Assembly (NCBI GenBank): GCA_016928995.1
Contig: JAFGJS010000067.1
Span: 1 to 55,447 of the forward strand
DNA: 55,447 nt
DNA from: Candidatus Sumerlaeota bacterium
GTDB taxonomy: Bacteria; Sumerlaeota; Sumerlaeia; JAFGJS01
Direction of reading: 5' to 3'
Positions 1 through 55,447 of the stretch are shown here, piece after piece; positions within the stretch are counted from its first letter, which is position 1, and each line of letters opens with the position of its first letter. The notes beneath the pieces were generated by a model. That model worked only from the letters and a program-made list of their open reading frames with translations. It had not been told where the DNA came from and made no database searches. The translations under genes and the position numbers were made by a program.

Positions 1-83
1 CCTTTTCGTTCCTCTGAATTTTCGAACGAAAACCGGAGAAAAATCCACCTTAATGGCTGTCCAGTTTTTGGGGACAATTATAG
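1..83. mobile_element. possible end of an insertion sequence at the window edge
   Basis: Positions 61-79 read, on the minus strand, as the imperfect palindromic string TGTCCCCAAAAACTGGACA, which resembles the terminal repeats of several IS3-type elements as I remember them. The minus-strand frame running to the window edge stays open but is too short to identify. No transposase, second terminus or target duplication is visible, so this is only a suggestion that an element begins left of the window. Confidence 0.2.
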
Positions 84-623
84 CATTAAGATATTCATCA
101 ATTCTGCCAATTTTACCGGATCTTGTCCGTATGTATCTGGCAAGCTACCTTCCCAGCCTGATAATAAGGAACTCATAGGACCTGAAATTTTCGGCTTCCG
201 GGGTGAGTTTGTTGAATACTTGAAGCCTATCATTGGTAGGACATCTATATGATATACACCAAATTCACTCACATCGTTCCATGAGAGACGGGATTTATGG
301 AACCACGTGCAGTATTCGAAGCCGTTGACGTCGAGTTGCAGATATGCGGCGTTAGGCATGGCCATTATAACGAGAGATGCGAAGCAAAAGCCAAAAAACG
401 TTATAATGAAATATGATAAATGATGGTAAGTTATCTCCAAACCAATAATATTGATCATGCCGTCTTTGCTATATAATGAGAAGCCGTTCAATGCGAGAAT
501 GAGCGATCCCACGAGCATTAAAATGATTTTTCGTTTAGATGGACGTAATATAATCGAATTAGAAATGTCGATGGAATCAGCGGAATGATTCATTTCAGTA
601 GCAGTTCCTGATGATAATAGCAT
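78..623 (-). CDS. two-TM PH-like membrane protein (STM3941-type)
   Basis: Predicted inner-membrane protein of 181 residues, function unknown. A polar N-terminus of about 30 residues precedes two hydrophobic segments (about 33-52 and 68-92). A soluble C-terminal half follows with the pattern of a small beta-barrel/PH-like domain (FEYCTWF, LSWNDVSEFGVY). This layout matches STM3941-family proteins by recall, not by search. It is the last gene of the minus-strand run that starts with the ATPase at 3349, lying 71 bp downstream of prmC. Its base composition is AT-rich compared with prmC, which suggests separate acquisition. No signal peptide or catalytic motif is seen. Confidence 0.6.
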   Translation of the reverse strand: MLLSSGTATEMNHSADSIDISNSIILRPSKRKIILMLVGSLILALNGFSLYSKDGMINIIGLEITYHHLSYFIITFFGFCFASLVIMAMPNAAYLQLDVNGFEYCTWFHKSRLSWNDVSEFGVYHIDVLPMIGFKYSTNSPRKPKISGPMSSLLSGWEGSLPDTYGQDPVKLAELMNILML

Positions 624-694
624 TTATACCTATATCGTTCATTAAAGGCAAAGCAATGAAAATGAATGCATGTCGGCTTATAGGCATTAGAGCA

Positions 695-1567
695 TTAACC
701 AATTGAACGACGGCAATGCATCACGCGCGGGATGGATTGTAAATCGGGGATGAATTCGATGAACTCGAGCGAGGTGTTCTCCTCGACCAGCGTCCTCACG
801 GCGTCCGCCTGGCCCTGGCCGATTTCGATCAGCAGCGCCGCGCCGGGCTTCATTCGCTGCGGCGATTCGGCCAGCAAACGGCGGATCACGTTCAATCCGT
901 CCCGTCCGGCGAAGAGCGCTTCCGGCGGTTCATAGTCGCGCACATCCGCATCGAGCGACTCACGATCCTGCGCACGGATATACGGCGGATTGCTCACGAT
1001 CAGGTCGAACGGCCCCATGCGCTCGCCGAACAGGTCCGCCTCGATCCATTCCACCGCCGTCGAGACGTTCAGCCGTTCGGCGTTGGCCCTCGCCACTTCG
1101 AGCGCCGCCGCTGAAATATCCGACGCCGTCACGCGTACGGGACGCTCTGCCAACCGCACGAGCGCAATCGCGATCGCGCCGCTTCCCGCGCCGACATCGA
1201 AGATTTCCAGCGTTTCACCGGCGTTGACCGGCGCATCGCGCAGGATTTCCAGCGCCTTTTCCACCAGATGCTCGGTTTCCGGCCGCGGCGTGAGCACCGC
1301 CGGAGTCACGCAGAACTCCAGCCCCATGAACTCCCGACGGCCGCAAAGCTGAGCCACAGGCTCGTGCTTCCCGCGCCGCGTGATCAGTTCGCGATATCTG
1401 CCTTCCTCTTCCGCCGTCAGCGGCTTGTCGAAATCCAGATACAGCCGCAGCCGGTCCACGTCCAGCGCATGCGCCAGCAGCAATTCCGCATCCAGCCGCG
1501 GCGAATCCACCTCTTTCCGCGCCAGAAACTCCGCCGATTTCCGCAATGCCTCGCCGATGGTCAGCAT
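695..1567 (-). CDS. prmC: peptide chain release factor N5-glutamine methyltransferase PrmC
   Basis: Methylates the glutamine of the GGQ motif in release factors RF1/RF2 using S-adenosylmethionine, in the cytoplasm. It has the PrmC N-terminal helical domain (about residues 1-75) and a class I methyltransferase domain with the SAM loop DVGAGSGAIAIAL. The diagnostic motif NPPY (in IVSNPPYIRAQ) binds the target glutamine. I chose the ATG at 1567 (290 aa), which begins MLTIGEALRKS as PrmC proteins usually do. It lies one base after the stop of the upstream DUF3226 gene, with AGGCAGG about 15 bases before it. An ATG at 1603 would add 12 residues and overlap that gene. Tight coupling of a housekeeping gene to a defence-like pair is odd; prmC more often follows prfA. 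Confidence 0.93.
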   Translation of the reverse strand: MLTIGEALRKSAEFLARKEVDSPRLDAELLLAHALDVDRLRLYLDFDKPLTAEEEGRYRELITRRGKHEPVAQLCGRREFMGLEFCVTPAVLTPRPETEHLVEKALEILRDAPVNAGETLEIFDVGAGSGAIAIALVRLAERPVRVTASDISAAALEVARANAERLNVSTAVEWIEADLFGERMGPFDLIVSNPPYIRAQDRESLDADVRDYEPPEALFAGRDGLNVIRRLLAESPQRMKPGAALLIEIGQGQADAVRTLVEENTSLEFIEFIPDLQSIPRVMHCRRSIG

Positions 1568-1568
1568 C

Positions 1569-2228
1569 TCAAGCGGCGCCTGCCTGGAGTTCATATAACT
1601 CAAGAAACCACTCTACGAACGGATTTGCGGCGGGATTGTCCGGTTTGAAGATTTTCTTTTGCACGGCGAGGCCGAGTGAATTGCCCGGTTCGTCCTGCCA
1701 AGAAAGGAAAGTATGTATTTTTGCTTTATCCGTATGGTTCTCAAGATAAGGCGCCGAATGATCGTTCTTTGCTTGTTCCGCGCATTGCTGTGCGAATTCC
1801 CATAATCCGCGATTGGAATCATCCACCATGCGGCCAAGAAAAGTTTCCAGCATGCCCTGCATGGAATTGTCCGGCATGATCCAAATGCCGAGTCTTTTGC
1901 CTTTTTGATTGGTTACAATAACTCCATGCGGATCGATCTGTTCCGGTAAGTTGGGGAAATGTGTCAGGCAACAATCTCTCACGGATGCATAGCGATTGCT
2001 CGCACTGTCATTAGCGTCGATAATAATGCCAATGCGCTTTATTGCTTCATTGTCGAATTCGGTTTGCAAGTAATCTGTTTGCAGAATATTGTCAATGCCA
2101 TCCCTGACGCGAATTTCGGCAAGATACTCTGCCTCATTGTCGCCCCAAGGTTGATAATGATTAATAATATAAGGAATCGTCCGTCTTTCTTCGGCTCCTT
2201 CAACGATGCAAAGATTGGGATTAATCAT
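1569..2228 (-). CDS. DUF3226/Toprim-like protein, partner of the OLD-type ATPase
   Basis: A 219-residue protein with Toprim-like signatures: the strand-glutamate motif CIVEGAEE (Glu10), the acidic pair IDAND (Asp71, Asp74), and a third conserved patch IMPDNSMQGMLETF with Glu128. This is the DUF3226 pattern, related to the Toprim part of OLD nucleases and to DUF4435 (AriB of PARIS systems). Known relatives act as metal-dependent nucleases or effectors kept in check by an ATPase; nuclease activity here is inferred. It starts two bases after the stop of the ATPase gene and has no clear ribosome site, so translation is probably coupled. The gene is AT-rich compared with prmC and aconitase on either side, consistent with transfer. 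Confidence 0.72.
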   Translation of the reverse strand: MINPNLCIVEGAEERRTIPYIINHYQPWGDNEAEYLAEIRVRDGIDNILQTDYLQTEFDNEAIKRIGIIIDANDSASNRYASVRDCCLTHFPNLPEQIDPHGVIVTNQKGKRLGIWIMPDNSMQGMLETFLGRMVDDSNRGLWEFAQQCAEQAKNDHSAPYLENHTDKAKIHTFLSWQDEPGNSLGLAVQKKIFKPDNPAANPFVEWFLELYELQAGAA

Positions 2229-2230
2229 AA

Positions 2231-3349
2231 TTAACGGACTTCAATTCTGTTTTCCACCGCCATTTTAATTCGCTCAACATTATAATAAACGGATTTTCCA
2301 TCCTCCCGGTCAATCCGGTGGAGCGCCACATCGTCATCCGTCACTTTGTTTTCCTTGCGCATGCAATAATAAGCCAGCGCCTCGATGCAATCATAGCTAT
2401 GTGTCGTGGCAAAGACCTGTACATTTAACCTTTTTGCCGTCTCAATCACCATCTTCCACATTTTTTCCAGCACAGTGCAATGCAGACCGCTGTCTATTTC
2501 ATCAATAAATAAATATCCATTTTTCGAGTGTAAAATAGACACTGCGATCGAAAGCATTCTCCATACGCCCGCGCCCATGCTTCCAAGTGAAAAGATTTTC
2601 TCGGATCCTAGCATTTTTGCTCGAATATCCGGTTTCCTGATACTTGGAAAAAGATTGGATGAAATAGTCGAACCAGAATCCATGACATTAGTTACAACTT
2701 GGATCTTCTGAATATTAGGATCAACAAGCCGTACTGCCTTAAGAACATTGTCTTCGTCGTCTGTTAATTGTAAATTTTGAAATAAGCTTGCAACCTGTTC
2801 TATTGTCAATGATTTTGCCGGCACATAAAAAGTAATAATATGTTCAGTCTGGGCGCGGATTGCTCGAATGAGATTTAGAGGTATTCCGCAATTGAAGTCA
2901 TTGGCTCCAACGTCATAATAGGAGAGCGGTATATGCGAAGGTTTGCCCTGGTTTGGAAATTCGATTTTGAGCGCAATATTGGCAAAAGCAGATTTAATAT
3001 CTTTTACATCGCCTATGATCATCTCTTCCAATGGCTTTTCAATAATGTTCAACGTCAGTTTTTTGTCATCGGAAGAGATACAAAGGGCCTTATTGGAATC
3101 ACCAAACAAAAAATTTACATTCAACAACCAACCTTCAATGTTGGAGGAATGCCGTATAATTTCATCGCGATCAATACTGATATATTGTAATATATGTGGC
3201 GATCCTTGAGAGACATATAAGCGCATTGCCTCTAGAAGAGCCGTTTTACCGACATTATTATCGCCAACCAATAGATTCACACGCGCTAAATTCTCCATGT
3301 GGAACTTGTCGAAGCAGCGGAAGTTTTCGATATCGAGTGTGCGGATCAT
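2231..3349 (-). CDS. SMC/OLD-type AAA ATPase (AAA_15/AAA_21 class)
   Basis: A 372-residue ATPase with the layout of OLD and AriA-like proteins. The N-terminus RTLDIENFRCFDKF leads to Walker A GDNNVGKT at 29-36. An ABC-type signature region (SLGSMGAG, about 254-261) precedes Walker B YLFIDEIDSGLH (Asp283, Glu284) and the H-loop FATTHSYD (His317). The middle 90-230 is divergent. Full-length OLD proteins carry a C-terminal Toprim; here that part is a separate gene immediately downstream. Such pairs act in anti-phage defence (PARIS, Gabija-like, OLD), which is the inferred role. It is divergent from aconitase across a gap of about 120 bp that must hold both promoters. The low GC content sets it apart from its neighbours. 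Confidence 0.75.
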   Translation of the reverse strand: MIRTLDIENFRCFDKFHMENLARVNLLVGDNNVGKTALLEAMRLYVSQGSPHILQYISIDRDEIIRHSSNIEGWLLNVNFLFGDSNKALCISSDDKKLTLNIIEKPLEEMIIGDVKDIKSAFANIALKIEFPNQGKPSHIPLSYYDVGANDFNCGIPLNLIRAIRAQTEHIITFYVPAKSLTIEQVASLFQNLQLTDDEDNVLKAVRLVDPNIQKIQVVTNVMDSGSTISSNLFPSIRKPDIRAKMLGSEKIFSLGSMGAGVWRMLSIAVSILHSKNGYLFIDEIDSGLHCTVLEKMWKMVIETAKRLNVQVFATTHSYDCIEALAYYCMRKENKVTDDDVALHRIDREDGKSVYYNVERIKMAVENRIEVR

Positions 3350-3471
3350 GTTTTTTACGCCAGGCTTTACATTAAATTTGCTGTTGCGTGTTTAATTTTG
3401 GCCGCTTAAGTTCGAAATTCTTAAACCTCGTCGGAAATCAAACAGCCAAATATACAAGGAGATGGAGCATC

Positions 3472-6156
3472 ATGTCCAATCACCCGAATTCTTTTAACAC
3501 GAAAACGGACCTGACGGTCAATGGCAAAACATACGAAATCTATTCGCTCAAGGCGCTGGAACAGGCGGGGCATAACGTCGCCCGGTTGCCGCGTTCCTTG
3601 CGTGTGCTGCTGGAGAACCTTCTGCGCAACGAGGACGGCTGGAAGGTGGACAAGGCGCAGATCGAGGCGTTGCTGAACTGGGATCCGAAGGCCGAACCAT
3701 GCACGGAAATCGCCTATACCCCGGCGCGCGTGGTGATGCAGGACTTCACCGGCGTGCCGTGCATCATCGACCTGGCGGCGATGCGCGACGCCATCGAGGC
3801 GCTGGGCGGCGATCCGAAGCAGATCAATCCACAGGTTCCGGTCGATCTGATCATCGACCATTCGATGCAGGTGGACGTGGCCGGCACGCCCGACGCCGCC
3901 GAACGCAACGCGGAAATCGAGTTTGGCCGCAATCAAGAGCGCTACCTGTTCATGAAGTGGGGCCAGCAGGCGTTTCAAAATTTCCGCGTCGTGCCGCCCA
4001 GCAGCGGCATCATCCACCAGGTGAACCTGGAGTTTCTCGGCCGCGTGACGATGACCAAGGACGTAAACGGCGTTACGCAGGCCTTCCCCGACACATGCGT
4101 CGGCACGGATTCGCACACGCCGATGATCAACGGTCTGGGCGTGGTCGGCTGGGGCGTCGGCGGCATCGAAGCCGAGGCTGCGATGCTGGGCCAGCCGGTG
4201 AGCATGCTGATCCCGCAGGTGATCGGCCTGAAACTGACTGGCGCGCTGCCGCCCGCCGCGACGACGACCGACCTGGTGCTGACGATCACCCGCGAGCTGC
4301 GCAAGAAGGGCGTGGTCGGCAAATTCGTCGAGGTCTTCGGTCCAGGGCTGTCCACGCTGCATCTCGCCGACCGCGCGGTCATCGGCAACATGTCGCCGGA
4401 GTTCGGCTGCACGATCACGTTCTCGCCGGTCGATGTATTGACGCTCGATTATCTGAAACTTTCCAACCGCGAGGAGCTCGTGCCGTTGGTCGAGGCGTAT
4501 TACAAGGCGCAGGGGCTGTTCGGCGTCGAAGGTCCGGCGCCGGAATTCAGCGACGTAGTGGAGATCGACCTTTCCACGATCCAGCCCAGCATCAGCGGCC
4601 CGCGCCGTCCGCACGATTACATCGCGCTCAAGGACAGCAAGCCGGCGTTCGAAGCGGAATTGGCCAAGTCCATCGCGGCTGGCAAGACCGATCCACGCGA
4701 CGTCGCGGCGTCCATTCAAAACGGCGCGTCCTACGAACTCAAGCACGGCAGCGTGATCATCGCTTCGATCACCTCCTGCACCAACACGAGCAATCCGGCC
4801 GTGGTCATGGCCGCCGGTCTGCTGGCGAAGAAAGCCGTCGCGCGCGGCCTCGTCAGCAAGCCCTGGGTCAAGACCAGCCTGGCGCCCGGCAGCCGCGTGG
4901 TGAGCGACTACCTCGCCGCCGCCGGCCTGATGGCGCCGCTCGAAGCGCTCGGGTTCCACGTCGTCGGCTATGGCTGCGCCACCTGCATCGGCAACAGCGG
5001 CCCGATCGACGAGAACATCGTCAAGGCCGTGGCGGACAAGCAGATCGTCGCGTGCAGCGTGCTCAGCGGCAATCGCAACTTCGAAGGCCGCATCCACGCC
5101 AGTGTGCGCTTTAACTATCTTGCCTCGCCGCCGCTCGTGGTGGCTTACGCCATCGCCGGCCGCATGGACATCGACCTGAACAGCGAACCCATCGGCGAAG
5201 ACAAGGACGGCAAGCCGGTGATGCTGGCCGACGTGTGGCCCACGCCGGACGAACTCCAGGCGGCCATCGCGCAGTGCGTCACGAAGGAGATGTACGAGCA
5301 CGGCTATGACGGCATCTTTGACGGCGACAAGAACTGGCGCACCATCGACGCGCCCTCGGGCGAGCGTTACGACTGGACCATCCCCAGCACGTACATCAAG
5401 TCGCCGTCGTTCTTCGACGGCATGGGCATGGAGCCTGAGCCGGGCAAAAATATCGAAGGCGCGCGGATTATCGGCCTTTTCGGCGACACGATCACCACCG
5501 ACCACATCTCGCCCGCCGGCCCCATCGCCAAGGACAGCCCGGCCGCGGCGTACCTGCGTTCGCTGGGCGTGGAGGACAAGGACTTCAACGCTTACGGCAC
5601 GCGTCGTGGCAACCATGAGGTGATGATGCGCGGCACGTTCGCCAACATCCGCCTGCGCAACGAACTCTGCCCCGGCGTCGAGGGCGGCTGGAGCAAATAC
5701 ATCCCCACCGGCGAGCAGATGAGCGTTTACGACGCCGCGATGAAGTATGGCGCGGACGGCGCGCCGCTCGCCGTGATCGCCGGCGCCGAATACGGCACGG
5801 GCAGCAGCCGCGACTGGGCCGCCAAGGGCACGAGCCTGCTGGGCATCAAGACCGTGATCGCCGAATCCTTCGAGCGCATCCACCGCAGCAACCTGATCGG
5901 CATGGGCGTGCTGCCGCTGCAATTCAAGTCCGGCGAAAACCGCAAGACGCTCGGCGTCACCGGCGAGGAGCGAGTGGACGTGCTCGGCCTCGACGGCGAG
6001 ATCAAGCCCGGCGCCACGTACACCGTGCGCCTGACCCAGCCGGACGGCTCGGTGAAAGAGTTCCAGGTCGTCAGCCGCCTCGACACCCCGAACGAATGCG
6101 ACTACTACCGCCACGGCGGCATCCTGCAATTCGTCCTGCGGCAGTTGGCGAAATAG
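3472..6156 (+). CDS. acnA: aconitate hydratase A
   Basis: Interconverts citrate and isocitrate in the TCA cycle with a [4Fe-4S] cluster, in the cytoplasm. The 894-residue length matches the AcnA/IRP1 class. Cluster ligands are visible as Cys436 in SCTNTSNP and Cys502/Cys505 in GCATCIGNSG, the canonical spacing. The C-terminal swivel domain holds YGTGSSRDWAAKG, GDTITTDHISPAG and the active-site arginine region. I chose the ATG at 3472 because AAGGAG lies at 3456-3461, ten bases upstream; an in-frame ATG at 3388 would add 28 non-conserved residues. The gene is monocistronic, followed by the higBA promoter. The long antisense reading frame opposite it is a by-product of GC-rich codon use. Confidence 0.96.
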   Translation: MSNHPNSFNTKTDLTVNGKTYEIYSLKALEQAGHNVARLPRSLRVLLENLLRNEDGWKVDKAQIEALLNWDPKAEPCTEIAYTPARVVMQDFTGVPCIIDLAAMRDAIEALGGDPKQINPQVPVDLIIDHSMQVDVAGTPDAAERNAEIEFGRNQERYLFMKWGQQAFQNFRVVPPSSGIIHQVNLEFLGRVTMTKDVNGVTQAFPDTCVGTDSHTPMINGLGVVGWGVGGIEAEAAMLGQPVSMLIPQVIGLKLTGALPPAATTTDLVLTITRELRKKGVVGKFVEVFGPGLSTLHLADRAVIGNMSPEFGCTITFSPVDVLTLDYLKLSNREELVPLVEAYYKAQGLFGVEGPAPEFSDVVEIDLSTIQPSISGPRRPHDYIALKDSKPAFEAELAKSIAAGKTDPRDVAASIQNGASYELKHGSVIIASITSCTNTSNPAVVMAAGLLAKKAVARGLVSKPWVKTSLAPGSRVVSDYLAAAGLMAPLEALGFHVVGYGCATCIGNSGPIDENIVKAVADKQIVACSVLSGNRNFEGRIHASVRFNYLASPPLVVAYAIAGRMDIDLNSEPIGEDKDGKPVMLADVWPTPDELQAAIAQCVTKEMYEHGYDGIFDGDKNWRTIDAPSGERYDWTIPSTYIKSPSFFDGMGMEPEPGKNIEGARIIGLFGDTITTDHISPAGPIAKDSPAAAYLRSLGVEDKDFNAYGTRRGNHEVMMRGTFANIRLRNELCPGVEGGWSKYIPTGEQMSVYDAAMKYGADGAPLAVIAGAEYGTGSSRDWAAKGTSLLGIKTVIAESFERIHRSNLIGMGVLPLQFKSGENRKTLGVTGEERVDVLGLDGEIKPGATYTVRLTQPDGSVKEFQVVSRLDTPNECDYYRHGGILQFVLRQLAK

Positions 6157-6184
6157 AATGATTAGGGATGATAGACGAACCGCA

Positions 6185-6209
6185 TAATCACGCTTGACGT
6201 TAATCACGC
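6185..6209 (+). promoter_or_regulatory. direct repeats at the higBA promoter, possible HigA operator
   Basis: The 9-mer TAATCACGC occurs at 6185-6193 and again at 6201-6209, a 16-bp period, flanking the -35 hexamer. HigA antitoxins usually repress their own operon, so these are candidate binding sites. The assignment is positional only. Confidence 0.4.
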
Positions 6210-6222
6210 GGGGCGTTAATAT
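6194..6222 (+). promoter_or_regulatory. sigma-70-type promoter of higBA
   Basis: A -35 TTGACG (6194-6199) and a -10 TAATAT (6217-6222) are separated by exactly 17 bp. The expected start of transcription, about seven bases after the -10, falls on or beside the higB ATG at 6229. The toxin message would therefore be leaderless, while higA keeps a good ribosome site. Confidence 0.65.
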
Positions 6223-6228
6223 TTGCCT

Positions 6229-6507
6229 ATGATTCGATCATTCAAATGCGATGATACCGAAGCCCTTTCCAGGGGCGGCCGCGTAAGACGCTTTGTGAAT
6301 ATCGAGACGGTGGCGCGGCGGAAACTCAGACAGCTCGAAATCGCCGGACGTTTGGATGATTAGCGTGTGCCGCCCGGCAATCGTCTTGAAGCGCTCAAAG
6401 GCGAACGCCGCGGCCAATACAGCATTCGGATCAACGATCAATGGCGCATCTGTTTTCATTGGAGCAAAGCAGGCGCGGAAGACATGGAGATCGTGGATTA
6501 CCATTAA
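6229..6507 (+). pseudogene. higB: HigB/RelE-type toxin interrupted by an in-frame TAG
   Basis: Reading from the ATG at 6229, the frame encodes a HigB-like toxin (MIRSFKCDDTEAL, RVRRFVNIETVARRKL). It meets TAG at codon 45 (6361-6363), then continues in the same frame with RVPPGNRLEALKGERRGQYS, IRINDQWRICFHW and EIVDYH to TAA at 6505-6507. Ignoring the TAG gives 92 residues, the usual HigB length, and family members normally have leucine in that place (LDDLRVPPG), so one T-to-A change in a TTG codon explains it. HigB of this type is a ribosome-dependent mRNA nuclease, and the catalytic C-terminal half would not be made. Recoding or suppression of the TAG is possible but nothing in the sequence supports it. 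Confidence 0.85.
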
Positions 6508-6519
6508 GGAGCGATAACG

Positions 6520-6858
6520 ATGAAAAAACTCAAACCTGTCACTCCCGGTGAGATACTGCTCGAAGAATTTCTCAAACCGATGGGCTTAACACGCTATCGC
6601 TTGGCTAAGGAGGTCGGCGTGCCCGCCCAGCGCATCAGCGATATCGTCAACGGAAAACGCGCCATCACCGCGGACACCGATCTTCGCTTATGCAAGTTTT
6701 TCGGCCTCTCCAACGGCTATTGGTTGCGCGCTCAGGCCGCCCACGACACCGAAGTCGCGAAACGCAAACTGGGACCGGCGCTGAAGAAAATCCGTCCGTG
6801 GACTGCTTCACTAGCTCAACACAGCACATCCACCCGCCGCTCCACTCGTGGAGGCTGA
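6520..6858 (+). CDS. higA: HigA-type antitoxin, XRE-family HTH
   Basis: Antitoxin and likely autorepressor paired with the broken toxin upstream. Residues 6-85 form the HigA helix-turn-helix domain (PGEILLEEFLKPMGLTRYRL, QRISDIVNGKRAITADT, FFGLSNGYWLRAQAAHD). AAGGAG at 6506-6511, overlapping the toxin stop, serves as ribosome site eight bases before the ATG. HigA proteins usually end soon after the stretch equivalent to KRKLGPALKKI; here about 20 low-complexity residues (Ser/Thr/Arg-rich) follow to residue 112. A 3' frameshift or loss of the original stop may have added them. With the toxin truncated, the antitoxin could remain as an orphan repressor. Confidence 0.85.
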   Translation: MKKLKPVTPGEILLEEFLKPMGLTRYRLAKEVGVPAQRISDIVNGKRAITADTDLRLCKFFGLSNGYWLRAQAAHDTEVAKRKLGPALKKIRPWTASLAQHSTSTRRSTRGG

Positions 6859-6874
6859 AGGTAGGAATGAACAC

Positions 6875-7246
6875 ATGCGACAAGACAGACGGTGGGAACA
6901 TTTCGAATGTCAACAGTGTGGTAAATGCTGCATTGAGATCGGGCTTCCTTATGATCCCAAAAGTATTTTTGAAATTGCCAAATTTCTTGGTCTTGGGGTG
7001 AATCAAGTAATTGAGCAATACTACGGCCACATTACAGAGGATGGGAAAGACTGGGAATCAGAAGACCACAAAAGAACACCATGCCCATTTCTTAATGTCG
7101 ATGATGATAGGAAGTCTTGTACGATCTATTCGGTGCGTCCTGAGGGTTGCAAGCTATATCCTTTTAATACTGATGGTGGTCGGCAAAATGTTGATTGTCC
7201 TGGCGCAAGAATAGTATACGCAAAACTGAAAGAGGAAGAAAACTGA
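6875..7246 (+). CDS. YkgJ-family CxxCxxCC zinc/iron-chelating protein
   Basis: A 123-residue cytoplasmic protein with the YkgJ/UPF0153 cysteine cluster FECQQCGKCCIEI near the N-terminus. Later cysteines lie in TPCPFLN, SCTIYSVRPEGCKLYPF and VDCPG. The family is thought to bind zinc or an iron-sulfur centre; its role is unknown. I chose the ATG at 6875 (AGGA eight bases before it); a GTG at 6848 would overlap higA. The gene is AT-rich compared with its neighbours and lies between two toxin-antitoxin loci, which suggests a small accessory island at about 6.2-8.0 kb. Confidence 0.8.
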   Translation: MRQDRRWEHFECQQCGKCCIEIGLPYDPKSIFEIAKFLGLGVNQVIEQYYGHITEDGKDWESEDHKRTPCPFLNVDDDRKSCTIYSVRPEGCKLYPFNTDGGRQNVDCPGARIVYAKLKEEEN

Positions 7247-7310
7247 CTAAGGTACAGACATGAACGGGAAAAGAATTGCACACATCACCGGATTTTCTCC
7301 GCAATTTGTA

Positions 7311-7354
7311 TTGACTTTAGTATGATACTTATTTATACTGTTCGTATAAATAAG
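7311..7354 (+). promoter_or_regulatory. mazEF-like promoter with 11-bp palindromic operator
   Basis: A -35 TTGACT (7311-7316) and -10 TATACT (7334-7339) are spaced by 17 bp. A perfect inverted repeat covers the -10: CTTATTTATAC (7328-7338), five bases TGTTC, GTATAAATAAG (7344-7354). Ribbon-helix-helix antitoxins bind such palindromes, so autoregulation by the downstream antitoxin is the natural reading. AAGGG at 7352-7356 sits nine bases before the ATG at 7366. Confidence 0.8.
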
Positions 7355-7365
7355 GGTGTTGACAT

Positions 7366-7620
7366 ATGCCAAACATCAAAACCGCCATTTCGCTGCAGGA
7401 ATCGTTGTTTAAGCAGGCGGAAAGCCTCGCCCGCAAGATGAAGGTTTCACGCAGCCGGTTGTTTGCGCTGGCGCTGGAGGACTACCTGCGCCGGCAACAG
7501 AATCTGCAACTGCTCGAAAAGATCAATCAGACTTGCGCCGACGAATCCGACGCCGCCGAACAAATACTCCTGCGTAAAACTCGCCGAGGGCATCGTAAAA
7601 TTGTGGAGGGCGCATGGTGA
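7366..7620 (+). CDS. ribbon-helix-helix antitoxin (MazE/CopG-like)
   Basis: An 84-residue antitoxin. The N-terminal strand IKTAISLQESLFKQAESLAR and the helices KVSRSRLFALALEDYLRRQQ form a MetJ/Arc-type DNA-binding domain. The C-terminal 30 residues are the likely toxin-neutralising tail. It overlaps the toxin gene by seven bases, a typical toxin-antitoxin arrangement. It is expected to repress its own promoter through the 11-bp palindrome just upstream. Confidence 0.88.
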   Translation: MPNIKTAISLQESLFKQAESLARKMKVSRSRLFALALEDYLRRQQNLQLLEKINQTCADESDAAEQILLRKTRRGHRKIVEGAW

Positions 7621-7970
7621 TTCGTCAGGGCGATCTCTTCTGGGTGGACCTGGATGAACCGGTCGGCTCCGGCCCAGGTTATCGCCATCCGCACGTCGTC
7701 GTCCAGAACAACGTCTTTAACCAGAGCCGTCTTCACACCATCGTGGTCTGCGCGCTGACCTCCAATCTTCAACGAGCCAATGTGCCGGGAAACGTGCTAT
7801 TGGACGCCAACGAAGGCGACCTGCCGACGCAGAGCGTCGTGGTCGTGTCACAGCTTTTCACGATCGACAAAAGTCAGTTGGACGAACACATTGGGATGTT
7901 ATCCCGGCAGCGCGTGCTCCAAATACTGGATGGGATCAATCTGCTCCTTGAGCCGCGCGAGATCGACTAA
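7614..7970 (+). CDS. MazF/PemK-type mRNA endoribonuclease toxin
   Basis: A 118-residue PemK/MazF-fold toxin, a sequence-specific ribosome-independent RNase in known members. The family's N-terminal motif IRQGDLFWVDL is present, followed by GSGPGYRHPHVVVQN (arginine and proline of the active-site loop), VVCALTSN (conserved Thr/Ser) and the C-terminal LDEHIGMLSRQRVLQILDGI. Length and motifs are complete, so the toxin should be functional. The ATG overlaps the antitoxin stop (ATGGTGA). It faces the O-antigen-ligase gene convergently across about 60 bp with no obvious terminator. Confidence 0.92.
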   Translation: MVIRQGDLFWVDLDEPVGSGPGYRHPHVVVQNNVFNQSRLHTIVVCALTSNLQRANVPGNVLLDANEGDLPTQSVVVVSQLFTIDKSQLDEHIGMLSRQRVLQILDGINLLLEPREID

Positions 7971-8033
7971 GGGAATGAGATTGTATGACGAATTCCGCAG
8001 GATCGAGACGCCAGAGTTTGTCGTTGAAGATAT

Positions 8034-9941
8034 TTACATCGAATTGTGTGACTGTGTGGAAGATTGCTCCAGCCAGCGCTGCAACTCGGGGGCTTCGTCG
8101 CGGGAGCGGGGGACGCGCTGGAAGATCTGGCGCAGAGCGGCGCGGGCTTTTTCGTCCTGGCCTGTGGCGCGATACGCCCAGTAATAGCGCGACCAAAGTT
8201 CGTTGGCCTGAAAACGGCGCTCCAGGATGGAGAGCTGCTTGAGCGCTTCCTGATAGGCGCCGGCCTGAATCAGTTTTTCCGTCAGCATGGATCGCGCGTC
8301 GATGTGATCCGGATCCCATTGCAGCGCGGTCTCGGCGGCGCGCACGGCCTCCAGCGTTTGCTGGCGCGCGGAATATTCGTAGGCGTATTTGAACGCGCGC
8401 TCGGCTTGCAGGGCACGGTAATTGTGCATGAGCGGCCTGGCGCAAAGCACGATGATGGCCGCGATGAGCAGCGCGGCGCCCCATGCCGGGAAATTGCCGC
8501 GCAGCGTGACCGCGCCGATGCGGCGCATCTTGAGCGTGCGAATTTTCAGCAACAGCGGCCCCTGGCTGATCAGCGTGACGTCGAGCGGAAATTGCCGCGC
8601 GGATTTTTCCGGCAGCGCCGCGGCGATGGACAGCAGCGCCATAAAGACCAGCTGCGTGAAGGGCAGCTGCAGCGGGAAATTCATCATGCTGAAAACGCAG
8701 AACGCGACGAATATGGAGAGCGTCACGGCGGCGATGCGCCACTCCGCCTCGTTGGCCGTGCGCATGCGGCGCAACAGTCGAACGATGACGGCGGCCGCAA
8801 GCACGAGCAGCAGCGCGGCGCCGATGAGGCCCGTCTCGACCCAGGCCTCCAGCAACTCGTTGTGCGCGGCGTTGGTCCATGATCCGGCGTAGCGCCTCCA
8901 CATCGGATCGGTCTCCGCGCGCGGCGAGTGGCGCTGCGGATAGACGTAGGTGAAGTTCCCCGCCCCGGCGCCCAGCAACCAGCGCGCCTTGGCCGATTCC
9001 CACGAATTGCCCCAGATGATCAGGCGCGTCGCGCCGCCCTCCTGCCAGCGCTCGGAGCCGAAGGCCTGCTGCCAGATGCCCGGATGCGCCGGCGCCGAGT
9101 GCGGATTCATCGGCGACGGCAGGAAGTAGAACAGGATGACGGCGGCGAATCCGGCGCAAAGCAGGATGAGGCGCCCGCGAATGCGCTTGAGGCTCAAGGC
9201 GCCCTTGCGGCGGATCCAGGCGCTGAGCAGCGTCAGCGCGCCGAGGATCAGTCCCGCGTCGGTGTGCACGGACCAGCAGACGATCATGGCGGCGGCGGAA
9301 AGCCAGAGATGGACCAGGAGATAGCCGCGCAACGCCTTGCGCCGCACGATCAAATACAGCATCAGCGCGGGCAGGAACGTCAGCGCCTGGAAATCCGCGA
9401 TGTGGCTGGTGTTGCCAAAGCCGAAGTTGAGCTGACCGCGCCAGTCGGGCAGCCGCGCGAAACTGACCTGGAGAAACTGCGGCAGTCCGTGCGGAAAGAA
9501 GACGTGGCCGAAGTCCTGCGCCAGCACGCAGCAGGCGGAGAGCGTGGCGGCAGGGATGACGGCATAGGCGAGCATTACGGCATGCGTTCGGCGCGCGGCC
9601 AGCCAGTCTTGCAGCAAGGCGCAGAACAGCAGCAGATATAGCGCTTCCTTCGCGGCATCCCAGGCCAGCGAGCGGCTCTCGGCCCAGATTACGGACGCGA
9701 TGCTCCAACAGAGATATAGCAACAGCGCCCCATTCGGCCAGCCGGGCTTGAGTTTGAACTCGCCATTCAGCGCAACGCGCGCGACTGTCAGCAGCGCAAG
9801 CAGCAGGATGCAGCATTCGATCCACAACGTCTTGGGCGTGATGAAACTGTCGTACGATGCGGAATCAAAGAGCATCGGCGTGAGGAACGCCAAGGCGAGG
9901 AAGATATATTTGGACCAACGATCCAATGCTTGCGAAATCAT
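8034..9941 (-). CDS. O-antigen ligase (WaaL/Wzy_C) family membrane protein with TPR tail
   Basis: A polytopic inner-membrane protein of about 635 residues. Around ten to twelve hydrophobic segments span residues 10-500. The Wzy_C region holds the conserved loop with AGSWTNAAHNELLEAWVETG before the late TM segments. Known members ligate O-antigen to lipid A core or polymerise glycans in the periplasm; the substrate here cannot be told. The last ~120 residues are TPR-like helices (RAAETALQWDPDHIDARSML), a common C-terminal addition in this class. I chose the ATG at 9941; an alternative TTG at 9983 adds 14 polar residues, and neither has a good ribosome site. No glycosyltransferase neighbours are present, so it is isolated from any glycan cluster. 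Confidence 0.82.
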   Translation of the reverse strand: MISQALDRWSKYIFLALAFLTPMLFDSASYDSFITPKTLWIECCILLLALLTVARVALNGEFKLKPGWPNGALLLYLCWSIASVIWAESRSLAWDAAKEALYLLLFCALLQDWLAARRTHAVMLAYAVIPAATLSACCVLAQDFGHVFFPHGLPQFLQVSFARLPDWRGQLNFGFGNTSHIADFQALTFLPALMLYLIVRRKALRGYLLVHLWLSAAAMIVCWSVHTDAGLILGALTLLSAWIRRKGALSLKRIRGRLILLCAGFAAVILFYFLPSPMNPHSAPAHPGIWQQAFGSERWQEGGATRLIIWGNSWESAKARWLLGAGAGNFTYVYPQRHSPRAETDPMWRRYAGSWTNAAHNELLEAWVETGLIGAALLLVLAAAVIVRLLRRMRTANEAEWRIAAVTLSIFVAFCVFSMMNFPLQLPFTQLVFMALLSIAAALPEKSARQFPLDVTLISQGPLLLKIRTLKMRRIGAVTLRGNFPAWGAALLIAAIIVLCARPLMHNYRALQAERAFKYAYEYSARQQTLEAVRAAETALQWDPDHIDARSMLTEKLIQAGAYQEALKQLSILERRFQANELWSRYYWAYRATGQDEKARAALRQIFQRVPRSRDEAPELQRWLEQSSTQSHNSM

Positions 9942-10026
9942 GCGCGGCCTGTGCTCGGAAAATGAGCGCTCATGCTGAACCAAAAGCGCAGCCGCGGCAA
10001 GCTGGAATTTTCAAGGAAGGCGATAG

Positions 10027-10130
10027 TAAATTCGAAATGCTAAATCCTAAATCCGAAACAAATTCGAAATTCAAAATTCCAATGATACAAACTGCTTGAT
10101 TGCCTTTGGACTGCGCAAGTGTAGTCCAAA
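10027..10130. repeat. AT-rich tandem text and TTTGGACT hairpin
   Basis: Positions 10027-10080 hold overlapping variants of the string AAATTCGAAAT / AAATCCTAAAT, non-coding low-complexity text. Next to it, TTTGGACT (10105-10112) and AGTCCAAA (10123-10130) form an eight-base stem. It shares the string TTTGGACTGCGCAAG with the reverse complement of the element at 16835-16972, so it is probably a decayed copy of the same dispersed repeat. Confidence 0.55.
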
Positions 10131-10149
10131 AAAGCGTGTGTGATAAAGT

Positions 10150-10284
10150 GTGGCACAGCCGCCCTCGGCTGTGTCTTACTATATCAAGATCAAATCCTAT
10201 GATTTTTATAGAATCATCTCTATCGAGATTCCCATAAGTAATATCAATATGAGAAAAAATCACAGCCGAGGGCGGCTGTGCCAC
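10150..10284. repeat. REPIN/MITE-like element with 24-bp inverted repeats
   Basis: GTGGCACAGCCGCCCTCGGCTGTG at 10150-10173 is repeated as a perfect reverse complement at 10261-10284, and one further flanking base pair (10149/10285) also matches. Each arm holds its own short palindrome (CAGCCG...CGGCTG). The 87-bp centre is AT-rich. Two inverted REP units in this arrangement define REPINs, which are mobilised by RAYT transposases; none is in the window. The right arm lies just past the lysS stop and could also end lysS transcription. Confidence 0.85.
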
Positions 10285-10304
10285 ATTTATTGTGCTAGAG
10301 GTTT

Positions 10305-12035
10305 TTACTCTTCCGACTCGGTCTCTTCCAGGGCTTCGGCGGCGGCTTGTTGCTCGGCGCGGCTGAGCGGACGCATCGTGGGGAACAGGATCACCTCGCG
10401 GATGCTTGGTTTATTCGTAAGCAGCATCACCAGCCGGTCCACGCCGATGCCCAGTCCGCTGGCCGGGGGCATGCCGTATTCCAGCGCGCGCACGTAGTCC
10501 TCGTCCATCGGCTGCGCCTCTTCGTCGCCGCTGGCCTTGGCCTCGACCTGCCGCTTGAACATCTCGTACTGCTGCGCTGGATCATTGAGCTCGGAGTACG
10601 CATTGGCCATCTCCATCCCGGCGATGAACAGCTCGAACCGCTCCGCCGTGGCCGGATCGTCCTTCGCGCACTTGGTCAGCGGACATAGCGACGCCGGGTA
10701 GTCATAGATAAACGTGGGCTGGATCAACGTCGGCTCAACAAAATCTTCAAAGTAGCGCACTAGCATTTGATCACATGTTTCTGTATACATACTTGTCTCT
10801 TCAGATGAATCGCTAACTGCTGCAAATGCAGATGTTAATTCTGCAGCAAACTTAGCCGGAGGTATATCATCATCTTTTGCACCAGGTTCTGAATATGTTT
10901 TACTCTTTTTCGAATCCGGAGTTCTTTGAAATTCTTCACTATTTTGAATTGCATTATCTATTGCTCCTTTAGAAGTCTTTTCCATACCCCAATGCCATTT
11001 TTTGTCTTGATCAACGTTAAAGTATTCGCGGATCGCATCGAGCATCCGCACGCGGTGGAAGGGCGACTCGAAGTCGATCTCGAGTTCGCCGAAGGGGAAT
11101 TTCAATTGTCCGAGGCTGTTCCGCGCCACGGTGCGCAGCAGTTCCTCGGTCAGGTTCATCGTGTCGTTGTAATCGAAGTACGCCGTGTAGAGTTCCATCA
11201 TCGTGAACTCCGGGTTGTGCTTTGTCGAGATCCCCTCGTTGCGAAAGTTGCGGTTAATTTCGTATACTTTGTCGAAGCCGCCGACCACAAGCCGCTTGAG
11301 GTAGAGCTCCGGCGCGATGCGCAGGTATAGGTCAAGGTCGAGTGTGTTGTGATGCGTGATGAACGGTCGCGCCGTGGCGCCGCCATGGACTGCCTGCATC
11401 ATCGGCGTCTCGACTTCCATGTAACCGCGCCGCTCCAGCTCGTCGCGCATGGCCTTCACGATGCCGCTGCGCAGGCGGAAGGTCTCGCGCGTCTGCTCGT
11501 TCACGATCAGGTCCACATAGCGCTGACGATAGCGCAGGTCGGTGTCTTTCAAGCCGTAAAAGTCCTTGGGGATCGGCCGCAACGACTTGGTGAGGATTTC
11601 GATCTCCTTGGCCAGCACGGAGAGCTCGCCCGTTTTGGTGCGGAACACCGCGCCCGCCACGCCCACGATGTCGCCCATGTCGGCGATGCTTTTGAACTGC
11701 TTGTAGACGCCGTCGGGCAGGGCGTTCTTGACCGCCATGATCTGAATGCGGCCCGCGCCATCCTGCAGATGGAAAAACAGGGTGTTGCCCATGTCCCGGA
11801 TCGCCATCACGCGACCGGCCACGCGCACCATTTTTTCCGGTGCGATCTCCTCCTTCGGGCTTTTCACCTCGACGGCTAGCGTCTTTTCGTTCGCCATGAT
11901 CTGCGCGCTGGTGTGCGTCGGATGATACTTCCAGGCGTACGGCTGGGCGCCTTCCTGGCGCATGCGCTCGATTTTTTCGTAGCGCCCGTCAGTGATGCGG
12001 TTGCGATCGGGGAGATCGGGAATGTTGAAGCTCAA
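10305..12035 (-). CDS. lysS: lysyl-tRNA synthetase, class II, with AT-rich insert
   Basis: Charges tRNA-Lys in the cytoplasm. The OB-fold anticodon-binding domain (about residues 60-190: [19 protein letters not shown]) precedes the class II catalytic core. Motif 1 ([10 protein letters not shown]) and motif 2 ([20 protein letters not shown]) are intact, and motif 3 is [13 protein letters not shown] propose the TTG at 12035 (576 aa), nine bases after GAGG; an ATG at 12116 adds 27 residues unlike the family. Between motif 2 and [14 protein letters not shown], residues about 342-429 include a low-complexity insert rich in Lys/Ser/Glu whose DNA (about 10745-11015) is much more AT-rich than the rest. 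The core motifs suggest an active enzyme. Confidence 0.93.
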
Positions 12036-12178
12036 CGTCCTGCACCTCGGAAAATTGTTTTTGCCTCCGTCAGGAAGCAAGCGGGTGTTTATGTCACGCG
12101 GGATGCGCAGGGTCAATGGCTTTTCGGGGCAAGTTGAAGGTTGGATCGGGGACTTAATGAAAAGCCGTTTGCAGTCTG

Positions 12179-12281
12179 ATCGCTATGACGATCGGTATCG
12201 AAATCGGGATCGGTATCGCTTTCGGAAAAAAAACCGGCGATTTCGATTTCGATCCCGATTTCGATCCCGAGCTATGGCGAT
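12179..12281. repeat. long hairpin built from ATCGGG/ATCGAA tandem motifs
   Basis: Arms at 12179-12225 and 12234-12281 are imperfect reverse complements of about 47 bases around a loop of eight A. Each arm is made of variants of the hexamer ATCGGG/ATCGAA. It lies in the 426-bp gap between lysS and the beta-galactosidase gene (divergent). The rest of this gap contains the candidate promoter at 12390-12418 and nothing else I recognise. Confidence 0.8.
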
Positions 12282-12389
12282 GAGTTGAATGCCTTCAAGA
12301 TAGAATTAGCAGCAGTTTGGGCGAAGAACAATCCAATATGGGCAATGCGCGGTCTTGATTAGAGGCGATTCATTCTGTTTGTGTTGGAA

Positions 12390-12418
12390 TTGACACGCCT
12401 GACCGATGCGGTTAGGCT
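12390..12418 (+). promoter_or_regulatory. candidate promoter of the glycan-use cluster
   Basis: TTGACA (12390-12395), a 17-bp spacer and TAGGCT (12413-12418). The -35 is perfect and the -10 is weak, as in activated promoters. It lies 44 bp before the beta-galactosidase start. No operator is recognised. Confidence 0.4.
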
Positions 12419-12428
12419 GCTTTATTAA

Positions 12429-16805
<4,377 letters not shown>

Positions 16806-16834
16806 TATTAACTGATGGTGCGCAGGAGAGTTTC

Positions 16835-16972
16835 TTTGGAGTGCGCAGGCCATGCCTGCGCCTTGATCTGCGGAATATTACGTATACATTAGCCGGGCAT
16901 CTATCCACTTACCAAGGGGGCGGCATGGCCGCCACGCCTTCGCGCGCTTCGGCGGCGCAAGCGCAGTCCAAA
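16835..16972. repeat. composite REP-like palindromic element
   Basis: Outer arms TTTGGAGTGCGC (16835-16846) and GCGCAGTCCAAA (16961-16972) pair with one mismatch. Inside are GCGCAGGC-CAT-GCCTGCGC and GGCGGC-ATG-GCCGCC hairpins. It fills much of the 320-bp gap between the GH2 and GH43 genes; the rest of the gap shows no gene. The outer arm also matches the decayed copy at 10105-10130. Confidence 0.75.
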
Positions 16973-17125
16973 ACGCCAATAATGCGTGATGCCAATTATT
17001 CGTGTAGTTTACATGCAAAGATTGACAGCGCGCCAGATGCTTTGTTTGTGTTCATTTATGATGTCTCATTCATCGGAGTGAAGCCGATTCAGTTCGGCTA
17101 AGATGCTCAAGGGTTGTGTCGATTG

Positions 17126-18400
17126 ATGCGTACAAGATTGCTTGCCTTTTGTTGCTTGCTCATCGCGGTGTTGCCGGCGTATGGCGAGGATGGCTTCGTC
17201 GGAACCGGAGCGGTCCGCGATGTGCACGATCCCTGCATGATCAAATTTAATGACGCCTATTATGTATATCACACCAGCGGGATGGGCGGCCCTGACATCA
17301 AGCGCTCCCAAGACCTGATTCAGTGGGAATCGCTGGGGCGCGTGTTTGATCATATTTTGCCCTGGTCCAGGGAGATTGTGCCCGAGCTAAACGCCTATTG
17401 GGCGCCGGATGTCGCCTTTTGGGATGGCCGTTATTATCTGTATTATAGCGGCGCTCAATACGGCACGAACAACTCCTTCATCGGGCTGGCTGTGAATACA
17501 ACCCTCGATCCCGGCGACGCGAAATATCGCTGGGAGGACAAGGGGATGGTGATCCGTTCGATTCCCGGCGTGGATCACCACAATTGCATCGATCCGAACA
17601 TCATCATCGACGCGGACGGTCAGCCGTGGATGAGTTTCGGCTCGTTTTACGCCGGAATCAAACTTGTCAAGCTCGACCGCAAAACCGGTCTGCGCGCTCA
17701 AGACGACAGGATCATATACAACCTGGCGTTCATTCCGGAACGCGGCCATGACGTTGAGGCGCCGTATATCGTGCGCAAGGGGGAGTATTACTACCTGTTT
17801 GCCTCCTATGGCGCATGCTGCCGGGGAGTCGGCAGCACCTATCACATCAAGGTAGGCCGCTCGAAATCCGTCACCGGGCCCTATCTCGATGACAAGGGCA
17901 TTGACATGCAGGCGGGGGGCGGTCTGCTTTTTCTGCGAGGCTACTACCCTGTGTTTGGACCGGGACATAACGGCGTGTTAATGAACGACGACGGCGTCGA
18001 TTGGCTTGTGCATCACTTTTACGATCCTCACATGTTTTGGCACGACGATATGTGGGGCAAGCCCACATTGCAGATTCGTCCGATTGTCTGGTCCAAGGAT
18101 CAATGGCCGCTGCCGGGACGCTCATACAGCGGTCCGACGAAGGAAGCGAAACTCACGAAAGAGGACATGGTCGGCTGCTGGTCGCAATCGGTGCATTTCA
18201 CCGATTCGCATGAACTGCTGTTGAAGTCGGACGGGACGTGCAGCTTTCTGCAATCCATCGGGCACTGGACGTACAAGGATTATGAGTTGACTTTGGACTG
18301 GGGCCCTTGGGTCGATACGCTGGTCGTCGCCAGGGACGGCAAGTCCTGCGTGGGTTTCAACCAGGACCATGTCATCATTCGCAACGAAAAGCTGGATTGA
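17126..18400 (+). CDS. GH43-family glycosidase (arabinan endo-1,5-alpha-L-arabinosidase-like)
   Basis: Secreted glycosidase probably acting on arabinan side chains of plant polysaccharide. The signal peptide (MRTRLLAFCCLLIAVLPAYG) is followed by a five-bladed propeller. Its catalytic triad pattern is: general base Asp in VRDVHDPCMI, pKa-modulating Asp in HNCIDPNIII, general acid Glu in HDVEAPYIV. The last ~80 residues (from KLTKEDMVGCW) form a small beta domain often seen behind bacterial arabinanases. I chose the ATG at 17126 with AAGGG at 17109-17113; a TTG at 17114 is the alternative. The neighbouring beta-galactosidase and sugar ABC importer suggest use of arabinogalactan or pectic arabinan/galactan. 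Exact specificity is inferred. Confidence 0.88.
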   Translation: MRTRLLAFCCLLIAVLPAYGEDGFVGTGAVRDVHDPCMIKFNDAYYVYHTSGMGGPDIKRSQDLIQWESLGRVFDHILPWSREIVPELNAYWAPDVAFWDGRYYLYYSGAQYGTNNSFIGLAVNTTLDPGDAKYRWEDKGMVIRSIPGVDHHNCIDPNIIIDADGQPWMSFGSFYAGIKLVKLDRKTGLRAQDDRIIYNLAFIPERGHDVEAPYIVRKGEYYYLFASYGACCRGVGSTYHIKVGRSKSVTGPYLDDKGIDMQAGGGLLFLRGYYPVFGPGHNGVLMNDDGVDWLVHHFYDPHMFWHDDMWGKPTLQIRPIVWSKDQWPLPGRSYSGPTKEAKLTKEDMVGCWSQSVHFTDSHELLLKSDGTCSFLQSIGHWTYKDYELTLDWGPWVDTLVVARDGKSCVGFNQDHVIIRNEKLD

Positions 18401-18534
18401 CACTCGTGCGGAAAATGGATAGAGAAGAGGATGCATGAGAAGAATTGATGGAAATGCAGTCAGCAAAGGTTGCCTGTTAGCGTCAATTTTTTTGATTTGC
18501 TTTTTATCACGTGCATAGAGGAAGCCTGATTCTA

Positions 18535-19836
18535 GTGAGCGCACATTTAATATCATTTTTCCGGCGGAGCTGCGTCGCCGTCCTGTTTGCCGCGCTGGCG
18601 ATGATTGCGGGTTGCGACGGATTGGGCGGCGGAAAAACGCAGATCCGTTTCTGGAACGGCTTCACGGGTCCGGATGGGCAGACCATGCTGCGTCTGGTCC
18701 GGCAGTTCAACCAAGAGAATTCCGATGTCAATGTGACCATGCAGCGCATGGCCTGGGGCACGTATTACAATAAATTATTCGTCGCGAATTTAGGCCGGCG
18801 TTCGCCCGAGGTGTTCATCGTTCACACCGACACGCTCAACCGGTTCATCCGGGCGGGATTTCTGCGTTCGTATAACGATTTAATCGCGGACACGCCGGAT
18901 TTCGACGCGGACGATTTCGACCGCATCCCCTGGAACGCCGCGCAGCATGAGGGCGGGCAGTATGGCATTCCGCTCGATGTGCATATGATGGGCATGTATT
19001 ACAACAAGGCATTGCTGAAGGAATACGGCATCGTGGACGCCGAGGGCAATCCGTGTCCGCCGCAGACCAAAGAGGAATTCATCGGCGCGCTGGAGAAGTT
19101 GAAACAGGATTTCGACAACGACGGCAAGGTCGATCAATGGGGGGCTGTTTTTACGACTTACCGGAGCATCCTGTTTTCGGTGATGCGCCAGTATGGCGGC
19201 CGCTTTTTGAGCGATGACGGCGAGACTTGCGTTATTAACAGCCCGGAAAATTTGGCGGGGCTGGAATTCATGGTGGATTTGATCCGCGAGAAGGGTCTGG
19301 CGCCGCCGCCGGAGAAGTTCGACTACTTTGATTCGTGGATCAGTTTCCGTCGCGGCAACGCCGTGATGACGTTCGACGGCGTTTACATGCTGGCGGATTT
19401 GCAGAAGGAGAAGGGCGGTCAATTTGGCGGCGCGCCGATCCCGCAAATCGGACCGAATCCCGCGGCCTATGCCAACTCGCACAATCTCTGTATCTCATCG
19501 TCGATCAACCCAAAGAAACTCGACGCCGCCTGGCGCTTTGTCCAATTTTTATCGGAGCATAGTCTGGACTGGGCGGAAGGCGGCCAGGTTCCGGCTCGCG
19601 CCAGTTTCCGCCAGACCGAACGTTTTCACCAGATGGAGATTCAGTGTCAATTTTCGCGCGAGTTGCCGTATATTTTTTACTCGCCCAATGTTCCGTTTGT
19701 GTTTGAATTGATCGGCGAGTTCGACATCGCCGTGGAGCAGGCCCTGCGCGGCAATTGCAGTCCGCAGGAGGCGCTGGACACCGCCACGCGGAAAGTCGAG
19801 GAAGCGATGGCGCGAAACAGAGAACAGCAAGAGTGA
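18535..19836 (+). CDS. ABC sugar transporter, lipoprotein substrate-binding protein
   Basis: Family 1 extracellular solute-binding protein that captures oligosaccharides at the outer face of the inner membrane. The signal sequence ends in the lipobox IAGC, giving a lipid-anchored Cys. The mature part has the SBP_1 pattern (TQIRFWNGFTGPDGQTMLR, NNIKLF-type motifs, GGQVPAR near the end). The start is taken as GTG 18535, ten bases after GAGGAAG; an upstream GTG at 18511 lacks a ribosome site. It is followed after six bases by the first permease. The ligand is probably a product of the two glycosidases upstream. Confidence 0.9.
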   Translation: MSAHLISFFRRSCVAVLFAALAMIAGCDGLGGGKTQIRFWNGFTGPDGQTMLRLVRQFNQENSDVNVTMQRMAWGTYYNKLFVANLGRRSPEVFIVHTDTLNRFIRAGFLRSYNDLIADTPDFDADDFDRIPWNAAQHEGGQYGIPLDVHMMGMYYNKALLKEYGIVDAEGNPCPPQTKEEFIGALEKLKQDFDNDGKVDQWGAVFTTYRSILFSVMRQYGGRFLSDDGETCVINSPENLAGLEFMVDLIREKGLAPPPEKFDYFDSWISFRRGNAVMTFDGVYMLADLQKEKGGQFGGAPIPQIGPNPAAYANSHNLCISSSINPKKLDAAWRFVQFLSEHSLDWAEGGQVPARASFRQTERFHQMEIQCQFSRELPYIFYSPNVPFVFELIGEFDIAVEQALRGNCSPQEALDTATRKVEEAMARNREQQE

Positions 19837-19842
19837 ACGATC

Positions 19843-20724
19843 ATGGACAAAACAATCAGCTCATCCCGGCGGCATGATCTTGCGGCGTATCTTTTTCTCG
19901 CGCCGTATCTGACGCTGTTCGCGGTGTTCATCCTGTTGCCGTTCGTCTACAGCCTGCTGCTCAGCCTCTTCCGCTGGGAGATGGTGTCGCTGACTCCGCC
20001 GCGATTCATTGGCTGGGGCAATTACGCGGAAGCGCTGCACAGCGATTATTTCTGGAAGGCGATGTGGGTCACGTTCAAGTTCGTCATCATGCTGGCGCCC
20101 ATGATGCTGCTGCTTTCCCTGCTGGCGGCCTTGGGGATCAACGCCTGCGGCGCATTCCGCCAGCCGATTTACCGCGCGGCGTACTTCATTCCCGCGCTGA
20201 TCTCCGTCAGCGTGGCCGGCATTCTCTGGCGCTGGTTTTACAATACGGACTTCGGTTTGTTCAATGCGTACTTGTCGGAATTGGGCTGGCGGATTCCGTG
20301 GATCACCAGCAGCAAGCTGGCGATCGTCTCGATTGTGCTGATGACCCTCTGGTGGGGGATCGGCGGCACGACGATCATCCTCATCGCGGGGCTGCAGGGG
20401 ATTCCCGATTCGTATTACGAGGCCGCCGCCATCGACGGCGCCGGGCGGATCCACCAGTTCTTTTATATCACGCTGCCGCAATTGCGGCCGATCCTGCTCT
20501 TCATCACCGTGATGAACATCATCGGCTCGTTCCAGGTATTCGGCCAGACGTTCATGATCACGGGCGGCGGTCCGGAGCTTTCCACGCGCACGATGGTGCA
20601 GTACATCTACGAGACGGCGTTCACCAATTACCGGATGGGATACGGCTCCGCGATGAGCTGGCTGCTATTCGTGGTGATTGGGATTTTCGCGGTCATGCAA
20701 TTCCGCATTTTGAAGGAACAATAG
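19843..20724 (+). CDS. ABC sugar transporter permease (MalF/UgpA type)
   Basis: Inner-membrane permease of 293 residues with six predicted TM segments, the first at about 14-38. The EAA loop, which docks the ATPase, is visible as YYEAAAIDGAGRIHQFFYI followed by TLPQLRP. It forms a heterodimer with the next gene, which starts four bases after its stop. It belongs to the CUT1 family of carbohydrate importers by order and motif. Confidence 0.93.
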   Translation: MDKTISSSRRHDLAAYLFLAPYLTLFAVFILLPFVYSLLLSLFRWEMVSLTPPRFIGWGNYAEALHSDYFWKAMWVTFKFVIMLAPMMLLLSLLAALGINACGAFRQPIYRAAYFIPALISVSVAGILWRWFYNTDFGLFNAYLSELGWRIPWITSSKLAIVSIVLMTLWWGIGGTTIILIAGLQGIPDSYYEAAAIDGAGRIHQFFYITLPQLRPILLFITVMNIIGSFQVFGQTFMITGGGPELSTRTMVQYIYETAFTNYRMGYGSAMSWLLFVVIGIFAVMQFRILKEQ

Positions 20725-20728
20725 GCCG

Positions 20729-21589
20729 ATGGCTGAGCAACGCATATCATCAATTCCTCAATGGAAAAAGTCGCGCGTGCAATGGCTGATTGAAATCATC
20801 ATTGCGCTGGGCGCCATCCTGATGATTCTGCCCTTTTTCATCGCGCTGCTGGCGACCTTCAAGCCCGAAACGGAGATCATCCAGTTCGAAGGCGTCTTTC
20901 CGCGGGATTGGACCCTGATCAATTATCAAAAGATCTTCGAGAATTCCGAAGAGATTCCGGTGATTCGCTGGCTGTTTAACAGCATCCTGATCTCCAGTTC
21001 GATCACAATCCTGGTGGTCTTCGTCACCTCGATGGCGGCTTATTCACTGTCGCGGCTGCGTCCGCCCGGCGGACGCGCGGCTTTCACGCTGATCGTGGCC
21101 ACGATCATGATCCCCGGGCAGTTGTTTCTCGTGCCGGTGTATCTGATTCTGAATTTCCTGCATTGGCTCGACACGCCGTTGGCGCTGATCGTTCCGGCCG
21201 CATCGGGCGCCTTTGGGGTGTTTCTGCTGAGCCAGTTTTTTTATTCGATCCCCAAGGATCTGGAGGACGCGGCGGAGATCGACGGATGCTCCATTTGGGG
21301 CGTGTATTGGCATATCGTGCTGCCGTTGATGAAGCCGGCGCTCTCCACGCTGGCGATCCTGACCTTCATCGGCTCGTGGAACGACTTTCTGGGGCCGCTC
21401 GTTTTTCTGGATTCGACCACTCAACTGACTTTGCCCGTGGGCATCGCCTTGTTTCAAACATCGTATTTCATCGAATACGGCATCACATTGGCGGCGAGCG
21501 CCATCGCCACCTTTCCCGCGATTGTGATCTTTCTCATTTTCCAAAAGCAGATCATCAAGAGCATTTCACTCACTGGACTCAAGGGTTAG
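20729..21589 (+). CDS. ABC sugar transporter permease (MalG/UgpE type)
   Basis: Second permease of 286 residues with about six TM segments. Its EAA loop reads DLEDAAEIDGCSIWGVYWHI then VLPLMKP. It completes a CUT1 importer, but no ATPase gene follows; the next gene is an unrelated type II secretion-like ATPase after 207 bp. CUT1 systems without their own ATPase usually share an MsmX/MalK-type ATPase encoded elsewhere. Confidence 0.93.
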   Translation: MAEQRISSIPQWKKSRVQWLIEIIIALGAILMILPFFIALLATFKPETEIIQFEGVFPRDWTLINYQKIFENSEEIPVIRWLFNSILISSSITILVVFVTSMAAYSLSRLRPPGGRAAFTLIVATIMIPGQLFLVPVYLILNFLHWLDTPLALIVPAASGAFGVFLLSQFFYSIPKDLEDAAEIDGCSIWGVYWHIVLPLMKPALSTLAILTFIGSWNDFLGPLVFLDSTTQLTLPVGIALFQTSYFIEYGITLAASAIATFPAIVIFLIFQKQIIKSISLTGLKG

Positions 21590-21796
21590 CCGTCCGATAA
21601 TCCTCCGGATATGCTCTAGTCAATGATGCATTCATGCGATTAAGTTTCCCTGTTTTAGGCCGATAAGAAACCAGAGTTGGTCATCGATCTGAAGATCGGA
21701 CCAATCGATCCGTGATTTAGATAAGAGGGGATGAGGATATTTATAATGTGATGTGCGAGGGATTATTACGAAACCTGGCCGCTGGAGAGCGTTTCG

Positions 21797-23794
21797 ATGA
21801 ATCCTGTAATTGAACATCAGACCGACGCCCGATCGTCAGATCCGCTGGCTAAGATTTTATTGGAACGGCGTCTGCTTCCGCGCGCGGAACTTGAGCGCTG
21901 GCAGGCGGAGGCGTCGGCGCGCCGTATATTTTTAGAGGACGTGCTGCTGGAAAACAACGTCCTGTCGCGCACGGAGCTGATCCAGGCGCTGGAAAATCAA
22001 TTTTTCTGTCCGTCGTATGATGTGAACAATGCGCCATATGCGCCCGATTTGCTGCGGCGTCTGCCGCATGGCCTGGCGAAAAAACAGCTGGCCTTGCCGA
22101 TTGAGGACACCGGTGAAGAGGTCAAGGTCGTGATGGCCAATCCGCAGGATCAGAAGGCGCGCAACGCTGTCGCGTTGACACTGAGCCGGTTGATCGCGCC
22201 TTGCGTGGCGTTGCGCGGAGAATTGCGGGATAAAATCGAAGAACTCTATAAACGGCATGAGCGGGAACTGGCAGGCGGCAAAGCAGGCAAGGCGGAGAAA
22301 AGCGACGCGGATTCAGATGAGCGGGAAGATGACGGGACTGAAGCAAAGGCGTCCGAGGCGCCTGTATTTGCGGCGGAGGATTTGAGGCTTAAAGACACAT
22401 CGGAATTGGTGGATATGCTCATTCACGAGGCGGAATTGCGCGGGGCGACGGATATACATTTTGAACCGGCGAAGAATAGTTTCGGTGTGCGGTTTCGGGT
22501 GGATGGCATTCTGACACGTGCGGTGACGCTGTCGAGGAATCTGCATGCTCAGATGATTTCGCGGATTAAAATCCTGGCCGAAATGAATATCGCGGAGCAT
22601 CGCGTGCCGTTGGATGGGAGTTTTACAGTCACGCGGTCGGATTCTTTGATCGATATTCGCGTCTCGACCCTGCCGTCGCAGTATGGCGAAAAGGCAGTCT
22701 TACGGCTGCTGGTGAAGAATTTGAATCTGCTCGATCTGGAACGTTTGGAGATGCCGCGGCCAGTGCGCGATCCGTATCAGCAGGCGCTGGACGCTCCGCA
22801 GGGATTGTTTCTGGTGACGGGACCGACGGGCAGCGGCAAGACCACGACGCTATACGCCACGCTGAAGGCGCTGGATCGCGCTTCGATCAACGTGATCACC
22901 CTTGAGGATCCGATCGAATATACGCTGCCCGATGTCACGCAGGTTCAAATCCGTGAAGATCAGGGCATGAGTTTCGCGCGTGGCTTACGCGCGATTCTGC
23001 GGCAGGATCCGGATGTGATCCTGGTGGGTGAGATTCGCGATCTGGAGACGGTCGAGATCGCCTGCCGCGCGGCGCTGACGGGCCACAAGGTGTTCAGCAC
23101 GCTGCATACGAACAGTTCGGCCGAGGCGATCACGCGGTTGATCGACATGGGCGTCGCGCCGTTTTTGATCGCGGCGACCTTGCGCGGCGTGTTGGCGCAA
23201 CGCCTGGTGCGCGTGAACTGCAAGCACTGCCTGGAGTCCTATGCGCCGACCGAGGCGGAGTTGGCGATGCTGGGCTATCCGCGGATCGATCATTTGCATC
23301 GCGGCGCGGGTTGCAAGTATTGCGGCAACACGGGTTATAAGGGGCGCAAGGCGCTGTATGAGTATACCAGTGTGGATTCGAATCTGCACCGGGATATCAT
23401 GCAGAACGCTCCGTCTCATGTTTTGCATCGCACAGCGACGAAAAATGGGATGATTCCGATGAGCGACTTCGCGCGGCGCGAGGTGATCGAGGGTGGCACA
23501 ACGGTGGCGGAGATCCGGCGCACCGTGATGGCTGAGGAAGGCCGCGAACTGCTCTGCCCCACGTGCAGCCGTTTGGTGAACGCGGAATTCACGGTGTGTC
23601 CGCATTGTCAGGCGCGGCTGCGCGAGGTGTGTCCGGGCTGCGGCGCGCAGATTGACTCGAGCTGGGAGGCTTGCCCGAACTGCGGGCATGAAATCCGGCG
23701 TGAATGGCAGCAGCTGTATTGCCGGAATTGCTTCGCGCCGGTGCAAGCCGACTGGGACGCCTGCCCGTATTGCAACACGGAGATCGCCACATGA
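21797..23794 (+). CDS. GspE/PilB-family secretion ATPase with C-terminal zinc-ribbon array
   Basis: A 665-residue ATPase of the type II secretion/type IV pilus class. The N-terminal MshEN-type domain (about 8-80) is followed by a variable charged linker (about 150-190) and the ATPase core. The core carries Walker A GPTGSGKTTTLY, Walker B DPDVILVGEIRD, the His box LTGHKVFSTLHTN and the CxxC/CxxC zinc loop (CKHC...CKYC). Beyond the usual end lie about 85 residues with six further CxxC pairs (CPTC, CPHC, CPGC, CPNC, CRNC, CPYC), enough for about three zinc ribbons. This tail is not usual in GspE or PilB. GGAGAG eight bases before the ATG is the ribosome site. The stop overlaps the KaiC-like gene by ATGA; no pilin, GspF or secretin lies nearby. 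Confidence 0.88.
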   Translation: MNPVIEHQTDARSSDPLAKILLERRLLPRAELERWQAEASARRIFLEDVLLENNVLSRTELIQALENQFFCPSYDVNNAPYAPDLLRRLPHGLAKKQLALPIEDTGEEVKVVMANPQDQKARNAVALTLSRLIAPCVALRGELRDKIEELYKRHERELAGGKAGKAEKSDADSDEREDDGTEAKASEAPVFAAEDLRLKDTSELVDMLIHEAELRGATDIHFEPAKNSFGVRFRVDGILTRAVTLSRNLHAQMISRIKILAEMNIAEHRVPLDGSFTVTRSDSLIDIRVSTLPSQYGEKAVLRLLVKNLNLLDLERLEMPRPVRDPYQQALDAPQGLFLVTGPTGSGKTTTLYATLKALDRASINVITLEDPIEYTLPDVTQVQIREDQGMSFARGLRAILRQDPDVILVGEIRDLETVEIACRAALTGHKVFSTLHTNSSAEAITRLIDMGVAPFLIAATLRGVLAQRLVRVNCKHCLESYAPTEAELAMLGYPRIDHLHRGAGCKYCGNTGYKGRKALYEYTSVDSNLHRDIMQNAPSHVLHRTATKNGMIPMSDFARREVIEGGTTVAEIRRTVMAEEGRELLCPTCSRLVNAEFTVCPHCQARLREVCPGCGAQIDSSWEACPNCGHEIRREWQQLYCRNCFAPVQADWDACPYCNTEIAT

Positions 23795-25500
23795 CGCATG
23801 AAATGGAAAAAATGCCGACGGGGATCGCGGGACTCGATCACTTGCTGGAAGGCGGGATCGTGCGCGGCAACAGCATGCTGATCGAAGGCTCGCCCGGCAG
23901 CGGCAAAAGCACGCTGGCCTGCCGCATCGTGCACGAGGGGATCGTGCAGTACAATGAGCCTGGATTGATCATCACCTTCGAGGAATTCCCGCGTCAGGTT
24001 TACGAAGAGGCGCTGGGCTACGGCGTGGATCTGAAGGCGCATGAGGATGCGGGCATGCTGCGCGTGGTGTGGACTCCGCCGCAACGCATTCTGGAGGGCT
24101 TCACCGGCAAGAACGATCTGGTGGATCAATTGATCGAGCAGCTCGGCGTCAAGCGGCTGGTGATCGACAGCATCACGCACTTCAAACGCGTGGCGAACGA
24201 CGAGGTGAAATTGCGCGAGGCGCTGGCGCAGATTCTCAACGTGCTGAAGATCAAAAACGTGAACACCTTCATGGTCAAGGAACTCGACAGCATGGACATC
24301 GACTCCATTGCCTTCGAGGAATACCTGGTGGACGCGTCGCTGCGGCTGTACAACTTGCCATCGGCGTCGGGCGGAGAGAACGTGCGCTACATCCAGATTC
24401 GCAAGACGCGCGGCCAAGGCCATGTCTCCGGTCAGCATCCGTTCCGGCTGGGCGACAGGAATTTCGAGGTGTATCCGCATTTGCGCGCCAGCGATGTCAG
24501 CCGGATTTTGGCGGATGCGCAGAATGAGGGCGACAGCCATCCCGCGCCGCAGCAAGTCAGCTTGGGCGTGCCCGGTTTGGATGAGATGCTGGGCGGCGGA
24601 CCGATGCGCGGAACCATGTGCCTGGTGGACGGCGTTCCGGGCACGGGCAAGTCGGTGATCGCGATGCAGTTTATCGAAGCCGGCCTGCGCCAGGGCGAAG
24701 CGTGCCTGTTCATCACGCTGAAGGAAACCGTTTCGCAAATCGTGCGCCGCGCGGAAACGCTTGGCATGGATTGGCAAAAAGCGCTGGATGATGGAAAACT
24801 TCAGATCATCCTGCGGCATCCGGTGGGATTGATCACCGAGGAGATGTTCACCGGGTTGGTTCACGAGTTGCGCGAGCGCCCTCCGGCGCGGATTGTGTTC
24901 GACAGCATCGACTATTTCCAGCACGCGGTGAAGGACGGCGGCCGGGTGCGGGATTATCTGCTGATCCTGGCGCAGATTTTCGAAACGTTGGATGCGACGT
25001 CGATGATGCTCAACACCTGGAGGCATATGCTGGGCGAGTCGGGCGGGGCCGAGACCAATTATTCCGACATGGCCGGAACCGTGGTGCAGCTGACGATGGC
25101 CGAGAGCGACGGCGAGCTGCGGCGGTTCGTGCTGGTGCGCAAGCATCTGGATGGCGATCACGCCAAAGCGCTGCGCGAGTTCGTCATCGACGAGCGCGGC
25201 TTCCAAGTGCGGCAGAAGGCCACGGGGCTGTCGGGCATTTTGAGCGGCCAGACGCAAGGCTCGCTCAAGCAGGTGGCCGATCAGGTCGTGCCGCCATTGG
25301 AGGAAGCCACGCAGCTGCTGCATGAGGTCTTCGCCGCGTTAAGCAACGGCAAGCTGGACGACGAAGTGAAGGCCAAGTTGAACGAAGCCCGTTCACAGAT
25401 GGGCATGCTCGACATCACGCTGAAGGAATATTTCGGCCTCTCCGAGCACCACAAGCTCCTGGAAGAGCTCGCCGAGATCGAATCCCTCGCCAAACATTGA
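23791..25500 (+). CDS. double-domain KaiC-like RecA-fold ATPase
   Basis: A 569-residue protein with two KaiC/RadA-type domains, as in cyanobacterial KaiC and its non-clock relatives. Domain 1 has Walker A EGSPGSGKST (about residues 31-40). Domain 2, starting near 250, has DGVPGTGKSV and ends near 480. The C-terminal 90 residues are helical, probably coiled coil. The catalytic glutamates after Walker A appear in TFEEFP and TLKETV. Non-cyanobacterial KaiC-like proteins are linked to signalling and stress adaptation; a clock role is not implied, as kaiA/kaiB are absent. It starts inside the stop codon of the secretion ATPase (ATGA), so the two are co-translated and probably act together. It is convergent with the hybrid kinase gene. 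Confidence 0.88.
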   Translation: MTHEMEKMPTGIAGLDHLLEGGIVRGNSMLIEGSPGSGKSTLACRIVHEGIVQYNEPGLIITFEEFPRQVYEEALGYGVDLKAHEDAGMLRVVWTPPQRILEGFTGKNDLVDQLIEQLGVKRLVIDSITHFKRVANDEVKLREALAQILNVLKIKNVNTFMVKELDSMDIDSIAFEEYLVDASLRLYNLPSASGGENVRYIQIRKTRGQGHVSGQHPFRLGDRNFEVYPHLRASDVSRILADAQNEGDSHPAPQQVSLGVPGLDEMLGGGPMRGTMCLVDGVPGTGKSVIAMQFIEAGLRQGEACLFITLKETVSQIVRRAETLGMDWQKALDDGKLQIILRHPVGLITEEMFTGLVHELRERPPARIVFDSIDYFQHAVKDGGRVRDYLLILAQIFETLDATSMMLNTWRHMLGESGGAETNYSDMAGTVVQLTMAESDGELRRFVLVRKHLDGDHAKALREFVIDERGFQVRQKATGLSGILSGQTQGSLKQVADQVVPPLEEATQLLHEVFAALSNGKLDDEVKAKLNEARSQMGMLDITLKEYFGLSEHHKLLEELAEIESLAKH

Positions 25501-25570
25501 AGCCATGTTTGCTTGTGGGCGGATTATTGGGAGCCTGGTTGCTGAGTGTGTTCCGGAATATGCCTCTCTG

Positions 25571-28500
25571 CTAGATAAACCCTTTATCTTTTTCGTTTTG
25601 AAAGATTTCCGCGGTTTGCTCATACGCCATTTCGATCTTTGTAATCAACTCCTGGCATGCGCCGATGGCGTTCTGTTCGCTCGCCGCTTGAAGTTTTGCC
25701 GCCAGTTCCTGCAATGTTTCGGCGCAAACGCTGCCGCTGGCGCCTTTGAGCGAATGCGCTTCCCGCTGCAGCAGCGCCATGTCCCGCTGCTCGAATGACG
25801 AACATATCACGTTTATCCGCATCGGAGCATCCTGTTCGAAAAGCTCGATGATTTCGGCCATGAATGCAAGGTCGCCGTCCGCGATTTCCTTTAAGCGGTC
25901 CATGTTGACATATGCGGCCTGCGATGATTCAACGCTGGAGTTTTCTTCCTCCGCGCATTCACTTTCGTCCTGATTGGAATCATCCAGGAATTTCTCCAGG
26001 ATTCGCTTGAATGCCATGAGTTCGATCGGCTTGGAGATATAGTCGTCCATTCCCGCACCAAGGCACTTTTCCCGGTCGCCCTGCATCGCGTCCGCCGTCA
26101 TCGCGACAATCGGCGTGCGCCGCTGATCCGTCTCGAGTTTCCGGATGCGCCGCGTCGCCTCAAATCCATCCAGTTCCGGCATATGGCAATCCATCAGAAC
26201 CAGATCGTATGGCAGGCTGGACACGGCTTCAACAGCCTCCAGCCCGTTGGCCGCCACATCGCAGCGCAATCCGATTTTTTCCAATAGCAGCACAGCCAGT
26301 TTTTGATTCACCACATTGTCCTCAACCACCAAGATCCGGGCGACATTCCTGCGCGCCTCGCTGATGGTATGCTGTGTGATCAGCGACTGGCGTTCGATCC
26401 GCCGTTCCAGCATTTTACCTTCTTGCAGCATCATGACGAGCACATCATACACCGCGGATCGCTTGAACGGCTTCGTCAGATAGGCGTTAAATCCAACTTC
26501 AGCCATCTTTTTTGCGTCTCCCGGCATCGGCATGGAGGTCAGCAAGACCAAAGGCAAATCATGGAACGGGGGCATGGCCCGGATGCGGCAAGCCAATTCC
26601 TTGCCGTCCATCTCCGGCATCATGTAATCCAAAATCGCCAGACGGAAATACCCGCTGTCCTCTTTGTGGTCTTGCAGGATTCGCAACGCCTCCTTGCCAT
26701 TTTCCGCGTCCTCGCATAAACCGCCCCAAGCGGCAAGCGTTTGATGCAGCACCCGCCGGTTTGTGTTGTTGTCATCTACAATTAAAACGCGCGCCCCTCG
26801 AAGGTCTCCCGGCGTCAGGCGGTTGCGCTTGACCGGTTGTTTCGCCTGGTTGAAAGTCGCGATAAACTGGAATGTGGTCCCCTTTCCTTCCTCGCTTTGA
26901 ACCTCGATGCGCCCTCCCATCATCCCGACGAGCTTCTGAGAGATGACAAGCCCCAAACCTGTTCCGCCATACATGCGCGTCGTTGAAGCATCCACCTGCG
27001 AAAATGGGTGGAACAGACGGTCCATGCGATCCTTGGGGATTCCAATCCCAGTGTCTTGCACCGCAAAGCGCAGGTTGATCTTGTTTTCTTCCAGGGACTC
27101 TAGCATCAAGCTGATGATCACTTCGCCTTTCTTCGTGAATTTGATCGCATTATTGGCCAGGTTCAGCAAAACCTGCCGTAAGCGTCCGGGATCGCCCAGC
27201 ACATGGTCCGGCACTCTCGGGTGAACCAGAACCGCCAGCTCCAGTTCTTTCTCATGCGCCTTGGGTCCAAGCATTTCGCCCACGCTTTCGACACAATTAC
27301 GGATGTCGAATTCAATATTCTCAAACTCCAATCCAGACGCCTCGATCTTTGAAAAGTCCAGAATGTCATTGATGATCGTCAACAGCGAATCCGCGGAATT
27401 GCGCACGGTGTCCGCGAAATCCCGCTGTTCCTTGCTCAGATTCGTATCCAGCAATAAACCCGTCATGCCGATGATCGCGTTCATCGGGGTGCGAATCTCA
27501 TGACTCATGTTCGCCAGAAACTGCCCTTTGGCCACGTTCGCCGCATCCGCCGCGTCCTTCGCCGTTTGCAGTTCCTGCCGATGCTTTTCCCGCTCTTCAA
27601 TGTCGCGTGAAACCCAGCGCATGACCTTCACGCTGCTGAAGACCGCCACAAAAAGCGCCAGCATGGAAAGACTGATGAGCAACGTGCGAATGGACGCGGC
27701 TTTTTCATCCGCAGCTTCCAGCTCATAGTATGCGGTCTGTTTTAAGATGTTCGCATGAGCAAGCGAGGCGGCGTTCGCCTTGTCCATATCAGCCCATAGC
27801 GCGCCGGATTCCTGTTGAAACGATTCCTCGATTTTCAGAGTTTCCCGCTTGACATTCAGCAATTGCTCAATCAGCGCCATTAATTCACCGCTCGCGATGG
27901 CGATCTGCCGCGCATTCTCCATCCGCGGGAACGCCTCCAAATCAGCCGAAATGCTGTCATGAAGGCTGGGCAATGTTTTTTCCATGTAACTGATGTAAGC
28001 TGGCTCCGTGGAAAGCAAAGCGTTTTTGATGGCCATATTTAATTCCTGCAAATGGGAACGCATGCTGAATGCGGAAGCCATTTTGCCGGTCGCATCCTCA
28101 GCGAGCGACGTGATCGATTCCACTTGACTCAGCTCCATGCCGCCGTTTGCCGGCTGCTGTTTCAAGGATGCGATCGCCTCTTCAATCGTGATTTGTGATT
28201 GAAAACTGACGTCATCGACGATTTCCGTGACGATTTTATTGATCACAGCCGCTTTTTGATCGGTGGTATGCTGCTGGGAGCGCAAATCTCTCTCATACTC
28301 CAGCTTGCTTTTTTTAAGAACGATGAGCTTGCTCAGATGCTCATCCAAAAGACGCATTCGCATGGCGCTTTGCTCATTCTGGCCGTCTGCCAGGATGCGC
28401 ATCGATTCCGCAACGCCGTCCAGATCGCTCACTTTTTGCGCATGGATGACCTTTTCAAACAAGCGATGCAGCGTCGTCAGTTGCTCAACCTCACGATTGC

Positions 28501-28666
28501 GCTCATCAATGCCCGCCGAGACTACAGCCGTGGAAGTTTGCATTTTGCTTCGCACTTGCTCGAGTCCCTCAATCCCACCCAATCCAGCCAGCACGACCAT
28601 GATTGCAGTCAATGCAAGCCCCCCCAGCAGGCGGGCATGAATGCTCAATTTTTTTTGGGACATCAT
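25571..28666 (-). CDS. hybrid sensor histidine kinase with two receiver domains and HPt
   Basis: Membrane sensor of 1031 residues. TM1 (about 11-31) and TM2 (about 330-352) enclose a helical periplasmic region of about 300 residues. A coiled coil leads to HisKA (phospho-His in [13 protein letters not shown], about residue 390) and an HATPase domain ([28 protein letters not shown]). Receiver 1 ([11 protein letters not shown]) and receiver 2 ([11 protein letters not shown]) follow. An HPt domain with [11 protein letters not shown] near the C-terminus completes an intramolecular phosphorelay of BarA/TorS type. No output regulator is adjacent. The periplasmic region loosely resembles that of the chemoreceptor at 31202 in layout. 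It is preceded upstream by a 720-bp gap. Confidence 0.93.
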
Positions 28667-28770
28667 TCAGGCTCCGATTTCGGTTGGAACTTTCCCATTA
28701 CAGGATGGTTGAAAATGCGCCGCCGGTTCCTGGGCGCTTCGTTGAAAAAGGCATTGCGGACCAGAACTGT

Positions 28771-28844
28771 AGCGCCAGTGTCTCGCCAGCATCAATCAAC
28801 ACAGCGCTTGATATTTCCCTCGAAGCCAGCGAGACGCTGGCGCT
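28771..28844. repeat. REP-like inverted repeat of the GTAGCGCC family
   Basis: AGCGCCAGTGTCTCGCCAGC (28771-28790) pairs with GCCAGCGAGACGCTGGCGCT (28825-28844) with three mismatches around a 34-base loop. It lies upstream of the hybrid kinase gene. It resembles the element at 29802-29856, which begins with the same TAGCGCC core. Confidence 0.7.
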
Positions 28845-29109
28845 TAGCATTTTTCAACGTGCAAGCTGGGCATTTTGTAGGCTGAACGTCAATGCAATTC
28901 CATCAATTTCATAATACGGGTGCTGTCCAATGCTGCTGATATGCGCCTTGCGCGTCGATTCTCCATTCGATCTCTCTATCGTTTGTTTTGTCACTTATCT
29001 TTACTGATTATCAGGATCTATCTGTGAATGAATTGCCGTGAGCGCGCGTTTTTTTTGCCTGCAACGAGGATGTGGAAGGCCGCAACGAAGAGCATGGCGG
29101 GCTTTACGA

Positions 29110-29234
29110 GGTTAACTTTGGCCTCGTTCAGGTTGATTCGTGTCTTCTTCAGTTAAACGAGGTCATTATCAACCCGGTTGAGGCCATCTTCAGGTTAATG
29201 ATGGCCTGCATCAGGTTGACTGAGCGCTTCGCAT
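29110..29234. repeat. degenerate 21-bp tandem array
   Basis: Six units start near 29110, 29131, 29152, 29173, 29193 and 29214 with the loose consensus GGTTRA....GGCC...TTCA. The period is 21 bp with one single-base loss, so any reading frame through it would give heptads, but no start with a ribosome site supports translation. It lies in the 720-bp gap (28667-29387), which otherwise holds only the REP-like repeat at 28771 and no gene I can support. Confidence 0.65.
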
Positions 29235-29387
29235 GGCGATTTGCGGCTAAAAACCGGCATTTTTGTGGCGAAATTTAAACCTTCAGGGCGATCCGCATTT
29301 TTTCGGAACCGGATGGGAGAATCGTTGCCGGAAAGCATAACCGCGGCATATTCCAGTCGCTCATCCCCCGCCAAAGGAGAAACAAAA

Positions 29388-29762
29388 ATGTCCCCCGGAA
29401 TCGCAGTCAAACCCGCCGCGCTGGCGGCGCAGTGCACAACGGCGGCGGCCGGCATCGCGTCCGAGGAAGCCTATCCGGTCACGGCGCCTTCAGCCGCCGC
29501 ACTGCAAAGCCATGCAGATGCAATCAACGAAAGGCATGCGACGATCAACAATCTGGAGACCCAGCTGCGCGCCGAGCGCCAGACGCTCAAGCAGAACGTG
29601 GACGCCGCGCGCGGCGATATGACGAAGGTCGATCAGGCGACCGGCCTGCTCTGCGGCCCCGAAGGCGCGCAGAAGCAGAACTTCGGCTTCACGCCGAAGA
29701 AGTCCACCAAGACGCCCACCGGCCCCTGGTCCGACCCGGCGACAAGAGTCGCCAATATCTGA
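29388..29762 (+). CDS. small Ala-rich coiled-coil protein, unknown function
   Basis: A 124-residue protein I do not recognise. AAAGGAGA at 29373-29380, seven bases before the ATG, makes it a credible gene. The first 40 residues are Ala-rich and weakly hydrophobic, with no clear signal peptide. Residues about 41-90 (ALQSHADAINERHATINNLE onward) look like a coiled coil. A Gly/Pro/Lys-rich tail follows (KKSTKTPTGPWSDP). No catalytic motif is seen. It stands alone between repeats, transcribed toward the binding-protein gene 281 bp downstream. Confidence 0.5.
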   Translation: MSPGIAVKPAALAAQCTTAAAGIASEEAYPVTAPSAAALQSHADAINERHATINNLETQLRAERQTLKQNVDAARGDMTKVDQATGLLCGPEGAQKQNFGFTPKKSTKTPTGPWSDPATRVANI

Positions 29763-29801
29763 CATCAATTGTCCTGCTTGCACAAAGCATGAACGCCATC
29801 C

Positions 29802-29856
29802 TCGTAGCGCCGCTATTCCCGGCGGCCATCCAGCCGGCGAGCCGCCGGCGCTACGA
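29802..29856. repeat. REP-like hairpin, GTAGCGCCG family
   Basis: CGTAGCGCCG (29803-29812) and CGGCGCTACG (29846-29855) are perfect inverted arms, extended by one T-A pair, around a GC-rich centre. It lies 40 bases after the stop of the small Ala-rich gene and may help end its transcript. The rest of the gap to 30043 holds no gene; an AT-rich stretch may carry the next promoter. Confidence 0.65.
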
Positions 29857-30043
29857 TTTAACGGCGAAAGGAACAACTCCTCCCGCCGTTACCTTTATAG
29901 TAAACGCCGCAAAGTTTGATAATATGTTCATCCTCTCATTCGCAACGATAATCCGCTTAAGTTCATTGAAAATGAAGTCGATGAACGTTGTATGCCCTTA
30001 AGGTTTACCTCACTTAACTCAAGAATCCAGGAGGATCGATCCC

Positions 30044-31195
30044 ATGCGGCACGATATCATCATGCTTGTGTTCATGGCGCTGATTGCGGCGCTCTGCACA
30101 AGTTCAAGCCAGGCGCAAGGTGTCAGCGACACAGAAATTCTTGTCGGTCAATCCTGTGCGCTGGATGGTCCGGCTTCGGCCTTGGGCACGGGTATGAAAG
30201 CCGGACTTGAAGCCAGTTTTGCCGAGGTCAATAAGCATGGCGGCGTCCATGGACGCATGATCAAACTTATCAGTTATGATGATGGCTATGAACCGGACAA
30301 GGCGATCGAGAACACCAAGAGACTGGTTGAAGAAGACAATATTTTTGCCTTGATTGGCGAAGTGGGAACGCCGACCTCCAAAGCCGTTGTTCCGATAGCG
30401 GAAAAGGCCGGATGCCCCTTCTTTGGCCCCTTCACGGGCGCGGAGTTTCTGCGCAATCCTTTTAACAAATACGTCGTGAATCTCCGGGGCAGCTATTACC
30501 AGGAAATGGAGGCGCTGGCCGCCTGCCTGGTTGACCGGAAAGAGCTGAAGAAAATCGCCTGCTTTTATCAGAATGACGGTTATGGTCAGGCCGGCCTGAG
30601 CGGCATCGAACTGGCGCTGGAAAAACGCTCGATGAAACTTTGCGCCACAAGCACCTATGAGCGCAACACCCTCGCCGTCAAGAGCGGTCTGCTGGAGATT
30701 CGCAAGGCTCAGCCTGACGCCGTGGTCATGGTCGGCGCATACGCCCCTTGCGCTGAGTTCATCAAGCAGGCCAAAAAAGTCGGGATGAAGGACGTCATCT
30801 TTTGCAACATTTCATTCGTGGGAACCGAAGCGCTGAAGGACGCGCTGGGCGAAGCGGGGGAAGGCTGCATTATTTCCCAGGTCGTTCCCTTTCCGTGGGA
30901 TGATTCGATTCCGCTGGTCAAGGAATATCAAGCCGCGCTGGCCGCCAGTCCATCGGAGGCAAAACCAGGATTTGTCTCCCTGGAGGGATACATGGTCGGC
31001 AAATTCTTTGCCGATGTGGCCGAAGCGGCCGGCCAGGAGCTCAACCGGGAAGGATTTCTCAACGCGGTCAGTTCGAAGGGGAATTATGACCTTGGCGGCG
31101 TGACTTTGAAATTCGGCCCCAGCGATCATCAGGGCATGGATGAAATATACCTGACGCAGATTACGGGCGGCGAGATCAAGCAACTCGAGGAATAA
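30044..31195 (+). CDS. periplasmic binding protein, branched-chain amino acid (LivJ) type
   Basis: A Peripla_BP_6 protein of 383 residues, secreted through a signal peptide (cleavage near SSSQAQG). Typical features are the start of the mature fold (DTEILVGQSCALDGPASALG), the hinge motif VHGRMIKLISYDDGYEPDKA and ALIGEVGTPTSKAVVPIAEK. AGGAGG lies nine bases before the ATG. No permease or ATPase genes accompany it. Instead the chemoreceptor gene starts six bases after its stop. It therefore probably delivers a bound ligand signal to that receptor rather than feeding a transporter. The ligand (amino acid, amide or aromatic compound) is unknown. Confidence 0.88.
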   Translation: MRHDIIMLVFMALIAALCTSSSQAQGVSDTEILVGQSCALDGPASALGTGMKAGLEASFAEVNKHGGVHGRMIKLISYDDGYEPDKAIENTKRLVEEDNIFALIGEVGTPTSKAVVPIAEKAGCPFFGPFTGAEFLRNPFNKYVVNLRGSYYQEMEALAACLVDRKELKKIACFYQNDGYGQAGLSGIELALEKRSMKLCATSTYERNTLAVKSGLLEIRKAQPDAVVMVGAYAPCAEFIKQAKKVGMKDVIFCNISFVGTEALKDALGEAGEGCIISQVVPFPWDDSIPLVKEYQAALAASPSEAKPGFVSLEGYMVGKFFADVAEAAGQELNREGFLNAVSSKGNYDLGGVTLKFGPSDHQGMDEIYLTQITGGEIKQLEE

Positions 31196-31201
31196 ACAAA
31201 G

Positions 31202-33160
31202 ATGTCCAGTTTCAATCGATTTCCATTATCGGCCAAACTGCTAGGCGCATTTTTATTTTGCGCGATGGCGACCGTGATCTGCTCCGGAACCGGCATGTTT
31301 GCGTTGAGACGCATCATGCAGAAATCGGAGCAGACCACGGAGAAAGTCGGCCGTTTGATTGAGCGTCAAAACCGTTTGACCGAGCAGGCGGCTCAATTGA
31401 AACTGGCTGCTCAGGCGATTCTCGATTGCAAGAGCATCGATGACTTGACTTCCGTCACCCTGTCCTCCGTAAGCGGCGGCAATCAGCAATCGATTGCAAA
31501 ATCAACCCAGTCCGTGGGGCGGATGAAGGATGCAAGGAGCCAGATCCTGAAAATTCAGAATGAACTTGCGGCGCGGCGTACGGATGCCGCCAAGACAATG
31601 GAAGAGATCATCAAGTCGTGCCTGTTAATCGCTGATGACGCGGAGTTTAACGCCATACTGGGCGTTGAGGATTCCTTGTCCTCGGTCGATGTGAGCGACA
31701 GCGATAAAACCAAGGCTGGCTTCGATGACATCAGCAGCGCTTTCAACACCGCCATGGGGCGTGTGAAAAATGCGATCCTCCTCAAGGCGCAGAGCAACCG
31801 GCTCGACAGCATTCTCAAGGAAGTGCTGTTGAGCGACACGGCTGAATACATTGAATACGCCAAGCAGATATTGACCACGGAATTCACAAGTTTCGAAGAA
31901 AACCTTGCGACATTCAAGGATGCCGATGGGGGGGGCGCGCTTCGCGCAGGCTTGGCGCAATTCCGCATGACTGCGTTCGAGATCGTGGATCGCCGGCTCA
32001 CGTTGTTAACGGCGAAGGAGTCGTTCAGCAAATTGGAAATGGAGTTGACGGGTGAATTCAACAAGATGCAGCAGGAATTGGCGCATGATTCGGAAACAAT
32101 GCGCCAGGCGGCCGTTGACGCGTCAAATATCAATGCTGCATTTGTGAAGCGGCAGCAGTGCCTTCTGCTGTTGATCGGGATGATCGCCTTTGCCGTTGCG
32201 TTGATCGCCGGCGTGCTGCTGACGCGCTCCATTCATCTTTCGATACGGCGCGTCATGGCGGAGATGCAGAAAGGAGCCGATAAGGTCGCGGCGGCCTCCA
32301 ACCGGATCACGGCGATCAATCACGATATTTCTCAGGGCCAGTCTCAGCAGGCGGCCAGCATTGAAGAAACCTCGGCATCGCTGGAACAGATCAGCCAGAT
32401 GACGCATCATCACGCCGATCTTGCCAATGAGGCCAGCCAGCTCATGCATGAAACGGAGCAAATCGTCGAACAGAGCGAGACTTGGATGCAGGAAATGAGC
32501 CATGCGATCGATCGGATTAAAAACTCCTCGGATGAGACGACCAAGGTCATTAAAACGATTTCCGAAATAGCCTTCCAAACCAACCTGCTTGCCCTCAACG
32601 CCGCTGTTGAAGCGGCACGGGCCGGCGAAGCGGGCAAGGGTTTCGCCGTCGTCGCCGAGGAAGTGCGGGCGCTGGCTCGCCGGTCCGCTGACGCCGCCAC
32701 GAATACAACCGGTTTGCTCGTATCGGCTAATCACAGCGCCGACAAAGGGGTGAAGGTTTCCAGCGAACTCGCCGATGTACTGGGCAAGATCCGTGATCAT
32801 GCCAAAAAGGTTGGCATGCTGGTTGACGATGTGTCCGGCGGAACCAGCAAACAATCAATCGACATCAAGCAGATTAGTGAGGCCACATCGTTAATTGAAC
32901 AAGCCAGCCAAAGCATGGGCGAGTCTACATATGGAGCGACTGAGATCTGCGGCGAACTCGAGGAGCAGGCCAGCCGGATGCAGGAGATTTGCACACTGCT
33001 CTCCGGGATCATTTATGGCTCGCGAAATGGATCCGCTGCATTAAATCAACCGGAGCCGATCCGGCAGCCGATGATAAAACTTTCGCGACAAAAGGATGTT
33101 CGTATACATTCCCATTCCGCGGAAAAACGCAAGGATCTGGCGGCAACATCAAAAGTCTGA
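31202..33160 (+). CDS. methyl-accepting chemotaxis protein
   Basis: Transmembrane chemoreceptor of 652 residues. TM1 lies at about 12-32 and TM2 at about 318-340, enclosing a helical periplasmic sensor of about 285 residues. The cytoplasmic signalling domain has the conserved hairpin tip [20 protein letters not shown] followed by [18 protein letters not shown] (about 454-492), which binds CheA/CheW. HAMP is short or degenerate. I see no C-terminal CheR-binding pentapeptide. It is coupled to the upstream binding protein, which suggests an indirect ligand-binding receptor. The CheD encoded at 53.7 kb could deamidate its methylation-helix glutamines. It is convergent with hslU. Confidence 0.94.
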
Positions 33161-33235
33161 TGAGCATCATCAGTTCGTCAAACAGGATTACGGTGACATT
33201 GATAATCCCCATAGCCGCCATCATTCGATATTCTC

Positions 33236-34705
<1,470 letters not shown>

Positions 34706-34734
34706 AACTTGGCCTTTTGAGAATTTGTTTTTTA

Positions 34735-34803
34735 ACGCAGAGACACCGAGACGCGGAGACGCCGAGTTTTTTTGACGGGATTAACAGGATGACCGGGATT
34801 TTC
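34735..34803. repeat. dispersed intergenic repeat text
   Basis: Tandem variants of ACGCAGAGAC/ACGCGGAGAC (34735-34765) are followed by TTTGACGGGATTAACAGGAT-type text (34769-34800). The second part matches both arms of the inverted element at 35737-35936, so it is a further, solitary copy. It sits in the 166-bp gap upstream of hslU; the remainder shows no gene. Confidence 0.6.
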
Positions 34804-34871
34804 GTTTTGAAATCTTACTCTGTCGCCAGTCGTCAAAAACGTTGCGTCTCAGCGGCCCGGTGCAAGTTCGG

Positions 34872-35534
34872 CTATTGCTTGCTCCAGTATTTTTGGTCCA
34901 TCTGGGCGATCATGTCGTCGAGCAGGCGTTCGGCGGTGGCGGTGGGGGACCAACTCCACTTTTTCAGCCGTTTGCGGCTGTTCCACACAATTTTGCCTGT
35001 GGCGCCGTCGATCAGCTCGAGCTCGAGCTCGACGCGGCTCCAGGGCAGGTCGATTGCGCGGCTGCGGCTGTAATAGGCTTCATGGATGCGGCCGCGCAGC
35101 AGATAGTCCACATTGAGTTCGCGGGCGAAGCCCTTGGGCGGCGTTTCATAAAAATATTTCAACGCCTGATTATGCGTAAGTTCGCCGGTGGAATTTTCGA
35201 GCAGGCTTTGCTTGCCGATGAAGTAGCGTTTGACTTGCAGGCGCGAGAGCGAAGCGATGTTGGGAACTTTGGCCAGTTCAAGACTGGCCTGGTCGGCGGT
35301 CTGTCCGCCGAAGTTCGGATTATGCCAGACGTCGCGCGAACCGAGCCACCAGCTTTCGACATGACGTTCGGCGGTGACTTCACGCGGTCCTTCGGGCGTG
35401 TCCTCCTCGGCCTGGACAAAGTCCATCACGGCGATCTTCACGCCCATCGAGGGGCCGCGGAGTTGATAGGAGCATCCGGTGAGCAGGGCCGTGAGCATCA
35501 ACGGCAATAAGGCGTAGCTGGCGTATCGTGTCAT
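34872..35534 (-). CDS. lipoprotein of unknown function
   Basis: A 220-residue lipoprotein: the signal sequence ends in the lipobox LLTGC (Cys21). The mature part has a mixed alpha/beta pattern with VKIAVMDFVQAEED near the start and LNVDYLLRGRIHEAYYSR and LELELIDGATGKIVWNSRKR later. This resembles the strands of CsgG/LpoB/TolB-N-type lipoproteins that report or modulate envelope processes. The family match is by pattern only. It is transcribed toward hslU with a 166-bp gap and is probably separate from it. No other envelope gene is adjacent. Confidence 0.6.
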   Translation of the reverse strand: MTRYASYALLPLMLTALLTGCSYQLRGPSMGVKIAVMDFVQAEEDTPEGPREVTAERHVESWWLGSRDVWHNPNFGGQTADQASLELAKVPNIASLSRLQVKRYFIGKQSLLENSTGELTHNQALKYFYETPPKGFARELNVDYLLRGRIHEAYYSRSRAIDLPWSRVELELELIDGATGKIVWNSRKRLKKWSWSPTATAERLLDDMIAQMDQKYWSKQ

Positions 35535-35736
35535 ATGTCCTCGCGCTTCCTTTTAGAATTCAAACGCAACGTCCGAAGCTGAATCCATTGAATGCTTTTT
35601 TCAGGGCGGTCTGTCAATGAAAAGTAGGGATGAGTTCTTTTCATGATAAAAAAGCGGCGCATCGAAAAAATCGTTTATTTTTGATTTTTAGAATTTCGAA
35701 TTTCGATTGGCAGTGAGGATTCATTTCTCCATTCAT

Positions 35737-35936
35737 AACTGATGTTACGCAGATACGTTTTTTTTGACAGGATAAACGGGATAGACGGGATTGGAATAAA
35801 ACTCAATGATGATTGGACTGAATAGGCAAATCGCGTACTATCGACATTTATCATCGAGAATCGATTGTGCGCCTTTCGGATATCAGCATCTTGTTAATCC
35901 TGTTTATCCCGTCAAAAAAAGTGCGTAACACCAGTT
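35737..35936. repeat. 200-bp inverted (MITE-like) element with GGGATAAACAGG text arms
   Basis: AACTGATGTTACGC (35737-35750) pairs with GCGTAACACCAGTT (35923-35936), 13 of 14 bases. Inside, the left arm TTTTTTTTGACAGGATAAAC plus following GGGAT-type units is mirrored by TGTTTATCCCGTCAAAAAAA (35900-35919). No reading frame lies within. It is the main content of the 665-bp gap between the lipoprotein gene and fliO; the rest is AT-rich and ends with the sigma-54-type site at 36124. Confidence 0.75.
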
Positions 35937-36123
35937 CATATTTGAAAAATCAAAATCGAAATCTTCTCCACGTGTTCCAGTTTGGTCACTAGGTTCGCAG
36001 TTTTGGTGACAGGCCGTCAGGTTTTTGACTCGGTTTTTGGGCGTTTGGGGGCTGAAATCGTCATGATTTTGCCGATTTGGCGATAAACTGAGCTATTTTC
36101 GTTACTTTTCTCCTTTTTTCATG

Positions 36124-36139
36124 CGGCATTGATCTTGCA
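36124..36139 (+). promoter_or_regulatory. sigma-54-type promoter upstream of fliO
   Basis: CGGCAT-TGATC-TTGCA carries the invariant GG (36125-36126) and GC (36137-36138) separated by ten bases. The -12 box TTGCA is perfect and the -24 box matches at GGCA. Initiation would fall near 36150, about 50 bases before fliO. Sigma-54 control of middle flagellar genes is well known in several phyla. A matching enhancer-binding protein is not in the window. Confidence 0.65.
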
Positions 36140-36199
36140 ACAGGTGGCTAGAGCAAGCCTGATGGTCTAATATCGCCGACTTTTTGACGAGTGGCACCC

Positions 36200-36778
36200 A
36201 TGAATTCAAATATTTCATCAATACGGTCGATCTTCTGCTGGCTGGCTATTGCCGGGATGCTGGCGTTGCACGCCGCAGGAGCGGCGGATGAGGCGGCGCC
36301 GGTGGATGATGCGAAGCCGCTCTCCTTGAGCGTGCAAACTCCGGAAGCCGGAATTGTGGAGCCGCCGGATGTGGCGAGTTCCCTGGGGCGGATGACGATG
36401 GCGATGGGCGCGGTGCTGGCGTTGATCGGTCTGACCGCGGCAATAGGGAAACGCTGGCTGAAGAACGGCGGATCGGCGCTGCTCACGGGCCGTGTTGGCG
36501 AAGCGGAGACGATCCGGATCGTGGCGCGCAAACCGCTGGGTGGCAAGCAGAGCCTGCTGCTGGTGCAGGCCGGCGAGGCGTTGCTGCTGGTGGGTCGCAG
36601 CGCGCAGACGATGACGACGCTGGCGCGGCTGGACCGGCCGGGCGAGAGCGAAGCCGCGGAAGATGCATTCGATCTGGCGTTCAGCGGAGAGGCGCCGGAG
36701 CGGACCGAACCGGCGGGAGCGCTCGCTTGTGGCGAATTCGCGGAAGCCCTGAGCGGAGAATTGCAACGCAGCCGTTAA
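36200..36778 (+). CDS. fliO: flagellar biosynthetic protein FliO
   Basis: Helps assemble the FliP core of the flagellar type III export gate. It has a signal-like N-terminus (about 1-28), a periplasmic stretch, one TM segment (about 56-76, MTMAMGAVLALIGLTAAIG) and a cytoplasmic FliO domain (RIVARKPLGGKQSLLLVQAG, ALLLVGRSAQ). FliO is poorly conserved, but position directly before fliP and this motif make the call solid. An in-frame GTG at 36191 would add three residues; neither start has a strong ribosome site. It is the first gene of the fliOPQR-flhB run. Confidence 0.88.
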   Translation: MNSNISSIRSIFCWLAIAGMLALHAAGAADEAAPVDDAKPLSLSVQTPEAGIVEPPDVASSLGRMTMAMGAVLALIGLTAAIGKRWLKNGGSALLTGRVGEAETIRIVARKPLGGKQSLLLVQAGEALLLVGRSAQTMTTLARLDRPGESEAAEDAFDLAFSGEAPERTEPAGALACGEFAEALSGELQRSR

Positions 36779-36830
36779 GGTTGCGGCGAAACAGCATCCC
36801 AAGATGCTAGATCGAGGACGTCAAAGAACA

Positions 36831-37673
36831 ATGCGATGCAGAGCGCTGAAAATTTTTGCGGTAGTGGCCGGCTTGGCGTTGTTTTCAAACACAGCGACGG
36901 CGCAGGTTTCTCAACCGGCGCCCGCGCCTGGACAAAGCGCGTCTCAGGCGGCTCAGGGCGGAGGTTCTTCGTCCTGGGGGCTTTCCTCGCTGATTCCCGG
37001 CGGCGTGCAATTCCAGATCGACAACAACGCGACCCCGCAGCAGAAACTTTCCACGGGCATCAAGATCGTGCTGTTGATGACGGTGCTGACGATCGCGCCG
37101 TCGCTGTTGATCATGATGACCTCGTTCGTGCGGATTGTAATTGTGCTGTCGTTCATCACGCGAGCGCTGGGTTTGCAGTCGATTCCACCGACGCAGGTGT
37201 TGCTGGGATTGGCGCTGTTTTTGACGCTGTTCGTGATGTATCCGACGCTGGAGCAGATCAAGACCGACGCCGTGGACCCATACATGGCGGAGCAGATCGA
37301 CGAGCAGATGGCTGTGAAGCGCGGGCTGGCGCCGATTCGGGAGTTTATGTTCAACCAGACGCGCAAGAAAGACCTGATCTTATTCGTCAATATCTCGAAG
37401 ATCAATCCGCCGCAGACTCGCGGCGACGTGCCGACGTATGTGTTGATTCCGGCGTTTTTGATCAGCGAACTCAAGACCGCGTTTATCATTGGATTCGTCA
37501 TCTATGTTCCATTTCTTGTGATCGACATGGTGGTGGCGGCGCTGTTGCTTTCCATGGGCATGATGATGCTGCCGCCGGTGATCATCTCGCTGCCGTTCAA
37601 GATCATTTTGTTCGTGCTGGTGGACGGCTGGTATCTGATTGTCGGTTCGTTGATCGCGAGTTTTGGCACGTAG
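36831..37673 (+). CDS. fliP: flagellar type III export gate protein FliP
   Basis: Core of the export gate (FliP5-FliQ4-FliR1). A cleavable signal peptide (ending TATAQ) is followed by a Pro/Gln/Ser-rich stretch. The conserved region then has PSLLIMMTSFVRIVIVLSF, QSIPPTQVLLGLALFLTLFV and PTYVLIPAFLISELKTAF, ending IISLPFKIILFVLVDGW. I chose the ATG at 36831, twelve bases after GAGGA; an ATG at 36804 would add nine residues ahead of the signal peptide. The length of 280 is longer than E. coli FliP (245) because of the N-terminal linker. A 121-bp gap with a repeat separates it from fliQ, unusual for this gene pair. Confidence 0.96.
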   Translation: MRCRALKIFAVVAGLALFSNTATAQVSQPAPAPGQSASQAAQGGGSSSWGLSSLIPGGVQFQIDNNATPQQKLSTGIKIVLLMTVLTIAPSLLIMMTSFVRIVIVLSFITRALGLQSIPPTQVLLGLALFLTLFVMYPTLEQIKTDAVDPYMAEQIDEQMAVKRGLAPIREFMFNQTRKKDLILFVNISKINPPQTRGDVPTYVLIPAFLISELKTAFIIGFVIYVPFLVIDMVVAALLLSMGMMMLPPVIISLPFKIILFVLVDGWYLIVGSLIASFGT

Positions 37674-37689
37674 CGCTGGATAATGGAAT

Positions 37690-37777
37690 CAATAGTTATC
37701 GTTTCGGGATTGCCATCGTTTATCGAATTCATGTGCATAGTTTTTCTCGATTCCAATAGCGATCCCGATAGCGATTG
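37690..37777. repeat. degenerate inverted repeat of ATCGGGAT-type motifs
   Basis: Text near 37690-37725 and 37748-37777 is partly inverted-complementary (TATCG..GGGAT against ATCCCGATAGCGATTG). The motif units resemble those of the hairpin at 12179-12281. Pairing is weaker than in the other elements. It occupies the fliP-fliQ gap. Confidence 0.4.
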
Positions 37778-37794
37778 AAAAGAGGCAATGCGGC

Positions 37795-38064
37795 ATGGAA
37801 ACACAGGTGGTGGTGGACATTTTACGGCAGGCGTTTCAGACGGCGTTGCTGCTGGCTGCGCCGGGGCTTGGATTCGCGCTGATCGTGGGGTTGATCGTCA
37901 GCGTGCTGCAAACCGTGACATCGATTCAGGAGCAAACTCTTGTTTTCGTGCCGAAGATGGTGGGCGTCGGGGCGGCGCTGCTGTTTTTCATGTCATGGAT
38001 GCTTGGCATGGTCATGCATTTCACGGAGTCGCTGTTTTTGCTCATCCCGGAATTGGTGAAGTGA
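37795..38064 (+). CDS. fliQ: flagellar type III export gate protein FliQ
   Basis: An 89-residue protein with two TM segments (about 13-40 and 50-75). The conserved features are the N-terminus VVDILRQAFQTALLLAAPGL, the loop SVLQTVTSIQEQTLVFVPKM and a second helix ending MLGMVMHFTESLF. Four copies join FliP and FliR in the export gate. The length is exactly that of the family. It is separated from fliR by a repeat element. Confidence 0.96.
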   Translation: METQVVVDILRQAFQTALLLAAPGLGFALIVGLIVSVLQTVTSIQEQTLVFVPKMVGVGAALLFFMSWMLGMVMHFTESLFLLIPELVK

Positions 38065-38069
38065 AAAAA

Positions 38070-38236
38070 GGGTCTAGGGTCTGGGGTCTAGGGTCTGGTG
38101 AATGATGCGCTGTCGCGCTGAAAAAGAAAAATGAGATTATCTGAAGATAATAAAACGGATGCGTTCTTCAATTCTCTTTAACGCGGCGAAAGCCGCTCCA
38201 TCCCCAAACCCCAGCCCCTAGACCCCAGACCCGCTC
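38070..38236. repeat. inverted element with GGTCTAGGGTCTGG tandem arms
   Basis: The left arm 38070-38107 repeats GGTCTAGGGTCTGG; the right arm 38199-38236 is its approximate reverse complement (CCCCTAGACCCCAGACCC). The centre holds a short perfect palindrome ATTATCT-GA-AGATAAT. It occupies the whole fliQ-fliR gap and could form a strong RNA hairpin that tunes expression within the operon. Confidence 0.75.
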
Positions 38237-38287
38237 AGAAATATGCAACGAGTGGTAAGGTTCATAATAAATCGTCGGGATCATTCC

Positions 38288-39073
38288 ATGTTCGACATCA
38301 TTCCATTCCTGCCTCTTGCCGCGGCGTTCACCTTGGTCTTTTTCCGTGTCGCACTGGTGATATCCATGTTGCCGTTGTTCGGCGAGCAGACCACTCCGAC
38401 CACTGTTAAGGTGTTGCTGGCGATGGCGCTGTCGCTGGCGTTGGTTCCGGCGGCGGACGTGGCATGGACGAACCTGCCAGCCACTGTGCCGCGCTTGATG
38501 CTGGCGTTGCTGCCGGAGGCGGTGTTTGCGCTGGCCATCGGGCTGACGACGCGCATTTTGCTGGAGACATCGCACATCGCGGGCGAGCTGGTCGGCTTGC
38601 AGATGGGATTTATGACGGCGAGCGTGGTGGATCCGGCGAACAATTCGCAGATCAGCCTTGTGTCGCAGTTCTGGCAAATCGCCACGATCCTGGTGTTTTT
38701 CATGATCAACGGGCATCACGTGGTGATCCTGGCGCTATCCCGTTCCTTCGACTTCTTGCCGCCATTGAGCGCCGCATTTCGCCCGGATTACCTGGAGTTT
38801 ATGAACCTGATGACCTTGCGGATGTTCGTAGTGGCGTTGCAGCTGGCGGCGCCGGTCGTGGTGGCGACCATGCTGGTGAATATTTGCCTGGCGCTGGTGA
38901 ACAAGGTGGCGCCGAACTTGCACGTGTTTATGGAGAGTTTTCCGCTGAGGATCTTGCTGGGACTGGCGATGCTGGTGACGTTGAGCGGCGCGATCGTGAC
39001 GATTCTCGCGCGCTATATCGGCGGCCTGGAGACTTCTTTGGCGGCTTTGTTGAAAATCGCGGCGGGGCAATGA
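38288..39073 (+). CDS. fliR: flagellar type III export gate protein FliR
   Basis: A 261-residue polytopic protein of the export gate. The start MFDIIPFLPLAAAFTLVFFR and the segments ISMLPLFGEQTTPTTVKVLL, GELVGLQMGFMTASVVDP, LVFFMINGHHVVILAL and the C-terminal SGAIVTILARYIGGLE are typical. An ATG at 38243 would add 15 polar residues unlike the family, so 38288 is preferred. flhB begins 30 bp after its stop. Confidence 0.95.
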   Translation: MFDIIPFLPLAAAFTLVFFRVALVISMLPLFGEQTTPTTVKVLLAMALSLALVPAADVAWTNLPATVPRLMLALLPEAVFALAIGLTTRILLETSHIAGELVGLQMGFMTASVVDPANNSQISLVSQFWQIATILVFFMINGHHVVILALSRSFDFLPPLSAAFRPDYLEFMNLMTLRMFVVALQLAAPVVVATMLVNICLALVNKVAPNLHVFMESFPLRILLGLAMLVTLSGAIVTILARYIGGLETSLAALLKIAAGQ

Positions 39074-39103
39074 TCCCGTTGATGAGAGGCAGGTGGTGGA
39101 GCG

Positions 39104-40201
39104 GTGCCTGAAGATAGCGGCGAAGAAAAATCAGAGCAACCATCGCAACGAAAAATTCACAAGGCGCATGAGAAGGGCGATTTCGCTTTCAGCAAGGAAG
39201 TTCCTGCGGCGCTGAGCTTCATCATCATCGTTGTGGTGTTCTTCATGTTTGGCGAGTACTTCGTGCTTCATATTGAAGGCGTGTGCGCGAAATATCTGGC
39301 GTTCGACCGTTACCTGGATTTGACGCCGAAAAGTTTTGTGGACTTGATGCTTGAGGCGACGGCGGACATGCTGCCAATTCTGGCGCCGGTGTTGCTAGGT
39401 GCAATGGTTGCGAGCATCGGCGGGAGCATGATGCAGACCGGTCCGCAGTTCAACGGCGAGGCGCTGTCGCTGAAACTGGAGCGCTTGCTGCCGGCCAACG
39501 GGTTGAAGCGCGTCTTCAGCTTGAACCAGTTAATGGAAGGCGTCAAGGCCATCGCCAAATTCACCCTGGTGGGAGTTGTGGCATGGCTGGCATTCAAAGG
39601 CGAATGGGTCAAATGGCCCTTGCTGCTTGAGCATTCGATCGAAGTGCAAATTGGTTATTTGCTATCCGTAACGTTGAAGATCGGCATGTTTATTGCCCTG
39701 ATGATGACCGTGCTGGCGGTTTTCGACTGGTTCTTTCAGATTTGGTCCTGGACGCAGAAGCAGAAGATGTCGCGCAAGGAATTGCAGGATGAGCAAAAGG
39801 ACACAGAAGGCAACCCGTTGATCAAGGGGCGTCAGCGCAACATCCAGATGCAGATGGCGATGCGGAGGATGATGGAGGAAGTGCCGAAGGCGGATGTGAT
39901 CATTACGAACCCGGAGCACGTCGCCGTGGCGTTGCGCTATGACCGGGAAAAGCACCTTGCGCCGATTGTAGTGGCCAAGGGCCAGGAGTATTTGGCGGCG
40001 CGGATCCGCGAAGTCGCCGATGAACATGGCGTGCTGCGCATCGAGAACAAGCCGCTGGCCCGGGCGCTGTATAAGAACTGCAAGGTGGGCGATATGATTC
40101 CGCTGGAATTCTACAAGACGGTGGCGGAGATCCTGGCATACGTCTACAGGGTCCAGAACCGGCTGGCGGAATGGCATACGGGCGCAGGCCTCAGGATCTA
40201 G
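39104..40201 (+). CDS. flhB: flagellar export switch protein FlhB
   Basis: Sets substrate specificity of flagellar export. The GTG start is followed by EDSGEEKSEQPSQRKIHKAH, four TM segments and a cytoplasmic domain with KGRQRNIQMQMAMRRMMEEVPKADVI (shown here as the linker, residues about 243-266). The autocleavage site reads N269-P270-E-H instead of the usual NPTH; the Asn-Pro needed for cleavage is intact. A-GG-TGG at about 39090 serves as ribosome site. The run ends here: flhA, often next, is absent, and a terminator follows at 40424. Confidence 0.95.
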   Translation: MPEDSGEEKSEQPSQRKIHKAHEKGDFAFSKEVPAALSFIIIVVVFFMFGEYFVLHIEGVCAKYLAFDRYLDLTPKSFVDLMLEATADMLPILAPVLLGAMVASIGGSMMQTGPQFNGEALSLKLERLLPANGLKRVFSLNQLMEGVKAIAKFTLVGVVAWLAFKGEWVKWPLLLEHSIEVQIGYLLSVTLKIGMFIALMMTVLAVFDWFFQIWSWTQKQKMSRKELQDEQKDTEGNPLIKGRQRNIQMQMAMRRMMEEVPKADVIITNPEHVAVALRYDREKHLAPIVVAKGQEYLAARIREVADEHGVLRIENKPLARALYKNCKVGDMIPLEFYKTVAEILAYVYRVQNRLAEWHTGAGLRI

Positions 40202-40228
40202 TCCGGTCTTCTCACCAGGATGTATAAG

Positions 40229-40344
40229 ATTGTCATTGTATCGTGCTTGAGACCGAATATTCTTGCTCTTGCTCTTGCTTTTGCTCTCGCCTCAAAAAAA
40301 ACAGTGTGTGGTTGGGCAGGAAGAGCAAGAGCAAGTGTGACAAT
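40229..40344. repeat. hairpin with TTGCTC tandem arms
   Basis: CTTGCTCTTGCTCTT (40262-40276) and AAGAGCAAGAGCAAG (40321-40335) are a perfect 15-bp inverted repeat. It is enclosed by ATTGTCA (40229-40235) and TGACAAT (40338-40344). It lies in the 542-bp gap after flhB. Just beyond it, ATTTCTCA and TGAGAAAT (about 40343-40380) form another eight-base stem around a degenerate copy of the REP core CACAGCCGAG. Confidence 0.8.
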
Positions 40345-40423
40345 TTCTCACAGCCGAGAACGTGCTGAGTGATGAGAAATGCGGGCTAGCGCTTGGAATT
40401 TTAGGCTGCTGGGGAAGGATTGC

Positions 40424-40455
40424 ACGGCATCGCCGGGGACGGCGATGCCGTTTTA
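40424..40455 (+). terminator. rho-independent terminator after flhB
   Basis: CGGCATCGCC (40425-40434), loop GGGGAC, GGCGATGCCG (40441-40450), then TTTTAATTT. The ten-base stem is perfect. It would end the flagellar transcript. A 14-bp palindrome GACTACCGGTAGTC follows at 40473-40486. The remaining 250 bp before the next gene show no other feature I recognise. Confidence 0.85.
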
Positions 40456-40743
40456 ATTTAATTACAAGGATTGACTACCGGTAGTCCCAATGGCGGTCCG
40501 CAAGGAATTTTCATGGATGTATGCCATGTTTCCTCGTGAAAAAAAAAGCAAAAAGACAAGAATGCGGCTTGCATTTATTGTTTCTATGCTTCAAATGTTA
40601 TGCGCCGCAGGGTGAGCGATAGATGGAATTTTGGCTTATTTTGGTTAAAATGTTCACCTTCCGGTCTTCTTTTTGTTGATAAACCGAATCGGTGCAATAT
40701 GATTCGCCGTAGCGATTCTTGACTTTGCTGGAGTGATGAGTTC

Positions 40744-43700
40744 ATGGCAAAATTCCGTGTTTGGTTGCTGAGCGGCTGGATTGTCCTGCAGGCGCTATCC
40801 TCGTCCGCGATTCAGGATTTTCAGCCCTTATTAGGGCCGGTTCATGAGGACACGGAGTGGCTGACGTCCTATCCGTCAAGATTGGTAGGCACGGAAGGTC
40901 ATGCCGAGGTTCAGCGCCAGTTGAAGGAAAAACTCACCGCCATCCCCAACATCCAACTTTACGAACAAACTTTCACCCTCCTCACCCCCCAAACCATCGA
41001 TTGCCATTTTGAGATTCTGGATGAAGACTGGACTGGCGAGCGCTCCGTGCAGCTTTATCCGTTTTGGCCTTCGGGTGTCAGGCTGAATACGACCGAATAT
41101 GATGGCGTGACGACCGAAGTTCTATACATCGGAAGCGCTGATTATGATGAAATCCCGGCGCGCTCCCTGCGTGGGCGCGTGGCGGCGATGGAAGTGGTGG
41201 GCGGACGGAACTGGATCGAAGCGATGGCTTTCGGCGGCACGGCGATCATCGCTTTAGGCTCGGATCAAGCCCGGCAGATTGATTTTCATGAGTTTCTTTT
41301 TAATCATCCGTTGAAATCCCCCCGTTTTTTCCTGCCCGACGGCGAAGCGGCGCAAGCCTTGCGCGAGGGCAAGATTCGTAAAATCAAATTGATCAGCCGG
41401 CTGGAATGGCGCGAATCCGAGGCGCGGAACTATCTGGCGCTTGTGGCTCCAGAGGGCGGTTTCCCCTCGCTGGACGGGACGAAATTGACGCCGGAAGAAC
41501 TGAATGCGCGGCAGGCGCTTTGCATTGTCGCGCCGTATGATTCCATGAGCCTGATACCGGACCTGGCGCCCGGGGCGGATGTGGCCGTCGATACGGCCAC
41601 GGTCTTGAACGCCTGCCGCTATTATGCGGAGAATCCTCCCATCCGGCCGCTGTTGTTCGCTTTCATCGACGGCTATGGCATCAAGCAGCGCGGCATGCGG
41701 GAAATGCTCGTCGGCCTGGCCTCCACCCGCCGGGAAAAGAAACTGCAACAGCTCCAGGATCTGGATTTGCTGAAGGAATACAAGGTGCTCTACGCCTTGC
41801 TGCAGGAGACGGAGGCGGCCGAGGAACCGTTGAACGTGATTTACCACTATAAAGGTTTGCGGCGGTACATTACGGACGAAGTGGCCCGCGAAGTCGTTGC
41901 AATTGAAAGCATCCTGCATCCTCTGCGCCTCAAAGCGCATCGCTTGGCGCCCGGACCGGAAAAAGACCGGCTGACGGCGCAGATTGATCCGTTGAAAGAA
42001 AAACGGGCGCGTTTTTACGCGGCGCAGAAACTGCTCGTCAGCAGTTTGAAGGTGGACGACGCCAACCGCGAGCTGGCGCAGATGCTTTGGGACCGGGTGC
42101 GCCGGCGCATCGTAGGCCAGTTGGAGGAGCTTCAGCAGATTCTGGAGCGCGACAACGAGCGGGACCGTTTGCGCTATAGCATGTTGATTCAATTGGGCCT
42201 TTCCACGCCGGAGATTCGGCAGGCGGCGATGGCGGATGATGATAAGGCCCTGGAAAAGGCGGTTGAGGCTGCGGGATTGGGCACAGAATTTGAGCGGCCG
42301 CTGGTTTTTGTGCTGGCGTTCGATCTGTCCGACGATGGCATCGCCGCCGGACCTTGCCTCTTTGACCGCCTGATGCAAAAGGATGAACGGCTCAATTCGT
42401 ATGCCTTCCGGCGCTGGTTCGAGCAGCGGCCGAAAACGGATACGCGCGACATCTGGACCCCGGAGCAAATGAAGGCCGTGAATCTCCTGCCCTTGACGAC
42501 ACAGGAAGAGGCGCATTCTTTCGTGATGCCGAATATGCCCTCCGTCACGACGGTGGCGCAGTCCTGGGGGACGCCGGCAGTGACGTGGATGACCTTGGAC
42601 TGCTGGCGGAACAAGGCCGACACGCCGTATGATCTCGCGCAATCGTTGGATTGGGGGCGGTTGGATCCGCAGGTGGATGCGGCGCTGACGCTCTTGGACG
42701 CCCTGGCGCATGACACGACGCTGGGCGAGAACGTGAATGTCGTGCCGAACTGGCGGCGCATCGAGGGCGCGATTGTCGATGTGGCCGCCGGGCAGCCGGT
42801 GCCGAGCGTGCCGATGGAAGGCTATCTGACGACGTTTTACAACGGAACGATCAGCGCGGGCGTGACGAACTGCGGCTGGCTGAATAATTACGGATTCAGC
42901 GCGATCCGGCAGTTGGAATTTTACAAGACGGGCATCGACGGCCGCTTTATGATGGACGCCGTGCCGGTGCATACCTTTGAGGCGGGGGGCTGGTTCCGCA
43001 ATCTGTTTGTTCAGTCTTATAAATTGGCGGAAGACGGGAAGATCATCCGGGCGCTGGATTTCAAAAAATCCGGCAAGGGCGTTCAGGCGACCGCGCTGAT
43101 GACCTCCAACAAGAACGCAGTGCTCGCGGTTCCCTTTGATTGCGTGGAATTAAACACCTTCGATTGTTTCGATCCTCGGTTCATGATCTACCTGGGCAAT
43201 ACCTCTTTATTGGACGTGCGTCGCGGCGGTTCGCCACAACGGATGAACCTGTCGATCGCCGGCGGGATTTTGAGCGCGCTGGTTGAGCCGGATATGCGCT
43301 GGCAGCTGATTCTGCGCGCCGGCGTTACGCGCAACCGCATGATCCTGGTGGACATGGGCGCCGTGGAGAAGACGAAGGGGAAGACGATCCGGGAGTCGAT
43401 GAAGGGCTTCCATGTCGATTCCAATTTGCCGCAGCATCCGTATTACATGGCGGCGCGGGACTTCATCCGGCTGGATCAGCGCCGTCTGTCGGATTACGAG
43501 AGCGCGGGGATCAAGAGCAAGGCGATTGACGATCTGACCAGTCAGAGCGTGGCATGGCTGAAGAAATCCGAGGACGCCTTGAAGCGCGATGACGGCGGAG
43601 ACCATTTCAAGTACGCTGGCGCGGCTCTGGCCAATGAAGTGCGCTCCTATCACGCCGTGCGCAACACCGCCAATGACGTGATTCGCGGAGCGATCTTCCT

Positions 43701-45765
43701 CCTGTTGCTGCTCGCGCCGTTTTCCTTCGCGCTGGAGCGCCTGCTGTTCAGTTTCCCAAGCGTATATCGACAGATCGTGGCGATGCTTTGCATCTTCCTG
43801 GTCATGGGCGGCATTCTCTGGAGTTTCCATCCGGCTTTTCGCATCACCAGCCAGCCGCTGATGATTCTGATGGCGTTCGGCATCATTTTTATGAGCGTGC
43901 TGGTGATTTTCATGATCTATGCGCGCTTCGATTCCTCGCTGGAAGAGGTGCGCAGCGGGCGGGCGGAGTCCAGCGGCGCGAAGACATCGCGCGCGGGAGT
44001 GGCCACAACGGCCTTCCGGCTGGGCATTTCGAACATGCGCAAACGCATCCTGCGCACAACCTTGACGGGCATCACGGTGGTGCTGGTGACTTTTGCGCTG
44101 CTGTGCTTCACTTCGACCAGCAATTATTCGGGTCAAAAAGAATACAAACTGGACGCCAAGCCGCGTTTCACGGGCGTGTTGCTGAGCCAGCCAGGTTCGC
44201 GGGCGTTCGACGCCAAAGCGCTGTCGTATTTGAAGACCATCGTCGGCGATCAATTCACGATGGTTACGCAATATTGGTGGATCGATCCCTGGCGTGCGCG
44301 CTGGCGCATCCATATGGCCAACGCCAAAACCGGCAAGGTGGCTTCTTTGCGGGCCTGCCTGGGGATGTCGCCGGATGAGCATCTGATCACGGGGATCGAC
44401 AAGGTCTGCCCGAATTGGGATCGCTTCGCCGAAGGCAAAGGGTGCTATATTTCCAAATCGATGTCGGAGGAGCTCGAAGTGCAGGCCGGCGACACCGTTG
44501 TCTTGAACGGCATCGACCTGGAGCTGCTTGGCACATTTGAATCCGACGCGTTTGACGAGCATGTGCAATCGATCACCGGCGATCCAGTGACACCGGTAGA
44601 TTACGAGAGCATCGGCACCGAGCAGCGCAATACGATTGTCGGCTTCTCGCTGGAGGCGCTGGCGATGCAAATCGAATCAGGCGCCATGCTGGAGGACAAC
44701 AAAGGCTTGTTGTTCATCTCGTCGAAGACGATCGCCGTGGTGCCGTCGGAAGTGCTGGATGGCCAGAGCGAGGTGTCGATGCGCAGCGTAGCCATCCCGA
44801 CGAAATCCGCGGATGAGGCGCAGCAACTGGCCGGGCGGTTGATTCAACGGTTGGCCTTCCCGATCTTCTATTCATCGGGCGACAACGTGCGGGTTGTAGC
44901 CACGACTCCCTTGCTGCCCAAGCCGCCGAAGAGCCTGCTGATTCCCCTGCTGATCGCGGGTCTGATCATTTTCAACACGATGCTGAGCTCCATCGCCGAG
45001 CGCCGCGGGGAGATTCATATTTACACCAGCCTGGGCTTGGCCCCGCTGCACGTGGGCTTTCTGTTCCTGGCGGAGGCGGTCACGTATGGCTTGATGGGCT
45101 CCATTTTCGGCTACGTTGTGGGGCAGGGCGTGGCGACGGTGTTCTCGAATCTGGGCTGGATGGGCGGCCTGACCCTGAACTATTCCGGCACCCAGACGAT
45201 CTTTGTGATGGCGCTGGTGATCGGCGTGGTCATCATCTCCTCGCTGATTCCGGCGTACCTGGCGGGCAAGCTGGCCGTGCCCAGCAACGAGATGACCTGG
45301 AGCGTGCCGCGTCCCGAGGGAGACACGATCCGGGCGTCGCTGCCGTTTACGGTCAACGCACGGACGGCGAACGGCATGATGGCCTTCCTGCTGGAGTATT
45401 TCGACGCGCACCGGGAAGGGAGCATCGGGCATTTCAGCACGGATAATTTACAAACGAAGCTCGCGCGCACGGGCGAGCTGGATGTCGTGATGATCGAGGG
45501 AAGGGTGTGGCTGGCGCCATACGACCTCGGCGTGCGGCAGGAAGTGTGCATTAGGATCGAAGGAACAGGCGACAGCGACGTTTATTCGATCGAACTGGAA
45601 CTGCACCGCGGGGCGGGGCAGGTGAATTCGTGGTGGAGGCTGAACCGGACGTTTATCGCCGACTTGCGCAAGCAGCTGCTGGGATGGCGCAAACTGAGGG
45701 CGGAACGGGCGTTGGCTTACATCCACGAGGGCGATCAATTGTTGCAACAAAGCATGGCGCAATAA
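40744..45765 (+). CDS. degenerate M28 peptidase fused to FtsX-type ABC permease
   Basis: A 1673-residue membrane protein. It starts with a signal-like segment and an M28-type (PA plus zinc-peptidase) ectodomain, about 25-320. M28 metal sites are lost: the H-x-D motif reads AP-Y-D (Pro264, Asp266), the GAxD motif is G277-A-D-V, and the Glu-Glu pair is replaced in AFIDGYG. Helical, coiled-coil-rich and beta regions follow to about 970. Three TM segments (about 981-1060), a fourth near 1105, an extracytoplasmic region, and a C-terminal FtsX triad (about 1395-1530, SIAERRGEIHIYTSLGL) complete it. A soluble tail of about 130 residues ends it. It heads a six-gene operon with a second FtsX permease and an ATPase. 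Peptidase activity is unlikely; substrate or peptide sensing is inferred. Confidence 0.8.
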   Translation: MAKFRVWLLSGWIVLQALSSSAIQDFQPLLGPVHEDTEWLTSYPSRLVGTEGHAEVQRQLKEKLTAIPNIQLYEQTFTLLTPQTIDCHFEILDEDWTGERSVQLYPFWPSGVRLNTTEYDGVTTEVLYIGSADYDEIPARSLRGRVAAMEVVGGRNWIEAMAFGGTAIIALGSDQARQIDFHEFLFNHPLKSPRFFLPDGEAAQALREGKIRKIKLISRLEWRESEARNYLALVAPEGGFPSLDGTKLTPEELNARQALCIVAPYDSMSLIPDLAPGADVAVDTATVLNACRYYAENPPIRPLLFAFIDGYGIKQRGMREMLVGLASTRREKKLQQLQDLDLLKEYKVLYALLQETEAAEEPLNVIYHYKGLRRYITDEVAREVVAIESILHPLRLKAHRLAPGPEKDRLTAQIDPLKEKRARFYAAQKLLVSSLKVDDANRELAQMLWDRVRRRIVGQLEELQQILERDNERDRLRYSMLIQLGLSTPEIRQAAMADDDKALEKAVEAAGLGTEFERPLVFVLAFDLSDDGIAAGPCLFDRLMQKDERLNSYAFRRWFEQRPKTDTRDIWTPEQMKAVNLLPLTTQEEAHSFVMPNMPSVTTVAQSWGTPAVTWMTLDCWRNKADTPYDLAQSLDWGRLDPQVDAALTLLDALAHDTTLGENVNVVPNWRRIEGAIVDVAAGQPVPSVPMEGYLTTFYNGTISAGVTNCGWLNNYGFSAIRQLEFYKTGIDGRFMMDAVPVHTFEAGGWFRNLFVQSYKLAEDGKIIRALDFKKSGKGVQATALMTSNKNAVLAVPFDCVELNTFDCFDPRFMIYLGNTSLLDVRRGGSPQRMNLSIAGGILSALVEPDMRWQLILRAGVTRNRMILVDMGAVEKTKGKTIRESMKGFHVDSNLPQHPYYMAARDFIRLDQRRLSDYESAGIKSKAIDDLTSQSVAWLKKSEDALKRDDGGDHFKYAGAALANEVRSYHAVRNTANDVIRGAIFLLLLLAPFSFALERLLFSFPSVYRQIVAMLCIFLVMGGILWSFHPAFRITSQPLMILMAFGIIFMSVLVIFMIYARFDSSLEEVRSGRAESSGAKTSRAGVATTAFRLGISNMRKRILRTTLTGITVVLVTFALLCFTSTSNYSGQKEYKLDAKPRFTGVLLSQPGSRAFDAKALSYLKTIVGDQFTMVTQYWWIDPWRARWRIHMANAKTGKVASLRACLGMSPDEHLITGIDKVCPNWDRFAEGKGCYISKSMSEELEVQAGDTVVLNGIDLELLGTFESDAFDEHVQSITGDPVTPVDYESIGTEQRNTIVGFSLEALAMQIESGAMLEDNKGLLFISSKTIAVVPSEVLDGQSEVSMRSVAIPTKSADEAQQLAGRLIQRLAFPIFYSSGDNVRVVATTPLLPKPPKSLLIPLLIAGLIIFNTMLSSIAERRGEIHIYTSLGLAPLHVGFLFLAEAVTYGLMGSIFGYVVGQGVATVFSNLGWMGGLTLNYSGTQTIFVMALVIGVVIISSLIPAYLAGKLAVPSNEMTWSVPRPEGDTIRASLPFTVNARTANGMMAFLLEYFDAHREGSIGHFSTDNLQTKLARTGELDVVMIEGRVWLAPYDLGVRQEVCIRIEGTGDSDVYSIELELHRGAGQVNSWWRLNRTFIADLRKQLLGWRKLRAERALAYIHEGDQLLQQSMAQ

Positions 45766-45852
45766 TGAAATAATGCGGGCCGGCGCAGTCCGTCCCGGCG
45801 TTCGACACATGGTTATGTTGATAGACGACAGCGGAAGGGGAACTATGTTCGC

Positions 45853-47850
45853 ATGATGCGCGAAGACCGAGAGTTTCAAGAATTTCGCGATTTGATGCAA
45901 AGGCCGGACAAGTACGAAGACGGTTTTAATCTTCGCACTGTGATCATGGCGCTTTTTGTCGGGATTTTAATGACGCCCGCGCAGATGTATATGCAGCTGG
46001 TGGCCGGCATCGAGATGGGATCCGCCGCGCAATGGGTCACGGTGATCCTGTACGTGGAAGTGGCGCGACGGTCCTTCACCAAGCTGAAACGGCCGGAAAT
46101 TTTCGTCCTCTTCTATATGTGCGGAGCGGTGATTCATTCGCCGGGTCAGGATTTGCTCTGGCGCCAGTTCATTGTGCAGAGCGAAGAATTCCGCAAGATG
46201 GGCATCATCGAATTTATCCCCAGCTGGTATGCGCCGAACGATCCGGATGTGCTGGGTCAGCGGTCATTCTGGAAGATTCAATGGATGCTGCCGATCGGCA
46301 TCGCGATCTTCACGATGTTTATTCAACGCTTGGACCACTTCGGTCTGGGATATGTGATGTATCGTTTAACGGCGGATGTTGAGGACCTGCCGTTTCCGAT
46401 GGCGCCGGTGCAGGCCATGGGCATGACCGCGCTGGCTGACGCTTCGGACCAGAAAGACACGTGGCGCTGGCGCACGTTCAGTTACGGAGCCATGGCCGGA
46501 GTCGCGTTCGGCGCGATTTATCTGGCCGTGCCGAACATCACCAGCGCGATTTTCTCCGAGGGTTTGCGGATCCTGCCTTTGCCATTTGTCGATCTAACCG
46601 GCTACACAGAGCGATATTTGCCGGCGATGCCGGTATTGGCCAGTTTCGACCTGACATTTTTCGTGACAGGCATGGTGCTGCCGTTTTGGGCGATGGTCGG
46701 GAGTTTCATCGGTCTGCTTTTCACACTGGTGTTCAATCCGCTGCTTTACAAGGTCGGCGTGCTGGACAGCTGGCGCGAAGGCGTCGGCGCGATCCAGACG
46801 ATTCAGTCCAACACGATGGACTTTTACCTCAGTTTCAGCATTGGTCTGGGGCTGGCGGTGGCCGTGATCGGCATCATGCACATGATGAGCAAGTACAAGG
46901 AAAAGAAGCGTGAGTTCGCCGATCAAGGCAGTCCGAAAATGCAATGGTCGAAGCTCTTTGAGACGCCCAAGGGGCGCGGCGACATTCCGATCTGGGTGGC
47001 GCTGGGGATTTACCTGTTTTCGACGTGCTCGTATATCGCGCTGGGCTACTGGCTGATCAACGTCGCTTCGCCGACATTCGAAGGCACGAAATTTCCCTTG
47101 TGGCTGCTGATGTTCTACGGATTTGTCTACACGCCCGTGATCAGCTACGTGTCCACGCGTATGGAGGGCATCGTTGGCCAGCAGGTGGGCATCCCGTTTG
47201 TGCGTGAGGCGACGTTCATTCTCTCCGGTTATAAGGGCGCGGCGGTGTGGTTCGCGCCGATTCCGATGTACGATTATGCGCGTCAGGCGCAGTTCTTCAA
47301 GACGACGGAGCTCACCGGGACGAAATTCACCTCGCTGATCAAGACCGAGATTCTGATCTTCCCGATCATGATGGTCGGCATGATGCTCTTCAGCCAGTTC
47401 ATCTGGTCGATTGACAACGTTCCGAGCGAGCTGTTTCCCTATGCCAATGAGTTCTGGGAACTGCGCGCATATCAGCAGGGCCTGATTTTCACGTCCACCC
47501 TGCCGGGCGAGGCGGCGAGTCCGTTCCGCGAGGCGTTCAATCCGTATTACCTGGGGCTGGGCTTTGCGCTGGCGCTGGCGGTCTATACGGTGCTGGCGCA
47601 TTTCGGCTTGCCGATCTTCCTGGTTTACGGCGTGGTGCGCGGTCTGGATCAGTCCGTGCCGCATGCGATCATCCCGATGTTCATCGGCGCGCTGGTCGGG
47701 CGTTTCGGCTGCCGGAAATGGTTTGGCGATCTTTGGCCTCAATATCGCATTGTGTTCGCCGCGGGATTCGTGGCCGGGGTCGGTTTGATCTCGATGTTCA
47801 GTCTTGGAATTGTGTTTATGAGCAAGAGCGTGATCAAACTGCCGATGTGA
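45853..47850 (+). CDS. OPT-like polytopic transporter
   Basis: A 665-residue inner-membrane protein with roughly 13-15 hydrophobic segments. The general layout resembles oligopeptide-transporter (OPT) and DUF6785-like proteins, with a Pro/Met-rich loop (DLPFPMAPVQAMGMTALADA) and a C-terminal GLPIFLVYGVVRGLDQSVPH. I base the family on layout and these loops, with moderate certainty. The substrate is unknown; peptides are possible given the peptidase-like and PqqD-like neighbours. It starts 87 bp after the M28-FtsX gene and is followed by the next gene after four bases. A second ATG three bases on is an equally good start. Confidence 0.7.
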   Translation: MMREDREFQEFRDLMQRPDKYEDGFNLRTVIMALFVGILMTPAQMYMQLVAGIEMGSAAQWVTVILYVEVARRSFTKLKRPEIFVLFYMCGAVIHSPGQDLLWRQFIVQSEEFRKMGIIEFIPSWYAPNDPDVLGQRSFWKIQWMLPIGIAIFTMFIQRLDHFGLGYVMYRLTADVEDLPFPMAPVQAMGMTALADASDQKDTWRWRTFSYGAMAGVAFGAIYLAVPNITSAIFSEGLRILPLPFVDLTGYTERYLPAMPVLASFDLTFFVTGMVLPFWAMVGSFIGLLFTLVFNPLLYKVGVLDSWREGVGAIQTIQSNTMDFYLSFSIGLGLAVAVIGIMHMMSKYKEKKREFADQGSPKMQWSKLFETPKGRGDIPIWVALGIYLFSTCSYIALGYWLINVASPTFEGTKFPLWLLMFYGFVYTPVISYVSTRMEGIVGQQVGIPFVREATFILSGYKGAAVWFAPIPMYDYARQAQFFKTTELTGTKFTSLIKTEILIFPIMMVGMMLFSQFIWSIDNVPSELFPYANEFWELRAYQQGLIFTSTLPGEAASPFREAFNPYYLGLGFALALAVYTVLAHFGLPIFLVYGVVRGLDQSVPHAIIPMFIGALVGRFGCRKWFGDLWPQYRIVFAAGFVAGVGLISMFSLGIVFMSKSVIKLPM

Positions 47851-47854
47851 TGCG

Positions 47855-48766
47855 ATGAGCAAGGAGCAAAAAGGGCTGTGGCTGGCTTGGGCGGGATGGC
47901 GCTGCCGGATGCCGGAAGACTGGCGGCCGGTGCGCATCGAGGGCGGCTGGAAGAACGGCCTGTTCGTGCTCAGCGACGCTGAGACGCCGCTGTTGCAGAT
48001 CAAGTGGTGGCGTCCGGGGCAGAAACGCTTTAACGCCGCAGGCTGGATCGAAAAGCGGCTGCATAAAATGAAGGCCGGTCCGCAGGCTGGCGGCGCGCCC
48101 CATCCAACGGATTTTGATTCCGTGGCATGGGCGCCGGGCGAGCCGGGAGTGCGCGGATTCTGGTACGGGTATTGCGCTTCGGCGGACATGATGCTGGAAC
48201 TCGTGATCAGCCCGGAGGCCTCGAAGAGTCAGTCGCGGCGGATTCAGCGCGGCATGCTGGAGTCGATGCGCGCGAGCGGCGTGGATGAGCCGGTGAAGTG
48301 GGCTGTGTACGCGGCAAGTTTCGAGACGCCGCCGGGATTTGAGCTGGCGGAGAAGCATCTGCATCTTGGCGATGTCTCGCTCCTGCTGACGGCGCCGAAA
48401 AACCGGCGGATGATGGTGCGGCAGGTGTACCCGGCGGAACTGGCGCTCGAGCGGCGGAAACTGGATCGCTGGATGATGCAGAAGGTGTATCAGCAGGCGC
48501 GGAAATACAAGCCGCATGAAGATCCGCAGCCCTGGACGCTGGATCTGGCATCGAGCTGCGCGGAAGGGCTGGTGCGGCGCGGGCGGCGGCGGATCGCCTG
48601 GCCGCTGGGATGGATCCGGCCGCGCGAGGCGATCACCGCGGCGTTGCATGACGCCGATGTGAATCGCCTGTTGATCGCGGAATACGAGGCGCCGCGCGAG
48701 GCGGATGAAGCGGTTTTGCGTTCGACGCTGCTCGCGATGAATTGGGCGATGCGCGACGATGCATAA
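47855..48766 (+). CDS. unrecognised soluble protein in the FtsX/PqqD operon
   Basis: A 303-residue protein with no signal peptide or TM segment. I do not recognise the family. It is Trp- and Arg-rich. The N-terminal half (WAGWRCRMPEDWRPVRIEGG, LFVLSDAETPLLQIKWWRP) and the central part (KWAVYAASFETPPGFELAEK, VSLLLTAPKNRRMMVRQVYP) have the same strand-turn pattern, suggesting two copies of one alpha/beta domain. It is translationally close to both neighbours (four and three bases), so it belongs to the same membrane operon. It may be a cytoplasmic partner of the ABC or PqqD-like protein. Confidence 0.6.
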   Translation: MSKEQKGLWLAWAGWRCRMPEDWRPVRIEGGWKNGLFVLSDAETPLLQIKWWRPGQKRFNAAGWIEKRLHKMKAGPQAGGAPHPTDFDSVAWAPGEPGVRGFWYGYCASADMMLELVISPEASKSQSRRIQRGMLESMRASGVDEPVKWAVYAASFETPPGFELAEKHLHLGDVSLLLTAPKNRRMMVRQVYPAELALERRKLDRWMMQKVYQQARKYKPHEDPQPWTLDLASSCAEGLVRRGRRRIAWPLGWIRPREAITAALHDADVNRLLIAEYEAPREADEAVLRSTLLAMNWAMRDDA

Positions 48767-48769
48767 ATT

Positions 48770-49135
48770 ATGAGCGGCGACAAGAACAACACGATCTCGC
48801 GAAGCCGGGCCATGCAGGGCCGGCCGGAGCAATTGCCGGCCGTGAAGCGCGAGGAACGCGAAGACGGCGGGGTGCTGGTGACCGTCGAGATTCCCCGCAC
48901 CGGCGTGCTGAAACTGGTGCTGGGAGTTGGCACGGTGGAGCGGACTTTCGGCTTGGACCGCTTCGGGCGCGAGATTTACGAGGCGTGCGACGGCAAGAGG
49001 ACTGTTCAGGCCGTTTGCGATCAGTTCTCGAAAAAGCACCAGGTGACACAGGGCGAAGCGGAACAGGCGGTGTCCACGTATTTGAAGACGCTTGTGTCCA
49101 AAAGCTTGGTTGCGATTGCAATTGAGCGGCGGTAA
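48770..49135 (+). CDS. PqqD-like (RRE-fold) protein
   Basis: A 121-residue protein whose C-terminal 85 residues match the PqqD winged-helix pattern (FGLDRFGREIYEACDGKRTV, AVCDQFSKKHQVTQGEAEQA, YLKTLVSKSLV). PqqD and related RiPP recognition elements bind leader peptides and present them to modifying enzymes. No radical-SAM enzyme or obvious precursor peptide is in the window, so the peptide partner is unknown. The N-terminal 45 residues form extra strands. It lies between the unrecognised gene and the minimal FtsX gene in one operon. Confidence 0.8.
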   Translation: MSGDKNNTISRSRAMQGRPEQLPAVKREEREDGGVLVTVEIPRTGVLKLVLGVGTVERTFGLDRFGREIYEACDGKRTVQAVCDQFSKKHQVTQGEAEQAVSTYLKTLVSKSLVAIAIERR

Positions 49136-49176
49136 GATTAAACTTAGAGTTGGGCAAGCGGAAACGGAAACGAATC

Positions 49177-49890
49177 ATGGCGACACAGCGGCAAAATCAT
49201 ACAAGCTTGGTGGATCGAAGCGGACAAGTCCGCCGACAGCGGCAGCTGACCGGCAAACAGGTGCTGTTGATGGCGTGGAAGAACATCACCGTGCGCATGG
49301 GGCGGTCGATGCTGGTGACGAGCGGCATCGTGCTCGCGCTGGCGTTCCTGACGTACATCATGAGTTCGGACGCGATTCTGCGCAGCGTGCTTGAAAACGC
49401 CCCGCCGAGCGTGAAGGAGACGTTGTCGGAAAGCGGAAAATTCGCCGTGCTGGAAGATGCGGACGCCCAGATTCAAACGCGCTGGATGGTGGGGCTGGCC
49501 TTGCTCGTCAGTTTCGTCGGCATCCTGAACGCGATGCTGCTCAGCGTGACGGAGCGCTACGCGGAGATCGGCACGATGAAGTGCCTGGGCGCCTTGGATA
49601 GCCTGATTGTGCGGCTTTTTCTGCTGGAGAGTTTCTTTCAGGGAATCGCTGGCACAACGGTGGGGATCTTGATCGGCTTGCTGCTGGCCTTTACGGAGAG
49701 CCTCTTTGGATTCGGCTGGACAGTGGCGGAGGGCGTGCCGCTGATGGGGCTGGTTCCATGGAACGGGATTTTCTCGATCATCGGCATCGCCATGCTGGCC
49801 GGAGTGGCGCTGACCGTGGCTGGAGCGCTTTATCCCGGATGGCGCGCGGCGAAGATGAAGCCGGTCGAGGCGATGCGCGCGCAAGTTTAA
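49177..49890 (+). CDS. minimal FtsX-family ABC permease
   Basis: A 237-residue permease of the MacB/LolC/FtsX class. TM1 (SMLVTSGIVLALAFLTYIMS) is followed by only about 45 extracytoplasmic residues, then three TM segments with SVTERYAEIGTMKCLGALDS between TM2 and TM3. Typical MacB-type proteins carry a ~200-residue periplasmic domain here; it is missing. The partner with the large ectodomain is probably the 1673-residue protein of the same operon. I chose the ATG at 49177; a TTG-initiated extension to 49150 adds nine basic residues. The ATPase gene follows after 60 bp. Confidence 0.85.
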   Translation: MATQRQNHTSLVDRSGQVRRQRQLTGKQVLLMAWKNITVRMGRSMLVTSGIVLALAFLTYIMSSDAILRSVLENAPPSVKETLSESGKFAVLEDADAQIQTRWMVGLALLVSFVGILNAMLLSVTERYAEIGTMKCLGALDSLIVRLFLLESFFQGIAGTTVGILIGLLLAFTESLFGFGWTVAEGVPLMGLVPWNGIFSIIGIAMLAGVALTVAGALYPGWRAAKMKPVEAMRAQV

Positions 49891-49950
49891 CGCAGGCTGA
49901 AAAAAACGACGCAAATCAAATAGCAAATAGGAAAGCATGGAGCGCAGATC

Positions 49951-50775
49951 ATGGCCGAGGAACAAAAGCAAAACACCGCCGTGGCAAACGGCGATCAAGG
50001 AAAAACCGATGAGGAGCAGGCGAAGGAATTGCTCTCTTCGCACGTGGTGCGCGCCGTCGGGCTGACCAAGGTGTATGAGATGGGCGGCGAGAAGGTGCAC
50101 GCCTTGCGCGGCGTGGATCTGACCGTGGATCGCGGCGAATACGTCTCGATCATGGGCCCCAGCGGTTCCGGCAAGAGCACGCTGTTCAATATGATCGGCG
50201 GTCTGGACAAGCCGGACACGGGCGAGGTTTTCATCGACGAGGTGGACATCGCTTCGCTGGACACGTTCGAACTGGCCTGGCTGCGCTGCCACAAGATCGG
50301 CTATATCTTCCAGACCTTCAACCTGATTCCGGTGGCCAGCGCGCTGGAGAACGTGATGATGCCGATGCTGTTCGCGGGCATGTCGCAGGCCGACGCGCAA
50401 GACAAGGCGGCGGATATTCTGAGGAAAGTCGGCTTGGAAAAGCGCCTGTTGAACAAGCCGAATGAGCTTTCCGGCGGTCAGCAGCAGCGTGTGGCTTGCG
50501 CGCGGGCCTTGGCCAATGATCCGGCGATCATTCTTGCGGACGAGCCGACGGGCAACCTGGACTTGAAAACGGGCGAGGAGATCATCCGCATTCTGGGCGA
50601 GTTGAAGAGCGAGTTCGGCGTGACGGTGATCAGCGCGACGCACGACCATAAGATGCTGGCCGCGTCGGATCGCGTGATTGTGCTTACGGACGGTCAGATC
50701 ACGAAAATCAAGAAACGCAGCGAACTCAAGATTCAGGAAGGCACCATCGAAGGCGGGCAGGACTTGTTCGATTAA
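49951..50775 (+). CDS. ABC transporter ATPase (LolD/MacB/FtsE type)
   Basis: A 274-residue ATPase that powers the FtsX-type permeases upstream. Walker A GPSGSGKST, Q-loop near IFQTFNLIPVASALENV, signature LSGGQQQRVACARAL, Walker B AIILADEPTGNLD and the H-loop SATHDHKM are all intact. The N-terminal 30 residues are a charged extension not found in LolD. GGAG lies eight bases before the ATG. The gene ends the operon and overlaps the convergent Trm112-like gene by four bases. Confidence 0.93.
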   Translation: MAEEQKQNTAVANGDQGKTDEEQAKELLSSHVVRAVGLTKVYEMGGEKVHALRGVDLTVDRGEYVSIMGPSGSGKSTLFNMIGGLDKPDTGEVFIDEVDIASLDTFELAWLRCHKIGYIFQTFNLIPVASALENVMMPMLFAGMSQADAQDKAADILRKVGLEKRLLNKPNELSGGQQQRVACARALANDPAIILADEPTGNLDLKTGEEIIRILGELKSEFGVTVISATHDHKMLAASDRVIVLTDGQITKIKKRSELKIQEGTIEGGQDLFD

Positions 50776-50975
50776 TCGCCCATCGCCTCGCGCCAAGCCT
50801 CTTCTTCGAGCTGTTCGGCTTCGGCGGGGAGCAGGTTGGGGATGGCGCCGGCGCGGATGGCGTATTTCCGGCGGCATGCGGGATCCTTGCAGATCAGCGC
50901 GTCCGCCTGGCAAACAAAATGCCCGCCACAATGCGGGCATCGAAGAATTTCCAGCAATTCAGCGTCCAAACTCAT
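50772..50975 (-). CDS. Trm112-like (UPF0434) zinc-binding protein
   Basis: A 67-residue zinc protein with LLEILRCPHCGGHF and CKDPACRRKYAIRAGAIPNLL. This is the Trm112/UPF0434 signature: two CxxC-type pairs and the IPNLL strand. In other organisms Trm112 activates methyltransferases that modify tRNA, rRNA or release factors. A PrmC is encoded at the other end of the window, but no physical link is implied. It overlaps the end of the ABC ATPase gene on the other strand by four bases, and lies 14 bp downstream of rpmG. Confidence 0.85.
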   Translation of the reverse strand: MSLDAELLEILRCPHCGGHFVCQADALICKDPACRRKYAIRAGAIPNLLPAEAEQLEEEAWREAMGD

Positions 50976-50989
50976 CGCTAAAATCCAGT

Positions 50990-51172
50990 TTACTTAACCT
51001 CGCGGTGCACGGTGTGGCGGCGCAGGTTCGGATTGTATTTTTTCAGTTCAAGGCGGCCCGTGGTGTTGACCTTGTTTTTGGTCGTCACATAGCGGGACGG
51101 CGAGGCGCCGAGCGCGCGCGCTTCGGTGCACTCTAAAATGACTTGAACGCGATTCAGTTTTTTCTTAGCCAT
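50990..51172 (-). CDS. rpmG: 50S ribosomal protein L33
   Basis: A 60-residue L33 with the family pattern [33 protein letters not shown] and [15 protein letters not shown]. The zinc-binding CxxC pairs of C-plus L33 forms are absent, so this is a C-minus type apart from one Cys. GAGGTG lies ten bases before the ATG. It is followed by the Trm112-like gene, probably co-transcribed. The usual tRNA-Trp/secE/nusG neighbours are absent. Confidence 0.95.
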
Positions 51173-51218
51173 GGCTCAAAATCACCTCATTCATGCTTTT
51201 CGTCAAAAGAGCAGGGAC

Positions 51219-51246
51219 TTTATCTGTTAAAAACCAATGCTGTAAA
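51219..51246 (-). promoter_or_regulatory. candidate promoter of rpmG
   Basis: On the minus strand TTTACA (51246-51241) and GATAAA (51224-51219) are spaced by 16 bp, about 50 bases upstream of the rpmG start. Both hexamers match the sigma-70 consensus moderately. Confidence 0.4.
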
Positions 51247-51306
51247 GAGAAAATTGCGCATTTTCAGCAAGAATTTTCCATGATCTCCGGTTTATTTTAC
51301 GCGGCC

Positions 51307-52275
51307 TTATTCCTGTGTGTACGCCTGATAGCGTTCGGCGATCCGGGCCGTTTGCGCGTCGCCAACATGGAAGATGAAACGATAGCGGAAATGCAGGCTA
51401 TGGCCGGATAGCAGTTTGTAATCGCCAGTTCCCTCAGGTTTTTTCTCGAAGTCGTGCACGCCAAAGGGATTGGCGGCGAACAGGCCGTAGTCGCGGGCGT
51501 GCCACCAGGTGGGATGGATCGGATTGTCCGGGTGATCGAAGATGGCCGCGCCGACGGTTTTGCCGTCGATCTCGCCCCAGTCATCGACCCAGTTTGCGCG
51601 TTTGCCCCAGGCGTCGTCGTTGCTCTGGCCTTCGCTATTGAGGATGGCGCCCGTGGCGGCTTCGCCCCGATGGCGTAGTTGCGGCGCAAGGCGCAGCGCC
51701 ATCGTCCCCTCCTTGGTGTCGCCGAAGACGACATCGCCATGAGAGGCGATCAGCTCGATCTCGTAGTCGATGATCAGGTCTTCGCCTTCGTCGCGCAATG
51801 TGATGGCGCGGCGGTCGGTGCAGATCGTCTCGCCTTGATGGGTCGTCCAATCGCAATGCATTTTGACGCTGCAGGCGCCGTCGCTCGTTGCGACAGCGCA
51901 TGTTGTGACCTTGATGTCTTCCTTGATCCAGAAATCATAACCGTTGACATCGCCATGCGCGTACCACAGTCCATTGTGGTGGGTGTGGTCATGCTTTTCG
52001 TGCGCACGTTCCTCCATCGGGTAGAGCCGGGTCATGACGAGGCCATATGGGCCGTAGACGGGATTAAGCGCCGGCCGGGGCACGCCGCGCAGGAGCAGCA
52101 CCGCGCGAGTCTTGCCGTTGATTTCGAGCGCGATGGTGCTTGGGAAGTCTGTTGATTCAGTCTTTGAAAGGTTCATGGCGTCTTCCGGCTGTGTGGAATT
52201 GGCGCGGACGGCAGGATTCGCGCAGAGACCGGCGGCGATGACGGCGGCCAGTGTGAATGTCGTTGTTTTGAACAT
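51307..52275 (-). CDS. secreted DUF6807 (PmoA-like) protein
   Basis: A 322-residue exported protein. The signal peptide ends near NPAVRANS. The conserved block HDHTHHNGLWYAHGDVNG, followed by DFW, is the hallmark of the DUF6807 family, abundant in Planctomycetes- and Bacteroidetes-type polysaccharide users. Further motifs are GWGEIDGKTVGAAIFDHPDN with HPTWWHARDYGLFAANPFG. Function is unproven; the His cluster suggests metal or sugar binding. AGGAG lies nine bases before the ATG. It is monocistronic, divergent from nothing and unlinked to the glycan cluster at 12-21 kb. Confidence 0.8.
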   Translation of the reverse strand: MFKTTTFTLAAVIAAGLCANPAVRANSTQPEDAMNLSKTESTDFPSTIALEINGKTRAVLLLRGVPRPALNPVYGPYGLVMTRLYPMEERAHEKHDHTHHNGLWYAHGDVNGYDFWIKEDIKVTTCAVATSDGACSVKMHCDWTTHQGETICTDRRAITLRDEGEDLIIDYEIELIASHGDVVFGDTKEGTMALRLAPQLRHRGEAATGAILNSEGQSNDDAWGKRANWVDDWGEIDGKTVGAAIFDHPDNPIHPTWWHARDYGLFAANPFGVHDFEKKPEGTGDYKLLSGHSLHFRYRFIFHVGDAQTARIAERYQAYTQE

Positions 52276-52375
52276 CGTACAAGGCTCCTGTCAAGTGCGT
52301 ATGGCATAAAATGAATCGCGACATGCGTTGGGTGCGCGGCTTGATATCCGTGTTTTCATCCGGAAGTGAAACGAG

Positions 52376-53230
52376 TCATTGGCCGAATAGTGTTTTGATT
52401 TCGAAGAATTCTTCCAGAGTTTGCGAAGAGATGTTTTCGATGTCGCTGGAATTGAGTCCGTATGTGTTGTCGATGTCGTCCGGTCCAGAGTAATACATGC
52501 CGTCGTGTCCCAAGCCCAGTCCGGCTTGCATCGCCAGGATGCTGCCGAGATAGACGCATTCGACAATGGGGCGCGTTTCTTCCGGGGCATGAGCGGGATT
52601 ATGGTGGTAGCGGATAGCGTCGATGATCGCCGGCGGCATCTTCCATCGTTCGGCCAGGCGCGAGCCGAGTTCAGCATGGTTGATGCCGAAAAACTGGGCT
52701 TCGATCTGGTCGTATGGCGCGTTGCCTTGCTTCAATCCGCCGAAGAGCTGCTCGCGGTTTTGATGGACCAATTGATGCATGGCGACTTTGCCGATGTCGG
52801 CCAGCAGTCCGCAGGTGAAGGCGATGTCGGGATGCCCTTCGCGGAGGGCCAGGTTGATCTTTTTCGAGGCGGCGCCGCAGAGGATGGATTGACTCCAGAG
52901 CGCGCCGAGAGGCATCCCGTAGCCGTTCAGCTCGCGGTCCAGAGCCTTGCGGCTGCTCGTGGCCATCACCATTTGGAAGATTTTATTGGTTCCCAGCCGT
53001 TTGATGGCGTCCTTGACCGTGGTGACTTTGGGATCGAAGGAGAAATAGGCGGAGTTGCAGATTTTGAGCAATTCGACCGTGAGCGAGGGGTCGTATTGGA
53101 TCGTGCTGGCGATTTCTTCCATGGATGCGGAGGAGCTGTCGGACAAGAGCTGCGTCAGCCGCACCGATGTTTCAGGCATCGGCGGGATGATATCCAACTG
53201 CGCCAGGAGTGTGTCGATATAATCGCTCAT
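52376..53230 (-). CDS. HDOD domain protein
   Basis: A 284-residue cytoplasmic protein with a single HDOD domain (about 10-215: IPPMPETSVRLTQLLSDSSS, YDPSLTVELLKICNSAYFSF, VTTVKDAIKRLGTNKIFQMV). The HD residues are partly kept in GLLADIGKVAMHQ and INHAELGSRLAERW. HDOD proteins act as non-catalytic signalling scaffolds, often beside chemotaxis or c-di-GMP genes. Its start overlaps the stop of cheD by ATGA, so it is co-translated with CheD. A role in chemotaxis or motility control is inferred from that. Confidence 0.9.
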   Translation of the reverse strand: MSDYIDTLLAQLDIIPPMPETSVRLTQLLSDSSSASMEEIASTIQYDPSLTVELLKICNSAYFSFDPKVTTVKDAIKRLGTNKIFQMVMATSSRKALDRELNGYGMPLGALWSQSILCGAASKKINLALREGHPDIAFTCGLLADIGKVAMHQLVHQNREQLFGGLKQGNAPYDQIEAQFFGINHAELGSRLAERWKMPPAIIDAIRYHHNPAHAPEETRPIVECVYLGSILAMQAGLGLGHDGMYYSGPDDIDNTYGLNSSDIENISSQTLEEFFEIKTLFGQ

Positions 53231-53706
53231 AATTCCTTTTCAACGCCGTTGATGTCCACAGTGCATCTTCCGTTGGAAATCTCCAGTTTCAGTTTGCGGT
53301 TTTCATTGCCTCCGGTATCTTCGCTGGTGATTTGGATGCCGCTTTTCATGAACATTTTCTTGAGGATCAGCAGGTTGCGCTTGCCGGTGCTGATGTTTGG
53401 ATCGGGAGTCATGATTTGCGATGCGCCGGCGATTCGCACTTGCGTGCGGACGCGCTGGCCGCCCAGATCGAAGAATTTGCGAAAAAACAGCGGAACGCCG
53501 GTGTCGGCGAACATGAATGGCAGGCGCGCGGCCATCTTCGGGTTGACCTTGGAGAGCGGAAGCATGTAATGCAACAGGGCGCCCAGTTTGACCTCTGGAT
53601 CGTATAGCGCCAAGCCGACACATGAGCCCAAGGATTGGGTCATCAGGATGTCGTTCGGATTGTTCGAGATTTGCATCTCAGCGATGTCGATTTTGACAAT
53701 AGGCAT
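53227..53706 (-). CDS. cheD: chemoreceptor glutamine deamidase CheD
   Basis: Deamidates specific glutamines in chemoreceptors and, in many bacteria, is controlled by CheC-type proteins. Catalytic Cys is in SLGSCVGLALYDP, the His in ALLHYMLPLS, and the conserved Thr/Ser region is in VRIAGASQIM. I chose the internal ATG at 53706 (159 aa), which begins MPIVKIDIAEMQI as CheD proteins do; an ATG at 53763 adds 19 residues. Neither start has a clear ribosome site. It is followed by the HDOD gene with a four-base overlap. The chemoreceptor at 31202 is a likely substrate. Confidence 0.93.
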   Translation of the reverse strand: MPIVKIDIAEMQISNNPNDILMTQSLGSCVGLALYDPEVKLGALLHYMLPLSKVNPKMAARLPFMFADTGVPLFFRKFFDLGGQRVRTQVRIAGASQIMTPDPNISTGKRNLLILKKMFMKSGIQITSEDTGGNENRKLKLEISNGRCTVDINGVEKEL

Positions 53707-53893
53707 AGCGGGCTGGGTGTCCGGAATCCTTTTGCGGTGTTCTCCATGTAGTGTCGGTGTCATACTTATGCTTTTCGTCAGCTAGTATGAAAGGATGAGT
53801 CGTTTTTTGTCAAGACGCTATTGCCCTGGCGAGGATAAACTCATTCAGTTACTTGCGCTTAGCGATTAGGACAGCCGTTTCGGCGGATGGCGT

Positions 53894-54604
53894 TTAGCGG
53901 CGCAGGGGCTGTTCTCGATGGTCGTTGATCTGCGCATGCGCTCCCTCGATTAACGCGCGCAGTTCCAGCGCCGAAACTTCCGCCAGCGACCGTACGACGC
54001 GATCGGCCGTGGCCAACTGGCGCGATTCGAAGGAATTGGCCACGGCGAGGCAGGCCATGCCGGCGGCCTTTGCGGCGCGGATGCCGTTTTGCGAGTCTTC
54101 AATCACGGCGCAACATTCGGGCGGGAGTCCGATGCGCGCCGCGGCGGCGAGAAACAAGGCTGGATCCGGTTTGCCGCGCTCAAACTCCTCGCCGGAGACC
54201 GTCGCGCGGAAACGGTGCGCGATTGCGTTGAATTCGAGGTTGATGCGGATTTTCTCCGGCGAGCCGGAGGAGGCCACGGCATAGGGCGCGTCTATCGCGT
54301 CAAGGCCGTCGAGCAAATCCAGCACCCCTTCGAACAACGGCAGGCCGCGTTCCTTGGCGAGTTCCTGGTAGCGGGCGGCTTTGTACTCCTTGAAGGCGCG
54401 GCAATCAATCGGCGTCTGGAAACGGCGCGAGACGTAGTTGACGCAGTCCGCGTCGGTCGTGCCGCAGATCATTTCCCAGTCTTCGCGGGCGAGTTCCACG
54501 CCGCCGGCGAAGCGCTTCAGGGTGTCGGCGAACGCCTCGTCGCTGAGCGCTTCCGAGTCCACCAGCACGCCGTCGCAATCGAAAATGACTCCCCAGCCGG
54601 TCAT
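53894..54604 (-). CDS. HAD-superfamily hydrolase, subfamily IA (phosphatase/phosphomutase-like)
   Basis: A 236-residue HAD enzyme. Motif I is FDCDGVLVDSEAL, motif II VASSGSPEKIR, and motif III/IV EDSQNGIRAAKAAGM. The four-helix cap lies at about 15-85. This is the beta-phosphoglucomutase/YcjU/YqaB-like branch; the substrate cannot be read from sequence. I chose the ATG at 54604, preceded by AAGGAG at 54613-54618; an ATG at 54625 adds seven residues before that site. It is monocistronic. Confidence 0.9.
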   Translation of the reverse strand: MTGWGVIFDCDGVLVDSEALSDEAFADTLKRFAGGVELAREDWEMICGTTDADCVNYVSRRFQTPIDCRAFKEYKAARYQELAKERGLPLFEGVLDLLDGLDAIDAPYAVASSGSPEKIRINLEFNAIAHRFRATVSGEEFERGKPDPALFLAAAARIGLPPECCAVIEDSQNGIRAAKAAGMACLAVANSFESRQLATADRVVRSLAEVSALELRALIEGAHAQINDHREQPLRR

Positions 54605-54770
54605 TTTTGTTTCTCCTTGATTCAATACATTATTCCATTCTGACGCGCATCAATCAAGGGGATTATATCAACGCGGCGGTATCTTTTCTCAAGAGCAAAG
54701 GTTTTGTTAAGAATATCGTTCGATCAATGTCGATATTCAGCTCTGGCGTGCGTCTGGAATTTTCTACGAA

Positions 54771-55202
54771 TCAGTTTTGCGTATCGCCGGGAGTTTCCGC
54801 TTCGAGCGAGAGCAAGAGTTCTTCCGGAGCTCCCAGCCAGGCGACGACTTCGGCGGGATCGCGGAAGACGGCGATTGATCCTGAAAGCGCGGAGCTGTAC
54901 GCCTGAAACATGCGGCCCAGGCCGAAAGACAAGTCCGCCTGTGCAATCATCGCTATTTTGATTTTGTTATCCGTTCCTTCATACACTTGTTTTAAGATTG
55001 TGACAATCGTGCGAAGCGCGGCAGGGCTGCGCTGGGCGCTGTCGGTCTGGCGCAGATCGATAATGAGATTATAAGCGAGATTATAAGAGCTGGATGTGAT
55101 CAATTGTTTGTAGGATTTAAGAAATTCATCGTCGGGGACATCTCCGATATGCGAGGAGATGACTACGCCGAATTCAGGAAGGATTTTGTGCTTGATGGGC
55201 AT
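54771..55202 (-). CDS. STAS/SpoIIAA-like domain protein
   Basis: A 143-residue protein with the pattern of SpoIIAA-like (STAS/SEC14) proteins: ILPEFGVVISSHIGDVPDDE, then FLKSYKQLITSS, a central strand NLIIDLRQTDSAQ, and IKIAMIAQADLSFGLGRMFQ. Such proteins bind lipids or act in signalling; no phosphorylatable serine motif of anti-anti-sigma factors is clear. I chose the ATG at 55202; a start at 55334 would add 44 basic residues that look like translated intergenic DNA. No partner gene is visible within the window. Confidence 0.65.
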   Translation of the reverse strand: MPIKHKILPEFGVVISSHIGDVPDDEFLKSYKQLITSSSYNLAYNLIIDLRQTDSAQRSPAALRTIVTILKQVYEGTDNKIKIAMIAQADLSFGLGRMFQAYSSALSGSIAVFRDPAEVVAWLGAPEELLLSLEAETPGDTQN

Positions 55203-55379
55203 GGTTCGATGATTTCCTGCTTGCCGCCTCTCGCGACGGCGCGATTTCCGCCTTCGCGACACCGTTTGCTTTACCGTTAAATCCAGTTCAGCGCAGTTTG
55301 ATAAGATAAAACCAGATGCATCTCGACATGTCAAATCTATACTTTTTCATCGGCGGTTTTGGGGCGCAACTCTCTTCAG

Positions 55380-55447
55380 CTACGCAGCGATTTCTCCCCA
55401 GATTCTTTCCCAGTCGTTGTTACGTCTGGCAAGTTCCAGCGCCATCA
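55380..55447 (-). CDS. C-terminal end of an unidentified gene
   Basis: An open minus-strand frame enters from the right edge and ends at TAG (55382-55380). The last residues read MALELARRNNDWERIWGEIA. It is too short to identify; it is kept because the frame is well composed and the window cuts it. Confidence 0.35.
   Translation of the reverse strand, partial: MALELARRNNDWERIWGEIAA

Follow-up and report, generated by a model that had tools for sequence, protein, structure and literature searches.

A six-gene cluster in a Sumerlaeota genome encodes a candidate heteromeric Type VII ABC system with a pseudopeptidase ectodomain and an OPT-like partner

The window is the whole 55,447-nucleotide stretch of DNA analyzed here, a contig of Candidatus Sumerlaeota bacterium whose genome (labeled G000) comprises 4.5 Mb in 161 contigs. 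Six open reading frames at positions 40744 to 50775 lie where the earlier note had placed them, all on the forward strand and separated by gaps of 87, 4, 3, 41, and 60 bases. They are labeled g1 to g6 in 5′-to-3′ order, and g0 denotes an extra gene of relatives. The genes and features of the locus are as follows.

40744..45765, + strand: g1, giant FtsX-type half-permease (1673 aa) with a pseudo-M28/PA ectodomain, extra TM helices, an FtsX core, and a cytosolic C-terminal domain
40819..42720, + strand: g1 ectodomain (residues 26 to 659), predicted M28 aminopeptidase fold with a large helical insertion and a PA-type region; metal-ligand motif lost
43678..43917, + strand: g1 extra hydrophobic helices ahead of the FtsX core (residues ∼979 to 1058; hydropathy scan)
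44941..45270, + strand: g1 FtsX C-terminal core (PF02687, residues 1400 to 1509), with a conserved ER(R)xEI...G segment
45271..45762, + strand: g1 cytosolic C-terminal domain (residues 1510 to 1673), conserved in relatives (PFDLGV...RKQxLxWR)
45853..47850, + strand: g2, polytopic putative carrier of the OPT superfamily (665 aa; PF03169)
47855..48766, + strand: g3, predicted cytosolic protein (303 aa) with tandem Mog1/PsbP/DcrB-like folds and without a Pfam family
48770..49135, + strand: g4, PqqD/RRE-type protein (121 aa), with the PqqD domain (PF05402) at 48938-49111
49177..49890, + strand: g5, small FtsX half-permease with a periplasmic loop of ∼42 aa and the FtsX domain at 49489-49863
49951..50775, + strand: g6, LolD-type ABC ATPase (274 aa) with intact GPSGSGKST, LSGGQQQR, and ILADEPTG motifs and an intact H-loop

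The description of this locus as a six-gene membrane operon was accurate in part. Six genes are present here, but relatives often carry a seventh, g0 (DUF6785/DUF6784), which is absent from this cluster and was not found upstream of g1 in the window. The membrane label suits g1, g2, and g5, whereas g3, g4, and g6 are predicted to be cytosolic.

The g1 protein scored 47.2 bits against the FtsX model (PF02687; cut-off, 25.5) and has the large periplasmic domain between TM1 and TM2 (residues ∼1124 to 1398); a MacB-like core domain (MacB_PCD) was detected by Pfam in g1 relatives. The earlier note had described a protease-like ectodomain on this 1673-residue permease, and an M28 fold was confirmed by predicted structure and by Pfam matches in relatives. 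The predicted structure (pLDDT, 86.4) matched 1AMP with a Z score of 24.9 and an rmsd of 2.7 over 257 residues, as expected for an M28 aminopeptidase fold, and fold matches reached into PA-containing enzymes and transferrin receptor. The M28-like domain is below Pfam detection in the window's g1 and above the Pfam cut-off in relatives. The full set of zinc ligands and catalytic glutamates (HxD, D, EE) was found in no g1 relative that is readable at these positions. Because the metal-ligand motif is not intact, the ectodomain should bind rather than cleave. M28 pseudopeptidase ectodomains are found elsewhere, including in nicastrin. Like g1, transferrin receptor 1 and nicastrin combine an M28 fold with a PA region, have lost the metal ligands, and serve binding; they differ in that g1 uses its M28 fold as the periplasmic portion of an ABC half-permease. 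LysM domains were detected by Pfam at the N terminus of g1 in three genomes, where g1 reaches ∼2400 aa, and are absent from most g1 proteins, the window's included. In the alignment, the cytosolic C-terminal domain of g1 is conserved throughout the relatives. Residues ∼665 to 900 of the window's g1 form a beta-rich part.

The OPT-like transporter named in the earlier note is g2, which scored 29.5 bits against PF03169, only just above the gathering cut-off of 25.8. It is the most conserved member of the system (53% mean column identity), and no solved structure was matched in a PDB sequence search with the g2 profile. The g0 gene of relatives encodes a DUF6785+DUF6784 protein whose profile weakly resembles that of g2 (hhalign probability, 65%), and six DUF6785 genes are found elsewhere in the source genome. 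OPT carriers are known as stand-alone transporters, whereas g2 is tied to an ABC motor.

The remaining proteins comprise two putative adaptors, the second half-permease, and the ATPase. No Pfam match was obtained for g3, and its predicted structure (pLDDT, 90.5) is a tandem of Mog1/PsbP/DcrB-type folds, with Z scores of 12.1 against 3hlz, 9.9 against human MOG1, and 9.8 against SciW. Since no TM helix was found by hydropathy and no obvious signal peptide by reading, g3 is probably cytosolic. The PqqD/RRE-type assignment of g4 held: the PqqD domain scored 38 bits (PF05402; cut-off, 23.4) with the family motif conserved in the alignment, and the protein stayed below the cut-off of the PqqD equivalog TIGR03859 (31.5 bits; cut-off, 46). 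Neither g3 nor g4 was found in several genomes having g1, g2, and g5, so both appear to be accessory or diverged. The g5 protein scored 59 bits against FtsX (cut-off, 25.5) and is 237 aa long when counted from the ATG; an alternative upstream start, TTG at 49150, is possible. Its short TM1-TM2 loop agrees with the portrayal of g5 as a permease without the normal periplasmic domain, but that feature is not family-wide, as the loop falls into three size classes (∼40, ∼150, and ∼310 aa). For g6 (ABC_tran, 117 bits), the best NCBIfam match was LolD at 233 bits, below that model's own cut-off of 307.75, and with its motifs intact, its placement as a LolD-type ATPase stands.

To follow the cluster in relatives, the surroundings of g2 were compared. 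A scan of named genomes returned 25 loci with g2, under the labels Phycisphaerae and other Planctomycetota, Opitutales and Verrucomicrobia, Kiritimatiellota, Lentisphaeria, Omnitrophota, and Sumerlaeota; since the records are metagenome-assembled genomes, an individual label could be erroneous. Sequence of 3 kb or more upstream of g2 was available at 46 loci; in 44 of these, g1 adjoins g2, mostly overlapping it or lying less than 200 bases away. In the 30 best-covered loci, g6 was found in 21, g4 in 20, g5 in 17, g3 in 16, and g0 in 13. Profile models, applied to these loci and to others, resolved three recurrent gene orders: type A, g0-g1-g2-g3-g4-g5-g6; type B, g0-(g3-g4)-g5-g6-g1-g2-g6′, with two g6 genes per cluster; and type C, g0-g1-g2-g5-g6, which belongs to other Sumerlaeota and in some cases also includes g4 and another g6. 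The presence of two g6 genes in a cluster suggests that either permease half can be served by an ATPase of its own. The flanking genes vary between genomes, and among flanking proteins scanned with Pfam in batches of 52 and 50, no family occurred in more than three members. The one exception is lineage specific: five genomes carry a GAF-GGDEF gene close to the cluster. The genes are thus conserved together, and g4 and g2 are found with the cluster; the earlier note had counted the opposite outcomes, dispersal of the six genes or a confinement of the PqqD-like and OPT-like proteins to unrelated clusters, against its proposal.

Co-occurrence was assessed in 386 genomes of relatives, the same set being used for every gene. 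g2 was found in 24 genomes, and strong matches to the g1 ectodomain (E < 1e−26) in exactly those 24, in all of which the membrane half of g1 was confirmed; other ectodomain matches had E values above 1e−19 and were mostly ordinary-looking M28 peptidases in shorter frames. g5 (E < 1e−35) was found in exactly the same 24 genomes, which represent 21 genera, and g3 in 12 genomes, all inside this set. The chance of such set identity and overlap was ∼1e−38 and ∼1e−16, figures that precede correction for shared ancestry and so overstate the real significance. In nine genomes (G150, G287, G163, G300, G320, G330, G354, G222, and G077), g5 lies beside g6 and away from g1 and g2. The earlier note had proposed a heteromeric ABC complex of complementary FtsX halves, which these data strongly support: g1 and g5 belong to different families whose distributions coincide (24 of 24), and g5 stays beside an ATPase even far from g1. 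One mixed Type VII (MacB/Lol/FtsEX-like) ABC complex, as judged from these gene patterns, is therefore well supported over two independent transporters.

The same genomes indicated how the parts may be divided. In G150 and G287, g3-g4-g5-g6 forms a separate module, and each genome has three g1 and three g2 genes with one strong g5; two of the three g2 genes lack an adjoining g1, and in G150 only one g1 adjoins a g2. G320 has two g1, two g2, and one g5. The engine (g5-g6, often with g3-g4) thus separates from the g1-g2 sets (often with g0). Because three g1/g2 sets accompany one strong g5 in G150 and G287, and two accompany one in G320, one engine appears to serve several sets, and the simplest reading is that g5 is a common half-permease that pairs with each g1. 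The copy numbers of g1 and g2 are equal in most genomes; given this parity and their almost constant adjacency, coupling of the ABC complex to the OPT carrier is likely.

We compared the cluster with characterized systems. Type VII ABC systems perform mechanical work in the periplasm, typically without passage of a substrate across the membrane, and YbbAP-TesA of E. coli is a Type VII transporter with a periplasmic hydrolase (PMC12646458). YbbAP-TesA is the closest characterized analogue, as it likewise has an FtsX-type permease with extra TM helices, a LolD/YbbA-type ATPase, and a periplasmic partner of hydrolase fold. Its enzyme, however, is a separate and active lipid hydrolase, whereas g1 carries an inactive M28 peptidase as part of the permease itself; in addition, the halves of the permease here are two distinct and dissimilar proteins, with an OPT carrier as their constant companion. 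LolCDE also has two unlike FtsX half-permeases and a LolD-type ATPase. Identity with LolCDE was rejected, as g1 (14.8 bits) and g5 (53.8 bits) were far from the cut-off of the LolC/E equivalog TIGR02212 (362.45) and a distinct LolC/E-like protein, adjacent to an ATPase, is encoded on contig C97 of the source genome. FtsEX and MacAB have in common with the cluster the Type VII core and ATP-driven periplasmic work, with the MacB-like core of g1 relatives as a further likeness. They differ in that the cluster is without division-gene context or a MacA adaptor (no MacA-type gene was found in the window's cluster or conserved in relatives) and has pseudopeptidase and OPT partners instead.

A further likeness came from PADLOC, whose CARF_m8 CARF_LolE_TM models matched g1 proteins at 129 to 193 bits, the matches spanning the FtsX core and extending partway into the C-terminal domain; the score was 164.6 bits for g1, versus 34.1 for the LolE-like control of the source genome. 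No CARF match was seen in Pfam scans of g1, in which divergent CARF domains can be missed. At the level of profile matches, this shows that relatives of the g1 membrane half are already catalogued as parts of CARF proteins. Literature searches on DUF6785, on PqqD with FtsX, and on M28 with FtsX returned no paper. The earlier statement that no named system has this content therefore fits the literature, but a related LolE-type membrane half has been named as CARF_m8.

These results suggested a working model of the machine. The two unlike half-permeases, g1 and g5, would dimerize in the inner membrane on LolD-type ATPases (g6), and ATP binding and hydrolysis would move the periplasmic pseudo-aminopeptidase ectodomain of g1. 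That the proteins form a physical complex is very probable, and mechanotransmission by the ABC motor is, we infer, probable as well. The noncutting ectodomain would hold a peptide-like ligand of the envelope (candidates include oligopeptides, a protein tail, and the stem peptides of peptidoglycan), and its movement would pass the ligand to, or gate, the OPT carrier g2, often together with the second OPT-like carrier g0. The carrier would then take the ligand across the inner membrane, and the cytosolic adaptors g3 and g4 may receive the ligand or tune the ATPase via the conserved C-terminal domain of g1. An inward direction of transport is a doubtful element of this scheme. That the ligand is peptide-like is quite possible, its class being read from the folds. 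The peptide substrate of the earlier note fared unevenly: the confirmed pseudopeptidase fold suggests binding, but the PqqD domain stands outside any RiPP context, and the substrate is still something that we infer. No substrate gene, precursor, or shared metabolic neighbor is conserved with the cluster in relatives; LysM in g1 of three genomes and a MurQ-like fusion beside a second g1/g2 copy give a hint of a peptidoglycan link. As a whole, the picture of a heteromeric Type VII ABC machine joined to a carrier of the OPT superfamily, in which the pseudopeptidase captures a peptide-like ligand, is a plausible reading that we hold tentatively. Against it stand the membrane-crossing step, which known Type VII systems typically lack (PMC12646458), the narrow OPT margin of g2, and the g2 genes of G150 and G287 that have no g1 beside them. 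The fuller version, in which the motor and its pseudopeptidase drive or gate the carrier and one shared g5-g6 engine serves several interchangeable g1/g2 sets, is more speculative and somewhat unlikely to hold in every part.

Other readings share much of this evidence. Extraction of an amphipathic lipid or lipoprotein from the outer leaflet of the inner membrane onto the ectodomain by g1, g5, and g6, in the manner of LolCDE or YbbAP-TesA and with the OPT protein supplying or flipping lipid, would suit a g6 nearest to LolD, extra TM helices in g1 that recall those of YbbP, and a g3 resembling Eag chaperones such as SciW, which bind transmembrane segments; Type VII systems also typically act in the periplasm, and YbbAP-TesA joins one to a hydrolase (PMC12646458). 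We nevertheless consider it unlikely, given the LolC/E scores of g1 and g5, the separate LolC/E-like locus of the genome, and a conserved partner that is an OPT carrier rather than a LolA-like protein or a lipase. A regulator of envelope remodeling akin to FtsEX, in which the pseudopeptidase senses or positions itself on peptidoglycan and the motor turns either a cell-wall enzyme or the OPT carrier on and off, has the FtsEX precedent and the pseudo-enzyme ectodomain on its side, together with the LysM domains and the MurQ-like fusion. It is nonetheless quite improbable: relatives show no hydrolase gene conserved alongside the cluster, most g1 proteins lack LysM, and one to three copies per genome fit variable substrates better than a single division-type function.

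Maturation and export of a RiPP, with g4 binding the leader peptide and the ABC and OPT proteins exporting the product, would account for a PqqD domain with a conserved family motif. The subequivalog score of g4 argues against it, as does the lack of a conserved modifying enzyme, such as a radical SAM gene, among the neighbors; RRE models also match non-RiPP helix-turn-helix proteins (PMC7470986). The earlier note had pointed to small precursor peptides, and a scan of gaps and flanks gave no conserved small ORF. Two weak precursor-peptide matches (E ∼ 0.007) there were not common to the loci and were rejected. Since neither a precursor peptide nor a modifying enzyme was found, the PqqD domain does not indicate RiPP biosynthesis, and we regard this explanation as very unlikely. 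The flanks differ between genomes, and several genomes have parts of the cluster scattered, as would be seen if unrelated transport genes had come together by chance. That idea is scarcely credible; it is refuted by the fact that g1, g2, and g5 share one phyletic pattern, in genomes with scattered copies too, and by a gene order that recurs across several phyla.

The preferred reading, a heteromeric Type VII machine with an OPT carrier, would add an unnamed, widely scattered system to a small set of Type VII ABC machines. This system would have a constant OPT partner and an inactive peptidase incorporated in its ABC motor. If the complex is real, an ATP-driven mechanical motor is coupled to a secondary-type carrier, and the DUF6785/DUF6784 families and g3 gain their first functional context. 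The layout of one engine with several heads makes subunit exchange directly testable, and the hosts belong to hard-to-culture phyla with poorly known envelope biology.

The source genome itself has two g1/g2 sets, that of the window and one on contig C108. In the g2 tree, the window's gene and that of G006, a genome from the same class, fall within a type A clade made up of records labeled Phycisphaerae, Opitutales, and Omnitrophota, but the C108 copy groups with other Sumerlaeota. This points to horizontal transfer as the probable origin of the window's locus. Contig C152 carries another, weaker g5-like gene (132.8 bits), with no g3, g4, or g6 detected nearby by profile models, and this gene weakens the idea that the second g1/g2 set necessarily uses the window's engine. 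At one locus only, that of the second g1/g2 copy in the source genome, a kinase/MurQ-like fusion protein adjoins the set.

Genes on either side of the six-gene cluster, and one domain match inside it, were placed in the window as follows.

37795-40201, plus strand: flagellar export genes, immediately 5' of the cluster
44731-45477, plus strand: residues 1330-1578 of g1, the giant FtsX half-permease
51307-52275, minus strand: gene 3' of the cluster, encoding a DUF6807 protein (201 bits)

The flagellar export genes include FlhB (Pfam, 396 bits), preceded by two genes resembling FliQ and FliR, and are probably unrelated to g1-g6. The DUF6807 gene, which opposes the cluster, is followed by genes resembling HDOD and CheD. 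In one group of genomes, mutually related GAF-GGDEF diguanylate cyclase genes were found near or immediately 3' of the LolD-type ATPase gene, g6 (loci L121, L122, L123, L130, and L131).

The listed segment of g1 matched the PADLOC CARF_m8 CARF_LolE_TM models (164.6 bits; E = 7e-49) and may connect g1 with CARF-type relatives that sense nucleotides. In relatives G354, G222, and G077 (L127-L129), LysM domains precede the pseudo-M28 domain of g1, which reaches ∼2400 residues; these clusters lack g5, the small FtsX half-permease, which is located elsewhere, adjoining a second g6. Broken copies were also observed: a second gene for the OPT-like carrier g2, interrupted by a stop codon (G221, contig C78, 1008-2930), and a g1 whose coding sequence is divided between two frames that overlap (L062, 4657-9949). 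Both represent decay or assembly errors.

The window's own genome carries a second g0-g1-g2 set on contig C108 (L043, L137), g0 being the DUF6785/DUF6784 protein. This set is bordered on one side by a BadF-kinase/GKRP-SIS (MurQ-like) fusion and on the other by a cluster of exopolysaccharide genes (SLBB, Wzz-like, ligase-like); neither g5 nor g6 was found within 10 kb downstream. Five further DUF6785/DUF6784 genes stand alone in this genome (C70, C85, C9, C112, and C124; L132-L136), with GH42 and GH2 glycosidase and TldD-like protease genes among their neighbors, and may encode free carriers or in-trans partners of the window's g1.
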